Shown: piece after piece, positions 1-64,000 of the stretch
Numbering within the stretch: the stretch's first letter is position 1
Layout of the letters: each line of letters starts with the position of its first letter
Source of the DNA: Chloroflexus sp. Y-396-1
Lineage (GTDB): Bacteria; Chloroflexota; Chloroflexia; Chloroflexales; Chloroflexaceae
Assembly (NCBI RefSeq): GCF_000516515.1
Contig: NZ_KI911784.1
Location: 1,458,881 to 1,522,880 of the forward strand
Direction: 5' to 3'
DNA: 64,000 bases
The notes under the pieces: model-generated
What the model was told of the DNA's origin: nothing
What the model saw: only the letters and a program-made list of their open reading frames with translations
Databases searched by the model: none
Translations under genes and position numbers: made by a program

Positions 1-713
1 CGGTTAATCATCTCGAAGCCCACCTATACGCCGGCTGGTTAGGAGATACGCCACCACCACCGTTTCCGCTTGTCGCTTTGCTGGTGAGTGGTGGACACAC
101 GTTGCTGGCCTTGCTACGTGACCATGGTCAGTACGAGCTGCTCGGTCAGACACGCGATGATGCGGCTGGTGAAGCCTTCGATAAGGTAGCCCGCATTTTG
201 GGCCTCGGTTATCCAGGTGGGCCGGCTATTCAGGCTGCGGCAGCGCAGGCTACTCCTGGCGGTTTACTACCACGAGCCTGGCTCCGTGACAGTTACGATT
301 TCTCGTTTAGCGGATTAAAAACGGCTGTCTTGCATCGAGTGCAGGATCGGTTGGCACAAATTTCTCGTTTGAGTGGGCGTAAGGGTGTCGCGGAGCCTTC
401 CCAACTCGATGCACCGTTTGTTGCTCAGATGGCTTACGCTTTTCAAGAGTCGGTCGTCGATGTGCTGGTAACAAAGACAGTTGACGCTGCACGGCGTTAC
501 AAGGCTCAGGCCATTCTGTTGGCCGGCGGTGTCGCCGCTAACCGCCGTCTGCGCGAAGAGCTAATCCGACGGGCTCATGTGCCGGTTCATTTGCCAGCAC
601 TTGACCTCTGTACCGACAACGCAGCCATGGTGGCGGCGGCTGCCTTTTATCGTTTTCATGCCGGTGTGCAACACGGCTGGGATGTCGATGTTACGGCTAA
701 TTTGCCACTCTGA
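1..713 (+). CDS. tsaD: TsaD, tRNA N6-adenosine threonylcarbamoyltransferase (3' part)
   Basis: TsaD transfers the threonylcarbamoyl group to A37 of ANN-decoding tRNAs with TsaB and TsaE in the cytoplasm. The frame is open from base 3 at the window edge and reads VNHLEAHLYA, the metal-binding H-x-E-x-H type motif, then VSGGHTLL, then a C-terminal AGGVAANRRLREEL segment and CTDNAAMVAAAA, all typical of the Kae1/Qri7/TsaD ASKHA fold. About 237 residues are visible, so roughly the N-terminal 100 residues of a family of about 340 lie outside the window. A TTG at 78 is only an internal codon, not the start. The gene is separated by about 100 bases from a convergent gene. Identity is confident. Confidence 0.95.
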   Translation, partial: VNHLEAHLYAGWLGDTPPPPFPLVALLVSGGHTLLALLRDHGQYELLGQTRDDAAGEAFDKVARILGLGYPGGPAIQAAAAQATPGGLLPRAWLRDSYDFSFSGLKTAVLHRVQDRLAQISRLSGRKGVAEPSQLDAPFVAQMAYAFQESVVDVLVTKTVDAARRYKAQAILLAGGVAANRRLREELIRRAHVPVHLPALDLCTDNAAMVAAAAFYRFHAGVQHGWDVDVTANLPL

Positions 714-811
714 ACACTAAACTTGCGTCGGTTGAACGCATGGCACCTTGGCTGAGGTGTTGTTTGACTATGATCGGTTCGACTCAATGACTACATGTTC
801 AACAAAGAATC

Positions 812-1498
812 CTATTCTGCCCGCCGACGCAGAAACCAGATACCGGCAAGGATGACCAGAAGGATGGCCAAACCAACAACCACCGGTAACGGGGGCGGAT
901 TGGGGCGGGCGGGCTGGGGCGAAGCGGGTAGCCCGGCATGCCCGCCATCAGCAGGTTCACGAGCAGCGCCATTCGTTGGCTCTGATTGGATCGCAGCTAT
1001 TCCTGCTGCCGGTGACGCTTGTTCGGCCATTGCACTTATCACCGATTCGGAAGTTGGCTCCTGTCGGGTAAGCTCATCTGGTCTGGCAGCAAGAGCCGGC
1101 ATGTTTTCAGGAACAGCCGTCGCAGCCGCAGGCGCCGCCGTCTGGAGTGGTATACGGTTGAGATTGAGCAATTGCCAACCGATCAACATCACCAGAACCA
1201 GCGCGCCCAGGGCACCGAACGGCTGCCACCAACGCGAGAACGCAAAGCGGCGAGGACGCACACCGACCATCGCAGGTGTGAGCGTAAACGAACGTGGTGG
1301 CGTCACCCACGGCTGTTCACGGAGGATGTCGCGCACTGCGCGCAGCTCGGCCAATTCACGACGTAACAACGGCTCAACCGCTAATCGCTGTTCAAGCGCA
1401 GCGCGCTCGTCTAGCGACAGCTCATTATCGATATACGCCGAGAGCAACTCGCGGTCACGCTCGGGCAATTCAGTTGGTGAAGAAGACGGATGTGTCAT
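812..1498 (-). CDS. Membrane anti-sigma factor of the adjacent ECF sigma factor
   Basis: About 228 residues from the ATG at 1498 (a TTG at 1510 in the same frame is the alternative). The N-terminal 60 residues (RDRELLSAYIDNELSLDER) match the helical anti-sigma domain that grips an ECF sigma factor. The usual His-x3-Cys-x2-Cys zinc motif is absent, so it would be a non-zinc version. A hydrophobic helix lies near residues 90-110 and a second (VVVGLAILLVILAGIWFL) near 205-225, followed by a short basic tail, so the protein probably spans the membrane twice with a Pro/Ala-rich outside segment between. It starts 33 bases after the sigma gene and is surely cotranscribed with it. Regulated proteolysis is the known way such factors release sigma; no protease is seen nearby. 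Confidence 0.8.
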   Translation of the reverse strand: MTHPSSSPTELPERDRELLSAYIDNELSLDERAALEQRLAVEPLLRRELAELRAVRDILREQPWVTPPRSFTLTPAMVGVRPRRFAFSRWWQPFGALGALVLVMLIGWQLLNLNRIPLQTAAPAAATAVPENMPALAARPDELTRQEPTSESVISAMAEQASPAAGIAAIQSEPTNGAAREPADGGHAGLPASPQPARPNPPPLPVVVGLAILLVILAGIWFLRRRAE

Positions 1499-1531
1499 CA
1501 GGGTACTCAAACAACCATCTAGCGTGTTTAC

Positions 1532-2140
1532 TCATGATGCTTTTGACTCATCATTTAGACGAAATCTTAACGGCAACAGTTCCCCTGCCCGGAGAATGTC
1601 ACGCAATTTGGCCCGCGCCCGACTTAAGCGAGATTTGACTGTTCCGAGCTGTGTACCGGTAATTTGGGCAATTTCTTCGTAAGCTAGCCCCTGAATATCG
1701 CTAAGGATAAGCACGATTCGCTGATCCTCCGGTAATTCAGCTAGACCCCGTTGAATTGCAGCACTTAGTTCATGTTGCAGTACGATCTCATCGAGGGTTG
1801 CCCCTGGATCGGGCAGTTCAGATCGACGCCCTTCCTCTTCATCATCTCCTATGTCGAGCGAAACTGATGGACGTCGCTTCCGAGTACGTAGGACATCGTA
1901 GCAGGTATTGGTGGCAATACGTAAGAGCCACGACTTCAACACACCACCCCGAAAGCTCGCTAAACTACGAAAAGCGGCGATAAATGTATCCTGGGTTGCA
2001 TCAGCAGCAACATCAGGATCACCGAGCATCCGATAGCAGAGGTTGTAAACCCGCGTTTCGTATAGCCGAACGATCTGGTTAAACGAATCGATATCTCCTG
2101 CCTGGGCTGCACTAATCAGTCGCTGCTCTTCATTCGCCAT
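1532..2140 (-). CDS. RNA polymerase ECF sigma factor (RpoE/SigW-like)
   Basis: A 202-residue sigma-70 family protein with only regions 2 and 4. Region 2 shows YETRVYNLCYRMLGD and DATQDTFIAAFRSLASFRGG, the core-binding and -10 recognition helices. Region 4 shows LPEDQRIVLILSDIQGLAYEEIAQI and LGTVKSRLSRARAKLRD, the helix-turn-helix that reads the -35 element. A short acidic linker (DDEEEGRRSELPD) separates them. The size is standard for ECF factors. It directs a stress or envelope regulon held in check by the membrane anti-sigma encoded just downstream. The regulon cannot be deduced from this window. Confidence 0.92.
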   Translation of the reverse strand: MANEEQRLISAAQAGDIDSFNQIVRLYETRVYNLCYRMLGDPDVAADATQDTFIAAFRSLASFRGGVLKSWLLRIATNTCYDVLRTRKRRPSVSLDIGDDEEEGRRSELPDPGATLDEIVLQHELSAAIQRGLAELPEDQRIVLILSDIQGLAYEEIAQITGTQLGTVKSRLSRARAKLRDILRAGELLPLRFRLNDESKAS

Positions 2141-2175
2141 ACAATCGCCCGTCTCTCTTGCCGGCCTGAGAGGTA

Positions 2176-3024
2176 TTATACTGTTTCTGCGCCAGTAGCA
2201 GTGACAATGCGGGCACGTTGAAAGAGAAAATTTGCCACGCGCCGCAAGCTGATCAGATGCAGATGAGGCGGATGTTGCGGTGCGAACGCAATCCCTTCGA
2301 CCAGACTGGGACGCGGCGCTTGCGGTGGCGCCGGATTCCCGACAATAACCGGACTGATCGTCAGGAAGACTTCATCAATCAGGTGATCGCCCAGCAATGC
2401 GCCATACGTTCGCCCACCACCCTCGCTCAGCAACGTCCGAATACCGTAGTGTTGGCGCAGAATGGCTAGTGCAGACGAGAGATCGATTTGACCGTCAGCA
2501 CCGACCAGAGGGATAAGTTGTGGATAGCGTACACAAGCGCGCTCAGCACCTTGGGCTGTGGTGATCAAAAAGAGGGATCGTGGCAAATCCAGTGCAGCAG
2601 CAGGCGGCAACTCTCCACTAGCCGAGAGGATTACGAGCGCCGGTATTGCAGGACGCCCTTCGGCCGCACGCAGCGCAGGGAACGACGGTGAGGCGAAGAC
2701 TTCACCCGGCGCCCAGCGATGGCGTCGGGCAACCCGCAGCGTACCATTGCCCACCAGGATCGCATCGGCACGAGCCCGTACCAGCTCCATGAGCCAATGG
2801 TCATGCCGATTGTGCCGACTAATCGCATTCCCACCATTCCAACCAGGCTGATTGAAAGCAATTCGACCATCGTGCGAAACCACGAAGTTCGTCCAGACTG
2901 CGGGGCGATGTGTAGGGATGGCGGGCAAACGCCAGTCACCATTGTAGATCGAGCGGAGTTCTACCGGTAAACCAGCGCCGGAGTTTATCTCTTCTTCAAA
3001 CAAGAGCGTAAAGGGAGCGATCAT
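2176..3024 (-). CDS. RibD C-terminal-type (dihydrofolate reductase fold) reductase
   Basis: A 282-residue protein with the RibD_C fold: TNFVVSHDGRIAF near the N-terminus, ARADAILVGNGTLR in the middle (nucleotide-binding loop) and TLLSEGGGRTYGALL followed by DEVFLTISPVIVGN near the C-terminus. These are the hallmarks of NADPH-dependent 5-amino-6-ribosylamino-uracil phosphate reductases. The deaminase half found in bifunctional RibD is absent. It may act in riboflavin synthesis or be one of the many free-standing RibD_C oxidoreductases; no other rib gene is nearby. It begins 9 bases after the psd-like gene and ends 35 bases before the ECF sigma gene, all on the same strand. Confidence 0.85.
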   Translation of the reverse strand: MIAPFTLLFEEEINSGAGLPVELRSIYNGDWRLPAIPTHRPAVWTNFVVSHDGRIAFNQPGWNGGNAISRHNRHDHWLMELVRARADAILVGNGTLRVARRHRWAPGEVFASPSFPALRAAEGRPAIPALVILSASGELPPAAALDLPRSLFLITTAQGAERACVRYPQLIPLVGADGQIDLSSALAILRQHYGIRTLLSEGGGRTYGALLGDHLIDEVFLTISPVIVGNPAPPQAPRPSLVEGIAFAPQHPPHLHLISLRRVANFLFQRARIVTATGAETV

Positions 3025-3033
3025 GGAGCAGGA

Positions 3034-3702
3034 TTAGGCTACCACCGCACCCAACCGACTACGACCGGCTAACGTTCGCACACCAGGCGCTACCAGTGGA
3101 TCGAGAACATCGCGCTGAATATAGAGATCAACCTGGCCGCCAAAGCGAATACTGGCAATACGCGCACCAGCATTGAGCGTCGCACCCTGAGTTGTTTCAC
3201 AACGCAGCCAGCGGCCTAAAGGTGAAGCAATAATGGCGAGAAGGATCGGCCCCCACGTCGTCTCGATACCAATGTAAAGACGCTGATTACGTTCAGGAGC
3301 CTGTGGATCACGTAACGGACGATGATCGCCCATCAGATGTTCAAGGTACGCAACACGACCTGCAACTGGTGCGCGGCAAATCGGTACGTCGAGCGGGCTA
3401 ACCACTGTCGTCAGGCGCAAACAATCGCTATGGACGAATCGATGCTCGTACACTTCGCGCACTCCCTGCACCTGACCATCGGCTACCGCGAAGATGGTAC
3501 GCGGCTCGTCGGGAGGAACACGGCGCGGATTACGAAAGAGAGCGGCAGTCAGTGCTGTGAGAGCCAATGCTACCGGCGCCAATCGTGGTCGCAAACCCAG
3601 GGCAAGCCCGGTTAATCCCAGGCCAATCCCAACTACAGCGGTTGCTTCCACTTCAAGACCGGGTATTGCCGGCTGACGTTGATTGGTCGTCGGTTCAGAC
3701 AT
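3034..3702 (-). CDS. Phosphatidylserine decarboxylase-like protein lacking the catalytic His and Ser
   Basis: From the ATG at 3702, about 222 residues. A hydrophobic N-terminal region is followed by FRNPRRVPPDEP, VADGQV, SPLDVPICRAPVAGRV and SIRFGGQVDLYI. This order matches the short (archaeal/alpha-proteobacterial type) phosphatidylserine decarboxylases. In active enzymes the third block reads D-V-H and the fourth reads R-F-G-S, where the Ser is converted to the pyruvoyl cofactor after self-cleavage. Here they read D-V-P and R-F-G-G, which I checked on the DNA. The protein therefore should neither self-process nor decarboxylate. The frame is intact and it heads a four-gene same-strand run, so it is probably a functional pseudoenzyme rather than a decaying gene. 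Its role is unknown. Confidence 0.75.
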   Translation of the reverse strand: MSEPTTNQRQPAIPGLEVEATAVVGIGLGLTGLALGLRPRLAPVALALTALTAALFRNPRRVPPDEPRTIFAVADGQVQGVREVYEHRFVHSDCLRLTTVVSPLDVPICRAPVAGRVAYLEHLMGDHRPLRDPQAPERNQRLYIGIETTWGPILLAIIASPLGRWLRCETTQGATLNAGARIASIRFGGQVDLYIQRDVLDPLVAPGVRTLAGRSRLGAVVA

Positions 3703-3849
3703 ACACTCACTCGACAAGATAGCAAGTCATTCCTGATCGAAGATATTACGATTCTAGCATGAATAAGTTCCCTGTGCAAACTGATACTGCATTTATTGTG
3801 ACCGCAGTTGCTATGATACAAAATACACCAAGAGTGACCAAAACTGATA

Positions 3850-3878
3850 TTGACGCACCGTGTTAGATTGATTACACT
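3850..3878 (+). promoter_or_regulatory. Sigma-70-type promoter upstream of the CBS gene
   Basis: TTGACG at 3850-3855 and TACACT at 3873-3878 with a 17-base spacer. It points to the CBS gene whose ATG is 50 bases downstream. Assigned by consensus match only. Confidence 0.5.
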
Positions 3879-3928
3879 AAAGCAACTATCGATATTTGAC
3901 ACTTCGCAGATTGAGGAAGGGAGGAGTC

Positions 3929-4330
3929 ATGGAGCGAACAGTTGGTGAGGTGATGCACGTCGGCGTGCTAACGTGCAAGCGTGAAACCCCAATTCAGGAT
4001 GTTGCCCGTCAGATGTCAGAACAAGATGTGAGTGCATTAGTGGTCGTTGATGATGATGGATACATGGTTGGATTAGTTTCCCGTACTGACCTGGTCAATG
4101 CACGGCTCTACGAGCAGTACTGGAAACACTGGCGCGGCTTAACGGCCGGTCACATTATGGTAACTGACGTTGTATCGGTCACGCCGCAGGACACCCTGCA
4201 ACACGCCAGCCGGTTGATGATGGAACGTCGCATCCATCGGGTTGTGGTCGTCGAACCTGGTGAGAAGGGGCTGCGTCCGATTGGTGTGCTGTCAGTTACA
4301 GACGTGGTACGTGATATTGCTAATGAGTAG
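3929..4330 (+). CDS. Two-CBS-domain protein
   Basis: 133 residues from the ATG at 3929, chosen because GGGAGGAG lies 5 bases upstream; the open frame extends further back to 3896 without a start signal. It is made of two CBS motifs and nothing else: residues about 5-60 (VGEVMHVGVLTCKRETPIQD ... GLVSRTDLV) and about 70-130 (AGHIMVTDVVSVTPQDTLQH ... VLSVTDVV). Tandem CBS pairs bind adenine nucleotides, and free-standing ones act as energy sensors or regulators. The gene stands alone, has a good promoter and ends before a strong terminator. Its partner is not evident. Confidence 0.9.
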   Translation: MERTVGEVMHVGVLTCKRETPIQDVARQMSEQDVSALVVVDDDGYMVGLVSRTDLVNARLYEQYWKHWRGLTAGHIMVTDVVSVTPQDTLQHASRLMMERRIHRVVVVEPGEKGLRPIGVLSVTDVVRDIANE

Positions 4331-4437
4331 GATAACGACCAGCGCATCCAATTGCTTGATCTGGACGCATATCTTTCATCAGGTTTTGATCTGATTGAGG
4401 CAACGTCTCCCGTTATCGATTGACCATGATGGGTGCA

Positions 4438-4470
4438 CAGGGCGGACCCTACATCCGCCCTGCTATTTTT
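4438..4470 (+). terminator. Rho-independent terminator after the CBS gene
   Basis: Nine-base arms CAGGGCGGA (4438-4446) and TCCGCCCTG (4454-4462) with a 7-base loop, followed by CTATTTTT. A good intrinsic terminator for the plus-strand CBS gene. Confidence 0.8.
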
Positions 4471-4544
4471 GAGCTCGCTACAAACGATAGGTATGCATGC
4501 GTCTGAATAGCAGCGCTGGAGACCTCTTGTTCGTCATCCAGACA

Positions 4545-6512
4545 TCAGTGCAAGTAGTCGCGGATTTGGCCAATCCACAAGCTGATGGACTGGCCGAGGA
4601 TAAGAGCCAACCAACCTATAGCGAGCAAACGTTGCTGGGTGGAACGAGTGGCAAGATGATCGAACACAACACCGGCCGGAATGCAGAGTGCCGGATAGAG
4701 AAATAGCGCCCAACGTAAGCCCTGGTCAGCTACCAGGAGTAGGGCTAGCCCACTCAAGGCGCCACCCCACCACATCCCAAGTAACCAGCGCAGGCCAGCG
4801 GTATCGGTTCGCGATGCACGCCAGATCAGCCATACCCCGCATAGCGTTGCGGGCAGTAGGGCAAATGGAATAGGCAGGCTGCGTCGTTGTGGTGGTTGCA
4901 AGCCTGCGAGCGCCAGCAACGTATCGAATAGAATCTGGCCTGGCGCCTGACCACCTGCCGCACCCTGTTCCCCACGCTGACCGATCAATTCGAGATAGGG
5001 TGGCGCACTGTAAACAATGATCAGCACGAATAGCAACGCACCACCGGCAGCAATCAACAACCGCTGTGGGCTGGTCAGTACTGATGGCTGTCGCCATGCC
5101 AGGAGCCATGCCCAGGCAATCAGCAACCCAAATCCCAGCGTCACTCCAGAATGGGCCAGCAAGCCAGCCGCAATCGCAAGCGTCACCCCCCCGACCGATA
5201 GCCACCCGGTTTGCCGGCCGGTTGCACCGAGACTTAGACCAACCAGTGCCGGTACGATGAAAACCTGACCGCCAACATTCGCCAGCTCGCCAATTGACAG
5301 TGCTTCAAATGACTGTGTCGAGCCAATGTAGCAAGCGGCGCTCAGCAGCGCCGCCCGTGAACTGAAACCAGCCTGTTTGACCCACCACCAAATTGCCAGA
5401 CAGAAGAGACTATCAAGCGCAGCCGCCATTACCGTAACCAGTAGACGACGGGTCGCAAAATCATCACTGAGCAAGAGCTGGAATGGCAAGGTAAAAAGGT
5501 AAAAACCGGCTGGATACGGCGCCAGGCCACCACCAGCATCGGCAGGCAGACCAGCGGTGAGCAAAACCTGGCCCAAACCGAGCCGTAAGAGATTGTTGGC
5601 ATGAAAACCAGCATCGCTACTGATGGCGTGTGGATGAAGCAAGCCGGCCAATCGTACAATCAAAGCCAGCATGGTCATTGCTATTGCCTGCCACCAGACC
5701 AGGTGTTGCGGCCAGCGCAGTACCAACCCGATACTGATGATAGCTGCTATCAGGGTCAGTCCGGCCAGAAACGGCATAAGCAGCGTTACGGCGAGACGTG
5801 CCACAATCAGGGCAACAAGAGCTACACCACTCCCCATGCTAATCAGGCCAATAATCCATCGTGTGGGCAAGGCAACACTTTGGCCCCACAGCCATAGGGC
5901 GACAATTGTCACCCCGATCCAACCCAGTTGCCCCCAATCAGGAGGACGCAGATCGAACATCGAGGAGACCTGCACGTCACGCAAGACAAATCCCAGCAGC
6001 CGTGGATCACCCTCAACTTGCAGTGGTTCGCTCCGAAAGTGCACTCGTAGCGTCCCATCAGCAGGAACCAGCAGGGTATAACGGCGAGCAGGCGCGGCAG
6101 GTAAGGCAATTGTTATCGGCGGGTGATGGCCGAACTGCCATGCAGTTACCGTCGTTCCACCATCAGGACGCCCCCCTTGCGCACGTACTGCCACCAACCA
6201 ACGCCCACCACCGATACCGGGCAGATGCAACACACTTTCTGGCTGGGTCCAGCGATACGGATCATCGGCACCGGGTAATTGCCACCACTCAGCAACCATC
6301 GGCGATGCCGGTTCAGCGGCATGTACCATCTGTAAAAACGGGGCATCGTCTTCACGGCGATGGGTATGCGGATCGCCACCCACAGCCAGATGGAGGGAGA
6401 ATGGTATCTGATATACCAGCACCCAACCCAGCCATATCAGCACGACTGACACCGCCAGCGTTGGCACCTGACGGCACAAGCTATTTGCCAGAGAAACGGC
6501 ATGCGCTGGCAT
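4545..6512 (-). CDS. Large polytopic membrane protein, possibly GT-C-type glycosyltransferase
   Basis: 655 residues. A first membrane helix near the N-terminus (VPTLAVSVVLIWLGWVLVYQ) is followed by a soluble outward segment of about 160 residues (beta-rich, FRSEPLQVEGDPRLLGFVLR) and then at least ten membrane helices through to the C-terminus. A loop near the middle contains HPHAISSDAGFHANNLL, the kind of acidic loop after the first membrane segments seen in GT-C enzymes that use polyprenyl-phosphate sugars. I cannot name the family. It is last in a minus-strand cluster, 4 bases after the SMR-type protein, which fits a job in lipid-linked sugar handling at the membrane. This function is inference. 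Confidence 0.6.
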   Translation of the reverse strand: MPAHAVSLANSLCRQVPTLAVSVVLIWLGWVLVYQIPFSLHLAVGGDPHTHRREDDAPFLQMVHAAEPASPMVAEWWQLPGADDPYRWTQPESVLHLPGIGGGRWLVAVRAQGGRPDGGTTVTAWQFGHHPPITIALPAAPARRYTLLVPADGTLRVHFRSEPLQVEGDPRLLGFVLRDVQVSSMFDLRPPDWGQLGWIGVTIVALWLWGQSVALPTRWIIGLISMGSGVALVALIVARLAVTLLMPFLAGLTLIAAIISIGLVLRWPQHLVWWQAIAMTMLALIVRLAGLLHPHAISSDAGFHANNLLRLGLGQVLLTAGLPADAGGGLAPYPAGFYLFTLPFQLLLSDDFATRRLLVTVMAAALDSLFCLAIWWWVKQAGFSSRAALLSAACYIGSTQSFEALSIGELANVGGQVFIVPALVGLSLGATGRQTGWLSVGGVTLAIAAGLLAHSGVTLGFGLLIAWAWLLAWRQPSVLTSPQRLLIAAGGALLFVLIIVYSAPPYLELIGQRGEQGAAGGQAPGQILFDTLLALAGLQPPQRRSLPIPFALLPATLCGVWLIWRASRTDTAGLRWLLGMWWGGALSGLALLLVADQGLRWALFLYPALCIPAGVVFDHLATRSTQQRLLAIGWLALILGQSISLWIGQIRDYLH

Positions 6513-6516
6513 AACC

Positions 6517-6936
6517 TTACGATTTACCGCTGCCCCACGTAATCACAATCACGCCGATAACGATGATCAACGCACCGATCAGGCGCATGAGCGAGATCGA
6601 TTCGTTCAGCAGAATGCGTGAGGGGATCAGAATGATAACATAGTTGAGGGCCAGGAGCGGATAGGCAAACGAGAGATCAACGCGCGAAATAACCCCCAAC
6701 CAAAAGATAGCCCCCCCAAAGACCAGTGCAAATCCTAAAATAACGCGCCAGTCGGTAAAAGTGGCCCACAGAACTTTTGGATCGAGGGTGAAAGCGCCAA
6801 CGTGGGTTGTAACGTGATTGATACCGATTTTCAATAAAACTTCACCGGTAACGGTCAGCGCACTAGCAGTGAGTAAGAGGGATAAAACCAGCAACATAGG
6901 GCGTAATTTGGGTGAATAGACGGATAACAGTTTCAT
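6517..6936 (-). CDS. Small EamA/SMR-type membrane transporter subunit
   Basis: 139 residues from the ATG at 6936, which overlaps the stop of the upstream methyltransferase as ATGA; an in-frame GTG/ATG further back would run deep into that gene. Four membrane helices: about 8-30, 55-75, 80-105 and 112-135. The end (RILLNESISLMRLIGALIIVIGVIVIT) is the conserved last helix pair of the drug/metabolite transporter superfamily, including ArnE/ArnF-like undecaprenyl-phosphate-aminoarabinose flippase subunits. A single four-helix unit would have to dimerise. The neighbouring large membrane protein suggests flipping of a lipid-linked sugar, but this is inferred. Confidence 0.75.
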   Translation of the reverse strand: MKLLSVYSPKLRPMLLVLSLLLTASALTVTGEVLLKIGINHVTTHVGAFTLDPKVLWATFTDWRVILGFALVFGGAIFWLGVISRVDLSFAYPLLALNYVIILIPSRILLNESISLMRLIGALIIVIGVIVITWGSGKS

Positions 6937-7544
6937 GGTCGTCGGCGTAAAACATACACGGCGTAATCGCAAATACCCGAACGCAGGTGATAATTGCGAA
7001 CAATATCGAAGCCCTGCTCAAACATTACCCGGTAATCAGCATCGTGACGGATATACCCACCCCGATCAAGGACATGCATGACGTGACCGAGCGGATTCTG
7101 GCCGGGTGGCGGCGGAGTATCTTCCATCACCAAAATTGTGGCGCCTGGCCGCATAACCCGATAGACCTCTTGCATCACGGCGCATGCCTTAGCATCAGGC
7201 AAATGGTGTAAGACGCCAAGGATCAGACCGGCATCGAAGGTCTGATCAGCAAAAGGTAAGGCTTCACCATGAGCAGCAATGTAAGTGCCCGGACGCCGCT
7301 GCACAGCAAACCGAAGATATGTCAGCGACGGATCAACACCCACATAGCGATGAGGCGGAAAATCACCGGCAAACTCACCAGTACCACAGCCAATATCGAG
7401 AAAACGGCGATGATCGCCATACCACGGTCGTAATTCACGGGCAATTGCTAGATGTTCACCGGTGAAACCGGCTTCGACCAGCCAGCGTAATCGATTCCAG
7501 AGTTCAGGCGTAGCGCTTAGTTGATTCAGCAGGACATTAAACAT
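6933..7544 (-). CDS. Class I SAM-dependent methyltransferase
   Basis: About 203 residues from the ATG at 7544; a GTG at 7559 in frame is the alternative. Motif I RFLDIGCGTGEFAG is near residue 50, the acidic motif YVGVDPSLTY near 72, and FADQTFDAGLILGVLHHLPD near 110 is the post-II region of the Methyltransf_11 group. Such enzymes methylate small molecules, lipids or quinones; the substrate cannot be told. It follows another methyltransferase by 27 bases and overlaps the next gene by 4 bases. Confidence 0.85.
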   Translation of the reverse strand: MFNVLLNQLSATPELWNRLRWLVEAGFTGEHLAIARELRPWYGDHRRFLDIGCGTGEFAGDFPPHRYVGVDPSLTYLRFAVQRRPGTYIAAHGEALPFADQTFDAGLILGVLHHLPDAKACAVMQEVYRVMRPGATILVMEDTPPPPGQNPLGHVMHVLDRGGYIRHDADYRVMFEQGFDIVRNYHLRSGICDYAVYVLRRRP

Positions 7545-7571
7545 AACCCAACCCGTCACTGATAAGTGGAA

Positions 7572-8309
7572 TTATAATCGGGCCAGACACACTACTGACA
7601 GACCAAACGGTAAATGACCACCACGGGCAAGGTACGCCGCTTCAGCCATCATTGGTAAGCGCAACAAAGCGTTTACCGGCCTGGAAGGTAATGCCATCGC
7701 TGACTCCTGCTTCTGTGCCGGCAGAACCCGTTCGAGCAAGCGCACCGTTGCCGATAGCGGAAAGAGAATGGTGAGGGCGTAAGTCAGATGTTCGATGACA
7801 AAACCGTTTGTTTCAAGGAGACGACGCACTTCTCCGGCCGTGTAACGATGACGAGTATGAACCTGACGGTCATGCTGCGACCGTAGCCATTCGTATGCCG
7901 GTAGGCGGATCAGCAGCCAGCCATCGTGACGTAAGACACGACGCACTTCAGCCAACGCCTGTTGTTCATTAATCACCGCACGATGGTACAGTACGTCAAA
8001 TGATGTCACAAGATCAAAACTCTGATCAGCAAACGGTAACTGCACAACTGAACCACGCACCAGATAGCCCGGAATCCGTTGCTGGGCCAATGCCAGCGCT
8101 TCGGTTGCTATATCAAGCCCAACAACCGTCCCGTAGCGCTGTAAAAAGAGCGCATCACCGCCAGTACCACAGCCAGCATCGAGAATTCGCAGATGACGCC
8201 CATCAGCAACGACACGCTTCAGTAGCGCAGCGTTGATGGCGCGCATACCGCCGTACCACCAGTGTTGCAGCTCAACGGCTGCCATTGTTGTGTATTCATT
8301 CTTTTCCAT
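7572..8309 (-). CDS. Class I SAM-dependent methyltransferase
   Basis: 245 residues from the ATG at 8309; the frame is open upstream to 8624 but that part is low-complexity spacer sequence and unlikely to be translated. Residues 1-25 carry HWWYGGMRAINAALL, a conserved lead-in found in sugar/lipid-linked methyltransferases of this type. Motif I RILDAGCGTGGDALFL lies near residue 45, GLDIATEAL near 68 and FADQSFDLVTSFDVLYH near 97. The C-terminal 90 residues contain a hydrophobic stretch (YALTILFPLSATVRLL) that may associate with the membrane. It is first of four same-strand genes and probably acts on the same pathway as its neighbours. Confidence 0.85.
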   Translation of the reverse strand: MEKNEYTTMAAVELQHWWYGGMRAINAALLKRVVADGRHLRILDAGCGTGGDALFLQRYGTVVGLDIATEALALAQQRIPGYLVRGSVVQLPFADQSFDLVTSFDVLYHRAVINEQQALAEVRRVLRHDGWLLIRLPAYEWLRSQHDRQVHTRHRYTAGEVRRLLETNGFVIEHLTYALTILFPLSATVRLLERVLPAQKQESAMALPSRPVNALLRLPMMAEAAYLARGGHLPFGLSVVCLARL

Positions 8310-8710
8310 AGTCGGGCGGACTATACCAGATTGCGGGCAGACTGGCAAGTGGTCTGATAGGGCCGATACCAATTCAGCAACATCGCAGGAGGGAGGATCG
8401 CAGCGGCGCTGCGCCCGTACATCGAGAGGCATGGGTCGGCACACAGTAGCGCTGCGCACAGAGCGTGAAGGGGAGAGGATGCCCCGTACCTTCCCGATCA
8501 GCCCCTTTCCTTCCTCACCAGGAGAGCAGCAGGGGAAAAGGAGTCTATACCTACAATTTCCTATCTTCTCGTTTCTCTTTCCGCGCGAGATGTGCTGATG
8601 CGCCAGCCGATACCGTCCCGTCACCCACTACCCAACGTGAGCCAGCGGCCCACGTATCTAGGGAAACCGCACAGATCGGGGATCACCGTCAACAGGAATG
8701 TGACGAGAGA
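8310..8710. other. Intergenic spacer, no gene seen
   Basis: About 400 bases without a credible coding frame. It holds a purine/pyrimidine-rich patch at 8500-8545 (CCCCTTTCC ... GGGGAAAAGG) and a copy of the GGCCCACGTA-type dispersed element at 8634-8665, both of which recur in other spacers of this window. Confidence 0.6.
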
Positions 8711-8743
8711 AGAGATGTTGCCGGCACACTCGGCAACATCTCT
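8711..8743 (-). terminator. Long hairpin at the cupin gene end
   Basis: Perfect 13-base arms AGAGATGTTGCCG (8711-8723) and CGGCAACATCTCT (8731-8743) with a 7-base loop. The right arm overlaps the cupin stop codon. On the minus strand it is followed by TCTCTCGTC, only modestly T-rich, so it may work as a terminator or as a 3'-end stabiliser. Confidence 0.6.
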
Positions 8744-9068
8744 ACACATCACCATCAACGCGCAGATAATCAGTTCGTGGCGGGCTAAAGGTATCAATAG
8801 CGAGCGTATCCTCGAGAGTCCATACTGCGTGGAGGGTACCACCGGGAATAGCGACTGAACTCCCCGCAGATGCCTCAATGATCTCGTCACCGAGCTGAAA
8901 ACGTAACCGACCACGCACAATATACGCTACCTGATCTTCAGGATGGCTATGTAACGGCACATGACTGCCCGCTGCCAGACGAACTTCCATCTGGTATATG
9001 CGTTCGGTCAAAGCGATCCGCCGACGCTGGACACCGGGGAACAGATCAATCCATGGGCGATCGGTCAT
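8742..9068 (-). CDS. Single-domain cupin protein
   Basis: 108 residues with one beta-barrel cupin. Motif 1 is GSHVPLHSHPEDQVAYIVRG near residues 34-53, giving two His and a Glu/Asp-type metal set; motif 2 is GSSVAIPGGTLHAVWT near 70-85, giving the last His. These residues would hold one metal ion. Small proteins like this act as sugar or amino-acid isomerases, dioxygenases or mere binding proteins, and the sequence does not decide. It stands alone between spacer sequences. Confidence 0.85.
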   Translation of the reverse strand: MTDRPWIDLFPGVQRRRIALTERIYQMEVRLAAGSHVPLHSHPEDQVAYIVRGRLRFQLGDEIIEASAGSSVAIPGGTLHAVWTLEDTLAIDTFSPPRTDYLRVDGDV

Positions 9069-9283
9069 ACTCTTTCTCGACTTTCATCTGAGTCCTTGTT
9101 ATGGGGAGAGCACATCTGCGGAATATTATACCGGAATCTACACCTACAGTCTCTCGATGCAGAAGCATGCAGTCAGGCTTTTCAACGTTTTCAGTCACCG
9201 TGTTGCGAAGAGCGATACCCTCTCAATTTTCTTCCAACCTGTAAGAGAGGCAAGTTAGGCACCCGCCTCTACTTGATCCCTCA

Positions 9284-10957
9284 TCATCCTTGCGAAGAAC
9301 GCTGACTCTCCCCAAGCATGCGGGCAGCGGCAGCCTGAGCTTCGGCCCACGAGGTTTGGGCCAGGTATTCTTTCACAATCGGAATACGCGCTGGCGCCAT
9401 ACTCAATTCGTCAAGTCCTAAACCGGCCAGAGCAACAGCGGCTTCCGGTTCGCCACCGAGTTCGCCACAGATACCGATCGGAATACCAGCCTGGCGAGCG
9501 GCGCGAGCGGCCAGCTCAATCATACGCCAGACTGCCGGATCGTCAGTCCGATAGTGAGCAGCTAGCGTAGGATGGCCACGGTCAACCGCCAGGGTATACT
9601 GAGCCAGATCATTACTACCGATGCTGAAAAATGCCGCTTCACGTGCAAGTTGATCGGCCATAACGGCTGCTGCCGGTGTTTCGATCATTATTCCAAGCGG
9701 CGGATCTGGACGATGATCAATACCTGCAGCAACCAATGCTGCTGCGGCCTCCAACATCTGAGCGCGAGCCCAAGCTAGATCTGAGAGGGTTGCGATCATT
9801 GGTAACATAATCCAGATGTCGCCGTGAAAGGCAGCCCGGAGCAATGCCCGCACTTGCGCCTGAAAAAGTTCAGGTCGTTGCATCGAGAGACGTATACCAC
9901 GAACACCAAGAAACGGGTTAGCCTCGGCAGCTATGGGAAGATACGGCAGCGGTTTATCGCCACCAACATCGAGTGTCCGAATCACAATTGGGCGATCAGG
10001 TAATTCGGTTATAACCGCACGATAGGCCGCATACTGTTCTTCTTCATCGGGCGGGGTCTCTCGATCAAGAAAGAGAAACTCGGTACGAAACAGGCCAATC
10101 CCTTCGGCACCGTATTCGCGAGCCAGTCGCGCTTCAGCCGGACGACCAATGTTCGCCCGCAAAGCGATATGGCGGCCATCACGCAATCGTCCGGGTTGGT
10201 CGCGCAGCGCCATCTGACGACGGCGTGTTGCCTGTAACGCTGCCATACGGTCTTGTGCGGCCTGTAGAGCATCCTCATCGGGATCAATCATGACAGTGGC
10301 AGCGTCGCCATCAAGCAGCACATTTACACCGGCAGGGATGCGCAAGATCGCATCACCGATTCCGACGACAGCGGGTACCCCGCGCGAGCGAGCAAGAATA
10401 ACGGTATGACTGGTTGGACCACCACCGGCGGTAGCAAAGCCAGCAACATGCAGCGGCAGATCAACCGTCTCTGCTGGTGTCAAATCATCGGCAATCACAA
10501 TGGCGCCAGGAGGAATAAACAGCGGAGTCTGTTCACCGGTGAGTGCGCGCAGGAGTTCCACGCCAACAGCGGCAATATCAGCAGCACGTTCGCGCAGGTA
10601 GTTGTCATCGAGATCGGCAATCGCGGCCTGCATTTGAGCCACCACAGCCTGAATCGCCGATGTTAATGGCTTTCCTTCCAAAACCAGCGTAGTCACGCCC
10701 TCGGTTAACGTCTCATCTTCAACCAGCATGGCCTGGGCATCAAATAGGTCAGCTTCACGCAAACCGGCAGCACGTTGTCGTTCAGCTAATGATCGTAACC
10801 GGTGGGCTGCTGCATGTTGAGCAGCGTGGAAACGGGCTAGAGCTGCTTCTACCGGTTCGTCAGCCGGATCGGCAACAGTCACTGCCCGTTTCCAGTAGTG
10901 GGCAGGACCCAAAGCCAGACCGGAAGCGCCACCTGTCCCACGAAGTACCATGCTCAT
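9284..10957 (-). CDS. ptsI: PTS enzyme I (phosphoenolpyruvate-protein phosphotransferase)
   Basis: 557 residues, normal length for enzyme I. It takes phosphate from PEP and passes it to HPr. The phospho-histidine lies in GGGPTSHTVILARSRGVPAV (about residue 190). The PEP-binding C-terminal barrel shows GIGLFRTEFLF (near 290), RTLDVGGDKPLPYL (near 330), MIETPAAAVM and FSIGSNDLAQYTLA (near 455), and the Cys of GICGELGGEPEA near 500. It is the last gene of the dhaL-dhaM-ptsH-ptsI operon, 14 bases after ptsH. With no sugar permease present, its job here is most likely to phosphorylate HPr for DhaM. Confidence 0.95.
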   Translation of the reverse strand: MSMVLRGTGGASGLALGPAHYWKRAVTVADPADEPVEAALARFHAAQHAAAHRLRSLAERQRAAGLREADLFDAQAMLVEDETLTEGVTTLVLEGKPLTSAIQAVVAQMQAAIADLDDNYLRERAADIAAVGVELLRALTGEQTPLFIPPGAIVIADDLTPAETVDLPLHVAGFATAGGGPTSHTVILARSRGVPAVVGIGDAILRIPAGVNVLLDGDAATVMIDPDEDALQAAQDRMAALQATRRRQMALRDQPGRLRDGRHIALRANIGRPAEARLAREYGAEGIGLFRTEFLFLDRETPPDEEEQYAAYRAVITELPDRPIVIRTLDVGGDKPLPYLPIAAEANPFLGVRGIRLSMQRPELFQAQVRALLRAAFHGDIWIMLPMIATLSDLAWARAQMLEAAAALVAAGIDHRPDPPLGIMIETPAAAVMADQLAREAAFFSIGSNDLAQYTLAVDRGHPTLAAHYRTDDPAVWRMIELAARAARQAGIPIGICGELGGEPEAAVALAGLGLDELSMAPARIPIVKEYLAQTSWAEAQAAAARMLGESQRSSQG

Positions 10958-10971
10958 ACGTACTCCACGTA

Positions 10972-11244
10972 CTACTCGCCAAAGTTCTCTTCAACCAGTT
11001 TGGTGAGGGCGGCAATCACTTCAGCCTCATCTTCACCACTGGCCCGCAAGCGAATTTGATGACCCTGACGAACACCAAGCTGTAACAAATTGAACGCAGT
11101 CACCGGTAACTCTTTCGTTTGCGGTCGACTCAGATTCTGAATAGTCACCGTACTCTTGTACGCCCGAACGGTTTCAACAAAAAGCTTAGCCGGACGTGCG
11201 TGCAGACCAACCGGATTTGTCACGGTCAATATTACTTCAGTCAT
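10972..11244 (-). CDS. ptsH: HPr phosphocarrier protein
   Basis: 90 residues. The active His is in NPVGLHARPAKLFVE (about residue 15), the site phosphorylated by enzyme I. The regulatory region that carries Ser46 in Firmicutes aligns with VTAFNLLQLGVRQG here, putting a Thr where Ser46 sits, and the loop before it is about two residues longer than usual. No HPr kinase is seen in the window. The gene lies 4 bases after dhaM and 14 before ptsI. In E. coli the equivalent HPr is fused into DhaM; here it is separate. Confidence 0.95.
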   Translation of the reverse strand: MTEVILTVTNPVGLHARPAKLFVETVRAYKSTVTIQNLSRPQTKELPVTAFNLLQLGVRQGHQIRLRASGEDEAEVIAALTKLVEENFGE

Positions 11245-11248
11245 ACTG

Positions 11249-11641
11249 TTACTCGTACACTTTGATCAACTCACGGGCTTGCAATGCTGCGGCAGCGACG
11301 TGTTCGAGCGTTGCGGTACTACTTGACGCTTCCACCGCAGCCAGATAGGCCCCCTCTACCAGTGGTGCATTACTAATATGCACTGGCGGACCAGAAAAAT
11401 GCTCTAACGCAGTTTCCACGCTCATCACGGCACTCCCCAAATCAACCAGGGCCAGAATGCCATCAGTGGAACGCAACTGCTCAAGGCCAGCTAAAATACG
11501 TTCAACACTGGTACCAAGAGAACCATCGCTGGCGCCACCAGCAGCGATAATCGGTATCTGACCACCGCTGATCTGACCGACAAACTCCTGCACGCCTTCT
11601 GCCAGTCGTGCGCTATGCGAGACGATTAAGAGACCTATCAT
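11249..11641 (-). CDS. dhaM: DhaM, PTS-type phosphotransfer subunit of dihydroxyacetone kinase
   Basis: 130 residues with the EIIA-mannose fold. The start [17 protein letters not shown] places the phospho-His at about residue 9; [17 protein letters not shown] and [18 protein letters not shown] are typical of DhaM. It accepts phosphate from HPr and rephosphorylates the ADP bound to DhaL. It overlaps dhaL by 4 bases (ATGA) and is followed 4 bases later by ptsH. Short form without the HPr and enzyme I domains that E. coli DhaM carries. Confidence 0.92.
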
Positions 11642-12285
11642 GCCACCTCCTCATTTCGGCTACACGTCATCGCCAGCGCTCGCAGCAGGTACGCTGTCGA
11701 GGTTGCTCCAGGGTCCTGATGACCGATGCTGCGCTCACCAAGGTACGATGCACGTCCCTTCATCGCCAGCATTGGAATAGTAGCTTTTGCACCAGCTTCG
11801 GCTGCCGCCGCAGCCTGCTGCAAAGCACGCCCCAATGATCGACCTTCCGCCAGAGCGGTGCGCAGTGCTTCAATTGCTGGGGCCAGTGCGTCAACCATTG
11901 TCTTTTCGCCGCGCTGGGCTTTGCCACGTGCGATAATCCCATCTAACGCCGCTTCTAGCGCGAGAACAACATCTTCATCGCTCATTTCGTGGCGATCAGC
12001 GAGTGCCATACCAGCCCGCACAAAAGCAGTACCGTACAGCGGCCCCGATGCACCACCAACTGTTGAGACAATGGTCATTCCAGTTGTTTTAAGGACTGTA
12101 CCAATATCTTTGTCGGCAACCGTTGGCAGACGGTTAAGTACAGCCGAAAACCCGCGATCAAGATTTGCCCCATGGTCGGCGTCGCCAATAGCAGCGTCAA
12201 GTGCGGTAAGCTCATCGCGGTGTTCATGGATGATTGCCGCCGCCGCGGTTAGAAAGTGCGTGACGTGTTCTACCGTAATTGGCAT
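11638..12285 (-). CDS. dhaL: DhaL, ADP-binding subunit of dihydroxyacetone kinase
   Basis: 215 residues. The Mg/ADP site is clear: [15 protein letters not shown] near residue 30 (the Asp triad), [15 protein letters not shown] near 75, and [17 protein letters not shown] near 180. DhaL normally holds ADP permanently and transfers its beta-phosphate to dihydroxyacetone bound covalently in DhaK. It is the first gene of the operon and no DhaK is encoded before it; the 870-base upstream region is noncoding. DhaK must be elsewhere, or DhaL serves another acceptor. Confidence 0.92.
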
Positions 12286-13156
12286 CGTTGCCTCACTAAG
12301 GACTCAGAGTGCGTGCTGATAATTGTGCCGCGTGCTTGAGATAGCAGTGAATATAGATGTATCTTACCATGGATACACCTCATGCTTACGCGGCGCAATG
12401 TCGGCAGACGAGCTATTTCTGATCTATGCTAGAGCATTCCTCATACCTGATCAAGAGGGCTTGACAGTATTGCAAGGCTATTTTTGTTTCAATCCTGCAA
12501 CATTTCATGGCCTAACGAACAACCATTGTCACTTTGACATGACACGCTAGCCTCTTAAGTCAGAGCAAGACGAACGCTTTTATCGAAGGATGGCCTCAGA
12601 TAAGCACCCTGTAGGGGCACGGTGGCGCGGTACCCCTACGATCCGCACCCATTGCCATTGGCGGAGAGGTGTGCATTGCATCATTCGGACGCACCATGAC
12701 CGTGGCAGGCGGCGATCACCACGTTGGCCGATCCCGATCCAGGATGGTGCAGACCGGCGCTGCGATCCATTCGGATTGCGACACCTGGCCTCATACCTTA
12801 GCGAGCAGAACGCGATGATGGGAAGGTGCGGCACGTAGGTAGCACGATGAGAGCCGGTTCCTCGTGCCAAAATTAGCCTCAGGCTCATCCTCAGATTATG
12901 TCAGTTAGAACCCTATTTTCAGGTATCACTGACTACCGACTGCCCACATAGTATAGTATGGAAGGCGCCAAATGATGGTGAGAGTAGGCACGTCATTTAC
13001 GCAGCTAGGTAAGAGACCACAAATTGCTGCTATAATGTCATCTGTGTTCACCAATATTCGTACTTTACTTACGCAAAAGGAGACACCTGGCAATTTCGGA
13101 TTGAACGGTTTCCTCGACACCTGAAGAGATTTTGATCACTTAAACTGTACACCAAT
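12286..13156. other. Long intergenic region between dhaL and the GT2 gene
   Basis: About 870 bases between divergent genes, with short open frames on both strands but none with a start signal or recognisable protein. It contains a GTAGGGG...CCCCTAC hairpin at 12611-12639 of the dispersed family described below. A TATAAT at 13031 lies 120 bases before the GT2 start but has no convincing -35 element. Confidence 0.6.
12611..12639. repeat. Dispersed GTAGGGGCAC hairpin, copy 1
   Basis: GTAGGGG (12611-12617) and CCCCTAC (12633-12639) form perfect 7-base arms around a GC-rich loop. The same core recurs near 18928, 23042 and 28971. Confidence 0.6.
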
Positions 13157-13867
13157 ATGAATCATGAACCACTATTAAAACGCCCACTTCTCTCGGTCAT
13201 CATACCCTGCTACAACGAAGCGGCAACGTTGCCCATCATTCTCAACAAGGTTGAAGCAGTTGATCTCGATAAAGAGATCATCATTATCGATGATCACTCG
13301 ACCGATGAGACACCGACACTGTTGGCCGAACTGTCTCGCTCTCGTCCGCATCTTACCGTAATTCGGCATCCGCACAATCGGGGTAAAGGCGCAGCCGTGC
13401 GCAGTGGTTTGGCTCACGCCCGTGGCGAAATTACGATTGTGCAAGATGCTGATCTGGAATATGATCCGCAGGATTATTATGAGTTGGTGAAACCTATCGT
13501 TGAAGGACGGGTGAACGTGGTGTTCGGTAGTCGATTTCTTGGCCGACATACCGGTATGTATTTTTGGAATGCCCTTGGAAATAAGTTTCTGACATTCCTG
13601 ACCAACTTTTTGTTCAATTGCTGGATCTCAGATATGGAGACCTGCTATAAAGTTGTACGAACTGACATTCTGCGCGATTTGCAGCTTGAAAGTAACGATT
13701 TTCGGATCGAACCAGAAATCGCCGCAAAGGTATTACGGCGTGGTCACCGGATTTACGAAGTGCCGGTAAGCTATCTTGGCCGCACATACGAAGAGGGGAA
13801 GAAAATGAAACCAATTCAAGGCATCTACGCCATCTTTGCCCTCTTTAAGTATCGATTCTGGTGGTGA
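13157..13867 (+). CDS. Family 2 glycosyltransferase (DPM1/DolP-mannose synthase type)
   Basis: 236 residues. LLSVIIPCYNEAATLP near the N-terminus, EIIIIDDHSTDET near 40, HNRGKGAAVRSGL near 75 and ITIVQDADLEYDPQDY near 95 (the D-x-D type metal site) are diagnostic of GT2 enzymes of the dolichyl/polyprenyl-phosphate sugar synthase group. No membrane helix is evident beyond the hydrophobic FLTFLTNFLFNCW segment. The enzyme would move a nucleotide-activated sugar to a polyprenyl phosphate on the inner membrane face. It opens a plus-strand series of five genes, though 180 bases separate it from the next. Confidence 0.9.
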   Translation: MNHEPLLKRPLLSVIIPCYNEAATLPIILNKVEAVDLDKEIIIIDDHSTDETPTLLAELSRSRPHLTVIRHPHNRGKGAAVRSGLAHARGEITIVQDADLEYDPQDYYELVKPIVEGRVNVVFGSRFLGRHTGMYFWNALGNKFLTFLTNFLFNCWISDMETCYKVVRTDILRDLQLESNDFRIEPEIAAKVLRRGHRIYEVPVSYLGRTYEEGKKMKPIQGIYAIFALFKYRFWW

Positions 13868-13920
13868 ACAGCAGTGAGGAGCAATCCCACACGCAGAGAA
13901 GAACGCCAGGTTGCCTATAC

Positions 13921-13949
13921 TTGTGCAATCAAGTAATTTGTGATACAAC
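13921..13949 (+). promoter_or_regulatory. Possible promoter before the GT4 gene
   Basis: TTGTGC at 13921-13926 and TACAAC at 13944-13949, 17-base spacer, about 100 bases before the GT4 start. The match to consensus is only moderate. Confidence 0.3.
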
Positions 13950-14047
13950 ACTCAAGAAAGGCAGGTTGTGCACCTGCCACCTATTTCGCTGAGAGGCGAG
14001 TGAACGGGGAACCGATATGCTCGCCTTTCGTTCGCTACGAGGCATCC

Positions 14048-15328
14048 ATGCGCGTCGCAATGTTGAGTGTTCATAGTAGTCCGCTGGCTCGTCTAGGAAG
14101 TAAAGAAGCCGGTGGAATGAACGTCTATGTTCGTGAGTTGGCTCGTGAATTAGGTCAACGCGGGATACTGGTTGATATTTTTACCCGTAGTCAGGAACGT
14201 GATGCGCCCACCATCGTGCCGCTAAGTCGTGGTGTTCGCTTGATCAATCTGCACGCTGGCCCGGCAGCGCCTTACGATAAGTATCAGCTTCTGACCTATT
14301 TACCCGAATTTGTAAGTCGGGTACGCTGTTTTGCCGATGGTGAAGATGTGAGTTACGATCTTATCCACAGCCATTACTGGTTGTCGGGCAAAGTTGCCCT
14401 GGCCTTGCGTCGGGTCTGGCAGGCGCCGGTTGTGCATATGTTTCATACGCTTGGTGCAATGAAAAATAGAGTTGCTCGTTCAGCAGAGGAGGTCGAGACG
14501 ATTCACCGCATTGCGATTGAACGTCGGCTGCTGCATGAAGTAGATGCAGTTGTGGCCGCAACACCCCTTGATCGTGCCCAGATGGTCTGGCACTATGGTG
14601 CTGATCCCGGACGAATCCGGGTTATTCCATGCGGGGTTGACTTGCAACGGTTTCAACCAGGTGATCGCAACGCTGCCCGAACGGCGCTTGGCATCGCAGA
14701 TGACGCAATCATGGTGGTTTGTGTTGGTCGCATGGAACCGCTGAAAGGCATGGATGCCTTGATCCGGGCAACGGCACGTCTGATTGACCACCATCCTGAA
14801 TGGCGCGATCGATTACAGGTGGTCTTGGTGGGCGGCGAGGACGAGACCCAAACCGCACAATGGAATAGTGAACAGCGGCGACTTGATCACCTACGGCAAT
14901 TGCTAGGAGTGCGATCACAGGTACGGTTCGTCGGCACGCAACCACAAGAACGGTTACCGCACTATTATGTCGCTGCTGATGTGGTAGCCGCACCGTCACA
15001 CTATGAATCATTTGGACTAGCTGCACTCGAAGCTTTGGCATGTGGTGCAGTGGTGGTGGCTTCTAACGTAGGCGGTCTGGCACTAACCATTGAAGATCGA
15101 CGGAGCGGATTGCTCTTTCCACCTGATAACGACGCTGCGCTGGCCGCACACATTGAACGAATTTTGACCGATGAAGACTTGGCTGCCCGCCTGCGTTCGG
15201 CAGCAGCACAGCGTGCAGCCGAATATAGCTGGCCGACCATTACCCGGCGGATCATTGCACTCTACGAAGATGTAAAGACAGCGAATGCGGCATTCTGGTC
15301 GGCACGGCGATTGGTGCGTGTATCGTGA
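14048..15328 (+). CDS. Family 4 glycosyltransferase (MshA/sucrose-phosphate synthase-like)
   Basis: 426 residues from the ATG at 14048, where the protein begins MRVAMLSVHSSPLARLGSKE; the frame is open upstream to 13940 but that part is not family-like. GGMNVYVRELARELGQRG is the N-terminal glycine-rich loop, IPCGVDLQRFQP marks the domain hinge, VGRMEPLKGMDALIRA and HYESFGLAALEALACG carry the Lys/Arg and E-x7-E residues that bind the sugar nucleotide. The set resembles MshA and sucrose-phosphate synthase. The acceptor is unknown. Its stop overlaps the start of the MFS gene. Confidence 0.88.
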   Translation: MRVAMLSVHSSPLARLGSKEAGGMNVYVRELARELGQRGILVDIFTRSQERDAPTIVPLSRGVRLINLHAGPAAPYDKYQLLTYLPEFVSRVRCFADGEDVSYDLIHSHYWLSGKVALALRRVWQAPVVHMFHTLGAMKNRVARSAEEVETIHRIAIERRLLHEVDAVVAATPLDRAQMVWHYGADPGRIRVIPCGVDLQRFQPGDRNAARTALGIADDAIMVVCVGRMEPLKGMDALIRATARLIDHHPEWRDRLQVVLVGGEDETQTAQWNSEQRRLDHLRQLLGVRSQVRFVGTQPQERLPHYYVAADVVAAPSHYESFGLAALEALACGAVVVASNVGGLALTIEDRRSGLLFPPDNDAALAAHIERILTDEDLAARLRSAAAQRAAEYSWPTITRRIIALYEDVKTANAAFWSARRLVRVS

Positions 15329-16485
15329 AACCTTCACTGGCATTATTGATTGTTGGCACACTGTATCTTGGTGTGGGCTGGATGCTGTCAGCCATCGGGC
15401 CGAGTCTGCCCGCTCTGGCCAGGCAAGCCGGTCATGAAGTAACCGATCTAGGTGCCATTTTTACCGCATTTTCGCTGGGTGGTGTGTTGGCATCAGTAGG
15501 TGTCGGCGCTGCGATTCAGCGCTGGGGTTTGCGTACTGTGATTGCAGCCGGCTCAGCATGTATGGGAGCCGGTATGCTGGCGCTTGGGCTTAGCCCACTG
15601 CTGGCCGGAATGTTGATCGGGGCCGGTGTTGCCGGTTTTGGCTATGGCGGGATGTTGGCCGGTGGCAATCTCTTGATTGCGCGTCTGTATCGCGGCGCCG
15701 CCGGTGCTCTGAATGCACTTAATCTCTTCTTTAGTGTCGGATCAATCGGTGGACCGCTCCTCGTTGCACTGATGCTAGCCGTGATCGGTCAACCACAGGC
15801 TGCAATCTGGATGGGGGCGGTGCTGATGCTAGGGTTGGTCTGGCCGGCATCGCGCCTGCAAGAACCGACACAGGCACCGTCAGCGCAGATGTCAGGGCCT
15901 CCACGTTGGCTGGCAGCCGTGACGCTAGGCATCCTGATGTTTACCTACATCGGTACCGAGATCGGGATTGGTGGCTGGATCGCATTGATCCTCGAACGGG
16001 GAGTTGGCATGATCGCCCCGCTTGCCGCACTGGGGAGCAGTCTCTTCTGGGGTATGTTGACCGCTGGTCGAATGGCAGCAGTCTTTTGGGGTGATCGGTT
16101 AGGACCGATCCGCCTATTGTTGCTATGCGTCAGCGGGCTTGGTCTCGGAGGTCTCTTGTTGGTGATAGGGATGAGCCAGGCCAGTCTGGCCCTGGCAGCA
16201 GTGGCTTTCATGGGGTTATCGTGTGGTCCAATCTTTCCTACCACTATCCTCTTGATTACGCAGGCCGCCGGACGTAGCCCAGCCGCCCTTAGTGTGGCCT
16301 TAACCATTGGCACCGGCGGGGGTCTGTTTCTTCCAGCATTGTTTGGTCAATTCATCGGATGGTTTGGTCCGGTGAGTGGGGCTATTATGGTGGTGGTCGA
16401 TGCCGCATGTATGCTACTACTGCTGCTGGTGGCCCGATATGGGATGAAGCGCGACCCAGCGGTTGCTGAGATGTCAGTGGGATAG
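15325..16485 (+). CDS. MFS transporter
   Basis: 386 residues with twelve predicted membrane helices and a basic loop between helices 6 and 7 (SRLQEPTQAPSAQMSGPPR). GAAIQRWGLRTVIAAGSA between helices 2 and 3 is the A-like motif of the superfamily. The start is GTG at 15325, overlapping the GT4 stop (GTGA), so translation is coupled. It precedes pxpA by 6 bases, suggesting it may carry a substrate related to 5-oxoproline or to the glycosyltransferases; the sequence alone does not tell. Confidence 0.85.
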   Translation: MKPSLALLIVGTLYLGVGWMLSAIGPSLPALARQAGHEVTDLGAIFTAFSLGGVLASVGVGAAIQRWGLRTVIAAGSACMGAGMLALGLSPLLAGMLIGAGVAGFGYGGMLAGGNLLIARLYRGAAGALNALNLFFSVGSIGGPLLVALMLAVIGQPQAAIWMGAVLMLGLVWPASRLQEPTQAPSAQMSGPPRWLAAVTLGILMFTYIGTEIGIGGWIALILERGVGMIAPLAALGSSLFWGMLTAGRMAAVFWGDRLGPIRLLLLCVSGLGLGGLLLVIGMSQASLALAAVAFMGLSCGPIFPTTILLITQAAGRSPAALSVALTIGTGGGLFLPALFGQFIGWFGPVSGAIMVVVDAACMLLLLLVARYGMKRDPAVAEMSVG

Positions 16486-16491
16486 CAGACA

Positions 16492-17253
16492 ATGCTTACT
16501 ATTGATCTCAATTGCGATTGTGGTGAGAGTTACGGAGCTTTTCGCGTAGGTGATGACGAAGGCATCCTGCCATTCGTTAGCTCAGCTAATGTCGCCTGCG
16601 GTGGTCATGCTGGCGATCCGATGGTTATGCGCCAGACAGTACGGCGTTGTCGCGAATTGGGGGTAGCAGTCGGCGCTCACCCTTCGTACCCCGATCTGCA
16701 CGGGTTTGGGCGGCGGGTCTTACCACTAACCTCCGACGAGATTGAAAATTGGGTTCTGACACAAATCGGCGCCCTCGCTGCTATCACACGCGCCGAAAAG
16801 GTTGATTTATGTCATGTTAAACCTCATGGTGCGCTCTATAATGTGGCTGCCCACGATATGGTGGTAGCAATGGCAATTGCACGGGCAGTTGCTGCATTTA
16901 GCCGTGAGTTAGCCCTGGTCGGTTTAGCCGGCTCAGCCCTAATCGCTGCCGGTCATGAGCTGGGTCTACCGGTACTGGCCGAAGCGTTTGCCGATCGGGC
17001 TTACGAAGCTAACGGACGATTGCGCGACCGGCGTCACGCCGATGCGCTGATCATCGATCCGGCGCAATGTCTGGCGCAGACGTTACAGATTGTTCGTGAC
17101 CGGATGGTAGTCGCTGTCGATGGTACGGCGGTACCATTACAAGCCGATACAATTTGTTTGCACGGCGATACTCCAGGGGCAGCGGCACGAGCAGCGGCAC
17201 TGCGCCGCGGGCTGGAAGCTGCCGGAATCGCAGTACGGTCACCACAACGATGA
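16492..17253 (+). CDS. pxpA: 5-oxoprolinase subunit A (PxpA, LamB/YcsF family)
   Basis: 253 residues, normal for the family. [20 protein letters not shown] at the N-terminus, [13 protein letters not shown] near 30, [19 protein letters not shown] near 58 and VKPHGALYN near 108 are conserved YcsF blocks. Together with PxpB and PxpC it hydrolyses 5-oxoproline, a toxic by-product of glutamine and peptide breakdown, to glutamate using ATP. Overlaps pxpB by 4 bases (ATGA). Confidence 0.93.
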
Positions 17254-17900
17254 ACGGGCGAGTTGATCCATTTGGCGAAGCAGCCTTCCTGGTTCACTGG
17301 TCATCACAATTTACCGCCAGTGGTGCACCACTGGCGGCTATGGCTGCCTTAGAACACGATCCACCTCCCGGTTTGCTTGATCTGATTCCGGCAATTGATT
17401 CGCTGTTGGTCTGTTTCGACCCACTCGTTGGTGATCGTAACCAACTTCTTGCCCGTTTGGAAGAACTTGTGCTCAATCCCCCCTCGTTCATTACCTCGTC
17501 TGAACGAAAGATAACCATTCCAGTACGCTACGGTGGGGATGATGGTCCGGATCTGAACGATGTAGCGAGCCGGTTAGGGCTGACACCGCCTGAAGTGATT
17601 GAACTACACACGACAACAATCCAACGGGTCTTGATGATCGGCTTTGCTCCCGGCTATCCGTACTTAGGCTGGTTACCTCCGGCGCTTCACCTACCACGAC
17701 GGGCAACACCCCGTTCGGCAGTACCGGCTGGTTCGGTAGCTATTGCTGCCGGTATGACCGGTATCTACCCTACAACATTGCCGGGTGGCTGGCATATCAT
17801 CGGGCGTACCAGGGTCCGTTTGTTTGACCCAGCAACCGATCCACCAACCTTCTTGCAACCCGGTGATTGGGTTCAGTTTGTGGTTGACGAGAGTGCTTAG
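17250..17900 (+). CDS. pxpB: 5-oxoprolinase subunit B (PxpB, KipI family)
   Basis: 216 residues from the ATG at 17250 overlapping the pxpA stop. [14 protein letters not shown] at the start, then [20 protein letters not shown] and [30 protein letters not shown], which are the cyclophilin-like KipI blocks. The partner pxpC (KipA) normally follows directly or is fused; here only repeat-rich spacer sequence follows. The hydrolase would need a pxpC elsewhere. Confidence 0.92.
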
Positions 17901-17901
17901 A

Positions 17902-18123
17902 GAGTGTCTGAAAACACTCCTATGACCTAGTGACCTGGGAGCGTGGGCCTCTGGCCCGCATCCTTAATGTGAACGGGCGAAGTCCCAACTAAACGGTTGT
18001 CTGACGTAATCGTGTAGGTCGGCTCACGGCACAGCCTCTATGTCCTTCCCCCTAGCCCTCTCATCCTCCCCACAGTGCGAGGAAAGGGGAGAACGATTAG
18101 GAACACAAGGGTTTTTCAGACAT
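17902..18123. repeat. Possible MITE-like element after pxpB
   Basis: TGTCTGAAAA at 17905-17914 and TTTTCAGACA near 18114-18122 form inverted ends about 210 bases apart. The left end itself folds (GAGTGT / ACACTC). The interior has no open frame of note but includes a GGGCC-TCT-GGCCC hairpin and a CCTC/GAGG-rich stretch. A related left-end sequence, TGTCTGAAAAACTC, occurs at 51138. No clear target-site duplication is seen. Confidence 0.4.
17935..17963. repeat. REP-like GGGCC-nnn-GGCCC element
   Basis: GTGGGCC TCT GGCCCGC hairpin followed by ATCC. Related copies occur at 8634, 18156, 18635, 24285, 48353 and, in tandem, from 48703 to 49031. Confidence 0.6.
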
Positions 18124-19074
18124 ACTTCTTTCATGAAAGCAGTATATCCTGATGCGCGAGCCTGTGGCTCACATCCTACCCTGAGTGGAAGAACGAAGGC
18201 ACGTTCCGCTAGCTCGCCGATAAGGCTTGTTCACCCCGTCCCCCGTATGTAGAAGACCTAAGAGTATGATCAAAAACCCGGATTTCTGATTGAAAATGTA
18301 CCGTGCCTATGCAGCCACTGCATTAGGGGGCCAACGTTCTGTTCCTCGATCCGTTCCCTCTGCCGAGCGGGCAGCGCCTGACGCTGCCCGTGACGGGTTG
18401 GGTGAGTGACGTTCACCCCGCGCCCCACATTCTCCCTTCCTCTCCCCGCGTGGAAGAGGAAGGGGGCAAGGGGAAAGGTGAGATCGGCCAGGCGTGCTCC
18501 GCAGCACCAACGCTGACACCGTCGCAACCCTATTCCAGCTCATCGCGGAGACGCATATCTTACCCGCCAACGTTTCCCTAACCATTACGGCGCTGATCGC
18601 TTCCCAATGGGTTCCAACCATTCGCCGCACCTGTGGTCCAGAGGCCCGCGTACCCAGGTGGCTAGGATCATCGTTAGTGTTCCGTCGCTGGTGCATCGGT
18701 AAACCACAGCAGAGAATGCTGGCCCCTCGCTGATCCATAGTTCTGCTTGACTGGAATCAGAACCTATCCGAAATATCCTGTTGCGGGAGATGAAGGTCAT
18801 CAAATGTTGACCCTTTATCAAGCGTCATCTCCTACGATTCCGGATCACGTTCGGACACCGATCATCGCGGGCCATCCAGTAATCGATGGGTAAAGCAGTA
18901 CCGAATCCTGCACGTTGGGGTTCATTCGTAGGGGCAAAGCGGTGCATCACCCCAAATTGTTGGAGAACGCTCTCTCCTGCGAACGATACCTGGCCGGGAT
19001 CATGTTTCTGCATCGGGCAATCGATGGCGTAACACCAGGAATGGGGCGTAGCGGATCTGCGCCCCATTCCTTGA
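18124..19074. other. Intergenic region upstream (3') of the pullulanase gene
   Basis: About 950 bases between the pxpB side and the pullulanase stop, with no credible gene. It holds REP-like elements near 18156-18180 and 18635-18660, a CCTTCCTCT / AGAGGAAGG hairpin near 18437-18466, and a GTAGGGGCA copy at 18928. It reads as accumulated repeat debris. Confidence 0.6.
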
Positions 19075-22000
19075 TCATTGCGATCTGCTCCTATTCCGAC
19101 GAGCAACAAACAACCCCGCTCCGGTCAGGGCAATGATAAGCAGAACAATCCACAACCAGCCCGGAACCGCGTTCCCGCTCGCTGTTGGCAATGGCTCAGG
19201 TGTCGCAGCAGGTCCCTCAGGTGCAGCCGTCGGTGCTAACGTCGCAGTTGGCATCACTACCGGAGCTGCTACTAGTGGACGTGGCCCAACAAAGACGGCT
19301 GTTGTCCGTCCGGGCACGCTGAAGCTCCCGTCAGCATTGTAGCGTGATAGCGGGACTCGTTCATCGCTTGATGCAACCTGAACATCGTGCAGACGCAGAT
19401 CGCCGTTAGCCAGTTCGGGGATGGTTATAGTGACCGTTTCTGGCCGTGCATTGAACAAGACCACCACTTGACCAATATTCGGATCAAGTCGGGTTGGACC
19501 GTTATCACTAATACTCATAACGATTAGACCGGGAATCTGATCAGGGCCATTATTAAAGAACGATACCATACGCTCGACCTCAGCAGCCGTGCGTAGTCGG
19601 AAGAGAGGGGTACTGCGCCGGATGCGTAGCATCTCGCGGAAGTGCTCGTAGGTAGCCTGCATCAGCCGGGCATCGGGTTTTAACTCAGGATTAGCTAGCA
19701 ACGGTGCCATGATTGGCCAGTTACTCTGATTATCACCGGCAGGTGGTAAGCCTGAACCGAAGGTATTTTCCCGACCACTCCAATCAATTCGGTTGAACCA
19801 GTCGGAGGAGTTATAGCTGTTGCGGTCGAGCGATTTCGAGCGCAGGAACTCATCTCCGGCGTGGAAGAAGGGAATACCCTGCGCCAGTGCTGTGAGCGAA
19901 AGGCCGAGTTGGGCCATCCGCGCTCGCTCGGTAATGGAGGTCGTAGCGGCAGCCTTGAGCTGCACAGCATCGAACAGCGTCTCGTTGTCGTGAGCTGAAA
20001 CGTAAACGATCTGCTCTTGCGGATCAAGGGTGTAACCGCCAGCAGCACCACGGTACTTGATCTGCTCACCGGGTACGAGGCGTCCCTCGTAGTTGATCAT
20101 GCGGTACGTCTTGAGGTTACCGGCCAGACCTAGCTTAACCAGATCGGTTTCGGCCAGTAGCTTGATCCGTTGGGCATCAGGGGTACCCTGCGGAAAATCG
20201 CTCGGATCGGTCGCCAGACCAGAAATGAACCCCTGCAAGCGTGGGTCATCGAACGGGCCACCACCACGGGCCGCATCACGCAGCCGATCAGAGAAAGTAC
20301 CAATGCCGGTACCGGCCATATTGAATTGGGTCGCATTGACGCCACGGGCATTGTTCGCAACTTCACCGAAGTTCCAACCCTCACCGTACAAAATGATAGA
20401 TTTACCGTCTACCCCATCGCGCTCAAGAGTCAATGCATCGAGAGCTGCCCGAACGGCCAGCATATTGTCTTTCATATGATGGCCCATCAAGTCGAAGCGG
20501 AAGCCATCGACCTTGTAATACTTCGCCCAGAGCACGACCGAATCGATCATCAATTTCTCCATCATACGGTGTTCGGTGGCGGTATTAGGGCAGCATGTTG
20601 AAGTGGTTACGTGGCCATCAGCATCGAGCCGATGGTAGTAACCCGGTACAATCCGATCCAGGACTGAACGCGGATGTTGGCCGCTGGCGTTGGTATGGTT
20701 GTAGACGACATCCATGACAACGCGCAAACCGGTTTCGTTAAGCGCTTGCACCATCTCGCGAAATTCCAAAGTGCGCTGTGGACCATCGGGATTGGTGCTA
20801 TAGCTACCCTCTGGAACCGAGTAGTGAAAGGGATCGTACCCCCAATTGAAACCATCGAGGTCGCGGATCGGTTCAATGATAGCCTGTTGTTCAGGTGAAT
20901 CGGGCGGAAGCGCCCGTAACTGATCGTAAGGTAGCGGCACTTGCCGTTCACGAATCTCTTCAATCGTCGCAATATCAAATACCGGCAAGAGATGTACGTG
21001 CGTCACGCCAGCTTCGGCAAGTTCGGTTAGATGGCGCATCCCAATGCTGTCGCGAACCGTGAATGCCCGGAACGTTCCGCGCAGTTCAGGTGGAACTGTC
21101 TCATCGAGAATACTAAAGTCGCGTACATGTAATTCGTAGAGCACGACATCTTCCGGTGCGGCAAGTGGTGGCTTACGCAGCGTGTCCCAACCGGGTGGTT
21201 GTAAAGCCGGATCGTTCAGATCGATAATCTGGCTGCGCGTACTATTGGCACTCAAGGCCACCGAATAGGGATCGGTCACCAGGTTTGTCACGACGCGCCC
21301 GACACTCGGCACATAGACATCAACTTCAAACAGATAGTATTGCCCAATCCAACTTGCCTCACCGCGAATACTCCAGACACCGGTGGCTGCATCAAGCGTC
21401 ATCGGTAGAACAACTGCACGAGTTTCGGGATTGGCATCGGCAAAACGGTGTAAACGTACCTGACGAGCGGTTGGCGCCCAAACCCGAATAGTCGGCAGGC
21501 CACCTTCAAAGGTTACTCCCAATGGGCCATCGTAAGGGAAGAGGGCATCGAGCGCGCCAGGGATTTGCACCCGTGTTGCATCGAGTGGCTGACCGTTTTC
21601 GTCGTACATTGCCACCACCAGTTGGCCGCGCGTCAGACCGATCAAACGGGCACGGTCAAGTGGGGGTAACTTGAACGCACTGAATCCGGCAAGATGGGGG
21701 AATTGTTTTAGCGCCGCCCCGGGACCCGCTGGCGAAAACGTGAGATCGATCCGCTGACCGCCCACTACACCTTCGGGTGTCAGTTTTATTGCACCAGTTG
21801 GGTCGCTAAACAACGCATAGCGGTAACGTGGCGTACCGATGACATTCCAAACAATGGTGTCGGCGTTCACCCAATATGCACGGGCGCGAGAAATATCACC
21901 CTTAGGTGCGCCGGCCGTTGAAATCGTCACTTCACCACTCCCAACATTGTAACCAATGTATACCTCTCCACCCTCGGCGACAGTAATCGTGAAGGGTGTT

Positions 22001-22629
22001 CCATCAGGCCCACCCTCACCAATTGCGCCGGTTAGCGTTTCTCCAATTGCCAGCCGCAATTGATACTCACCGGCCGGAATCCGATTGGTTGTAAACGTAA
22101 ACAAACCATCGCCATCGGGGTCTTGCAGCCATGCCCCAAGACAGGTTGGATCGTTAGCAACCGGACAACCTAGCGCCGTCTGAAAATCACCCACGGCAAC
22201 GATGATCGGCGTATTAATGCTGTCGGTCACCCAATGCGTCTTGTGATCGTAAATGAAGCGTACCGTCGTCGGCGCCGGCACCTGTAACGGGATGTTAGGA
22301 CCATCACGACGGGCGTTCAAGCCGTAATTTTCGGCCCAACTGTCGTTGAGAGCAACCTTGTATTCATAGGAGCCAGCGGGCAACTCAAAGCGAGCACTCC
22401 ATAGATCGGTTGCCAGATCGTAGGTCAAATACGTCACGCTGCACGATGGTTGCCAATCACCAGGGCATCCCAGAACACTCTGAATGGTACCGGGTATTGT
22501 GACGGTTTTAGGATCGGGTGTGGTTTGCGCTGACACCGGTAGCTGAACGAATACCCAACAGAGCAACCAGACGACCGTTATTGCCGGTACGGTGCGACGG
22601 GGCAAGACAGCGAGTCTCATAGTCTTCAC
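19075..22629 (-). CDS. Cell-surface pullulanase, GH13 with X25-type starch modules
   Basis: 1184 residues. A signal peptide covers about residues 1-34. Two homologous beta modules follow (each with a VLGCP.../ALGCP motif and a GSYEYKVAL or GEYQLRLAI strand), like the X25 modules of amylopullulanases. The catalytic part shows NWGYDPFHYSVPEGSY, the pullulanase signature, and the four GH13 regions: VVMDVVYNHT (about 638), DGFRFDLMGH with the nucleophile Asp (about 710), YGEGWNFGE with the acid/base Glu (about 750) and VSAHDNETLFD (about 880). A Pro/Thr/Ala-rich linker leads to a last membrane helix (WLWIVLLIIALTGAGLFVA) and basic tail, so the enzyme is anchored outside. It cuts alpha-1,6 branches of pullulan or glycogen. 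Isolated gene. Confidence 0.93.
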   Translation of the reverse strand: MKTMRLAVLPRRTVPAITVVWLLCWVFVQLPVSAQTTPDPKTVTIPGTIQSVLGCPGDWQPSCSVTYLTYDLATDLWSARFELPAGSYEYKVALNDSWAENYGLNARRDGPNIPLQVPAPTTVRFIYDHKTHWVTDSINTPIIVAVGDFQTALGCPVANDPTCLGAWLQDPDGDGLFTFTTNRIPAGEYQLRLAIGETLTGAIGEGGPDGTPFTITVAEGGEVYIGYNVGSGEVTISTAGAPKGDISRARAYWVNADTIVWNVIGTPRYRYALFSDPTGAIKLTPEGVVGGQRIDLTFSPAGPGAALKQFPHLAGFSAFKLPPLDRARLIGLTRGQLVVAMYDENGQPLDATRVQIPGALDALFPYDGPLGVTFEGGLPTIRVWAPTARQVRLHRFADANPETRAVVLPMTLDAATGVWSIRGEASWIGQYYLFEVDVYVPSVGRVVTNLVTDPYSVALSANSTRSQIIDLNDPALQPPGWDTLRKPPLAAPEDVVLYELHVRDFSILDETVPPELRGTFRAFTVRDSIGMRHLTELAEAGVTHVHLLPVFDIATIEEIRERQVPLPYDQLRALPPDSPEQQAIIEPIRDLDGFNWGYDPFHYSVPEGSYSTNPDGPQRTLEFREMVQALNETGLRVVMDVVYNHTNASGQHPRSVLDRIVPGYYHRLDADGHVTTSTCCPNTATEHRMMEKLMIDSVVLWAKYYKVDGFRFDLMGHHMKDNMLAVRAALDALTLERDGVDGKSIILYGEGWNFGEVANNARGVNATQFNMAGTGIGTFSDRLRDAARGGGPFDDPRLQGFISGLATDPSDFPQGTPDAQRIKLLAETDLVKLGLAGNLKTYRMINYEGRLVPGEQIKYRGAAGGYTLDPQEQIVYVSAHDNETLFDAVQLKAAATTSITERARMAQLGLSLTALAQGIPFFHAGDEFLRSKSLDRNSYNSSDWFNRIDWSGRENTFGSGLPPAGDNQSNWPIMAPLLANPELKPDARLMQATYEHFREMLRIRRSTPLFRLRTAAEVERMVSFFNNGPDQIPGLIVMSISDNGPTRLDPNIGQVVVLFNARPETVTITIPELANGDLRLHDVQVASSDERVPLSRYNADGSFSVPGRTTAVFVGPRPLVAAPVVMPTATLAPTAAPEGPAATPEPLPTASGNAVPGWLWIVLLIIALTGAGLFVARRNRSRSQ

Positions 22630-23155
22630 CTGGATGTAGTTAGCAACGAAACTATTTGCGCGTAGTATAACACAATGTTAACTACAATGTGGAGGGTAAA
22701 AGACAGCCGTTTCGTGTGTCCGAAGATCCCATGCCCGGCAATGGCACGTGAGGAATGCGCGATAAGGGTGGATGCACCTCGCTCTTGCTCATGCGGCTTT
22801 CGCTTATTCTACTCGCTTACCTCGAAATGCGCGGATGGCTTATCTAACTGCTGCAATCGTCTGGCACCGTCGCAACCGGAACGTAAGACAAGTTGAATTT
22901 CTCGTAAAACAGTTTTTTCACTACAGTACGCACAGAAAATTTTATCTGAAATTGTTCATCGATTGTCATCACCTTTTCAGAATCGGTGAGTGACGGAAAG
23001 CGTCATATCCCACGATGTAAGACCACGTGCAGACACCAATGGCAGGGGCACAGCGACACTGTGCCCCTGCTACTGCTGCGCCCCTGGCGCTGCTGTGCTC
23101 TCAGGCAGCACCACGCCCCAACATCTGAAACCACTAGAGGATCGATCACCCATTC
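22630..23155. other. Intergenic region between pullulanase and SRPBCC gene
   Basis: About 525 bases. A TATACT on the minus strand at 22665-22670 may be the -10 of the pullulanase promoter but lacks a good -35. The right part holds a strong hairpin at 23042-23070. No gene seen. Confidence 0.5.
23042..23070. repeat. Perfect 12-base hairpin, GCAGGGGCACAG family
   Basis: GCAGGGGCACAG (23042-23053) and CTGTGCCCCTGC (23059-23070) around a 5-base loop. It shares the AGGGGCAC core with copies near 12611, 18928 and 28971. It has no T tract, so it is not an ordinary terminator. Confidence 0.65.
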
Positions 23156-23731
23156 CTACCCTTCACCTCGGATCCAGGCATGGAAATCAGCGTCAATGGC
23201 TCGTGAGAAACCGGTAATCATATGGTTCATCTTATGTTCCATTGCCCGCTCACCGATTGACTGCAAGACATGACCGGGCATAAACCAGAGCACCTTCGGT
23301 ACCGGAATCGTCATTGCCAATTCCACAGCGTATTCAACCTCGGTTATGTGCGCGTGAGGATAGAACACCGCTTCCGCGAAGAGCTGACCGGGAAACACAA
23401 AACCAGAGAGGTCAATCGGTGGTCCATCATCAACCGGTACAATGCGAATCAGGCGGTGTGGTTCAAAGACCGCCGCAATATCAAAGTAACCGGCCATCGC
23501 GTGACCATGGCCATCAGTTGCCCCAACCACCAGCCGGTAGCGGTTGGGTGCATACGCGAAGATTTCAATCACATCGGGTAGCAAACTGAAGACCGCAGGT
23601 ATATCGCAGAAATACTCGTAAGCCAGATCGAGCGGCCCATTGAAACGAAACAGATGAACGGCGGCACCGCTGAGATCGACTGCCCGGCGATGCTCTTCAT
23701 TGGTTACAGAGGGCGAATAGGGCGCCGACAT
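23156..23731 (-). CDS. SRPBCC (START/polyketide cyclase-like) protein
   Basis: 191 residues from the ATG at 23731, chosen for its GAGGAG ribosome site; the frame stays open up to 23830. The core FRFNGPLDLAYEYFCDIPAVFSLLPDV ... YRLVVGATDGHGHAMAGYFDIAAVF ... is the beta-strand and long-groove pattern of the Bet v1-like superfamily. Such proteins bind hydrophobic ligands; the ligand here is unknown. It is transcribed away from the small helical protein at 23929 from back-to-back promoters. Confidence 0.7.
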   Translation of the reverse strand: MSAPYSPSVTNEEHRRAVDLSGAAVHLFRFNGPLDLAYEYFCDIPAVFSLLPDVIEIFAYAPNRYRLVVGATDGHGHAMAGYFDIAAVFEPHRLIRIVPVDDGPPIDLSGFVFPGQLFAEAVFYPHAHITEVEYAVELAMTIPVPKVLWFMPGHVLQSIGERAMEHKMNHMITGFSRAIDADFHAWIRGEG

Positions 23732-23801
23732 AGACGCTCCTCGGCGTTGATCCGAATATTCGGAACCAATGCACTTTTCATATATGACATCAATTGCCGT
23801 C

Positions 23802-23830
23802 AGTATAGCATCTCCATGCGCTTTCTGCAA
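23802..23830 (-). promoter_or_regulatory. Sigma-70-type promoter of the SRPBCC gene
   Basis: On the minus strand TTGCAG (23830-23825) and TATACT (23807-23802) with a 17-base spacer, about 70 bases before the start codon. Confidence 0.6.
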
Positions 23831-23842
23831 GTAGAACCAGGA

Positions 23843-23871
23843 TTGACGTTTTGCTTTTTGCGTAATAAAAT
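23843..23871 (+). promoter_or_regulatory. Sigma-70-type promoter of the small helical protein gene
   Basis: TTGACG (23843-23848) and TAAAAT (23866-23871), 17-base spacer, about 58 bases before the ATG. Its -35 is only 12 bases from the -35 of the divergent SRPBCC promoter. Confidence 0.6.
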
Positions 23872-23928
23872 GTCATCAGAACCGCGATGACAGTCCGCAG
23901 CCGGGCTAGCGGCGGGAAGGAGCGATCA

Positions 23929-24174
23929 ATGGCTGTGAAAGAGAGTGGCGGCATCTTTGAGATGATGTTCCGCGAAGTGGGCTTCTTTTGGGAACAGGTC
24001 TGGCAATGGGCAGAAGAGCAGGCCAAAGCCGACCGTGAGCAAGAGAAGGTTGATCAGCAACGCCGATTGACTGAAGCACAGGCCCGTTTACTTGAGCAGA
24101 TTCGGTTGGCTAAGGAAGCAGGTCTTGATGTTGATCGTATCATGGCTACTATTCAGCAGGAGTTGAAGAAGTAG
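23929..24174 (+). CDS. Small charged helical protein, function unknown
   Basis: 81 residues from the ATG at 23929, which follows a GGGAAGGAG ribosome site. After MAVKESGGIFEMMFREVGF the rest is almost purely helical, with AEEQAKADREQEKVDQQRRL forming a charged coiled coil and a Lys-Lys end. The N-terminal 30 residues are amphipathic (FFWEQVWQWAEE). It resembles no family I can name; a membrane-surface or partner-binding adaptor is possible. Own promoter and downstream hairpin make it a single-gene unit, so it is likely real. Confidence 0.75.
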   Translation: MAVKESGGIFEMMFREVGFFWEQVWQWAEEQAKADREQEKVDQQRRLTEAQARLLEQIRLAKEAGLDVDRIMATIQQELKK

Positions 24175-24239
24175 CGGCGGAATACGAGAGGCGTTCCACT
24201 GAGATCGAGAATTGCACAAAGATACTGTGCTTGTTCGGG

Positions 24240-24270
24240 CAGGTGAAGGCAAATCCTTCACCTGTCTTAT
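24240..24270 (+). terminator. Hairpin after the small helical protein gene
   Basis: Perfect 10-base arms CAGGTGAAGG (24240-24249) and CCTTCACCTG (24255-24264) with a 5-base loop, followed by TCTTATGTT. The tail is only partly T-rich. Confidence 0.6.
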
Positions 24271-24284
24271 GTTGACCAGGCATA

Positions 24285-24315
24285 CCGGTCTATGGCCCGC
24301 ACCTTGTGGTCACCG
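24285..24315. repeat. REP-like element, degenerate copy
   Basis: GGTCTATGGCCCGCACCTTG matches the GGCCCGC half of the dispersed element; the other arm has decayed. Confidence 0.4.
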
Positions 24316-24432
24316 AACATGACGCATTGATGTGGATGGGTTGAGAACCTATTCATCCCTCTCCCTTTTCACGCAATCCCACCGTTAGGCAGAAAAAGAT
24401 GCTTCAGCCCTCTCTGAAAAGGAACCGGTCGC

Positions 24433-24463
24433 TTGCAACTAGTTCTGGCAAGTAAGCTATAAT
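24433..24463 (+). promoter_or_regulatory. Possible proS promoter
   Basis: TTGCAA (24433-24438) and a perfect TATAAT (24458-24463); the 19-base spacer is long. 65 bases before the proS start. No T-box leader is visible. Confidence 0.4.
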
Positions 24464-24528
24464 AAGTGAAGTTGAATCAGTGGCGTATCCTGCCAAGGAA
24501 CATGTGACAACCAGCCCGAGGAAACGGC

Positions 24529-25971
24529 ATGCCAAAAGATGTTATTACTCCACGCAGTGTAGATTATAACCAGTGGTACCTCGATATTGTCCGTGAAGCT
24601 GATCTAGCTGAAGTAGCGGAAGTAGTGCGTGGTTGTATCGTAGTCAAAGCTCACGGCTGGGCGATCTGGGAACTCATGCAGCGTGAGCTTGATGAGCGGA
24701 TCAAGGCAACCGGCCACTCCAATGTCCAATTCCCATTACTCATTCCAAAAAGCTTCATTATGAAAGAAGCTGAGCACGTCGAAGGATTTGCACCGGAAGT
24801 GGCTGAAGTGACCCGTGCTGGCGGAGAAGAGCTGGCCGAACCGTATGTTATTCGACCGACCAGCGAGACAATTATTGGCTACTTCTACAGCAAGTGGATC
24901 CGCTCATACCGCGATCTACCGTTGCTCTACAACCAGTGGGCCAATGTGATGCGCTGGGAAATGCGGACTCGTCCATTCTTGCGCACGGCAGAGTTTTGGT
25001 GGCAAGAAGGGCACACGGCGCATGCCACTGAGGCTGAGGCGGAAGAAGAGACATTGCGCATTCTGCACGAAGTCTACGCCGATTTTGTCGAGAAAGAGAT
25101 GGCAGTACCGGTGATCCGTGGTCTCAAAACCGAGAAAGAGAAGTTCCCTGGTGCGCTGCGGTCGTACTGCATCGAGGCGATGATGCAAGATGGGCGAGCT
25201 TTACAAGCCGGTACGTCACACAATCTCGGTCAGAATTTTGCCCGTGCCTTCAATATCACCTTCACCGATCAAAACAACACCATTCAATATGCCTGGACAA
25301 CCAGTTGGGGAGTGAGTACCCGCCTAATCGGAGCGTTGATCATGACTCACTCTGACGATGAAGGGCTGGTGTTACCGCCAAAATTAGCTCCCATTCAGGT
25401 AGTCGTGGTGCCGATTTACAAGAATGACGAAGAGCGCAGTACGGTAATGGCGGCGATTGAACGCATGACCGCTTCCTGGAAAGGGCGCCTACGCTTCAAA
25501 GTCGATGACCGCGATAACTATAGCCCAGGCTACAAGTTTAACGAATGGGAGTTGAAAGGGGTGCCGGTTCGCATTGAGGTAGGGCCAAAAGATGTCGCCA
25601 AAGAGACGGTAGCACTCGCACGTCGCGATCTGCCCGGTAAAGCCGGGAAGAGTTTTGTACCACAGGCCGGTTTGACAGAACGGATCGAGGCATTACTGGC
25701 AGAAATGCAGACGGCTCTCTTCCAACGTGCGCTCGCGTTCCGAGAAGCGCATACGGCTGATGTTTCTACCTACGATGAACTGAAAGCTCAGATTGAGCGT
25801 GGTTTTGCCCGCGCATTCTGGGCTGGTGATACTGCGGATGAAAAACGCATCCAGGAAGAAACACGGGCTACGATCCGCTGCATTCCACTGGAACAGCCGG
25901 GCGTTGTGGGACGTTGTGTCTATACTGGTCGCGAAACCGATCGCCAGGTCATCTTTGCACGCGCTTACTAG
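24529..25971 (+). CDS. proS: Prolyl-tRNA synthetase, eukaryote/archaeal type
   Basis: 480 residues, the size of the short archaeal/eukaryotic ProS rather than the long bacterial type with its editing insert. Class II motif 2 and 3 regions are visible (VMRWEMRTRPFLRTAEFWWQ near 145 and TTSWGVSTRLIGALIMTHSD near 262), GRALQAGTSHNLGQNF sits between them, and the anticodon domain starts near 285 (IQVVVVPIYKN). The protein ends in ARAY; a C-terminal Tyr is usual in this type. It charges tRNA-Pro in the cytoplasm. It stands 35 bases before the first STAS gene and may share its transcript. Confidence 0.97.
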   Translation: MPKDVITPRSVDYNQWYLDIVREADLAEVAEVVRGCIVVKAHGWAIWELMQRELDERIKATGHSNVQFPLLIPKSFIMKEAEHVEGFAPEVAEVTRAGGEELAEPYVIRPTSETIIGYFYSKWIRSYRDLPLLYNQWANVMRWEMRTRPFLRTAEFWWQEGHTAHATEAEAEEETLRILHEVYADFVEKEMAVPVIRGLKTEKEKFPGALRSYCIEAMMQDGRALQAGTSHNLGQNFARAFNITFTDQNNTIQYAWTTSWGVSTRLIGALIMTHSDDEGLVLPPKLAPIQVVVVPIYKNDEERSTVMAAIERMTASWKGRLRFKVDDRDNYSPGYKFNEWELKGVPVRIEVGPKDVAKETVALARRDLPGKAGKSFVPQAGLTERIEALLAEMQTALFQRALAFREAHTADVSTYDELKAQIERGFARAFWAGDTADEKRIQEETRATIRCIPLEQPGVVGRCVYTGRETDRQVIFARAY

Positions 25972-26005
25972 TGGCTGAACGTTATCAGCCGAGAAAGATG
26001 AAGAT

Positions 26006-26857
26006 ATGAGCACCGATACCATCCTGAAGAATCTGGCCACGTTTATTCGCGAGCGGTTACCCCAAACAAGTGAGCGATTGCTGCGTTCTGTTCAGGAACA
26101 TAGTAGCGGCTATGCCAGCATTCTGCCTGAGGAGCTTCGTCCGGCGTTGGAACGTTCGGTGACAACTATTTGCACGCTCTTCGGTGACAACGATAACGGA
26201 CCGATTAGTGAATGGGCTCCTCAGATCGGCAAGCGACGAGCCGAGATGGGGCTTTCGCTTGATGATATGATGGTGGTGATCACCAAGATTCGCGAGTTTT
26301 GCTGGCAAGAACTCACCGAATTCGGGAGTGATCGTTTGGCAATTGGTGATGTGCGGCGGTTTGAAGACGCGATCAGCGAATTCAGTCGTTTGTTATTGCT
26401 TGGTTACAGTCAGGCAATGATTGCGCTCCAGCAAGAGTTGCGCGATCAGGCCAAACAGATTGCTGCTCAACAACAAACGATCCGTGAGCTGAGTACCCCA
26501 ATTTTACCGCTTTACGAGGGTATCCTTATCTTACCGCTGGTCGGTGCAATTGATAGCTTTCGCGCCGGTCAGATTATGGAGCGACTGCTGACTGCAATTG
26601 CCGAGCGGCAGGCGGATATTGTTATTCTTGATATTACCGGCGTACCCGTTATCGATACCGCCGTCGCTAACTATCTCTTACAGACGGCGCGAGCGGCTCA
26701 GTTGATCGGCGCTCAGGTCATTCTGGTCGGTATCGGGGCGGAAATTGCCCAGACCATCGTTCAGCTCGGCGTAGAACTGCGCGGGATTCAGATCGGCGCT
26801 AATCTCCAGGCTGGTATCGAGCTGGCATTGTGGCAACAAGGATATGCAATTCGCTAG
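26006..26857 (+). CDS. RsbR-like STAS protein 1 (stressosome component)
   Basis: 283 residues. The N-terminal 150 residues are helical (RPALERSVTTICTLF, GLSLDDMMVVITKIREF, RRFEDAISEFSRLLLLGYS), like the sensor half of RsbR proteins. A conserved linker QQQTIRELSTPILPLYEGI leads into a STAS domain with DIVILDITGVPVIDTAVANY and VGIGAEIAQTIVQLGVEL. The Thr of D-T-A-V-A (about 217) and of A-Q-T-I-V (about 249) match the two phosphorylated threonines of Bacillus RsbRA. It probably builds a stressosome-like shell with its two neighbours. No RsbS or RsbT is seen nearby. Confidence 0.88.
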   Translation: MSTDTILKNLATFIRERLPQTSERLLRSVQEHSSGYASILPEELRPALERSVTTICTLFGDNDNGPISEWAPQIGKRRAEMGLSLDDMMVVITKIREFCWQELTEFGSDRLAIGDVRRFEDAISEFSRLLLLGYSQAMIALQQELRDQAKQIAAQQQTIRELSTPILPLYEGILILPLVGAIDSFRAGQIMERLLTAIAERQADIVILDITGVPVIDTAVANYLLQTARAAQLIGAQVILVGIGAEIAQTIVQLGVELRGIQIGANLQAGIELALWQQGYAIR

Positions 26858-26878
26858 TTGTCGTCCGGCGAGGTCGTA

Positions 26879-27739
26879 ATGTCCCAGGTCATCGCGAACA
26901 TCGTTGCCTTCTGTGAAGCGCGCCTGTCCGATGCTGCTGAACGGTTTACTGATAGCCTCCGTGCTCAAAAGCCAAATTATGCGGCGATGGATCGGGCAGC
27001 CTTGTTGCAGGCAGTTACCACTTCTTTGAAAACGCTTATTCAAGCGATTAGCACTGGTGATCTGGAACCATTTCTTACTCATGCTCGGTCGGTGGGTCAA
27101 GCGCGAGCGAGTAGTGGTTTTATCGCTGCCGATATGTTTACCGCGCTCAATGAGCTGCGGCACGTCACCTGGGATCTGATTGAAGCGTTTGATCGCGAAC
27201 ACCATACCGTCACGGTAGCTCACGTGAAGCAATTTGAAGACGCGATGCATGCCTTTGGGAAAGAGTTACTAGCCAGCTTTAGTACTGCCTACCGTCAGCT
27301 ACAGCTCCAGATTCATGATCAAGCCCTGCAAATCGAATCGCAGCAACAGACGATCCGCGAGCTGAGTACCCCGATTCTGCCACTTTACGAAGGTATCCTT
27401 GTCTTGCCATTAGTCGGGGCAATTGATAGTTTCCGCGCCGGTCAGATGATGGAGCGACTACTGACCACAATTGCCGAGCGGCAGGCAGATATTGTTATTC
27501 TTGATATTACCGGCGTCCCCGTCATTGATACCGCGGTTGCTAACTACCTCTTGCAGACAGCACGCGCAGCTCAGTTGATCGGTGCACACGTGATTCTGGT
27601 CGGAATCGGGCCTGAAATCGCCCAGACTATGGTGCAGCTCGGTGTCGATGTGAGCAGCATTGAGGTCGGGGCTACGTTGCAGAGCGGAATTGACCTGGCT
27701 CTCAGACGGATGGGACGCGCTATCAGACCAATAGCATAG
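26879..27739 (+). CDS. RsbR-like STAS protein 2
   Basis: 286 residues from the ATG at 26879 (a TTG at 26858 directly after the previous stop is an alternative). Same architecture as its neighbours. The N-terminal half differs clearly from copy 1 (SDAAERFTDSLRAQKPNY, RASSGFIAADMFTALNELRH), while from QQQTIRELSTPILPLYEGIL onward the two are nearly identical at protein and DNA level. Both RsbR phospho-threonines are kept. The divergent front and uniform back suggest different signals feeding one shell. Confidence 0.88.
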   Translation: MSQVIANIVAFCEARLSDAAERFTDSLRAQKPNYAAMDRAALLQAVTTSLKTLIQAISTGDLEPFLTHARSVGQARASSGFIAADMFTALNELRHVTWDLIEAFDREHHTVTVAHVKQFEDAMHAFGKELLASFSTAYRQLQLQIHDQALQIESQQQTIRELSTPILPLYEGILVLPLVGAIDSFRAGQMMERLLTTIAERQADIVILDITGVPVIDTAVANYLLQTARAAQLIGAHVILVGIGPEIAQTMVQLGVDVSSIEVGATLQSGIDLALRRMGRAIRPIA

Positions 27740-27873
27740 CATAGTCTATAAATCTGCTACCCTACAAACGGTTTACTACCGACAACCGCAGCATAAGCAG
27801 TAGGTTTTTTGTATTCACATACCAGAATGCCCGACGCATTGACAAAGCGCGCTGGCGACAAGGAGGTCGCACG

Positions 27874-28809
27874 ATGGTAGTAGACATCTTTACCCAACTA
27901 CAAGATTTTCTCCTTGCCCAGAGTGATGCAATAGTGGTCAGGTTGGTCCAACAGGCTCAACAGCAGAGTACCGGTTACGCTCAACTTGACACCGCAGAAC
28001 TATTGCCGTCGATGAGGATGGCTGTTGAAACGCTGGCGGAAGCAATCGGTACGCGAGACACGCTTCCCTTGGTGGCTTACGCCGAGGCGCTAGGTGAAAT
28101 GCGCGTTCATACCGGTTTTGCCCTCGCTGATGTGCTGATTGCTATGGAGGTCTTTCGCACACTGGTTTGGAATGCGATCGAGGAGTTCACCGCTGAACAC
28201 CCAGACTGTAGTGTTGAGACGGTGCGAACAGTTGAAGACCTCCTGATGCAGTTCCGGCAGGCCCTTGTTACCAGCTTTAATACGACCTACCATCAATTGC
28301 ACTTTCAATGGCGTGACCAGACTGAGCAGCTTATCGCTCAGCAACAGACGATTCGTGAGCTGGGTACGCCAATCCTCCCCCTGTACGAAGGGATTCTGGT
28401 CATGCCACTGGTCGGCGCTATCGACAGTTTTCGTGCTGGTCAGATGATGGAAAAGCTCCTGACCACGATTGCCGAGCGTCAATCCGACATCGTCATTATC
28501 GACATCACCGGTGTGCCTGTGATCGATACTGCGGTCGCCAATTATCTTTTACAGACGGTACGGGCCGCTCAGTTGCTCGGTGCGCGCATCATTATGGTTG
28601 GGATTAGCCCAGAAATTGCGCAGACAATCGTTCAGCTTGGGGTTGATTTGAGCAAGATGACAGTTAGTGCCACCCTCCAGAGTGGACTGGAGCTAGCCTT
28701 ACGCTATGCAGGACGTGCTATCAGACCGATAGCGTCGTTGCCGAATCAACGTGATAGTGTTTCGTATGAATACGAAAAGCGATGCGGATATCCTATCATT
28801 AGTATGTAG
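27874..28809 (+). CDS. RsbR-like STAS protein 3
   Basis: 311 residues with AGGAGG-type ribosome site 9 bases before the ATG. N-terminal helical half (LLAQSDAIVVRLVQQAQQQS, RVHTGFALADVLIAMEVFRT) again unlike the other copies, STAS half again close to them (DIVIIDITGVPVIDTAVANY, PEIAQTIVQLGVDL). It has an extra C-terminal tail of about 25 residues (SLPNQRDSVSYEYEKRCG) not found in copies 1 and 2. It is 134 bases from copy 2 and may have its own promoter. Confidence 0.88.
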   Translation: MVVDIFTQLQDFLLAQSDAIVVRLVQQAQQQSTGYAQLDTAELLPSMRMAVETLAEAIGTRDTLPLVAYAEALGEMRVHTGFALADVLIAMEVFRTLVWNAIEEFTAEHPDCSVETVRTVEDLLMQFRQALVTSFNTTYHQLHFQWRDQTEQLIAQQQTIRELGTPILPLYEGILVMPLVGAIDSFRAGQMMEKLLTTIAERQSDIVIIDITGVPVIDTAVANYLLQTVRAAQLLGARIIMVGISPEIAQTIVQLGVDLSKMTVSATLQSGLELALRYAGRAIRPIASLPNQRDSVSYEYEKRCGYPIISM

Positions 28810-29082
28810 GTTGTGTTTCCTAACAATCCATATCCGTCCCTTTGTAGATCGGGTTGCGTCCACTGACACGATTCATCCGTCGTGATGCGAAAACACGTAT
28901 TCGGATAGACTCTAAAATATGGAAGTACGGATGTCACAACGCTATACCGTCATTCATTGGCAGTTCACCCGTAGGGGCACAGCGGCACCCACCCTTCTAT
29001 GAGATTCCGTCGGTATCAGGCCAGTCGTACACCGGGTTGCGTCCATTGACACGAATTATTACGAATGAGGAATGCAGCAAAG
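28810..29082. other. Spacer between STAS 3 and tRNA-Gly with a direct repeat
   Basis: Holds a 22-base direct repeat (28850-28871 and 29033-29054, one mismatch, core GGGTTGCGTCCA) and a GTAGGGGCACAGCGG copy at 28971. No gene seen. Confidence 0.6.
28850..29054. repeat. Direct repeat of 22 bases beside tRNA-Gly
   Basis: 28850-28871 and 29033-29054 share CGGGTTGCGTCCA-TGACACGA with a single C/T difference. The 160 bases between them hold a GTAGGGGCACAGCGG copy. Could be flanks of an excised or decayed small element. Confidence 0.55.
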
Positions 29083-29110
29083 AAAAATCCCCTGACCGAT
29101 TGGTCAGAGG
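29083..29110 (-). terminator. Terminator of tRNA-Gly
   Basis: On the minus strand CCTCTGACC and GGTCAGGGG arms with a 4-base loop, followed by ATTTTT. It ends the tRNA transcript 5 bases past the CCA end. Confidence 0.85.
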
Positions 29111-29114
29111 ATAT

Positions 29115-29190
29115 TGGAGCGGGAGACGGGACTCGAACCCGCGACATTGTGCTTGGGAAGCACACACTCTACCAACTGAGTTACTCCCGC
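29115..29190 (-). tRNA. tRNA-Gly(CCC)
   Basis: 76 bases including an encoded CCA. Acceptor GCGGGAG pairs with CTCCCGC; anticodon stem TGTGC/GCACA encloses TTCCCAA, giving CCC for the GGG codon; T arm GCGGG TTCGAGT CCCGT. All arms pair correctly. Confidence 0.95.
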
Positions 29191-29207
29191 ATTTGTTAGC
29201 GCATATA

Positions 29208-29236
29208 AGTATAGCACGCTCAGCATAACCTGTCAA
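29208..29236 (-). promoter_or_regulatory. Near-consensus promoter of tRNA-Gly
   Basis: On the minus strand TTGACA (29236-29231) and TATACT (29213-29208), exact 17-base spacer. It lies directly after the response-regulator stop, so the tRNA has its own promoter. Confidence 0.85.
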
Positions 29237-29920
29237 TCATGGTTCAAGCCGATATCCAACTCCCCATTCGGTCAGTAAAATCTGGGGCTGGCGAGGATCA
29301 TGCTCGATTTTGCGTCGCAGATGCCAGATATAAACCTTCAGGTAATCATTATCGCGTACTTGATCGCTCCCCCAAACCGCACGTAACAGTTGTTCGTGGG
29401 TAACTACCTCACCAGCGTGTTCAGCCAGCACCAGCAGCAGTTGATACTCAGTCGGTGTCAGGTCAACCAGCTCACCGCGCACACGCACCTCATGCTTACG
29501 CTGATCGATGCTAATCAAGTTCTGACCGACGACGAGCGGGCGATTCACCGCCGGTACCCGTCTGAGCAGAGCACGAATCCGAGCCAGTAATTCATCATAA
29601 TTAAAGGGCTTGACAAGATAATCATCAGCGCCGTAATCAAGACCCGTGATTACATCATGCGGTTCAGTCTTAGCAGTAAGCATTAATATCGGTAGCGAAG
29701 CAAATTCCCGAACTTTTTGGCAGACCATCATACCATCAAGATCGGGCAGCATAATATCAAGAATCACCAGATCAGGCCGCTGGTTACGGATGATCTTCAT
29801 CGCCTCTATGCCACTACTCGTCTGTAGAACACCATAGCCTTCCTGTTCAAGCCGCACACGTACCAGCTCTTGCAAATGATTATCGTCATCGACAACCAGA
29901 ATGGTCTTGGTCTGTTCCAT
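29237..29920 (-). CDS. OmpR/PhoB-type response regulator
   Basis: 227 residues from the ATG at 29920, which has GGAG 6 bases upstream; an ATG four codons earlier lacks one. The receiver domain has the acidic pocket (LVVDDDNHL), phospho-Asp in LVILDIMLPDLDG near residue 52 and the Lys of YLVKPFNYDEL near 102. The C-terminal winged helix (VDLTPTEYQLLLVLAEHAGE, YLKVYIWHLRRKIEHD) binds DNA. KdpE-like in length and pattern. No sensor kinase is adjacent on either side, so it is an orphan here. Confidence 0.92.
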   Translation of the reverse strand: MEQTKTILVVDDDNHLQELVRVRLEQEGYGVLQTSSGIEAMKIIRNQRPDLVILDIMLPDLDGMMVCQKVREFASLPILMLTAKTEPHDVITGLDYGADDYLVKPFNYDELLARIRALLRRVPAVNRPLVVGQNLISIDQRKHEVRVRGELVDLTPTEYQLLLVLAEHAGEVVTHEQLLRAVWGSDQVRDNDYLKVYIWHLRRKIEHDPRQPQILLTEWGVGYRLEP

Positions 29921-29956
29921 AAAGTTCTCCATTTGCTGTGACCGATTTCAGTCGCC

Positions 29957-30793
29957 TCACCGCGATTGACCACTGCTGCCAGCTCGTAACTCGGTGAATC
30001 GAACAGCGATGTCGTCAAAGGTGAGTTCACCGATGTGAACATAGCGAATCTGCCCGTCAGGTGTAATAAAGAAACTGGTAGGAAGCGGAAACACTCGATA
30101 GGCCTCGGTGATGGTACCGTCAACATCAAGTGCGATCGGATACGTCACGTTATACTGATCTAAGAATGCTGCCACATCTGCAACGGTTCGCCCTTGCACC
30201 TGTTCATCATCGGTAAGGTTCACGCCAATGATCATCAGACCCTGACCGGCGAATTGTTCATATGCCCGCTGCAAAGCTGGCAATTCTCGTTTGCACGGTT
30301 CGCACCACGTTCCCCAGAAGTTGAGTACAACAACATTGCCACGGTACTGCGTTAGTTCGATAGTACCGCCACGTAATGCTGGAGCTGTAAACGAGGGTGC
30401 CGGACGATTAACTTCACCCATCGCCTGACCGCTCAATGTTTCACGGTTTGTAAACATCCAGACTGCCACAACAATTGCTACGGCAACAAAGGCGAAGGCG
30501 AAAGCACTCAACAATTCACGACGACCCGGTTCACGGCGCACCGGTCGAGGAGTTGACGGGATGAAACCCTGACTGATGTCATACTGGCGCCGTCGTTCTG
30601 GATCACGGAGCACGGTATATGCTTGCTCAATCTCGGCCAACCGCTTTTGAGCGACTGCCCGCAGGTCATCGGCGAGATCGCCGAGCCGTTCCGGTGCATA
30701 TCGTTGCCGTTGCTGTTCATAGGCAGCATCAATGTCTGCCTGATCGGCCTCTGGCGCCACACCTAATAGGCTGTAATAATTTTGTCTAGTCAT
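29957..30793 (-). CDS. HPD-less J-domain / membrane helix / thioredoxin-like fusion (CcmG/ResA-like)
   Basis: 278 residues. Residues 1-75 form a J-like domain (NYYSLLGVAPEADQADIDAA ... AYTVLRDPERRRQYD), but where DnaJ proteins have His-Pro-Asp this reads Ala-Pro-Glu (RYAPERL), so stimulation of DnaK is not expected. A membrane helix follows (LLSAFAFAFVAVAIVVAVWMF, about 92-112), then a TlpA/ResA/CcmG-type thioredoxin domain with FWGTWCEPCKREL (about 160) and the cis-Pro loop FPLPTSFFITPDG (about 240). The Cys pair would face outside and reduce apocytochrome c haem-site cysteines, while the J-like part stays in the cytoplasm. It ends the ccm region. Confidence 0.9.
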   Translation of the reverse strand: MTRQNYYSLLGVAPEADQADIDAAYEQQRQRYAPERLGDLADDLRAVAQKRLAEIEQAYTVLRDPERRRQYDISQGFIPSTPRPVRREPGRRELLSAFAFAFVAVAIVVAVWMFTNRETLSGQAMGEVNRPAPSFTAPALRGGTIELTQYRGNVVVLNFWGTWCEPCKRELPALQRAYEQFAGQGLMIIGVNLTDDEQVQGRTVADVAAFLDQYNVTYPIALDVDGTITEAYRVFPLPTSFFITPDGQIRYVHIGELTFDDIAVRFTELRAGSSGQSR

Positions 30794-30835
30794 AGATGCA
30801 ATTGTAGCATACCTTTAACCAAAAGCTAACGCTTT

Positions 30836-31933
30836 TTATTGACTATATTCATTGATCAGAATCTGCGCCTGCAATTGCAATCCCTGATTTACGCCGGGAA
30901 TAGACAACACGAGCTGCCACTGCTGAATGGCGCGTTCGGTTTGTGGCGGATCGACAGCAACGAGGCAAATGCCATGCGAAAGCAACACTCGTGCATCTTG
31001 TGGCGCAGCCTGAAGGGCTTTTTCTGCTTCTGCCAATCCTTCTTGGGCACGCTTCGGATTCTTGGTATCGATACCATAGTAACACAGACTGGCTGCAATG
31101 TCGGCCCGAACAACGTTATTGTCGGGCTGTAGCTCAAGTGCTTTGCGATAAGCTTCAACGGCCTCTAGCCAACGTGGTAGGCGTTCTGGATAGATTTGCT
31201 GCGCCTCGGCATTACCGTTGGTAAGCTGTTCACGCACGTACACCACACTATCGAACAAGGCATTGCCAAGGTTGATCCAGGCATTAGGGTTTTCCGGGAC
31301 TTGCCGAGTGACCTGTCGAGCTTCAATAACCTGGCCTTCAAACTGATCGAGAATCTCGCGGAACGTCGGCGTTGGCGGTACAACCGTTGCTGCCGGATTA
31401 GTACCAGAAGTTGCGGGTTGTGCAACCAGCGCAGTACTGATCAGTGTGCCGAGCACGATGCTAAACGTCGCTGCTGCTACCACCAGTGAAGGTAGCAGCC
31501 AGACAGGTTGCTGGCGCTGGACGGTGCGCCCCCGAACCGATGCAGCTCGTGAGCTACGACTCAGGTATGGCTGTGGATTAAAGCCCGGTGGGCGCTCCTG
31601 GCGCCGGGCGGGTGGCAATGGCCGATAATCGATCAGATCGTCATCATCCTCACCAACAGGAACAGATGGAGCAGTATCCGGTACAGGTGGCGGTGCAGGT
31701 TGAAGGATCGTTTGCAGTTGTCGATCATACTCAGCCCGCCGCTGCGGATCACTTAAGACGGCATAAGCTCGTTCAATTGCTTCACGTCGCTGGCGAGCCA
31801 GATCAACCAACTCCTCAGCCGCTCCCTCAAGTCGCTCCGGAGCATACCGCTCCCGTAACCGCTCATAGGCTGCGCGAATCGCCTCAGCATCAGCTTTTGG
31901 GTGAACTTGTAAAATTTCGTAGTAGTCAATCAT
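30836..31933 (-). CDS. HPD-less J-domain / membrane helix / TPR protein (CcmI-like)
   Basis: 365 residues from the ATG at 31933 (MIDYYEILQVHP); the open frame reaches 32014 but the J domain starts here. Residues 1-72 form a J-like domain ending AYAVLSDPQRRAEYDRQL, again with Ala-Pro-Glu (RYAPERLEG) where His-Pro-Asp is expected. A Pro/Arg-rich linker follows, then a membrane helix (LLPSLVVAAATFSIVLGTLI, about 155-175) and TPR-type repeats from about 220 (NPNAWINLGNALFD, EAYRKALELQPDNNVVRADI, EKALQAAPQDARVLLSHGI). Outside TPRs that hold apocytochrome are the job of CcmI/NrfG. It lies 42 bases before the J-thioredoxin gene and follows ccmF. Confidence 0.88.
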   Translation of the reverse strand: MIDYYEILQVHPKADAEAIRAAYERLRERYAPERLEGAAEELVDLARQRREAIERAYAVLSDPQRRAEYDRQLQTILQPAPPPVPDTAPSVPVGEDDDDLIDYRPLPPARRQERPPGFNPQPYLSRSSRAASVRGRTVQRQQPVWLLPSLVVAAATFSIVLGTLISTALVAQPATSGTNPAATVVPPTPTFREILDQFEGQVIEARQVTRQVPENPNAWINLGNALFDSVVYVREQLTNGNAEAQQIYPERLPRWLEAVEAYRKALELQPDNNVVRADIAASLCYYGIDTKNPKRAQEGLAEAEKALQAAPQDARVLLSHGICLVAVDPPQTERAIQQWQLVLSIPGVNQGLQLQAQILINEYSQ

Positions 31934-32143
31934 AGTGCTCACAACAATAGTCGCGATTGGCGGCCATCGGGCCGACCCACCAACCGCGACTATTCCCTCC
32001 TCATCTGTCACCACATCCCGTCAGCATACCGACATGACGGCTTATTACCTCACTTGCGCAATACGTTTATGCACCGTATGCAAGCACTCGCCGACCGAAT
32101 CGAGGACATACGAACCTGATTCGACAACTGGTGAGGACAGCGT

Positions 32144-34537
32144 TCAGCGCCCGGCAGCTCGCCAACCCATTTGTGCTACCAGTTCCGGCAGAGCCTTGGG
32201 CAAGCGGACGCGGACGCCAGCCAGTGCTAGACTACCTTCAAGGTAGCGGCGGACTAATGCAATAGCCCCTCCGATCACCATGATAATCACACCTGTCCAG
32301 ACCAAAACAACCAGCGGTTTAACACTGACCGCAATCACTGCCTTGGCCGGTACAACCGGTAACTCATCAATACCAGGACCGCTGCCTTCGAGGAGTACCA
32401 TCCGATTCGTTGGATCGAGTTCGGCTAAACGTAACGTGTGACCACCCGGGAGCGTTACTGGAATAAACTGCAATTCTCCTTCATTAGTGGTCGGATTCGG
32501 CACGACTTCGACTCGTGGCTCCACCTCAAACGTCTGTCCCTCGTATATCACCTCTACTCGGGCGCCGACTTTTGCCTCACCGCGCACCATTGCCTCGCGG
32601 TCGATATTAAAGCCACGGAAGGTCAATGTATACGGCCCCATCTGGACACTTTGATCGACACCTAAGACCGGTCGTGACGGATCGCGTTCGGGATCATAGC
32701 CGGCTGGCGAGATATAAAGATCGTGCCAGAAATAGCTATGGATCGAGGGCGTTTGCATCGTCGCCCCCATTCGTTGGTTGTAATAGAGGTATGGTCGGGC
32801 CGAAAAGGTGCGCGAGCCATCGCTTACCGTTACATCGAGCACACCGCGCTGCTGATCATCAAGCTGATAGCCGTTAAAGATAAATTCGTAGCCAAACAGG
32901 CGAGCCGATTCGCCGGGCGACAGTGTCAGACGGGTATCAGGTGTAGCGTAGGCTGACGAGGCCACCATCCCAATGGCCATAACCGTAAAGCCCAGATGGG
33001 CGAGATAGCCACCAATCCGTAGCCAACCACCGCGCAATGTACGAATAATCATGAGGAGATTGGTGCCGAATGCAAAAGCACCACCCGCAACGTAGAATAA
33101 CGACAGAACATCGCGTACATTAATGAAGATTGCGACGATAGCAGCCACGACTGCCAATACCGCCGGCCAACGGAGAGCACGGAGCAGATGACTCAGATTA
33201 GAGTCGCGCCAGCCGAGCAGTGGCCCAACGATCAACAGCACAATTGCAACCACACCGAGCGGCGGTACGGTACGTTGATAAAAACTTGGAGCTAGCGAGA
33301 AGCGCCCATCCTCGAACGGTTGAGCCTGGGGATTCATCAAGGTGCCGTCGTCTAACTCGAAGTAGCGCCCCATCCACTCTTGTAATGTATGGCCTACGCC
33401 AGGGATAGCCGAAATGACTGGCATAGAGGTACCGATACCAACCACCAATGCCGTCATCACAATGGTGATAATTCCCAAGACGAAGAAACTATCGCGCGAG
33501 AAGAACTTATCACTAAGCGGACGTGAGGGAATATCGTTCCAGCGAACGACTAACGAGACGACGGCAACCGCCAGCAAGAAAATCTGAAAGCCGACTAGCC
33601 CCTCGAAGATACCTTCAGCAACGAACGAATGAACGGAGAAGTTGGCATACACGCCACTGCGCGTCATGAAGGTGGCATAAAAGACGGTAACATAGGTTGC
33701 TAAACCTAACACTAAGTTTGTCTTGCGGAGGCTCCCGTGGGTTCTCTGCACCAGCATACCGTGGATCAGAGCGGTCAGAATGAGCCAGGGCACCAGTGAG
33801 GAGTTTTCCACCGGATCCCAGCCCCAATAACCACCCCAACCCAGAGTTTCATAGGCCCAATAGCCACCGAGCAAGAGCGCAAGACCCAGAAATGTCCAGG
33901 CTGCCAGTGTCCACGGCAGCGCTCGTTTAACCCACGTATCGTAATCGCGGCGCCAGAGTGCTGCCAGTGCGAACGCAAAGGGAATCATTGATAGTGCATA
34001 GCCGACGAAGAGAATCGGTGGGTGAATAATCATCCAGAAGTTATGCAGCAAGGGATTCAGACCACGTCCATCACCAGGGTTCAGAGCCACACCAGTATTG
34101 GGATCAACCAGTGGCTGAAAGGGATTGAGCACCAGCGTGAACCCAATGATTGCAGCCTGAATCGCCATCACAACCATTAGCACATACGGCTCGAAGTGCT
34201 TTGTACGACGAACCAACAGCACACTGGCGATGGCACCCCAGAGGAGCCAGATCATAAAGCTGCCCGGCTGACCCGCCCAGGTCGCAGCAATGGTGAAGAA
34301 GAACTCCAGATCACGTGAGCTGTAGTTGTACACGTAATCCAAATCAAAACGACGAGCCAGGAAAACGGTAACCAGCAATGTCCACGACATGATAACGCCG
34401 GCCAGTGCCGCATAAACCCCAAACCTGGCGTAGCTGAGTGCTGCTCGCTGACCGCGCAGCACCAGTCCATAACTAATGAGTGCCAGTAGGGTCATACCGA
34501 GGCTCGTCATAAGAAGGAATGTACCGAAGAGATACAT
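32144..34537 (-). CDS. ccmF: CcmF, cytochrome c haem lyase subunit
   Basis: 797 residues, somewhat longer than the usual 650. About 14 membrane helices. The haem-handling WWD block is GWGGYWGWDPVENSSL near residue 230; RSGVYANFSVHSF near 310 is also conserved. A large outside domain near the C-terminal side (LSPGESARLFGYEFIFNGYQ) precedes the last helix. CcmF takes haem from CcmE and joins it to the CxxCH site of apocytochromes. It is followed by the J-TPR gene, 210 bases later, and is preceded by ccmE with a 280-base gap. Confidence 0.93.
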   Translation of the reverse strand: MYLFGTFLLMTSLGMTLLALISYGLVLRGQRAALSYARFGVYAALAGVIMSWTLLVTVFLARRFDLDYVYNYSSRDLEFFFTIAATWAGQPGSFMIWLLWGAIASVLLVRRTKHFEPYVLMVVMAIQAAIIGFTLVLNPFQPLVDPNTGVALNPGDGRGLNPLLHNFWMIIHPPILFVGYALSMIPFAFALAALWRRDYDTWVKRALPWTLAAWTFLGLALLLGGYWAYETLGWGGYWGWDPVENSSLVPWLILTALIHGMLVQRTHGSLRKTNLVLGLATYVTVFYATFMTRSGVYANFSVHSFVAEGIFEGLVGFQIFLLAVAVVSLVVRWNDIPSRPLSDKFFSRDSFFVLGIITIVMTALVVGIGTSMPVISAIPGVGHTLQEWMGRYFELDDGTLMNPQAQPFEDGRFSLAPSFYQRTVPPLGVVAIVLLIVGPLLGWRDSNLSHLLRALRWPAVLAVVAAIVAIFINVRDVLSLFYVAGGAFAFGTNLLMIIRTLRGGWLRIGGYLAHLGFTVMAIGMVASSAYATPDTRLTLSPGESARLFGYEFIFNGYQLDDQQRGVLDVTVSDGSRTFSARPYLYYNQRMGATMQTPSIHSYFWHDLYISPAGYDPERDPSRPVLGVDQSVQMGPYTLTFRGFNIDREAMVRGEAKVGARVEVIYEGQTFEVEPRVEVVPNPTTNEGELQFIPVTLPGGHTLRLAELDPTNRMVLLEGSGPGIDELPVVPAKAVIAVSVKPLVVLVWTGVIIMVIGGAIALVRRYLEGSLALAGVRVRLPKALPELVAQMGWRAAGR

Positions 34538-34816
34538 AAGTTACACTTTCTAGTGATCACAACGTTTTCGTGCCGTACTGCCGTTACTTCTTCAGGAACC
34601 AATGCTACAGCAGGGCAGGTCGCAAACCCACCCTCTTGATACGGTACAGGACACCGATCTCTCAAAACGCTACAAGTACCGGTCAGTGAAAAAGGTTCAG
34701 TCGCTGGATTGTTACGGCGTAGCGTATAGCTTGATCCCAATTTTCGCAAAACGCCACGGTGACCATCATGCGTTAGCCTAGTTCGGCAACGCATGACAGG
34801 ACATCTAGCAACCACC

Positions 34817-35236
34817 TTAAGGTTTAGCCTGATTAAGTTCCTGGTACTTCGATGGGCATTTCACCAGCAAGTCATCGGCCATAAAAGCCTGCTCGTTCGG
34901 GTCATAACGGCCAATCGCAACGATGCTGATCGCCTGCTCGAAGTTCGCCGGACGTGGATCATCAGAGATCACCTTGATCAGTTTACCATTTTCATCTTGC
35001 AGCATAAAGGTAAACCGACCTTGCTCATCGATCTCGCCAGTACTACCCAGAAAGCCAGCCAACTGCACGCTGCGGGTACTTTGCATGGCCTCATCAACGC
35101 TCGTCGTGTAAGCCCGAAATCCTTCTTGAAAGCCAAACAGACCGTACACAACTGCCAGCAAGATAATCCCTAAGCCAGCGACGTGGACTGGCTTGATCGC
35201 TAAACCACGACGTACAGGAGTAGTTACAACTGCCAT
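34817..35236 (-). CDS. ccmE: CcmE, haem chaperone of the Cys (CxxxY) variant
   Basis: 139 residues from the ATG at 35236. A membrane helix (VAGLGIILLAVVYGLFGF) near the N-terminus, then the OB-fold haem chaperone domain (VQLAGFLGSTGEIDEQGRF, FTMLQDENG-type strand, DDPRPANFEQ). The haem-binding motif reads LLVKCPSKYQEL: Cys-x3-Tyr in place of the usual His-x3-Tyr. This variant is known from archaea and some sulfate reducers, where it occurs with loss of CcmH. It starts 13 bases after the ccmD-like gene. Confidence 0.93.
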   Translation of the reverse strand: MAVVTTPVRRGLAIKPVHVAGLGIILLAVVYGLFGFQEGFRAYTTSVDEAMQSTRSVQLAGFLGSTGEIDEQGRFTFMLQDENGKLIKVISDDPRPANFEQAISIVAIGRYDPNEQAFMADDLLVKCPSKYQELNQAKP

Positions 35237-35249
35237 ACCTATCCTCACA

Positions 35250-35465
35250 TTATGAACGGCGCTCAACCGGCTCATCGGCCTCATCGGTTGATCGCACACG
35301 ACTCACTTCGGCTTTCGGCAAAGCTGTTTCTGCTTGCTCACGCTCACGTCGTAGCTCTCGCTGCAACATACGTGCCGTTGTGTCGATCCGCCAGAGGTAG
35401 ACAAAAATAGCGATCCAGACCGATAACACTGCGGCGGTAGCTACAAAAATTGCGGCGTTATCCAT
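35250..35465 (-). CDS. ccmD: CcmD-like small membrane protein
   Basis: 71 residues: one membrane helix (FVATAAVLSVWIAIFVYLW) followed by a charged cytoplasmic tail (RMLQRELRREREQAE), the CcmD pattern. In known systems CcmD helps release holo-CcmE from CcmABC. It overlaps the end of ccmC by 8 bases and is followed by ccmE, the standard order. Confidence 0.85.
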   Translation of the reverse strand: MDNAAIFVATAAVLSVWIAIFVYLWRIDTTARMLQRELRREREQAETALPKAEVSRVRSTDEADEPVERRS

Positions 35466-36426
35466 ATGTTACTCTCCCGCGTTGTGCAATTGCCCACTGC
35501 AAGTCAAGCACCAGTGAACGAACCTGTAACATCCAGAAAAGGAGTGCGGTAAAGCCAAGATTCGCAGCCAGGAAGACATAGAGCGTTCGCCGATTTTCTA
35601 ACAGATTTGTGCCTGGTGCTTCCATGTTCAACCGCACTGCTCCAGTCGCTTCATTGTATTCTTCCAGCCCCAGTTGGAAGCGTGAGCCGGGAAACTCTGG
35701 GCGATCAGCCATGCCACCGTCTACCAGATCAAGGCTTGGATAGAGAATTGCCTCGCGTTGCAAGCCGGGTGTGCTCACCTTGACTTCAGCAACCAGCAGA
35801 TTGCCCTTGCGCTCGAGACCGAGCAACTGCACTTTCTGGTCACCGATCAGACCGACTTTGCCCACTTCGAGGACAACACCATCGCAATTACTACCTTGAA
35901 TAAAAGCACAATTTGGGTGCAGGGTACTGTCAGCAATACGGGGAGCAATAAAGAAGAGGAAAGGCATCGTGACAAACGCGAACAACGAGTAGACGGCACT
36001 CAATTGGCGGCGCCGATCAATATCGTCGATAGCAGCACGCAGCGCGAACAACGCGGCATAAATGAGGAGGAGGACAAAGATTGAGGTCTGGCGCGGATCC
36101 CAATTCCAGAAAATGCCCCACGCTACCTGTGAAAAGATCATTCCGGTGATAGTAGCCAGTAGCGTAAAGAGCAAGCCAGCCTCAGCCGCAGCTACCGCAA
36201 TGTGGTCATCGCGTTCACGGCGTCGCCACAAGTACAAACCGCTAAAGATAGCCGAAATGGTGAAGGCAACAACACTGACCCAGGCCGTGGGAACATGGAC
36301 AATAACAATGCGACCTGCATCACCTAAGCCTTCATACTGCGGTACAACTAAAAAGGTAGCAATTGCTACGCCAGCCATCCACAACCCGATGCCAATTTTT
36401 GCCGCCTGTGCCAATCGTTGCGCCAT
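35458..36426 (-). CDS. ccmC: CcmC, haem-handling membrane protein
   Basis: 322 residues, longer than the usual 240 because of an outside insert of about 90 residues (about 175-265, NCAFIQGSNCDGVVLEVG ...). Six or so membrane helices, the WWD block reading WGIFWNWDPRQTSIFVLLLI near 105, and His residues at VIVHVPTAWVSV near 45. CcmC loads haem onto CcmE. The insert contains two Cys residues and beta-strand-like repeats that are not part of typical CcmC. Confidence 0.93.
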   Translation of the reverse strand: MAQRLAQAAKIGIGLWMAGVAIATFLVVPQYEGLGDAGRIVIVHVPTAWVSVVAFTISAIFSGLYLWRRRERDDHIAVAAAEAGLLFTLLATITGMIFSQVAWGIFWNWDPRQTSIFVLLLIYAALFALRAAIDDIDRRRQLSAVYSLFAFVTMPFLFFIAPRIADSTLHPNCAFIQGSNCDGVVLEVGKVGLIGDQKVQLLGLERKGNLLVAEVKVSTPGLQREAILYPSLDLVDGGMADRPEFPGSRFQLGLEEYNEATGAVRLNMEAPGTNLLENRRTLYVFLAANLGFTALLFWMLQVRSLVLDLQWAIAQRGRVTYG

Positions 36427-36804
36427 GACAACTCACTTTCTAGCCTGAGAAGTGGTTTTCTGCTATTCTCACCATACAACAGAATTGCATAGAAAACAAG
36501 ATATTTTTGTCATATGTGTCAATTGCGCATATTGCTATCGTTTGAAGGGTATACCGCGTTATCGGCTTAAAGGAAGTCTAAGCTATTGTATCATGACTAC
36601 TGTGGATTGTGATGGCACAATCGGCGCGAAAAATGAGATCGCACCGGTATACCCTTCATTATCAGAGAGGAACGGGTATAGGTGAGTGCCCAACCTGCTC
36701 CCTGGCGTATGCTGATCAGTCGTACAACAGAGCTATTTGACTGCCTTAGAACGTGCGGATGCCGGAAAAAGAATCTTCAAACACGTTGCATCGCAGACCG
36801 GCTG
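36427..36804. other. Spacer within the ccm locus holding inverted repeats
   Basis: About 380 bases between ccmB and ccmC, unusual inside an otherwise tight operon. It contains perfect 14-base inverted repeats at 36543-36556 and 36645-36658 and a smaller ATTGTG/CACAAT dyad at 36606-36621. No gene seen; see findings. Confidence 0.6.
36543..36658. repeat. 116-base element with perfect 14-base inverted ends
   Basis: TGAAGGGTATACCG at 36543-36556 and CGGTATACCCTTCA at 36645-36658. The interior holds a 6-base dyad (ATTGTG ATGG CACAAT). Possible MITE or operator pair; no flanking duplication is obvious. Confidence 0.6.
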
Positions 36805-37554
36805 TTACGACTCCCACACAAATGGAAACAGCAACAGTGATGCGGTGAAGGTTGCGACCACATAGGCAAACAAGAACCGTAGCGAACCAAAGACAGCATC
36901 GAAGGTGACATTTTCCAGCGTTTGGGCAGTGCCCTGAATAGCAACAATCAGTGGGGCAACCAGCAAAGGAAACGAAAGCACGGCGAACAACGCACCTTTG
37001 AAACTAGCCCGAGAGATGATAGCAGCAATGATGGTTGTGGCGGAGGTTAGAGCCAGGCCGCCCATTGCTAACATCGCCCCAAAGGCGAACGGACTACCAA
37101 CGCGGACGCGCAGTAAGACAATAAAGAGCAGACTCGTCACTAGGTTGAGGGTAAGAACCAACATGAGGTTAAAGCAAAATTTGCCCAGAAAGACAGCGGT
37201 CGGTGAGGCAGTCAATCGCAGTGCCGTGAGTGTTCTGGTCTCTTCTTCGTAGACGAAACTGCGTGACAGACCATTGAGTGCGGCAAACAGCAGGGCAATC
37301 CACAAGAGAGCCGATTGGATAAGCAGAGCTTCTTGAGTGCGGCGCAGACCAAGAAAGCCGACGCCGAGGCTGATCGCAGTTGTGGCACTTATGGCGAAGA
37401 GTAAGAGTGTGTTGATCGCATAGCGCGTGCGAAGTTCGCAGGCAATATCTTTGCGGAAGATTGCCCATGCAGCACGAAAGGTGGCAACAATACCGTTAGC
37501 CGGTATCGCCGGAATGTCGGTGTCTGGTGAATCTATGTCAATGGATTGAGTCAT
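36805..37554 (-). CDS. ccmB: CcmB, haem ABC exporter permease subunit
   Basis: 249 residues with six membrane helices. FRKDIACELRTRYAINTLLL near residue 35 and RSFVYEEETRTLTALRLTAS near 105 are CcmB signatures. With CcmA and CcmC it forms the complex that releases haem-loaded CcmE. It starts 15 bases after ccmA. Confidence 0.92.
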   Translation of the reverse strand: MTQSIDIDSPDTDIPAIPANGIVATFRAAWAIFRKDIACELRTRYAINTLLLFAISATTAISLGVGFLGLRRTQEALLIQSALLWIALLFAALNGLSRSFVYEEETRTLTALRLTASPTAVFLGKFCFNLMLVLTLNLVTSLLFIVLLRVRVGSPFAFGAMLAMGGLALTSATTIIAAIISRASFKGALFAVLSFPLLVAPLIVAIQGTAQTLENVTFDAVFGSLRFLFAYVVATFTASLLLFPFVWES

Positions 37555-37569
37555 ATAGACCTATGTTCG

Positions 37570-38187
37570 CTATTCGATTCCCAATTTCAGTAAGAGATCA
37601 GCATACCGTAATTCGCGTGGATCGTTGGTGGCAATGACCGTCAAGCCACGCCGGCGCTGAGCCGTGATGATTCGATCAACAAACGCCGTTCCTCGTTCGT
37701 CGAGGGTTACTGTCGGCTCATCAAGTAAGAGTACCGGTGGCCGATGAAGCAGGGCAAAGGCGTAACGCAGGCGCTGCGTCATTCCTGATGAATAAGCGGC
37801 AAGTTGGTCGTCGCCACGATGTCCTAGCCCAACTAGCTCAAGCAACTCGTACAGCGCTGTATCCGATACAGGCAGTCCGCGGACTTGCGCGAAAAAGCGT
37901 AAATTTTCGATCCCGCTTAGCTCGCGGTAGAGCGATAAATCGGGAGCCACCCATCCGATAAGATGACGAGCATCGCGTGGGGCGAATTGCTGTTTACCAA
38001 TAGTGTAATAGACGGTCCCGCCAGCAGGTACCTGGAGGCCAGCTAGGATGCGCAACAGGGTGCTCTTGCCGCTCCCATTTGGCCCACTGACGACCAACAC
38101 TTCGCCACGGTGAAGTTCAAAACTGATCCCGCTTAGGATGATGCGGGCATTGTATCCGGCGCTGAGTTGTGATACGTACAATTGCAT
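37570..38187 (-). CDS. ccmA: CcmA, haem exporter ATP-binding subunit
   Basis: 205 residues, usual length. Walker A VSGPNGSGKSTLLRIL near 35, signature AYSSGMTQRLRYAFAL near 128 (a loose LSGGQ), Walker B PPVLLLDEPTVTLDE near 150, H-loop replaced by a Asn-containing TVIATNDPRELRYA. The Asn in place of the H-loop His is seen in the read sequence. First gene of the ccm series. Confidence 0.92.
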   Translation of the reverse strand: MQLYVSQLSAGYNARIILSGISFELHRGEVLVVSGPNGSGKSTLLRILAGLQVPAGGTVYYTIGKQQFAPRDARHLIGWVAPDLSLYRELSGIENLRFFAQVRGLPVSDTALYELLELVGLGHRGDDQLAAYSSGMTQRLRYAFALLHRPPVLLLDEPTVTLDERGTAFVDRIITAQRRRGLTVIATNDPRELRYADLLLKLGIE

Positions 38188-38258
38188 ATACTGTTTTGCT
38201 TGCTGTAACGCTGCCCCTGACAGAGATTTCCCTGGAAGGTGGTCAGCGTGGTATGCAG

Positions 38259-38267
38259 ATTATACCA
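38259..38267 (-). promoter_or_regulatory. Extended -10 promoter of the ccm operon
   Basis: On the minus strand TGGTATAAT, an extended -10 box with perfect TATAAT (38264-38259), 72 bases before ccmA. The -35 region (CACTGT) is poor, as often with extended -10 promoters. Confidence 0.45.
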
Positions 38268-38371
38268 GGATCGTAGCGGTAACAGTGATACTTCTAGCAA
38301 AGCGCGGGAATTTTCAAAGTTTTCCGTTTTCGGTCTGGCTGTGAGAGCGTGAACCAGTGCATACCATGCCA

Positions 38372-38391
38372 GGGCGCACCGTGGTGCGCCC
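38372..38391. terminator. GC-rich hairpin after the SGNH hydrolase gene
   Basis: GGGCGCACC (38372-38380) and GGTGCGCCC (38383-38391), nearly loopless in perfect pairing. It sits 22 bases past the stop of the minus-strand SGNH gene and lacks a T tract. Confidence 0.45.
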
Positions 38392-38412
38392 CGGCAAGAT
38401 GTGTGGGTTTAA

Positions 38413-40974
38413 TCATCGATTAATGAGCGGAATGTATATCGGAAAGTCTGTTGATTGTCCGGGCGCGTTGCCATGGGTTGGGCTCGGCGTCAAAGTGACC
38501 GTCGGGCTGGCCGTCGCCGTCGGGCTGGCCGTCGCCGTCGGGCTGGCCGTCGCCGTCGGGCTGGCCGTCGCCGTCGGGCTGGCCGTCGCCGTCGGGCTGG
38601 CCGTCGCCGTCGGGCTGGCCGTCGCCGTCGGGCTGGCCGTCGCCGTCGGGCTGGCCGTCGCCGTCGGGCTGGCCGTCGCCGTCGGGCTGGCCGTCGCCGT
38701 CGGGCTGGCCGTCGCCGTCGGGCTGGCCGTCGCCGTTGGGCTGGCCGTCGCCGTCGGGCTGGCCGTTACACTGGTTGTCGAAGGTGTTGAGGTACTGGTG
38801 ACCGTTGGAATATAGATAGTGGTGGTTGGAGTGGGAGGTGGATCAGGCTCGCGCGGGAGATCAGTGCAGAGAACGTTAGCCCACAATGTTGCCATAGCAC
38901 TGAAACCATCGGCGTTGGGGTGGATATTATCTGCACTTCCATTGGTTGGATTCGTTGTAATGATTTGGCTTGGATTGGTTTCAAAATGAGTGTAGAAATC
39001 AGGCCCTAACCGGATGGGTGCACTATCATCGAGTTCATCAACCAGTTCAACGATACTGGCGTTAAAAGCCTGAGTAGTGGCGCGACGTGTTGCAGCCTGG
39101 GAAGCATTACCATCGTTTCGCCACGGCAGGCGGGCTACCCATAGCGCAAGATCAGGTTTATCCTGGCGGAGTGCATTAATCACTGCCCGCAAGTCCTCTT
39201 TGTAGACACTGGCCGGCATCAAGTTATTGTATATATTTGTCGTGGAGATTGCAGTTGCATCGTTTGTTCCCACCTGCAAGAGAATCTGTTCGGCACCTAA
39301 ATCGGTGACATGCTGACGATACACGTTCGCTTTACCTAGTACATTGAGGTAGCCGCTCGTTCCGACACGGTCTGATCCGGTAGTGTTCCCGTACAAATCG
39401 CGTGCGGTACGAATACCGCTCAACCCATCGTTGAGAATAAAGACCGGGCTGTTGAGACAAGTGGTTAGGAGATCATTCAGCTCGATCTGATAACCGGCAT
39501 AATAGATATTCTGGTAACTACCACTATCGGCCTGGGTATTATCTGATTGCGGGTAGTTACGACCATCGTTACTACGCGGGTAGCCACTGCCGGGGGATGG
39601 CGGACTGGTAAACGGATACCCATCACTCGATCCGGTAAGTGTTGATCCTGGCGGCAAACGGTAGAAAGCCCACTTCCCAGCAGTAATTGAGTCGCCAATG
39701 CTGATCAAAACTCGTCCGTAGCCCACTGGGTTGATAGTACGACTAACCGTTCCTGGTGCGCCATCGATCAGAAGGGTTGCCGTGACAGTATATTCCGCCC
39801 GACGTGGTAGCGTAACATTCGCACGGAAGCCATCATCGATTGTTGTATCATCAATGGTCTGCGAAAAACCGGGACCGTTAATCGTGAAACGCACTCCACT
39901 TAGTCCAGACGGTGGATCGGTAATAGTTGCCTGGAGACGGAGTGTTGGCTCAGTTTGAATATATGGTATTTGGAAGACATCTCTCGTTGTCAACGGCCCT
40001 GGAGCCGGTGATTGACCGGCTGGCAGATCAGCATCAACTATCAGCATACCGCTCACCGGATCAAGCGGGCGTGGTGATCCGTTGGCATCAAGAATTGCCA
40101 GGGTCAGCACCGGTTCGGCCTGGGCTGGTCGGATTAAAAAAGTACGTTCAGCCACAGAGCCGGGTGGTAACAGATGGAGATACTGCACAATCAGTTCCCC
40201 GCTCTCATCATCGTACTCACTGAGATAGTCAATACCCGGGGCGAGAACAACACCAGCCCGTTCAACCGTCACTTTTGCTCCACCTGACCAGTTGCTGATG
40301 CGTAAGCGCGGCGCCCGAACGACGCCATCGGGCGGGTTTACGGCAACCGCGTTAGTGGATGCTAACCCTGCACTGCTCGTAGTAGTCACACCGGCCAGAC
40401 CAGGATCGGTCACCATTTTCGGTAACTCATCGACTGCCCAGGCATCGAGATAGAGCAGCCAGTATTGCTGTGTCGGCACGCGCTTCACCAATTGGAGTGC
40501 GGCACCGGTTCCGGTATTAGCTGCCAGATAGGGACCAGAGAGATTTACCTGTTCACCATTAACAGTTATTGCAATTTGTCCACCGGCCCAAACCTCGTAG
40601 CTAATCGTGTGGTCAGCATCGGCATAGACGACCAGGGCACGCAACGAAGAGGCACGTACCAACTCTGGCGGTGCTGTCAACAGGCGATTATTGGCGAGAC
40701 GTGCCGTAACCAGCGGTGTGGCATCGGCGATCAGATTACGATTGCCGGACGGATCGCGGCGTAGATCGCGCCATGTCGTAATACCGGTTTGGGTAAATGT
40801 GAGTGCAAAGCGTCCGGGCATCGTGATGTTCACATCACCACTGATTGTTGTTTGCGCGATTAAGCCGGTATGAAAAGACTGTGCGGCGACCGGGGGCCGA
40901 TCAGCTCGAACGATTATGCCCCAGACCATCGTTACTACGAACGCGATCAGCAACAAACGACGGATAACTGGCAT
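38413..40974 (-). CDS. Secreted SGNH/GDSL hydrolase with Thr/Pro/Ser repeat region
   Basis: 853 residues. Signal peptide about 1-32. About 390 residues of beta-rich modules precede the SGNH domain, whose blocks are ISIGDSITAGK (nucleophile Ser, about 428), LQVGTNDAT (block III, about 569) and DNIHPNADGF (Asp-x2-His, about 683). Such enzymes remove acyl groups from glycans or lipids. After it comes a linker of TASPTA units, then the end FPIYIPLINR. The linker is coded by fourteen 18-base repeats. The short tail with Tyr-Ile-Pro recurs in the glycosidase-like protein at 46244. The gene lies beside the amino-sugar cluster, so a surface glycan is a reasonable substrate. Confidence 0.88.
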   Translation of the reverse strand: MPVIRRLLLIAFVVTMVWGIIVRADRPPVAAQSFHTGLIAQTTISGDVNITMPGRFALTFTQTGITTWRDLRRDPSGNRNLIADATPLVTARLANNRLLTAPPELVRASSLRALVVYADADHTISYEVWAGGQIAITVNGEQVNLSGPYLAANTGTGAALQLVKRVPTQQYWLLYLDAWAVDELPKMVTDPGLAGVTTTSSAGLASTNAVAVNPPDGVVRAPRLRISNWSGGAKVTVERAGVVLAPGIDYLSEYDDESGELIVQYLHLLPPGSVAERTFLIRPAQAEPVLTLAILDANGSPRPLDPVSGMLIVDADLPAGQSPAPGPLTTRDVFQIPYIQTEPTLRLQATITDPPSGLSGVRFTINGPGFSQTIDDTTIDDGFRANVTLPRRAEYTVTATLLIDGAPGTVSRTINPVGYGRVLISIGDSITAGKWAFYRLPPGSTLTGSSDGYPFTSPPSPGSGYPRSNDGRNYPQSDNTQADSGSYQNIYYAGYQIELNDLLTTCLNSPVFILNDGLSGIRTARDLYGNTTGSDRVGTSGYLNVLGKANVYRQHVTDLGAEQILLQVGTNDATAISTTNIYNNLMPASVYKEDLRAVINALRQDKPDLALWVARLPWRNDGNASQAATRRATTQAFNASIVELVDELDDSAPIRLGPDFYTHFETNPSQIITTNPTNGSADNIHPNADGFSAMATLWANVLCTDLPREPDPPPTPTTTIYIPTVTSTSTPSTTSVTASPTATASPTATASPTATASPTATASPTATASPTATASPTATASPTATASPTATASPTATASPTATASPTATASPTATASPTATASPTVTLTPSPTHGNAPGQSTDFPIYIPLINR
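38509..38760. repeat. Fourteen 18-base tandem repeats inside the SGNH gene
   Basis: Fourteen in-phase copies of GGCCGTCGCCGTCGGGCT from 38509 to 38760 (one C-to-T variant near 38736), coding for the six-residue unit Thr-Ala-Ser-Pro-Thr-Ala on the minus strand. Copy number is likely to vary between strains by slippage. Confidence 0.95.
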
Positions 40975-41025
40975 ACGATCAACCCTTAATTTTTTGGTAT
41001 CTACTACCTTGTCAGGAATGTTCTA

Positions 41026-42975
41026 TTAATCACTGGCCAGTTGTCTACGCCACAACGGTTCGCCCACCGCCTGTTCTTGTGGTTTCGGTTCAGCCATCGG
41101 AACCGGTATAGGCTGTTTGAAGGTGGGTACCAATCGATGCAGAACGTGGAGTATGACCTCTTTGTTATCATTGATTGCCGCCGTTTCGAGGACACGAATC
41201 TGTTCGGCCAGCGCACGTGGCACGAAGCGCGAGGCATTACGAGCGATAAAGATCTTTGCATGATCGGTGCGTTCGTATTCCTCGCCCTCAACGAATAGCT
41301 CTTCGTAGAGTTTCTCGCCTGGACGTAAACCGGTAAAGACAATATCGATGTCACGACCGACTTTCAAGCCGGATAATTCAATCATATCGCGGGCGAGATC
41401 AACAATCCGGATCGGTTCTCCCATATCGAGAACAAATACCTCGCCACCCTTCCCCAGCACTGCCGCTTGCAGCGTCAACTGCACTGCCTCGGGAATAGTC
41501 ATAAAGAAGCGCCGCATCTCTGGATGGGTCACTGTGACGGGGCCACCCATGGCGATCTGTTGTTTAAACGTCAGCACCACCGAACCGCGCGAACCCAGAA
41601 CGTTCCCGAAGCGCACAGCCACGTAGGCACGGCCACTCTGACGCGCTGCCTCGTGTACCAGGAGCTCGGCCACCCGTTTTGTGGCACCCATGACACTGGT
41701 CGGATTAACAGCCTTATCGCTCGAGATCATCACGAAATGACTTACATCTACTCGCATGGCTGCGCTTAGCAGGTTACGGGTACCCAGCACATTATTGGTA
41801 ACCGCTTCAGAAGGATGGAGTTCCATCAGTGGCACATGCTTGTGCGCAGCAGCGTGAAAGACAACTTCTGGTCGGTGTTGCTCAAAAACGTGCACGATCC
41901 GCTCAACGAAGCGAATATCGGCAATAACGACTGAGAGCTTCGTTGTTGATGGAAGCAGCCGACGTAATTCTTGCTCGATCGTGAAGACCGAGTTCTCGCC
42001 ATGTCCAAGAATAATCAGCTCGGCCGGATGGGCGCGCAGAATCTGGCGACAGAGTTCTGAACCAATTGAGCCACCGCCGCCAGTAACCATTACCCGTTTC
42101 CCCCGGAGGAGATTGTGAACGGCTCTAATGTCAGTCTGTACCGGCGGACGACGGAGTAGATCTTCGATCTGGACATTGCGTAACTGATTCACGCTTACTT
42201 TGCCGTCGAGCATCTCGTAAAGCCCGGGAATGATTTTGGTCTTCACGCCAGTGCGGTCGCACAGTTCCACAATGCTACGGATGTCTTTGCCGGCTGCCGA
42301 AGGCATCGCGATAATCACATAATCTACTCTATGTTCGCGAGCAAGGCGTGGAATATCGTAGCGACTCCCAGCTACCGGCACGCCATGGATATGCATTCCC
42401 TGCTTGAGAGGATCATCATCAAGAAAACCGACGGCAACGATCCCAAGCTGCGGATTATCACGCAGTTCGCGGGCGATCATCGTACCGGCCGAACCAGCAC
42501 CCATGATCAAGACCCGCTGCAATCGACCGTTCTGCTCGGACAACAATTTCCGTTTGCGGATTACCTGATGCCAGCGAATGCGGGCCAACAAGCGGGGCGT
42601 AATCGTAGCCGCCAGCCCGAAGCAGAAGAAGATGATCGGTACCGACCGTGGCAAGAGAGCCATTGGCGTCATACCGGCAACGATGAACGCCACCGGCGTC
42701 GAGATGATCATTGCCCACGAAAGCGCTGAAATCAACAATAGTAATTCATCGATAGAAGCGTACCGCCAGTAGCGTGAGTAGATGCCAAAACGACGAAAGA
42801 CGAGCAAATGTACTGGGGTAGTAATTGTTGCGAGGATAAACCAACCGAGCAGTGAATTGCCTTGCGGCCAATCATCAAGCCTTACTATGAAGCTCAAGTA
42901 GGCCATAAGCGGCAAGAGCACAGCATCTAAGATGAGGAAATAACGATTACGAGTGGGTGATGGTACAAGCTTCAA
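41026..42975 (-). CDS. Membrane UDP-GlcNAc 4,6-dehydratase (PglF/WbpM/CapD type)
   Basis: 649 residues. Four N-terminal membrane helices, a first Rossmann-type region (RVLIMGAGSAGTMIARELRD near 155) and the catalytic NAD domain with VTGGGGSIGSELCRQILRA near 297 and SSDKAVNPTSVMGATKRVAE near 405. In place of the usual Tyr of SDR enzymes there is Met before the Ala-Thr-Lys, a mark of the PglF/FlaA1 dehydratase group. It makes UDP-2-acetamido-2,6-dideoxy-4-hexulose. It is the first reaction of the set encoded at 43186 and 44404. Confidence 0.92.
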   Translation of the reverse strand: MKLVPSPTRNRYFLILDAVLLPLMAYLSFIVRLDDWPQGNSLLGWFILATITTPVHLLVFRRFGIYSRYWRYASIDELLLLISALSWAMIISTPVAFIVAGMTPMALLPRSVPIIFFCFGLAATITPRLLARIRWHQVIRKRKLLSEQNGRLQRVLIMGAGSAGTMIARELRDNPQLGIVAVGFLDDDPLKQGMHIHGVPVAGSRYDIPRLAREHRVDYVIIAMPSAAGKDIRSIVELCDRTGVKTKIIPGLYEMLDGKVSVNQLRNVQIEDLLRRPPVQTDIRAVHNLLRGKRVMVTGGGGSIGSELCRQILRAHPAELIILGHGENSVFTIEQELRRLLPSTTKLSVVIADIRFVERIVHVFEQHRPEVVFHAAAHKHVPLMELHPSEAVTNNVLGTRNLLSAAMRVDVSHFVMISSDKAVNPTSVMGATKRVAELLVHEAARQSGRAYVAVRFGNVLGSRGSVVLTFKQQIAMGGPVTVTHPEMRRFFMTIPEAVQLTLQAAVLGKGGEVFVLDMGEPIRIVDLARDMIELSGLKVGRDIDIVFTGLRPGEKLYEELFVEGEEYERTDHAKIFIARNASRFVPRALAEQIRVLETAAINDNKEVILHVLHRLVPTFKQPIPVPMAEPKPQEQAVGEPLWRRQLASD

Positions 42976-43185
42976 GCCGGGCTCCTTTCCGACTGCTGCG
43001 GTTTATTGTGCAGCGTAGGTGGTGAGGAAGCTGGCAAAGGTAACGCTGCTGGTAATCGTGTTCGGTTCTGTTACCAATGCTATGAACTGTAGGTGAACAA
43101 TCGATGTGGTTCGCAACCATTGATGATAAAAATCCTGTCACAAGGTGCACATTTCACTATCGTTGCCGTTGCCACATGAGATGAG

Positions 43186-44358
43186 TCAAATCAAGGCCTG
43201 CCGCAGATGATGAGCAACTTCAGCAACTTGCTCCTCGCGCATCACGCTCGAAAAAGGTAGCGCCAGTGATCGATCACCAAGCCGTTCGGTGATCGGAAAA
43301 TCACCCGGTTCGTACCCAAACATCCTGCGGTAAAAGGGTTGCAAGTGAATCGGCGTAAAGTATGGGCGACTGGGAATACCAGCGGCAGCTAGCCGGCGCA
43401 TCACCGTGTTACGGTCGGCAGGTGGCAAAATGCGTACTACGTAGACAAACCAACTCATGCGGGTAGTGTATGGGCTAAGTTGCGGGCGTTCGACCAGTTC
43501 GAGATCGGCCAGTTGTTCGTTATACCAGGCAGCAACCTGTGCACGACGGGCAATCAATTCTTCAATTCTCTGCAATTGGATAACACCGAGCGCTGCACTC
43601 ATTTCATCCAACCGATAGTTGTAGCCAAGCCGAGTATGGTTGAGCCAGGCATCAAAAACATCACGCCCTTGATTACGTAGTGAGCGAAACAACTGTGCCC
43701 AATCGTCGTGGCGCGTGACGATCATGCCACCTTCACCGGTCGTCATCTGTTTGTTGGGATAAAAGGCAAAGACGGCTGCATCGCTCAGAGTACCTGCCAT
43801 TTTCCCTTTGTAGGTGGAGCCAATAGCTTCACACGCATCTTCGATCACGTATAACCCATATTCGGCTGCTATGGCATTAATGGGGTCCATATCAGCCGGT
43901 TGGCCGAAGGCATGAACCGGCATAATGGCCTTAAGCGCACCACGTGCGTTGTATTGACGCGGTAACCACCGCTGCGAAGAGGCGCCGCCACGCATCAGAT
44001 CGGTTACAGCCTCGGCCACAAGTTGCGGATCGATATTCCCGGTGACCGGATCAACATCAACGAAGACCGGAACAGCCCGTTCGTACAGGATGCTGTTGGC
44101 CGAAGCGATAAACGAGAATGGCGTCGTAATCACCAGATCACCATCGCGGGCATCGGTGGCAATACAGCAGAGATGTAACCCACTGGTGCCTGAGTTTACG
44201 CCTATGGCATGCGGCAAGCCAACATAGCGGGCCATTGCCTGTTCAAAGGCATTGATCTGCGGCCCGATACTGAGATAACTGGTACGTAACACTTGCTGAA
44301 CAGCCTGAATCTCGGCTTCGGTAATATCGGGTGATGACATTGGAATTGACACGAGCAC
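43186..44358 (-). CDS. PLP aminotransferase, DegT/DnrJ/EryC1 family (PglE-like)
   Basis: 390 residues, typical length. HAIGVNSGTSGLHLC near 55 and VIEDACEAIGSTYKG near 170 are the cofactor-binding blocks; the PLP Lys is in FAFYPNKQMTTGEGG near 203. It would aminate C4 of the 4-keto sugar made by the dehydratase. It sits 45 bases from the acyltransferase gene on the same strand. Perosamine or other 4-amino sugars are possible alternatives. Confidence 0.9.
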   Translation of the reverse strand: MLVSIPMSSPDITEAEIQAVQQVLRTSYLSIGPQINAFEQAMARYVGLPHAIGVNSGTSGLHLCCIATDARDGDLVITTPFSFIASANSILYERAVPVFVDVDPVTGNIDPQLVAEAVTDLMRGGASSQRWLPRQYNARGALKAIMPVHAFGQPADMDPINAIAAEYGLYVIEDACEAIGSTYKGKMAGTLSDAAVFAFYPNKQMTTGEGGMIVTRHDDWAQLFRSLRNQGRDVFDAWLNHTRLGYNYRLDEMSAALGVIQLQRIEELIARRAQVAAWYNEQLADLELVERPQLSPYTTRMSWFVYVVRILPPADRNTVMRRLAAAGIPSRPYFTPIHLQPFYRRMFGYEPGDFPITERLGDRSLALPFSSVMREEQVAEVAHHLRQALI

Positions 44359-44403
44359 CCCCTACAATTGTTTATGTGACGGATCAAAAGGTTCTCATCG
44401 TTC

Positions 44404-45057
44404 TTATTCACCCACGGCCCGCACGTAGAGTGGTTGCGCGGGGACACCGACGACAACCGTCTCAGCCGGCACATCGCGTTGAACGAGGGCGCCGGCTCCG
44501 ACAGTACTCCATGCCCCGACACGCCGCCGTGGCATCACAGTGGCGCCAATACCAATCAGGGCGCCGATGCCAACCTCTACTTCACCACCGGTATGAACAC
44601 CAGGTGCGATATGCGAATGATCACGGATGTGATTATGATGATCGACCGTGCAGGCAGTATTAAGAATGACATTAGCGCCAATAACACTACCAGGATTAAC
44701 TATCACACCGGCGCAGATCATAGTACCAGGGCCAATCGGAACATCAGCGGCGATAATAGCCGTAGGATGAATAGCCTGGACAAAACGTTCTCCCCGTGCT
44801 TGCAGTTCAGTAAACAAACGCGACCGAATCCGGTTATCACCAATTGCCACAATGACGCCATCGTGCGGAATGGTTGACAGGTCAGTGATAGCTCCCAACA
44901 CCGGTAAACCTACCAGCCGCTGCCCATGACGTCGTGGATCATCGTCGAGATAGCCGATAGGCTGGTACGGTTGACCGCTCGCAGCAGCACACGTCAGAAT
45001 ATCGGCTACAACCTGTCCGTGACCACCTGCACCGATGATCAGAATTCGTTGGGTCAT
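44404..45057 (-). CDS. Sugar O/N-acetyltransferase, NeuD/PglD family
   Basis: 217 residues. The N-terminal part ILIIGAGGHGQVVADIL binds the UDP-sugar; the C-terminal half is a left-handed beta helix of hexapeptide repeats (IGPGTMICAGVIVNPGSVIG, IAPGVHTGGEVEVGIGALIG). The catalytic His is in TACTVDHHNHIRDHSHIAPG near 135. In the Pgl pathway this enzyme acetylates the C4 amine to give UDP-N,N'-diacetylbacillosamine. Sits between PglE-like and PglC-like genes. Confidence 0.9.
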   Translation of the reverse strand: MTQRILIIGAGGHGQVVADILTCAAASGQPYQPIGYLDDDPRRHGQRLVGLPVLGAITDLSTIPHDGVIVAIGDNRIRSRLFTELQARGERFVQAIHPTAIIAADVPIGPGTMICAGVIVNPGSVIGANVILNTACTVDHHNHIRDHSHIAPGVHTGGEVEVGIGALIGIGATVMPRRRVGAWSTVGAGALVQRDVPAETVVVGVPAQPLYVRAVGE

Positions 45058-45142
45058 ACTGAGTTCTCTCTTTACCGATGCGGTGAATTGGTATGATATA
45101 GTTCTGCACCGTTACAGAAACGAGAATCCACTTCCTGCTCGG

Positions 45143-45802
45143 CTAGTCAGTACCAACCGAGCCGGGTTGCAGCGGTGGCACAGGTGCAGATGGTGGTGAA
45201 CCTAAAAATTCTTCGGCAGTCGCACTACCCGGCTGATTAATACCTTCGCGCTTCACCACTTTCCACAGGGTCAGCAGCAGTATCTTCAGATCGAGCCAGA
45301 GCGAGAGCTGATCAACGTATTGCACATCGTAGGCAAATTTCTGCTCCCACGAAAGAGCATTACGTCCGTTGATCTGAGCCAGGCCGGTAATGCCCGGTAA
45401 CACCTCATGGCGGCGCCGCTGTTCAGGGGTATAGCGTTCAAGATACTGCATCAGCAGTGGTCGTGGCCCCACTAGACTCATCTCACCTCGAAGAACGCAG
45501 AAGAGTTCAGGTAACTCATCAAGGCTAGTGCTGCGCAAAAAGCGACCAAATGGTGTCAACCGCTCTGAGTCAGGCAAAAGGCGCCCCTGATCATCACGGG
45601 CATCGGTCATCGTCCGAAACTTTAACATCGTAAACGGACGACCATGAAGACCAGGTCGCTGTTGGCGGAAGATCACACCACGACCTAACTTGATCCGAAC
45701 GAGCAGCGCAATCACTGCCATCACCGGGGCCAAAACAACAAGAGCCGGAATAACAATCACGAGATCAAGCAGACGTTTTCCATAACGGCGATACATAGTC
45801 AT
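45143..45802 (-). CDS. Polyprenyl-phosphate sugar-1-phosphate transferase (PglC-like)
   Basis: 219 residues, the small monotopic phosphoglycosyl transferase form. One N-terminal membrane re-entrant helix ([21 protein letters not shown]), FKFRTM-type block [12 protein letters not shown], the catalytic Asp-Glu in [29 protein letters not shown] and [13 protein letters not shown]. It moves a sugar phosphate from its UDP form to undecaprenyl phosphate, the first step in glycan assembly. First gene of the four-gene set by transcription order. Confidence 0.92.
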
Positions 45803-46243
45803 CTCCGTGTGTCGTTGATCGGGACGCTGCTATCGTAACGAGCGGAGATGTACGTTCGATGAAAAAGAGGTGATAGCAGGTGAAACTCTGTATACATGGT
45901 GAGGAGCAATTTTCTAGCGAGTCTTTTTCCGTTTGTAAGCGCACAGCATGGTACGCTAAGGGTGTGGCTAACGTTTACATTCTTGAAGTGTGGTGTGTAT
46001 CGGTGAAAAAGATCTGACAACTATCACCCTTAGTATCTTTCTCTCTTGCAATTGGGTTTAGGAATAGAAAACATGTTTGAGCAACGATACGTTTTATGGC
46101 ATCACAATGAGCAATCAGCTACCCATCGAATCAGCAAGGGCAGGTTCCCAACCGGACCACCATAGCATACTGATGCTGCATGAACGATGTTTCGACTGCC
46201 TTGAACACAAAGACAACAACCAACAATTGATACGGAAACAGCT
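45803..46243. other. Divergent intergenic region, PglC-like / glycosidase-like
   Basis: About 440 bases between divergently transcribed genes, more AT-rich than its surroundings. No gene, riboswitch or strong promoter consensus was recognised. Confidence 0.5.
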
Positions 46244-48031
46244 ATGAATCGATACACGTACAGTCTGCTTGTGATCTGGGTCGTTATTTCGCTCATACTG
46301 TCGGCACAGCCAACAACTCTTGTGGCAGCGCCAGATCAGCCTACTCGCCTGAATGCATTTGGCCTCAACACCTATTTCAGTGGTCTGGAACGATTACCGC
46401 AAAATCGGAACGATGATCTTGGGGCATTAATCAACGCAACACGCGATCTCGGTGCACGCTGGATCCGCGAAGAGATCAGTTGGGCCAACCTGGAACCGGG
46501 TAAAGGGGTATTTAACTGGGGACTAATGGACGCAGCACTGACTCAGGCAGCGCAAGCCGGTTTTGGGATTATCGGGATGCTGCTGACAACACCAGGCTGG
46601 GCACGGGTGAGCGATTGTAATAGTCGAATCACGCGCAACGGTGGTGCGCTGAACTACTGGTGTCCGCCAGCTAACCCGCAGGACTTTGCCGATTTTGTAG
46701 CGGCTACGGTCGAGCGTTACGATGGTGATGGGATCAATGATGCACCGGGTTCACCACGAGTAGCAGCCTGGCAAATTTGGAATGAACCAAACAACTGGGC
46801 CACCTGGCCAGGTGAGGCGCATGAATACGGTGCGATACTGGCTGCTGGTTACGCTGCTGCCAAAGCAGCCGATCCGACGACGCTGGTTGCAACAGGCGGC
46901 GTCTATGTCTTCGATGGAGGTACCCGTACCGGCGGGAACCGTGACGGATTAGAATTTCTTGGTGCAGCTTTTACGGCTGTTCCCGCAGCACAGACCAGCT
47001 TTGATGCGTTAGCCATTCATCCGTATATGCCTGACACTGCCCCTGATCGCGCTGGATTGTATGGCCTGGTCTCGTTATGGGGGCGGATTGCCAATACCCG
47101 TGGCTGGCTCGATGCGAAGCGTGGGCCGCACGTACCGATCTGGATTAGCGAGCTAGGGTGGTCAACCTGTACAGTCTCCTCACCAGTTTGCAAAACTGAA
47201 CCTGAACAGGCGAATTATCTGGTACGTAGCCATGGGATTGCCTTGGCCCTGGGTGTACAGCACATCAACTGGTTCCAACTCGAAGATAAATTCGATAGCC
47301 CCACCAGTGATTTGTGGGGCAATGCGGCGATCTTGCGGAACCGCAATCAGGGTTATAGCCGTAAATTGGCTGCCAATGCCTACGCGACACTTACAGCTCA
47401 ACTCGGAGCAGCCACGTTTATCGGATTCGGTCCACTGCACAATTACTCATTTCAACCCGATGCCTTAACACCACCAGCACGTTACCATCTGCGCTTTCAG
47501 ACCAGTACTGGCGCGCTCGTTGATCTCCTGTGGACGACCGGTGTTGCCGAGATACGTGCGGTGCCGCTTGAAGCGGGTCGTACTGCCCAACTGATTGGTC
47601 GTGATGGGAATACCCTCCCGTTAAATATTCAGAACGGCCAGGTCCAGATTCCGTTAAGCGAGACACCAGTCTATCTCCGACAGGACACACCTGCCCAGCT
47701 CGTGGTAACACCAAGCGAAGTGACCCTGATCGCACTGCCAACCGATCCCGAAGCAACGTATACGCTTATGGTACAGAACCTCGGTTCAGCTAACATTGCC
47801 TGGAGCGCCAGCGGTGGTGCGAGCTGGTTGACGCTCGAAACGACCAGCGGGAACGGGTATCGTAGCGAACTACGTTATCGTATCAATCCAACCGGCTTAT
47901 CAACAGGCAACTACACGACCGTGATCAATGTAAATGCCGGTAGCGCTGGAAGCAAGAGCATCCCGATCACATTGCGAATAGTGACAACGGTATACCGTCT
48001 CTATGTGCCGATAGTGGGGCGAAACGAATAG
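46244..48031 (+). CDS. Secreted clan-A glycosidase-like protein (GH39/GH5-like) with BACON-type end domain
   Basis: 595 residues. A signal peptide (about 1-29) precedes a TIM barrel with LGARWIREEISWANLEPGKG near 62, AAWQIWNEPNNWATWPG near 178 (acid/base Glu after Asn) and PIWISELGWSTC near 300 (nucleophile Glu). This pair of Glu residues is the clan GH-A pattern of family 39 and 5 enzymes. The C-terminal part (NLGSANIAWSASGGASWLTL ... GNYTTVINVNAG) resembles a BACON-like beta domain. The protein ends VYRLYVPIVGRNE, like the SGNH protein. The substrate is unknown; the surface amino-sugar glycan made next door is one candidate. Confidence 0.85.
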   Translation: MNRYTYSLLVIWVVISLILSAQPTTLVAAPDQPTRLNAFGLNTYFSGLERLPQNRNDDLGALINATRDLGARWIREEISWANLEPGKGVFNWGLMDAALTQAAQAGFGIIGMLLTTPGWARVSDCNSRITRNGGALNYWCPPANPQDFADFVAATVERYDGDGINDAPGSPRVAAWQIWNEPNNWATWPGEAHEYGAILAAGYAAAKAADPTTLVATGGVYVFDGGTRTGGNRDGLEFLGAAFTAVPAAQTSFDALAIHPYMPDTAPDRAGLYGLVSLWGRIANTRGWLDAKRGPHVPIWISELGWSTCTVSSPVCKTEPEQANYLVRSHGIALALGVQHINWFQLEDKFDSPTSDLWGNAAILRNRNQGYSRKLAANAYATLTAQLGAATFIGFGPLHNYSFQPDALTPPARYHLRFQTSTGALVDLLWTTGVAEIRAVPLEAGRTAQLIGRDGNTLPLNIQNGQVQIPLSETPVYLRQDTPAQLVVTPSEVTLIALPTDPEATYTLMVQNLGSANIAWSASGGASWLTLETTSGNGYRSELRYRINPTGLSTGNYTTVINVNAGSAGSKSIPITLRIVTTVYRLYVPIVGRNE

Positions 48032-48702
48032 GATGTGCTGCATGTCTTGCTATGCATGTTTGACAGTCGGCAGAACGCTATGAGGTTTTCAACGTTTTCA
48101 CCCTGCCTGGCAGTAAGAGAGAATGGAGAGACTCAACCTATCCGCTGTGCGCATGCGGTGTGTAGATTCCCATACCGAGGAACGTTTGCGGTCAACACAC
48201 GTAGTATCACCGATTGTGCCTATCACCGTATTGTAGATGTGGATTCAACATCTCCCAGGCCCCCGCAAGTGAGGGGGGACAACGAAAGCGGAGGGTCTGG
48301 AGGATGGTGTGCTAGTATGCCGGCCAATGGCTGCTAGTCGCACACCGCACGACGTGAGCCAGTGGCCCGCATCCTGAAAGGTATGTACGGAACAACGGTA
48401 CGCCCCCGCCGACTCGCCTATCATGTCTGTTGCTACATCGGGAGGGATGGGTTCCACCCCTTACTGACCGCCTGCTGGGGCTTGGGGCAATAGTGTGCTG
48501 ATACGCCAACCGATGGGTTCTGGTCACGCATCTCGATGATCACGTGGCAGCCAGTCCACGTTCCATCAGTGCGCTTCCATCCTCATTCCCTCGCCCCCTG
48601 CCGCTCCTAAAGGGTCGAGGAAGGTGGAAGTTGGGCAGGTGGGACGCCCGCGCTAGATGGCGTGTTGACGGTGTAGACAATGGCTTCCCCTCTGTACACC
48701 GC
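48032..48702. other. Repeat-rich spacer upstream of rplI, left part
   Basis: About 670 bases without a gene. It has a REP-like copy at 48353-48375 (AGCCAGTGGCCCGCATCC) and a CTTCC/GGAAG hairpin near 48580-48630. Confidence 0.5.
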
Positions 48703-49031
48703 ACATACGGGCCGGAGGCCCGCGTACCCCGGTGACAACGGGCGGCAGCCGAAGCCCCAGACGGCGTGCCGCTTCCACATGCGGGCCGGAGGCCCGCGTA
48801 CCCCGGTGACAACGGGCGGCAGCCGAAGCCCCAGACGGCGTGCCGCTTCCACATGCGGGCCGGAGGCCCGCGTACCCACGTGGCAGCGAAGCCCCAGACG
48901 GCGTGCCGCTTCCACATGCGGGCCGGAGGCTCGCGTACCCAGGTGGCAGCGGGCGGCAGCCGAAGCCCCAGACGGCGTGCCGCTTCCACATGCGGGCCGG
49001 AGGCCCGCGTACCCCGGTGGCAGCGGGAGTC
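48703..49031. repeat. Five-copy tandem array of a 74-base REP-containing unit
   Basis: Cores (GGGCCGGAGGCCCGCGTACC) start at 48709, 48783, 48857, 48920 and 48994: spacings 74, 74, 63 and 74. The short interval lacks 11 bases (GGGCGGCAGCC). Each unit holds the GGGCC-nnn-GGCCC hairpin plus GACGGCGTGCCGCTTCCACA. Open frames on both strands over this array are an effect of composition. Confidence 0.9.
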
Positions 49032-49138
49032 ATCGGTAGCAGAGGCGTGCGGTTCGTCGTTATCACTCCATCCCATCGTCGAACAGTTCTCATCGCATGT
49101 ACCCCGAAGCAAAAACCTCTCGCGCAGGCCTGGCAACG

Positions 49139-49168
49139 TTGACGATCAGGACGGGTTTATGGTAAGAT
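49139..49168 (+). promoter_or_regulatory. Promoter of rplI (and perhaps dnaB)
   Basis: TTGACG (49139-49144) and TAAGAT (49163-49168), 18-base spacer, 44 bases before the rplI start. Confidence 0.65.
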
Positions 49169-49211
49169 AAGGGTCGTTGCTCGGTAAACGGAACAGGTAA
49201 AGGAGAGCGCT

Positions 49212-49673
49212 GTGAGCGCAAAGAAAATGAAAGTATTGCTCCTCCGGGATGTTGAGCACCTGGGGAAAGCAGGTGAAATCAAAGATGTAAGCGGCGGTTT
49301 TGGCCGCAATTATCTGCTACCAAAAGGGTTTGCAGTTCTGGCAACCAAGAGCCACATTAAGCAAGCCGAAGAACGGCTGGCTGCTCAGCGTCGGCGAGCG
49401 GAAGCGGCCCGTAGAGAAGCTGAAGCACTGGCAGCCAAACTGTCAGCGCTGACATTAACATTTACGGCGAAAGTTGGCGAACAAGATCGGCTCTACGGTT
49501 CGGTCACCAATGCCGACATCGCTGCCAAGCTGCGTGAAGAGGTCGGGATTGAGATTGACCGGCGTAAAATTATGTTGGAAGATCCGATCAAGCGTACCGG
49601 TGAATATGAGGTACCGGTGGAACTGGCCAGCGGTATTACTGCAACCCTCAAGGTAGTGGTCGTGGGCGAATAA
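49212..49673 (+). CDS. rplI: 50S ribosomal protein L9
   Basis: 153 residues from a GTG at 49212 with AGGAG 7 bases upstream; an ATG at 49227 is a weaker alternative. MKVLLLRDVEHLGKAGEIKD and GFGRNYLLPKGFAVLAT give the N-terminal rRNA-binding domain, a long helix follows (QAEERLAAQRRRAEAARREA), and the C-terminal domain contains LYGSVTNADIAAKL. L9 binds 23S rRNA near the L1 stalk and keeps reading frame. dnaB follows, the same order as in many bacteria. Confidence 0.97.
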   Translation: MSAKKMKVLLLRDVEHLGKAGEIKDVSGGFGRNYLLPKGFAVLATKSHIKQAEERLAAQRRRAEAARREAEALAAKLSALTLTFTAKVGEQDRLYGSVTNADIAAKLREEVGIEIDRRKIMLEDPIKRTGEYEVPVELASGITATLKVVVVGE

Positions 49674-49703
49674 TTCGCAATTGTCATATCCACTAAGTTT
49701 CGT

Positions 49704-49737
49704 CAATGTGCCGCAATATGCGGCACATTGGCGTTTT
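49704..49737 (+). terminator. Terminator between rplI and dnaB
   Basis: Perfect 11-base arms CAATGTGCCGC (49704-49714) and GCGGCACATTG (49720-49730) with a 5-base loop, then GCGTTTTG. It lies 22 bases before the dnaB start and may limit readthrough from rplI. Confidence 0.8.
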
Positions 49738-49759
49738 GTAGAAGTGATGTGGATAACTG

Positions 49760-51133
49760 GTGGGCAACAGGGGAAAAACGGTGGAAAAGCGGGAAGATCG
49801 GATTGAACGTAGTGTTCCCTTTGATTTACAGGCAGAGCGGGCAACCCTTGGCTCGATCTTGCTTGAACGTGACGCCATCATCGCTGTCGCCGGTTGGCTC
49901 CCCGCCGAATACTTTTACCTGGAAAAGCATGCCCTGATTTACGAGGCGATGCTGGCCTGCTACAACCGGCGGGAACCGGCGGATCTGGCTACCGTTGCCG
50001 CCGAACTTCGCCGACGTGGTCAGCTTGAATTGGTTGGCGGCCTGACCATGCTGAGCGAGCTGGTCACCGAAGTACCAACCGCAGTGCACATTGAATATTA
50101 TGCCCGGATTGTTGAACGAACGGCTCTCTTGCGTCGCCTGATCGAGGCTGGCGGTCGAATCGCAGCGATGGGCTACGACGAATCAAGCGATCTCGAAGAG
50201 ACCCTTGATCGAGCGGAAGCAGAACTCTTTGCGGTCTCGCAGCGGCGCAACAATCAAGACTTTGTCCATATTGGTCGGGTGGTCAATACGCTCTTCGCTC
50301 AGATCGAGTCGATGCAGGAGCGGCGTGGTGAGGTTATAGGGGTGCCGACCGGTTACCATGACCTCGATGCACTGACCGGTGGGTTGCAACCCAGTGACCT
50401 GATCATTCTCGCGGCTCGGCCTAGCGTTGGGAAAACCTCGCTCGCTCTCTCGCTGGCCTACAATGTGGCGTTTCAGACCAATGGCACGGTCGCTATCTTC
50501 AGCTTGGAGATGAGCCGTGAACAACTGGTCCAGCGTATGCTGGCAATGCATACCGGTATTGACATGCAACGCTTACGCACCGGTAATCTACGCGGTGAAG
50601 AGCTGAGTTTAGCAATCGAAGGACTTGGTGTCCTCTCCGAACTCCCTATCTACATTGAAGACACGCCAGGGCTGAGTATCACCGATGTTCGTGCTCGCGC
50701 TCGTCGGTTACACAGTGAAGTGGGCATTACCCTGGTGATGATCGACTACCTGCAATTGATGTCGGGGCGGCGCACCGATAATCGGGTGCAAGAGGTCAGC
50801 GACATCAGTCGTGGGCTGAAAGCACTGGCCCGCGAACTGAATGTACCGGTGATTGCCCTTTCTCAGCTCTCGCGTGCGGTGGAGGGGCGACAAAACCATG
50901 TGCCAATGCTCAGCGACCTGCGCGAGTCGGGATCAATTGAGCAAGACGCCGACATTGTGATGTTTATTTATCGTGAGGAACTATACGATAAAGACACGGA
51001 TAAGAAAGGGATAGCCGAGATTCATATCGCGAAACATCGCAATGGCCCGCTTGGGGTCATTCCATTGCGTTTTGAGTCGCGCACGACCCGCTTCCAGAAT
51101 CTTGAGCGTTATAAGGCACCAGAAGGGTTCTGA
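49760..51133 (+). CDS. dnaB: Replicative DNA helicase DnaB
   Basis: 457 residues from a GTG at 49760 (a second GTG at 49781 is possible). The N-terminal domain (VPFDLQAERATLGSILLERD ... YEAMLACYNRREPADLATVA) binds primase. The RecA-like motor has Walker A ILAARPSVGKTSLALSLAYN near 217, Walker B VMIDYLQLMSG near 325, and QLSRAVEGRQNHVPMLSDLRE with the arginine/sensor residues near 370. It unwinds DNA ahead of the fork. No intein or frameshift seen. Confidence 0.97.
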   Translation: MGNRGKTVEKREDRIERSVPFDLQAERATLGSILLERDAIIAVAGWLPAEYFYLEKHALIYEAMLACYNRREPADLATVAAELRRRGQLELVGGLTMLSELVTEVPTAVHIEYYARIVERTALLRRLIEAGGRIAAMGYDESSDLEETLDRAEAELFAVSQRRNNQDFVHIGRVVNTLFAQIESMQERRGEVIGVPTGYHDLDALTGGLQPSDLIILAARPSVGKTSLALSLAYNVAFQTNGTVAIFSLEMSREQLVQRMLAMHTGIDMQRLRTGNLRGEELSLAIEGLGVLSELPIYIEDTPGLSITDVRARARRLHSEVGITLVMIDYLQLMSGRRTDNRVQEVSDISRGLKALARELNVPVIALSQLSRAVEGRQNHVPMLSDLRESGSIEQDADIVMFIYREELYDKDTDKKGIAEIHIAKHRNGPLGVIPLRFESRTTRFQNLERYKAPEGF

Positions 51134-51299
51134 GTGCCTGTCTGAAAAACTCGTCGTCATACGTCACGATACGACAGAGTTGTATGGCGGGGCAAGGTGG
51201 CGCTAAAGGAAAGTCACCGCCTCATTCCCGCGGATGAGCCGCCCTGTTAGGTAGGAAAAAAGGGGTAAAGCTACCAGGCTTTGCTATGTTTGAACGCTC

Positions 51300-51328
51300 T
51301 TGCCAAAATTACTCCGATATGGTAGTAT
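51300..51328 (+). promoter_or_regulatory. Promoter of the tRNA-Trp/Ser/Ser cluster
   Basis: TTGCCA (51300-51305) and TAGTAT (51323-51328), 17-base spacer, 12 bases before tRNA-Trp. Confidence 0.65.
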
Positions 51329-51339
51329 ATAAGGCGCGA

Positions 51340-51415
51340 AGGCGGGTAGCTCAATTGGCAGAGCAGTGGCCTCCAAATCCACCGGTTGCAGGTTCAAGTC
51401 CTGTCCCGCCTGCCA
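51340..51415 (+). tRNA. tRNA-Trp(CCA)
   Basis: 76 bases with encoded CCA end. Acceptor AGGCGGG pairs with CCCGCCT; anticodon loop CTCCAAA gives CCA; T arm GCAGG TTCAAGT CCTGT. Confidence 0.95.
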
Positions 51416-51438
51416 ATTTTTATGCCGGCTGGCCGGTC

Positions 51439-51532
51439 GGGGGCGTGGCAGAGTCCGGTTTAATGCGTCGGTCTTGAAAACCGAAGGACGTAGCAATGCG
51501 TCCCGTGGGTTCGAATCCCACCGCCCCCTCCA
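51439..51532 (+). tRNA. tRNA-Ser(TGA)
   Basis: 94 bases with long variable arm (GGACGTAGCAATGCGTCC) and encoded CCA. Acceptor GGGGGCG pairs with CGCCCCC; anticodon loop CTTGAAA gives TGA. Confidence 0.95.
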
Positions 51533-51543
51533 TAATCTGATAC

Positions 51544-51633
51544 GGGGAGGTCGCATAGTGGCTGAGTGCGGCGGTTTGCTAAACCGCTAGGGGGGCAACC
51601 CCCTCGAGGGTTCGAATCCCTCTCTCCCCGCCA
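51544..51633 (+). tRNA. tRNA-Ser(GCT)
   Basis: 90 bases with a long variable arm (AGGGGGGCAACCCCCT) and encoded CCA. Acceptor GGGGAGG pairs with TCTCCCC (one G-T pair); anticodon loop TTGCTAA gives GCT. Confidence 0.95.
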
Positions 51634-51636
51634 CCG

Positions 51637-51666
51637 GCACTCGCAGTTATCGCGAGTGCGTTTTTT
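51637..51666 (+). terminator. Terminator of the tRNA cluster
   Basis: GCACTCGC (51637-51644) and GCGAGTGC (51652-51659) arms followed by G and six T. It ends 33 bases past the last tRNA. Confidence 0.9.
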
Positions 51667-51973
51667 ATTGCTTATTCTCTTTTCTATCGTATCGCTACTG
51701 CCTGACGGGGAAAGCGTTAAATGCCTCTCCCTCATTTTCCTTCCTCTCCCAAACTGAGCGAGGAAGGGGATGCTCCGGTCGGGTTTAGAATTCATCCCTC
51801 CCACTGCAATGACAAGGCATCATTGGCGAGACCACAGAAGCGTGGCCACAGACTATTGTCAGAACAGGACAATACGAACCTTCGCACACAGGGACGGGTT
51901 GAGCACACCCGCCCCTATCACCCCTGAGACGAGATGGTCTTGCCTACAAGACACGAATGCCTTCCCACCACGG
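51667..51973. other. Spacer between tRNA cluster and lipoprotein gene
   Basis: About 310 bases without a gene. It has CCTTCCTC / GAGGAAGG arms near 51738-51766 and an ACGGGT / ACCCGCC hairpin near 51892-51912, both of types that recur in other spacers. Confidence 0.5.
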
Positions 51974-54244
51974 CTAACGCTCACGTAAGCGCCGTTTCAC
52001 CGCATTGTCAAGATCGGCAATAGTAATGCCGTACACGTCTAGCAATGCTGCTGGTGTCAGTTCTTTACTTAGATTACCGAAGGTTGTTCCGAAACCGACA
52101 GAGAATAGAGGCATCCGGTCGATCACTCTGTCTGTTGGTACGTTGCTGAAGAAGCGGTAGAACTGCACGAATGAGTCCATACCGTAGGTTTCAATCAGGT
52201 AACGTACCGTCTCACCTGAGAAGATATACTCATAGCCTACACTTTGTCCGAGGAGATCATAATCACCCAGACGCTCGGCACCGGTAAGTTGTTCTAGACT
52301 CAACCGATCTAGCCAGCCATCTTCAAGCAGAGAACGACGGAGGTCGGGAGTAAGTTGATCGGCAAAATACATGGCCGCACCTTCGACAAGCCAGATTGGC
52401 GTGAAGAAGCGGGTTTCGCAAGCAAGCGCTAGATGAACTAATTCGTGCCTGATGGTAGCCAGTCGGCCGAAGGCACCATTGTCATCAGGTTGGCGGCTAA
52501 ATGCTTCGCCGTTGATGTAGAATGCGCGCCCGATAGCTTTTATCTGATCACCAGTAAGGTGATACAGTGACAACGCTGCACCGAGCGTTCGCGATCCCAA
52601 ACGAGTTTGGTTGTGAAAGTCATCCTGCGTTGGTATGAAGTAGAGAACGAATCGCTCCTCTAGAAGTAGGCCAGTGGTTTGCAGATCGCGATAGGCCTGC
52701 TCACATTCCTGAGCTACTTTGTTTAGGATCGTTTCAGCACCCGGTCTTGAGATGATCAGGAAATGCGGTGTTTCCTGCACAATAACGTCGTCAGTCCACC
52801 AGAAGGGTGGAACATCCTCCAGTTCATACGAGTCGATAACCCACTGATCCTGTTGCCGCACGAAGGTATAGCGTATGGTATGCTGGAAAGGATTATCCTG
52901 TGAAACGCCGCGTAGCTGATAGCGCAGAAACACGGCAATTCGCTTGATCCGTCCTTTTTCCACATCTGAGTCGATTAAAATGGTTGAGGGCGATATACTC
53001 AACTGATAGGTATGCAGAGGGAGTTGCTGGCTGCGCATGAAGATTGTTTGCTGTTCCTGCTGCAAGTCGGTCGCGAATGTTGCCAAGTATGCGTTCAGGT
53101 CACCGGTAATCACCGCGTTGGCCTGCCGTTCGAGCACACTCGTCAGTTCGCGCAGAACAAGCTGTTTCGCGGTAGGTGTCACGGTTGGCGGTGGTACATC
53201 ACTACTTGCTGAAGTGATGGCAGCGCTGACCAGACCTGATCTATTGAAGCGAAGGGTGGCGGTGGCGTAAGTGGGAAAGACGAACCTCATTTCGGCTAGC
53301 TGTTGCGGACGCGGAAATGCGATCTCACCCACATATGCCTGACCGGGAAGCCAGCCTTTGGGAGGGGAAATGCTTTCCATCAGACTGGTACTCACTTGCA
53401 ATGGTTTATACGCCGCAAACTCGGCATCGAGCAGGCGTGCATCATTGCCCGTCAGCCCTTTCCCTAGATAGTACTCTCGTTGCAGCGTATTCACGAAAGC
53501 GAGGGTAAAGATGATCTTGTCTTCGGTCAGGGTAAGGGAGTCTACGCGAAGAATGATTGGCACTAGTGCTCTCTGCGAGCTATACAGCTCAAGTGTTATA
53601 GAGTATGTTCCCGTGGGAGGTTGGAGTGCCGATGGCATCGGTTGATCGAGTCGAAAGCCAATCGGCTCATACCAGGGAACCTGCAACTGGTATGGTTCAC
53701 CACCCTGTGGGATGGGAAACACCACATCGCCAACATTTGCCTGGCCGGGTACAAAGCCGTCTGACGGCGAAAGCAATCGCAAATTGTCGCTAAACTCGAT
53801 TGCTTCATATTCGTTACCTGCCGCATCAGATAGCCGGAGATCGCGTCTGATAAGACCACCAGTGATGTAGGCTTCTTTGTCGGTAACGTTGCGAAAGCCA
53901 ATGTGCAGGATCAGATGTTCGTCGGTCAAGGTTGCGTGGTAGAGGATGAAATGAACGTTCTTCAGAGTGCCCTGTGTGCTGGAAGCCTGTTTATTAATGA
54001 GATAGCTTCCTTTCACTGGAGCTGGAACAATAGTAGATTGTGGGCGCGGCGGAAGTGTGGGTTCTGACTGAGATGAGGTCATTTCTGGCGATAGTGTAGC
54101 AACCGGGGAAGATGGTTTAGGTAATTCAGCAATTGTGGAAGTAGCTTCAGGAACCGTAGTTACCGAGGGGATTGTTCCAGTACAAGCGGTCGTGATGAGC
54201 AACAGAACACCTGCTACCAGTGCCAGGAAGGCGTTGAGCTTCAT
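51974..54244 (-). CDS. Lipoprotein with peptidase-MA-type zinc protease domain
   Basis: 756 residues from the ATG at 54244, chosen for its AGGAG and because a lipoprotein signal (LALVAGVLLLITTAC) follows directly, with Cys near residue 23. Two beta-sandwich domains (about 70-180 and 190-320) share a similar pattern (LRLLSPSDGFVPGQANVGDV and MESISPPKGWLPGQAYVGEI), pointing to an internal duplication. A NTF2-like middle part is followed by a gluzincin domain with RHELVHLALACETRF near 620 and WLVEGAAMYFADQL, giving the His-Glu-x2-His and a downstream Glu. It would sit on the outer face of the membrane; the substrate is unknown. Confidence 0.8.
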   Translation of the reverse strand: MKLNAFLALVAGVLLLITTACTGTIPSVTTVPEATSTIAELPKPSSPVATLSPEMTSSQSEPTLPPRPQSTIVPAPVKGSYLINKQASSTQGTLKNVHFILYHATLTDEHLILHIGFRNVTDKEAYITGGLIRRDLRLSDAAGNEYEAIEFSDNLRLLSPSDGFVPGQANVGDVVFPIPQGGEPYQLQVPWYEPIGFRLDQPMPSALQPPTGTYSITLELYSSQRALVPIILRVDSLTLTEDKIIFTLAFVNTLQREYYLGKGLTGNDARLLDAEFAAYKPLQVSTSLMESISPPKGWLPGQAYVGEIAFPRPQQLAEMRFVFPTYATATLRFNRSGLVSAAITSASSDVPPPTVTPTAKQLVLRELTSVLERQANAVITGDLNAYLATFATDLQQEQQTIFMRSQQLPLHTYQLSISPSTILIDSDVEKGRIKRIAVFLRYQLRGVSQDNPFQHTIRYTFVRQQDQWVIDSYELEDVPPFWWTDDVIVQETPHFLIISRPGAETILNKVAQECEQAYRDLQTTGLLLEERFVLYFIPTQDDFHNQTRLGSRTLGAALSLYHLTGDQIKAIGRAFYINGEAFSRQPDDNGAFGRLATIRHELVHLALACETRFFTPIWLVEGAAMYFADQLTPDLRRSLLEDGWLDRLSLEQLTGAERLGDYDLLGQSVGYEYIFSGETVRYLIETYGMDSFVQFYRFFSNVPTDRVIDRMPLFSVGFGTTFGNLSKELTPAALLDVYGITIADLDNAVKRRLRER

Positions 54245-55040
54245 ACATGCATCTCCTTGAACGTGGGTCACGCACCTGTGCGGAGATAACGACGATATTG
54301 CTCTGCTACGATTAGGCAGTGAGCATCGTTATGGAATGTACAAAACGCGCATTCGCCATGATTAAGTTGAGAGATCAAGGACGGCAATGTGTGAAACTGA
54401 CAGAGAATGCTCAAACCTACCGTGCTGCATCGAGCAAGACATCGTGCCGTACAGATCACAGAGGGCGGAGATGTAGTGAGGAGCGTGACGAATGAACAAC
54501 CTGTTCCTACCTGATTCAATTACCAGAACAACAATCGTCGGTTAACTGGGCTGTAAGAAGATGTATTCTGGGTACATCGATACTGTATCACATGTAAACA
54601 TATACCAACAAGACGCGATTAAAATAGAATTAGTGAAGAAATATTCACTAATAATCGTATTTTCAACGCAACATTCTTAGAGATATATGAAATAATCGCA
54701 GTATCAATGATGAATACTTCTAATTTAGGATGTTCAATCATCGGGTTTCCAATACTTGAATACAACGCTTGGCAAGAGCAGATCGACTATTCCAAATACC
54801 GGTATTCAGGTATCATTCGTCACCCTTCCGCAAATGACGATACCTGCTCCGGCCAGGCAATGAAACTACAGACATCACTCATACAGGCGAGACCGGTTGC
54901 CACCTCGCTCGCTGACCTTTCTTTACCTTTCATCCCATGCTGGCAGTGTTGAAAATCCTATTTCCATCCTACGACTGACGACAATCGCTCGCAATCTGGT
55001 TTATACTGCTTTGACGATATTTGCCTTGTCAGGAGTTGGT
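54245..55040. other. AT-rich spacer before the ABC exporter genes
   Basis: About 800 bases, distinctly AT-rich from 54540 to 54720 compared with the rest of the window. It contains a palindrome at 54629-54652 (ATTAGTGAA, 6-base loop, TTCACTAAT). Short open frames have no start signal or family resemblance. The left part lies behind the lipoprotein promoter region. Confidence 0.5.
54629..54652. promoter_or_regulatory. Palindromic possible operator upstream of the ABC exporter
   Basis: ATTAGTGAA (54629-54637) and TTCACTAAT (54644-54652) perfect 9-base arms, 6-base centre, in AT-rich DNA between divergent genes. Fits a dimeric repressor site; no regulator gene is adjacent. Confidence 0.4.
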
Positions 55041-56786
55041 ATGTACCACCTGCATCTCTTATTTCCCTACATCTATCGCTACCGTCATCGGTTGATCGCC
55101 GGTCTCCTGGTGGCAGCGTTTGGCGCAGCGGTCAGTGCGCTAAGTCCGCTCGTATTGCGGCTGGCAGTTGACAGCCTGGCGGATGGGACCATTGAGCCGC
55201 ACCAACTGCTCTGGTTTGGTGGCGCATTGATCGGTTTAGCAGTAATCGATGGTGGTATGAAGTTCGTCCAACGGATGTTGATCGCTGTCACTTCATACCG
55301 GATCGAGAATGATCTGCGGGCCGATCTGTTCGACCGACTGCTAAGCTTTGATCAAATGTTTTACCAACAGAACTATACCGGTGATCTGATGGCCCGCCTC
55401 ACCAACGATTTGAGCGCGGTACGACAATTTCTTGGGCCTGGCTTAAATGGTGCAGCCACGGCAGTGTTGACGTTTCTGGCGGCGACTGTTTTGATGATGC
55501 TCGTTGATCCTCTGCTTGCACTGATTGTGGTATTGCTATTGCCGATGGTAACGATTGTGTTTGTTGCTATCGGTGGGCGGATGCGGCAGGCCTTTCACCG
55601 TGTACAGAATCAGTTCGGTGTCCTATCAACACGCGCTCAAGAGAACTTTGCCGGGATTCGAACAGTGAAGGCATTTGCGCAAGAAGAAGCTGAGATTGCT
55701 GTCTTTACTGCTGACAATGAGCGCTACCGTAAACTCAACCTTCACTATGTGTTACTTTCCGGTACGCTATGGCCAGCAATGACCCTCTGTCTAGGCTTGA
55801 TTACTGCTCTGATTTTGTTGGTTGGTGGTCAGCAGGTCGCTGCCGGTACCCTTACTATCGGTGAGCTGGTACAGTTCAATGCCTACCTGGCTCTCCTGGC
55901 GTTTCCGATGATTATTTTGGGATGGATGGTCAATTTATTCCAACAAGCAACCGCATCACTCGAACGTTTGAATGATATTTTGCGTTATCAACCGATGATC
56001 AGCTCACCATCAACCCCACGGTTACCGCCTGGCTATGGATCAATCGAGTTTCGCAAGGTTGGAGTACGCGCCAATCACAGCGATCAGTGGTTGCTCCGCG
56101 ATTTGTCGTTTCAGGTACCGGCGGGAAAGGTGTTGGCAGTTGTCGGTGCTACTGGCGCCGGTAAGACGACCCTGGTGAACTTGCTTGGCAGAGTCCGTGA
56201 TCCCGATGAAGGACAGGTACTGGTCGATGGGATCGATGTACGTGAACTTGAGCTGGCAGCTCTGCGTCGAATGATCGGGTATGTACCTCAAGAGAGTTTT
56301 CTGTTCAGCATGCCGCTGCGTGAGAATATCGGTTTCGGAGTGGCAACGGTTGATCCGGAACGACTTGACCATGTGATCGAGGTGTCACGACTGAGCAACG
56401 ACCTCGATCAATTTCCTGATGGAATCGACACAATGGTGGGTGAACGTGGTGTTACTTTATCCGGTGGTCAGAAACAGCGGGTGGCAATCGCACGTGCGTT
56501 GATGCGCGATCCACGCATCTTGATACTCGATGATGCGCTGAGTAGTGTTGATACCCACACTGCTGCTCAAATCCTGGCCGGTCTGCGGGCTGAAATGAAC
56601 GGACGGACGACAATCATCATCGCGCAGCGAATTGCAACGGTACGCGATGCCGATCAGATCATCGTGCTTGACGATGGTCAGATTGTTGAACGCGGTTCGC
56701 ATCAAGAGCTGTTAGCGCGCAACGGACGCTATGCAGCAATGTATCGTCGGGAGCTGCTAGCGGCTGAGCTTGAGCGCGAAGAATAA
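55041..56786 (+). CDS. ABC exporter subunit with degenerate ATP site (half 1 of heterodimer)
   Basis: 581 residues from the ATG at 55041, preceded by CAGGAG; the frame is open to 54897 without a signal. Six membrane helices (about 1-320), then an ATPase domain: Walker A GATGAGKTTLVNLLG near 375, signature TLSGGQKQRVAIARAL, Walker B ILILDDALSSVD with Asp in place of the catalytic Glu, and IIIAQRIATV with Gln in place of the H-loop His. These two changes mark the noncanonical half of heterodimeric exporters such as TM287/288, LmrCD and BmrCD. The substrate may be drugs, lipids or peptides. It is 46 bases before the partner gene. Confidence 0.92.
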   Translation: MYHLHLLFPYIYRYRHRLIAGLLVAAFGAAVSALSPLVLRLAVDSLADGTIEPHQLLWFGGALIGLAVIDGGMKFVQRMLIAVTSYRIENDLRADLFDRLLSFDQMFYQQNYTGDLMARLTNDLSAVRQFLGPGLNGAATAVLTFLAATVLMMLVDPLLALIVVLLLPMVTIVFVAIGGRMRQAFHRVQNQFGVLSTRAQENFAGIRTVKAFAQEEAEIAVFTADNERYRKLNLHYVLLSGTLWPAMTLCLGLITALILLVGGQQVAAGTLTIGELVQFNAYLALLAFPMIILGWMVNLFQQATASLERLNDILRYQPMISSPSTPRLPPGYGSIEFRKVGVRANHSDQWLLRDLSFQVPAGKVLAVVGATGAGKTTLVNLLGRVRDPDEGQVLVDGIDVRELELAALRRMIGYVPQESFLFSMPLRENIGFGVATVDPERLDHVIEVSRLSNDLDQFPDGIDTMVGERGVTLSGGQKQRVAIARALMRDPRILILDDALSSVDTHTAAQILAGLRAEMNGRTTIIIAQRIATVRDADQIIVLDDGQIVERGSHQELLARNGRYAAMYRRELLAAELEREE

Positions 56787-56832
56787 CGACGACGAAGTAT
56801 AACCCTGTGTTACAGTACATAAGGAGCTTCAT

Positions 56833-58617
56833 GTGGTACATCATGCTGATGATGACACCATTCTTGGTAAAGCCTATGATGGACGCTTAGTACGTCGGTT
56901 GGCGAAGTATGTGATGCCCTATTGGCGGCAATTCATAGTGGCAATCTTACTGCTGATCGGGGCGATTCTGTCTGATCTCCTACCACCATTGCTGCTCCAG
57001 CGCACCATTGATGGCCCGATTCGGGCTGGCGCAGTTGATGGTGTCTGGCCCTATTTTGTAGCCTTCGTTGGTACACTGCTGATCAATTTTGTATTTCGCT
57101 ACAGTCATTCCTATTTCATCAACAGTGTTGGTCAGCAGGTGATGAAGGATTTACGGGTTGCGATCTTTCGTCACATTCAGTACCTGAGTCTCTCTTTCTT
57201 CAATCGCAATCCGGTGGGACGTTTAATCACTCGGATTACGAATGACGTTGACGCACTTAATGAATTTCTGACCCAGGGCGTAGTGATGATTGTAGCCGAC
57301 CTACTGACCCTGGTCGGGATTATCGTGGTAATGTTCGTGCTCAACTGGCGATTGGCATTGATCAGTCTGGCAACGCTGCCGGTGCTAGTACTGATAGTGT
57401 CAATCTACCAACGCTTTATGCGGGCTACCTACCGGTTAGTACGGCAGCGATTGGCCCGAATCAATGCGTTTCTCAGCGAACAGATCAGTGGGATACTGGT
57501 AACACAACTCTTCAACGCCGAGGAACGCAGTCGAATGGCGTTTGCCCGTTTGAGCGATGATTATATGCAGGCCAACATCCGGTCGGTGCTCATCTTCGCG
57601 ATCTTCATACCGTCGGTTAATCTCTTGGCCGCAATTGGTACAGCAGCACTGCTCTGGGGTGGGGGCAATGGTGTATTAGCCGGTTGGGCATCGCTCGGTA
57701 TGCTAGTCGCTTTCATTCAATATCTTGAACGTGCCTTTCAGCCGATCCGTAATCTAGCCGAGCGGTATACAGTCTTGCAATCGGCAATGGCCTCGGCAGA
57801 ACGGATTTTTGCAGTACTCGATACCGAGGCTGAGGTGCGCGATCCAGCACACCCCCGCTCATTGCCGACGCCGGTACGAGGCGAGATCGAACTGCGCAAC
57901 GTTGTGTTTGGCTACCATCCGAATGAGCCGGTATTACGCGGGATCAACCTCCATATCCCGGCCGGACAATCAGTTGCAATCGTGGGGGCAACCGGCGCCG
58001 GTAAAAGCTCATTGGTCGGTCTCCTCGCCCGCTTTTACGATGTTCAGGAAGGAAGCATTACCCTCGATGGGATCGACATTCGTGAGTTAAAGCAGGCCGA
58101 GCTACGCCGTCACATTGCCGCAGTGCCACAAGACCCGGTGTGTTTCAGCGGTACGATTGCCAGCAACATTCGTCTACACAACGATGCGATCAGTGATGAA
58201 CGGGTGCGCGCTGCTGCCGAAATGGTGGGTGCCCATCGGTTTATCGAACGCTTGCCAGGTGGATACAATCATGAAGTGCGTGAGCGCGGCGCCAATCTCT
58301 CAATTGGTCAACGCCAGTTATTGGCGTTTGCCAGAGTGATTGCCTTTAATCCCGAAGTATTACTCATTCTCGATGAAGCTACCAGCAGTGTTGATACCGA
58401 GACCGAGGCCCTAATTCAAACAGCTTTGACGCGACTGATGCGTGGTCGTACCAGCATCATTATCGCCCATCGGTTAAGTACTATTCGGCATGTGGATCGG
58501 ATCGTCGTGTTACACAAAGGTCGTGTGGTTGAAGATGGTACGCACGATGAGTTGCTGGCGCGGCGCGGTTACTATTACCGGTTGTATCAATTGCAGTTTG
58601 CGGGGATGACCGGGTAA
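56833..58617 (+). CDS. ABC exporter subunit with catalytic ATP site (half 2 of heterodimer)
   Basis: 594 residues from a GTG at 56833 with AAGGAG 6 bases upstream; an ATG at 56831 overlaps but is out of frame. Six membrane helices, then Walker A GATGAGKSSLVGLLARF near 390, Walker B LLILDEATSSVD with the catalytic Glu and IIIAHRLSTI with the H-loop His. Its signature is LSIGQ rather than LSGGQ. That altered signature would face the Walker site of subunit 1, so both oddities fall in the same composite site. Forms the exporter with the preceding gene. Confidence 0.92.
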   Translation: MVHHADDDTILGKAYDGRLVRRLAKYVMPYWRQFIVAILLLIGAILSDLLPPLLLQRTIDGPIRAGAVDGVWPYFVAFVGTLLINFVFRYSHSYFINSVGQQVMKDLRVAIFRHIQYLSLSFFNRNPVGRLITRITNDVDALNEFLTQGVVMIVADLLTLVGIIVVMFVLNWRLALISLATLPVLVLIVSIYQRFMRATYRLVRQRLARINAFLSEQISGILVTQLFNAEERSRMAFARLSDDYMQANIRSVLIFAIFIPSVNLLAAIGTAALLWGGGNGVLAGWASLGMLVAFIQYLERAFQPIRNLAERYTVLQSAMASAERIFAVLDTEAEVRDPAHPRSLPTPVRGEIELRNVVFGYHPNEPVLRGINLHIPAGQSVAIVGATGAGKSSLVGLLARFYDVQEGSITLDGIDIRELKQAELRRHIAAVPQDPVCFSGTIASNIRLHNDAISDERVRAAAEMVGAHRFIERLPGGYNHEVRERGANLSIGQRQLLAFARVIAFNPEVLLILDEATSSVDTETEALIQTALTRLMRGRTSIIIAHRLSTIRHVDRIVVLHKGRVVEDGTHDELLARRGYYYRLYQLQFAGMTG

Positions 58618-58634
58618 GCGATGGTTTGGGATGG

Positions 58635-60868
58635 ATCACCACAGAGAGCACAGAGCAATGCTTTGGTCGTTGCGTACCGTTGAGAAGCCGTGGGCATCCA
58701 ACAGTACAGTAACCGGTCGGGTACACCACAGAGAGCACAGAGAGCACGGAGCAGCGCGTTGGTCGTTGCGTACCGTTGAGAAGCCGCGGGCATTCAACAG
58801 TACAGTAACCGGTCGGGTACACCACAGAGAGCACAGAGAGCACGGAGCAGCGCGTTGGTCGTTGCGTACCGTTGAGAAGCCGTGGGCATCCAACAGTATA
58901 GTAACCGGTCGGGTACACCACAAGAGCACAGAGAGCACAGAGAAGCGCTTTGGTCGTTGCGTACCGTTGAGAAGCCGTGGGCATTCAACAGTACAGTAAC
59001 CGGTTGGGTACACCACAGAGAGCACAGAGAGCACGGAGCAGCGCGTTGGTCATTGCGTACCGTTGAGAAGCCGTGGGCATCCAACAGTATAGTAACCGGT
59101 CGGGTACACCACAAGAGCACAGAGAGCACAGAGAAGCGCTTTGGTCGTTGCGTACCGTTGAGAAGCCGTGGGCATTCAACAGTACAGTAACCGGTCGGGT
59201 ACACCACAGAGAGCACAGAGAGCACGGAGCAGCACGTTGGCCGTTGCGTACCGTTGAGAAGCCGTGGGCATTCAACAGTACAGTAACCGGTTGGGTACAC
59301 CACAGAGAGCACAGAGAGCACGGAGCAGCGCGTTGGTCATTGCGTACCGTTGAGAAGCCGTGGGCATTCAACAGTACAGTAACCGGTTGGGTACACCACA
59401 GAGAGCACAGAGAGCACGGAGCAGCGCGTTGGTCGTTGCGTACCGTTGAGAAGCCGTGGGCATTCAACAGTACAGTAACCGGTCGGGTACACCACAGAGA
59501 GCACAGAGAGCACGGAGCAGCGCGTTGGTCGTTGCGTACCGTTGAGAAGCCGTGGGCATTCAACAGTACAGTAACCGGTCGGGTACACCACAGAGAGCAC
59601 AGAGAGCACGGAGCAGCACGTTGGCCGTTGCGTACCGTTGAGAAGCCGTGGGCATCCAACAGTACAGTAACCGGTCGGGTACACCACAGAGAGCACAGAG
59701 AGCACGGAGCAGCGCGTTGGTCGTTGCGTACCGTTGAGAAGCCGCGGGCATTCAACAGTACAGTAACCGGTCGGGTACACCACAGAGAGCACAGAGAGCA
59801 CGGAGCAGCGCGTTGGTCGTTGCGTACCGTTGAGAAGCCGTGGGCATTCAACAGTATAGTAACCGGTCGGGTACACCACAGAGAGCACAGAGAGCACGGA
59901 GCAGCGCGTTGGTCGTTGCGTACCGTTGAGAAGCCGTGGGCATTCAACAGTATAGTAACCGGTCGGGTACACCACAGAGAGCACAGAGAGCACGGAGCAG
60001 CGCGTTGGTCGTTGCGTACCGTTGAGAAGCCGTAGGCATCCAACAGGGAGTAACCGGTTGGAATCACTACAGAGAGCACAGAGAGCACGGAGCAGCGCGT
60101 TGGTCGTTGCGTACCGTTGAGAAGCCGTGGGCATTCAACAGTACAGTAACCGGTCGGGTACACCACAGAGAGCACAGAGAGCACGGAGCAGCGCGTTGGT
60201 CGTTGCGTACCGTTGAGAAGCCGTGGGCATCCAACAGGGAGTAACCGGTTGGAATCACTACAGAGAGCACAGAGAGCACGGAGCAGCGCGTTGGTCGTTG
60301 CGTACCGTTGAGAAGCCGTGGGCATTCAACAGTACAGTAACCGGTCGGGTACACCACAGAGAGCACAGAGAGCACAGAGCAATGCTTTGGTCGTTGCGTA
60401 CCGTTGAGAAACCGTAGGCATCCAACAGGGAGTAACCGGTTGGAATCACCACAGAGAGCACAGAGAGCACGGAGGAGTGCTTTGGTCATTGCGTACCGTT
60501 GAGAAGCCGTGGGCATTCAACAGTACAGTAACCGGTCGGGTACACCACAAGAGCACAGAGAGCACAGAGCAATGCTTTGGTCGTTGCGTACCGTTGAGAA
60601 ACCGTAGGCATCCAACAGGGAGTAACCGGTTGGAATCACCACAGAGAGCACAGAGAGCACGGAGCAGCGCGTTGGTCATTGCGTACCGTTGAGAAGCCGT
60701 GGGCATTCAACAGTACAGTAACCGGTCGGGTACACCACAGAGAGCACAGAGAGCACGGAGCAGCGCGTTGGTCGTTGCGTACCGTTGAGAAGCCGTGGGC
60801 ATCCAACAGTACAGTAACCGGTCGGGTACACCACAGAGAGCACAGAGCAATGCTTTGGTCGTTGAGAA
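58635..60868. repeat. Tandem array of 23 copies of a 96-base unit
   Basis: The motif TGCGTACCGTTGAGAA starts at 58671 and recurs 23 times to 60776, at 96 bases (15 intervals) or 95 bases (7 intervals); a truncated copy ends at about 60868. Each unit has a CACAGAGAGCACAGAGAGCA part and an AACAGTACAGTAACCGG part. There are two versions of the second part, A (AACAGTACAG) and B (AACAGGGAG). No unique spacers exist, so it is not a CRISPR. Many long open frames on both strands follow from the 96-base period. The array fills the space between convergent genes, 18 bases after one stop and 25 before the other. Confidence 0.97.
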
Positions 60869-60892
60869 GAGAAACTCATTTCGACACAGAGG

Positions 60893-62071
60893 TTACAAAC
60901 GACGAGGAAGAGCAACCGTGAACGCACTCCCCTCGCCGGGGGTACTGCGTAGAGCAATTTGCCCGCCGTGTGATTCGACGATATGGCGCACGATTGCCAG
61001 GCCAAGCCCACTGCCGGGATGACCCCGCGCCAACGAGTGATCGACCTGATAGAAGGGAAGAAATATCTTTTCGTGCTCGCTGGGTGCAATCCCGATCCCG
61101 GTATCTTCGACCCGAATAATCAGGCGCGTTGGTTCATCACGGACGATCAAGCGTACTCGTCCACCTGGTTCAGTGTATTGGAAAGCATTTTCGAGCAAAT
61201 TACGGATCAGATGCTCGAAAGCGGAGCGATCAACTTCAATCGGTCGCATCTCCGAGAAGATGGCCTCAAACTGCAACTGAGCCTGAGCAGCACGTTCGCG
61301 GGCAGCAGCAACCAGTGGACGCAGGATGTCGAGTGGTTGGAGTTGAACAAAATGAAGAGAACGGTTCCGTATCTCTTGAAAATAGAGCAGATTGTTCAAC
61401 TGGCGCGCCAATACTTCGCTGCTACGCCGCATAACCCGTATCGCTTCTTCTTGTTGCGGGCTTAGTGGGCCAAGCATACCACGCTCGAAGAGTTCGAGAT
61501 AGCCAAGCAGCGAAGTCAGCGGCGTGCGTAATTCGTGTGAGAGGGTAGCCAGGAACTGATCCTTCATCCGGTCGAGGTCTTGTAGTTGGGCGTTAGCTTG
61601 TGTCAGTTCGCGAACCCGTGCTTCGAGCCGTTCGACCAACTTTTGATTGTATGAACGGAGTAACTCCGTCTCCATGACCTCGGGCAGACGTTCACGTCGA
61701 CCCTCAATGAACTCGGCGATCTGGGCTGGAAGTGCACGCGCATCAATTGGTTTACTCAGATACCCATCACACCCGGCGACTAATGCTCGTTCACGTGCTC
61801 CTGGCGAAGCATCGGCGGTCAGGGCAATAATTGGCACATCGCGCATATGAGGCAGTGAACGTAAACGGGTAGTAGTCTCGTAGCCATCGAGGCCGGGAAT
61901 ACCAAGATCAACTAATACCAGCGCCGGATGACTGGTGCGAGCCAGTGCTAATCCACCTGGACCATCTTCGGCGATCATGACCTGATAACCGCGCGCACTC
62001 AGCACGCGCTGTACTAGGCGCTGATTATCGGGATTATCTTCGATATACAGGATTTGTGGCAACTGGTTCAT
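60893..62071 (-). CDS. Receiver-histidine kinase hybrid
   Basis: 392 residues. Unusual order: receiver first (ILYIEDNPDNQRLVQ, phospho-Asp in LVLVDLGIPGLDGYE near 53, Lys in GYLSKPIDARAL near 108), a coiled-coil linker (LVERLEARVRELTQANAQLQ), then HisKA with ATLSHELRTPLTSLLGY near 178 and the ATPase domain with NLLENAFQYTEPGG, DTGIGIAP, GSGLGLAIVRHIVESHGG. No membrane segment, so cytoplasmic. Its start overlaps the stop of the next gene by 4 bases (ATGA), so the upstream membrane kinase probably feeds its receiver. Confidence 0.92.
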   Translation of the reverse strand: MNQLPQILYIEDNPDNQRLVQRVLSARGYQVMIAEDGPGGLALARTSHPALVLVDLGIPGLDGYETTTRLRSLPHMRDVPIIALTADASPGARERALVAGCDGYLSKPIDARALPAQIAEFIEGRRERLPEVMETELLRSYNQKLVERLEARVRELTQANAQLQDLDRMKDQFLATLSHELRTPLTSLLGYLELFERGMLGPLSPQQEEAIRVMRRSSEVLARQLNNLLYFQEIRNRSLHFVQLQPLDILRPLVAAARERAAQAQLQFEAIFSEMRPIEVDRSAFEHLIRNLLENAFQYTEPGGRVRLIVRDEPTRLIIRVEDTGIGIAPSEHEKIFLPFYQVDHSLARGHPGSGLGLAIVRHIVESHGGQIALRSTPGEGSAFTVALPRRL

Positions 62072-64000
62072 GATGTCGTAACGTTAGTATCAACCTGTGC
62101 TGCCAGCAATACGTGTTGCGCAATCGGTATGGTAAAGGTAAAGGTTGAGCCAATACCGGGTGTGCTATCGACCCAGATGCGCCCACCCTGGGCCAAGACT
62201 AATTTACGGGTAATTGCTAGACCAAGACCAGTTCCACCAAGGCGTGACCGTCGACCGTGAATCTGAACAAATTCGCTAAAGATTTCGTGTTGTCGCTCAA
62301 GGGGGATACCGATACCGGTATCCGAAACACTCACCGCCACATACCGACCAACTTTACTGTCTTCATTAACTTCATCATACACCTGTGCACTTACAGTAAT
62401 AGTACCACGTTCAGTGAACTTTATTGCATTCGAGAGCAGATTAAAGAGAATCTGGCGCAATCGGTCACTATCGGCAGCGATTTCTGGCAAAGTTGCCGGA
62501 ACAGCATTCCGTAGTAAGACCGGTCGGTTACGCAAGAGGGTCTGCACTGTATCGCAGACCTCACTGACAATTTGATAAAGATCGACACTGCCAATATCAA
62601 GGTTGAGATGGCCAGCTTCGATACGGGCGAGATCGAGCAACTCATTAATCAGATGGAGCAAGAAGCGACCATTGCGATTAATACTCTGAATATCCTCGCG
62701 TTGCATTGGTGTTAGTGGTTGCTCGGCATCATCAAGCAAAACGGTTGAGAAGCCGATAATTGCATTCAGCGGTGTACGCAGTTCGTGGCTGATACTGGCA
62801 AGGAAATCGCTCTTACGACGGTCGGCAAGTTGCGCCCGTTCGAGCGCTGCCTGTAGCTCTTCAGTACGGCGAGCAACCTGTTGTTCGAGGTCATTATAGA
62901 GTTGGACATTTTCTATCGTCAACCCGACCATACTGGCGAAGGTAAGCAACTGAGCCGCATCACGCGCCTGAACGGAACGCTGCGTATACTTGTAGTCAGC
63001 AGAGATAATCCCGATCACAGCGTCATTTCGGCCAAAGATTGGCACCTGCACATACGACTGACTAGCTGCGACCGCTTGCTTGGCTTTACTCACGAGAGGA
63101 TTCTGTTCGGGATTATCGACAATGATGGCTTTCCGGCTCTGAATAACATCGGCTTCAACGCTTCTCCCATTAATACGCAACGGATGTGCATTCGCCACCG
63201 CCAGAAACTGTTGGGTCTCCGCTTCATTCCCAGGCCCAAACGATGCGCTGACTGCACGTAAAACATCACCATCAACCAGGTAGAGAACTGATCGATCAAA
63301 GCCAAATCGCTCGCAGACGAGTTTGGGAATCGTATCGAGCAAAACAGGCCACGAGAGAATACTTTTCAGTTCATTCGAGACAGCATTGAGAGTTGCCAGT
63401 TGACGAGCATTCTCTTCCAGTTCGGCGATCTTACTTTGCAGCGTATCGGTCATGTGATTGAAAGCTGCAACGAGTTGACCAATTTCATCAATGCCGGCGG
63501 CGGGTAAGCGTTGCGAAAGATCGCCACTTGCAACTGCCTGTACCCCTTCCCGGATCACCCTGATCCGATTGGTAAACGATAGTGAGAGTAAGAGACCCAG
63601 CAGACTAATGGCAACGATAATGACTATCAAAACCGATACCAATTGATTCCATAACCGGCTTTGGCTCTCACTCAGACGCTGACCGGTGGCAATGGCCGGG
63701 GCATCGATCTCGTCGGCGGGGATAACTAGCGCGATACTCCAACCAGCCGTAGTGATCGGGGCATACGCGACGTAGCTTAGCTGATCACCCTCCTGAATGA
63801 GTTGTACACCCGACTGCCGGGCCACCATTTGTTCGGCCACTGCCCGTAGATCAGCATTGGCTGAATTCAGCAGATTTTCGGTACGATAAGGCTGATCCCA
63901 ACGCCCGTTGGCCTGCATATTTGGCCGTACTACCACATCGCCGCCCTCATTAATGAGCAGCGCATAACCGCTTGAACCCACATCGACTGTTAACAGGTCT
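62068..64000 (-). CDS. Membrane sensor histidine kinase, 5' part outside window
   Basis: At least 644 residues; the frame is still open at the window edge (DLLTVDVGSSGYALLINEGG), which is the second half of a dCache outside sensor. A membrane helix follows (VLIVIIVAISLLGLLLSL near 120), then HAMP (EGVQAVASGDLSQRL), a coiled coil, a GAF domain of about 150 residues, and HisKA with ASISHELRTPLNAIIGF plus HATPase (NLLSNAIKFTERG, DTGIGIPL, GTGLGLAITRKLVLAQGG). It signals from outside to the overlapping hybrid gene. The ligand is unknown. Confidence 0.92.
   Translation of the reverse strand, partial: DLLTVDVGSSGYALLINEGGDVVVRPNMQANGRWDQPYRTENLLNSANADLRAVAEQMVARQSGVQLIQEGDQLSYVAYAPITTAGWSIALVIPADEIDAPAIATGQRLSESQSRLWNQLVSVLIVIIVAISLLGLLLSLSFTNRIRVIREGVQAVASGDLSQRLPAAGIDEIGQLVAAFNHMTDTLQSKIAELEENARQLATLNAVSNELKSILSWPVLLDTIPKLVCERFGFDRSVLYLVDGDVLRAVSASFGPGNEAETQQFLAVANAHPLRINGRSVEADVIQSRKAIIVDNPEQNPLVSKAKQAVAASQSYVQVPIFGRNDAVIGIISADYKYTQRSVQARDAAQLLTFASMVGLTIENVQLYNDLEQQVARRTEELQAALERAQLADRRKSDFLASISHELRTPLNAIIGFSTVLLDDAEQPLTPMQREDIQSINRNGRFLLHLINELLDLARIEAGHLNLDIGSVDLYQIVSEVCDTVQTLLRNRPVLLRNAVPATLPEIAADSDRLRQILFNLLSNAIKFTERGTITVSAQVYDEVNEDSKVGRYVAVSVSDTGIGIPLERQHEIFSEFVQIHGRRSRLGGTGLGLAITRKLVLAQGGRIWVDSTPGIGSTFTFTIPIAQHVLLAAQVDTNVTTS

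Follow-up and report, generated by a model that had tools for sequence, protein, structure and literature searches.

BIMEs are dispersed extragenic palindromes that occur in tandem clusters together with flanking DNA, and the array analyzed here can be likened to them. In CRISPR arrays, a short constant part alternates with other DNA. Among prokaryotes, non-coding satellite families with long units are reported to be rare and of unsettled origin (PMC6749651). In the parts of that survey considered here, non-coding families with long repeats are named only for Leptospira interrogans and Methanocella conradii, a table gives 76 satellites for Chloroflexus aurantiacus, and the authors infer that satellites transpose by a mechanism that is unknown (PMC6749651). 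For the REPIN clusters of Pseudomonas fluorescens SBW25, a separate cluster-forming mechanism is inferred in the sections of PMC3116915 considered here. Here, we describe a genome in which many arrays have only a short dispersed arm in common and in which the interior of one MITE was multiplied after the insertion. These arm-sharing arrays and this MITE allow the emergence of a bacterial satellite to be followed stage by stage and tested.

A tandem array between two convergent genes

We analyzed a stretch of 64,000 nucleotides, referred to as the window, and the genome from which it derives (G000, the source genome). The first-pass annotation had reported 23 copies of a repeat and a partial one between the genes of an ABC exporter and a kinase, which both TRF and the cutting of the array into units confirmed. 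The features of the locus are as follows.

56833..58617, + strand: left neighbor, ABC exporter, 594 aa (Pfam ABC_membrane and ABC_tran)
58637..60869, + strand: tandem array, 23 complete units of 87-96 bp plus one partial unit (TRF, unit cutting, and alignment; right edge by eye)
58637..58723, + strand: first unit, 87 bp, without one 9-mer (unit alignment)
59490..59517, + strand: one of the 28-base arms, with which unit u10 starts, three CACAGAG-type words with 2-base separators
59518..59585, + strand: 68-base private spacer of u10 (genome searches and shuffle comparison)
59970..60636, + strand: stretch in which B units (u15, u17, u19, and u21) alternate with A units, with a two-unit period of 190/191 bases (unit alignment)
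60829..60869, + strand: last unit, partial, approximately 41 bases (unit cutting; end by eye)
60893..62071, - strand: right neighbor, receiver and histidine kinase, 392 aa (Pfam Response_reg, HisKA, and HATPase_c)

TRF placed the array at 58640-60847 with a period of 96 and 23.1 copies (score 3821) and also returned a period of 191 with 11.5 copies (score 3863). Cutting at CAC[CT]ACA[AG] resulted in 24 starts, from 58637 to 60829, and the 23 complete units measured 87, 94, 95, or 96 bp. The array covers approximately 98% of the inter-ORF gap (58618-60892), in which the genes of the ABC exporter and the hybrid histidine kinase are convergent. With up to two mismatches, CACAGAGNNCACAGAG was found 62 times in the window, compared to an expected number of 0.54. 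Other tandem repeats reported by TRF in the window are located at 38499-38766 (18 bp, 14.9 copies) and 48702-49027 (74 bp, 4.6 copies).

The order of the units was compared with that in random arrangements. (i) Adjacent units differed on average at 7.59 positions and units two apart at 4.52; the latter value was attained by none of 5,000 random unit orders, and the contrast between both values was attained by one of 5,000. Since units two apart resemble each other beyond what random orders produce, the two-unit blocks are real, and the amplification by such blocks that had been proposed from the sequence alone was borne out by this shuffle test. Alternation is also present on the left-hand side of the array (u03/u05 and u04/u06). 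(ii) In the lag table, u02 and u12 were identical and u03 and u13 differed at one position; a copy of a 10-unit block within the array is thus possible. (iii) The variant without one 9-mer is common to u01 and u24, as would be expected if the edges of the array were older than its homogenized middle.

In a typical unit, 68 private bases follow a 28-base arm that reads CACCACAGAG-AG-CACAGAG-AG-CACGGAG. Whole-genome searches with array DNA, scored for 40 of the 60 and 26 of the 61 candidates that a first look gave in this genome, retrieved the array itself and otherwise arm-sized matches with few adjacent bases. Of the unit, only the 28-base arm is hence dispersed and the remaining 68 bases belong to this array alone, a division that had been missed in the first-pass annotation. 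The similarity of the private spacer to 13 other array loci did not exceed that of shuffles. There is a single arm per unit, in which neither a second arm nor a MITE end could be recognized. Judged by eye, this array and that of locus L057 both start and finish with an arm.

Close matches to the kinase were present in all eight genomes of the genus, including the source genome. With the ends of the two protein alignments taken as its borders, the corresponding gap in the seven congeners has 199, 111, 25, 54, 35, 46, and 112 bp. The array is absent from all seven, and six of these gaps (25-112 bp) are without CACAGAG; the shortness of the gaps indicates that the array is particular to this lineage. 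The exception is the 199-bp gap of G003, the closest congener (kinase 93% identical), which contains two CACAGAG palindromes, arranged as a direct tandem at a distance of 93 bp. The whole unit including the arm does match this gap, as the arm alone predicts, whereas the similarity of the private spacer to the gap was not above that of shuffles (fraction, 0.33). A common origin with the G003 gap found no support in this spacer comparison, and the G003 palindromes may be an independent insertion. Elsewhere in G003, CACAGAG-bearing arrays were noted at L154:1642-2476 (89 bp, 9.4 copies) and L155:2208-2889 (240 bp, 2.8 copies).

The length of 6 of the 23 complete units is not a multiple of 3. Two long ORFs inside the array did not match any Pfam family at the cut-off, and one match of the array ORFs to DUF4191 remained below it. 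A gene for a repeat protein, the coding alternative that the first-pass annotation had set against its own proposal, was rejected on these frame breaks and on the lack of a Pfam family at the cut-off in the two ORFs. At the gathering score, Rfam identified four tRNAs as the only matches in the window, none of them in the array, and matches at the other loci were weak hits to miRNA models far under the cut-off. A simple scan for sigma-70 promoters in the array gave none.

Arms, arrays, and a MITE in the source genome

With up to two mismatches, CACCACAGAGNNCACAGAG occurs 326 times in the source genome (reversed control, 2); with up to one mismatch, there were 186 matches, whereas the counts in the other 40 family genomes ranged from 0 to 10. 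Exact three-word arms with 2-base separators number 137, MITE arms included, and the reversed control gave none. No palindromes with exact 10-base ends were found in this genome. Among the matches listed, a sample in which arrays are likelier to appear, we inspected 56 clusters in 53 loci. An end of a MITE of approximately 200 bp was found near 42 of them, and all 14 clusters without MITE ends hold a tandem array, with 2.1 to 23.1 copies and periods of 63, 66, 73, 75, 75, 77, 79, 80, 85, 90, 92, 96, 101, and 169. Similarly, among the 100 of the 137 three-word matches that were listed, all 10 non-MITE loci were arrays; two listed loci (near 2419 and 2582 kb) were counted as MITEs, since both ends are listed there.

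The ends of the MITE are GAGTCCACTGCAAAAA and GACTTCACTGCAAAAA, and CACAGAG arms are positioned just inside them. When the boundaries were allowed to move by as much as 3, 25 of the 37 distinct copies were flanked by direct repeats of 6 bp or more, compared to 2.0% of 1,332 mismatched flank pairs. The carrier of approximately 200 bp thus has the terminal inverted repeats and the 6-bp target duplications of a MITE. Its ends were matched 65 times in the source genome, and no inverted pair 0.4 to 8 kb apart, as would be expected of a longer partner that encodes a transposase, was found.

L064, L066, L070-L074, L076, and L125-L153: the 37 distinct MITE copies

One of these copies, L064, is a 998-bp MITE whose two ends are intact, as is its 6-bp target duplication, AAAGGT. 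Its interior is repeated (TRF, 166 bp and 5.4 copies), with the right arm fused to the left arm at ATCACC in five internal junctions, and each of the two outer-end strings is present once. Because the ends and the target duplication are intact and single while the interior is repeated, L064 shows that insertion came first and that the interior was multiplied in place afterwards. The ends of this MITE are absent from the window array and from the 60 bases next to it; with the search directed at the ends of the known MITE, neither terminal inverted repeats nor a target duplication were seen at the array. By analogy, L064 may serve as a model for the window array, whose own insertion step cannot be seen.

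A Y1 transposase gene that is RAYT-like by its looks was noted near 891 kb of the source genome (L159:1171-1833). It is followed by six direct copies of the palindrome GTAGCACGGGCTTAAGCCTGTGCT with a period of 40 (L159:1819-2042), and another copy is located just upstream. Within 1.5 kb of this gene, there is one CACAGAG-like match with up to three mismatches, inside the gene.

CACAGAG palindromes in other genomes

According to the first-pass annotation, a part of the unit resembles motifs in the intergenic DNA of many bacteria, and the CACAGAG part does recur in metagenome-assembled genome (MAG) contigs, in genomes of the phylum, and in other genomes. Three MAG contigs, with the titles Deltaproteobacteria, Planctomycetota, and Myxococcales, contain the exact 28-mer, which sits within palindromes there (by eye). 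Of 301 Chloroflexota genomes, 8 have palindromes with exact 10-base ends, as do one of the three MAG genomes (G329) and, with G329 counted, 3 of the 99 genomes searched in the phylum of G329; the reversed control was 0 in each case. CACAGAG palindromes therefore recur patchily in Chloroflexota and in the phylum of a Planctomycetota MAG. Of 13 genomes searched for three-word arms whose first separator is 1 base long, 7 had such arms (control, 0), namely, G229 (182 arms), G003 (65), G334 (47), and four others (14, 10, 4, and 2). The source genome has none of these arms, and G003 has none with 2-base separators. The spacing of the arm thus differs between these two genomes, and both spacings are mixed in G329.

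Covariation between palindrome arms was assessed across genomes with 29 palindromes from seven genomes, all of them among the matches listed, of which 23 could be parsed and 6 could not; two near-identical tandem copies (G011 and G047), the one palindrome listed for G024, and those of G331 and G334 were omitted. Separator lengths were equal between the arms in 23 of 23 and 22 of 23 cases, compared to 15.2 and 11.6 expected after re-pairing. No covariation was detected for separator letters (7 versus 7.3 and 5 versus 3.4) or for word variants (4 versus 6.1 and 11 versus 10.8). There was likewise none among 21 palindromes of G229 (10 versus 10.2, 5 versus 7.5, 13 versus 14.1, and 16 versus 15.1), in which separator lengths are constant and hence uninformative. 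Since lengths agree but neither letters nor word variants covary, we read these sequences as words that are maintained and not as a paired stem; spacing inherited within subfamilies would explain the equal lengths without selection. A selected base-paired hairpin was rejected on the lack of covariation, although separators of equal length are also compatible with a stem that has symmetric internal loops.

Twenty loci of G229, mostly picked for paired arms, contained 22 palindromes and 2 unpaired arms, and 20 loci of G003 retrieved at the same stringency contained 2 palindromes and 24 unpaired arms. For the 20 G229 loci, TRF lists no array with a period of at least 40; arrays are thus not a general outcome of arms. 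A direct repeat of at least 6 bp flanked 2 of the 22 solitary G229 palindromes, against 2.4% of mismatched flanks in the control, and a target duplication in excess of the control was not apparent. Searches of plasmids with a dimer of the window unit and of phages with the G003 palindromes gave no match, although sequences of this kind may be masked by the low-complexity filter.

Among the papers listed in the literature searches, we found no description of this palindrome family, which reaches 182 three-word arms per genome; this is weak evidence of absence. Term searches of the available parts of PMC4666352, on intrastrand-triplex repeats, retrieved neither CACAGAG nor Chloroflexus, and CACAGAG was absent from those of PMC3733652, on GTAG/CGTC REPs. 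A search with six 15/16-mers of the motif gave PMC3090145 as the sole match, with one 15/16-mer in a PCR primer. In the part of that article considered, two primers for a Bacteroides fragilis invertible promoter end in CTCTGTGGTG, which CTCTGTGTTC precedes or overlaps, and this may be chance or a further phylum.

Origin of the array and comparison with known systems

We consider it likely that the window array is non-coding satellite DNA that was seeded by the dispersed CACAGAG arm and then amplified locally. The selfish or neutral amplification suggested in the first-pass annotation is accordingly kept as the leading idea. The dispersed repeat would have placed arms in a short convergent gap, a step of which the congener gaps give a partial view. 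A tandem duplication could then have arisen through homology between two direct arms that flanked local DNA, after which unequal exchange or slippage during replication, acting repeatedly, would have expanded and homogenized the units, often pairwise. At least 13 further clusters of the source genome, with other spacers, look like outcomes of the same process, which appears to be visible once inside an intact MITE (L064) as one insertion followed by multiplication of the interior in place. We observed private units with a common dispersed arm, block-wise homogenization, and the in-place expansion of a MITE. The window array itself is probably without function, the spreading unit being the arm, and the CACAGAG family is perhaps mobile; no transposase for the arm was found in the source genome.

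Several other explanations were weighed against this seeding and local amplification. The words might be bound by a nucleoid, replication, or segregation factor, with arrays being selected as functional protein-binding sites. The words are indeed conserved while the separators are free, and matching lengths without covariation of letters or variants fit the recognition of words over a paired stem. We nevertheless regard a protein-binding array as unlikely, since exact-ended palindromes are patchy (8 of 301 phylum genomes), the spacing is quite different in the source genome and G003, there is no favored gene context, and none of the seven congeners has the array. That the array acts as a two-way transcription barrier between convergent genes, as had also been suggested from the sequence, is very unlikely. 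The convergent location and the RNA folding of two units, which is somewhat better than that of shuffles (z values of -2.16 and -1.79), agree with such a role, but a simple scan detected 0 intrinsic terminators in the array, compared to 1.3 in shuffles, and six of the seven congeners have 25 to 112 bp without CACAGAG at this position. Moreover, with the surrounding genes taken as longest-ORF guesses after masking of the element, the gaps holding CACAGAG clusters were tandem in 34 cases, divergent in 12, convergent in 9, and unresolved in 1, whereas the 31 control gaps comprised 15, 8, and 8, respectively. Convergent gaps were thus not preferred (9 of the 55 resolved clusters versus 8 of the 31 controls), and this proposal was not upheld.

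Membership in the REP/REPIN-RAYT system, in which palindromes are moved by an HUH transposase, is extremely unlikely, even though dispersed extragenic palindromes in tandem clusters with flanks are also described for REPINs in the sections of PMC3116915 considered. The arms read ACCAC.GAG.., and, by eye, the listed arms and palindrome ends have no GTAG or CGTC tag. The single Y1_Tnp match of the source genome has its own, different GTAG-type palindromes beside it, and an identity with REP/RAYT was rejected on this basis. An assembly artifact is scarcely credible. A single genome of the species was covered, but the assembly is one 4.89-Mb contig with 99.98% completeness, the unit variants are ordered and distinct, and further arrays with other spacers exist, although these arguments are no substitute for reads. 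A more far-reaching possibility is that CACAGAG word-palindromes are an undescribed class of elements that spans phyla, is mobile or prone to recombination, and is distinct from REP/RAYT, with 7-base words read by a protein, a spacing that has diverged into dialects, and the capacity to generate satellites through local tandem amplification triggered by the arms. We put this forward tentatively and consider it rather doubtful, as it is weakened by the mixed spacings of G329 and by solitary palindromes without target duplication.

The seeding and local amplification of the arm can finally be compared with the systems described. (i) In CRISPR arrays, as in the window array, a constant short part alternates with other DNA; the spacers of the window array, however, copy one another within the array and are not unique. 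(ii) The MITE of approximately 200 bp, with its inverted repeats and 6-bp duplications, carries CACAGAG arms, whereas the window array is without such ends; the MITE is a carrier and not the array. (iii) The CACAGAG arrays form tandem clusters with flanks and work like the REPIN tandem clusters reported in the parts of PMC3116915 considered, which are likewise derived from dispersed extragenic palindromes and include flanking DNA. They differ in sequence and in lacking the GTAG tag, and a link to a RAYT was not seen. In addition, the window units carry a single arm each, and the largest ordered cluster in those parts of PMC3116915 consists of four REPINs and a REP, compared to 23 units here. 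(iv) The window array is tandem, intergenic, and non-coding, with a unit of over 30 nt, and corresponds to a non-coding satellite as understood in the parts of PMC6749651 considered. The satellites of Leptospira and Methanocella described there are, like the arrays of the source genome, related non-coding long-repeat arrays scattered over one genome (PMC6749651). In contrast, the arrays described here have only the arm in common and their spacers are private, which argues for seeding followed by local amplification, as opposed to the satellite transposition inferred in PMC6749651.
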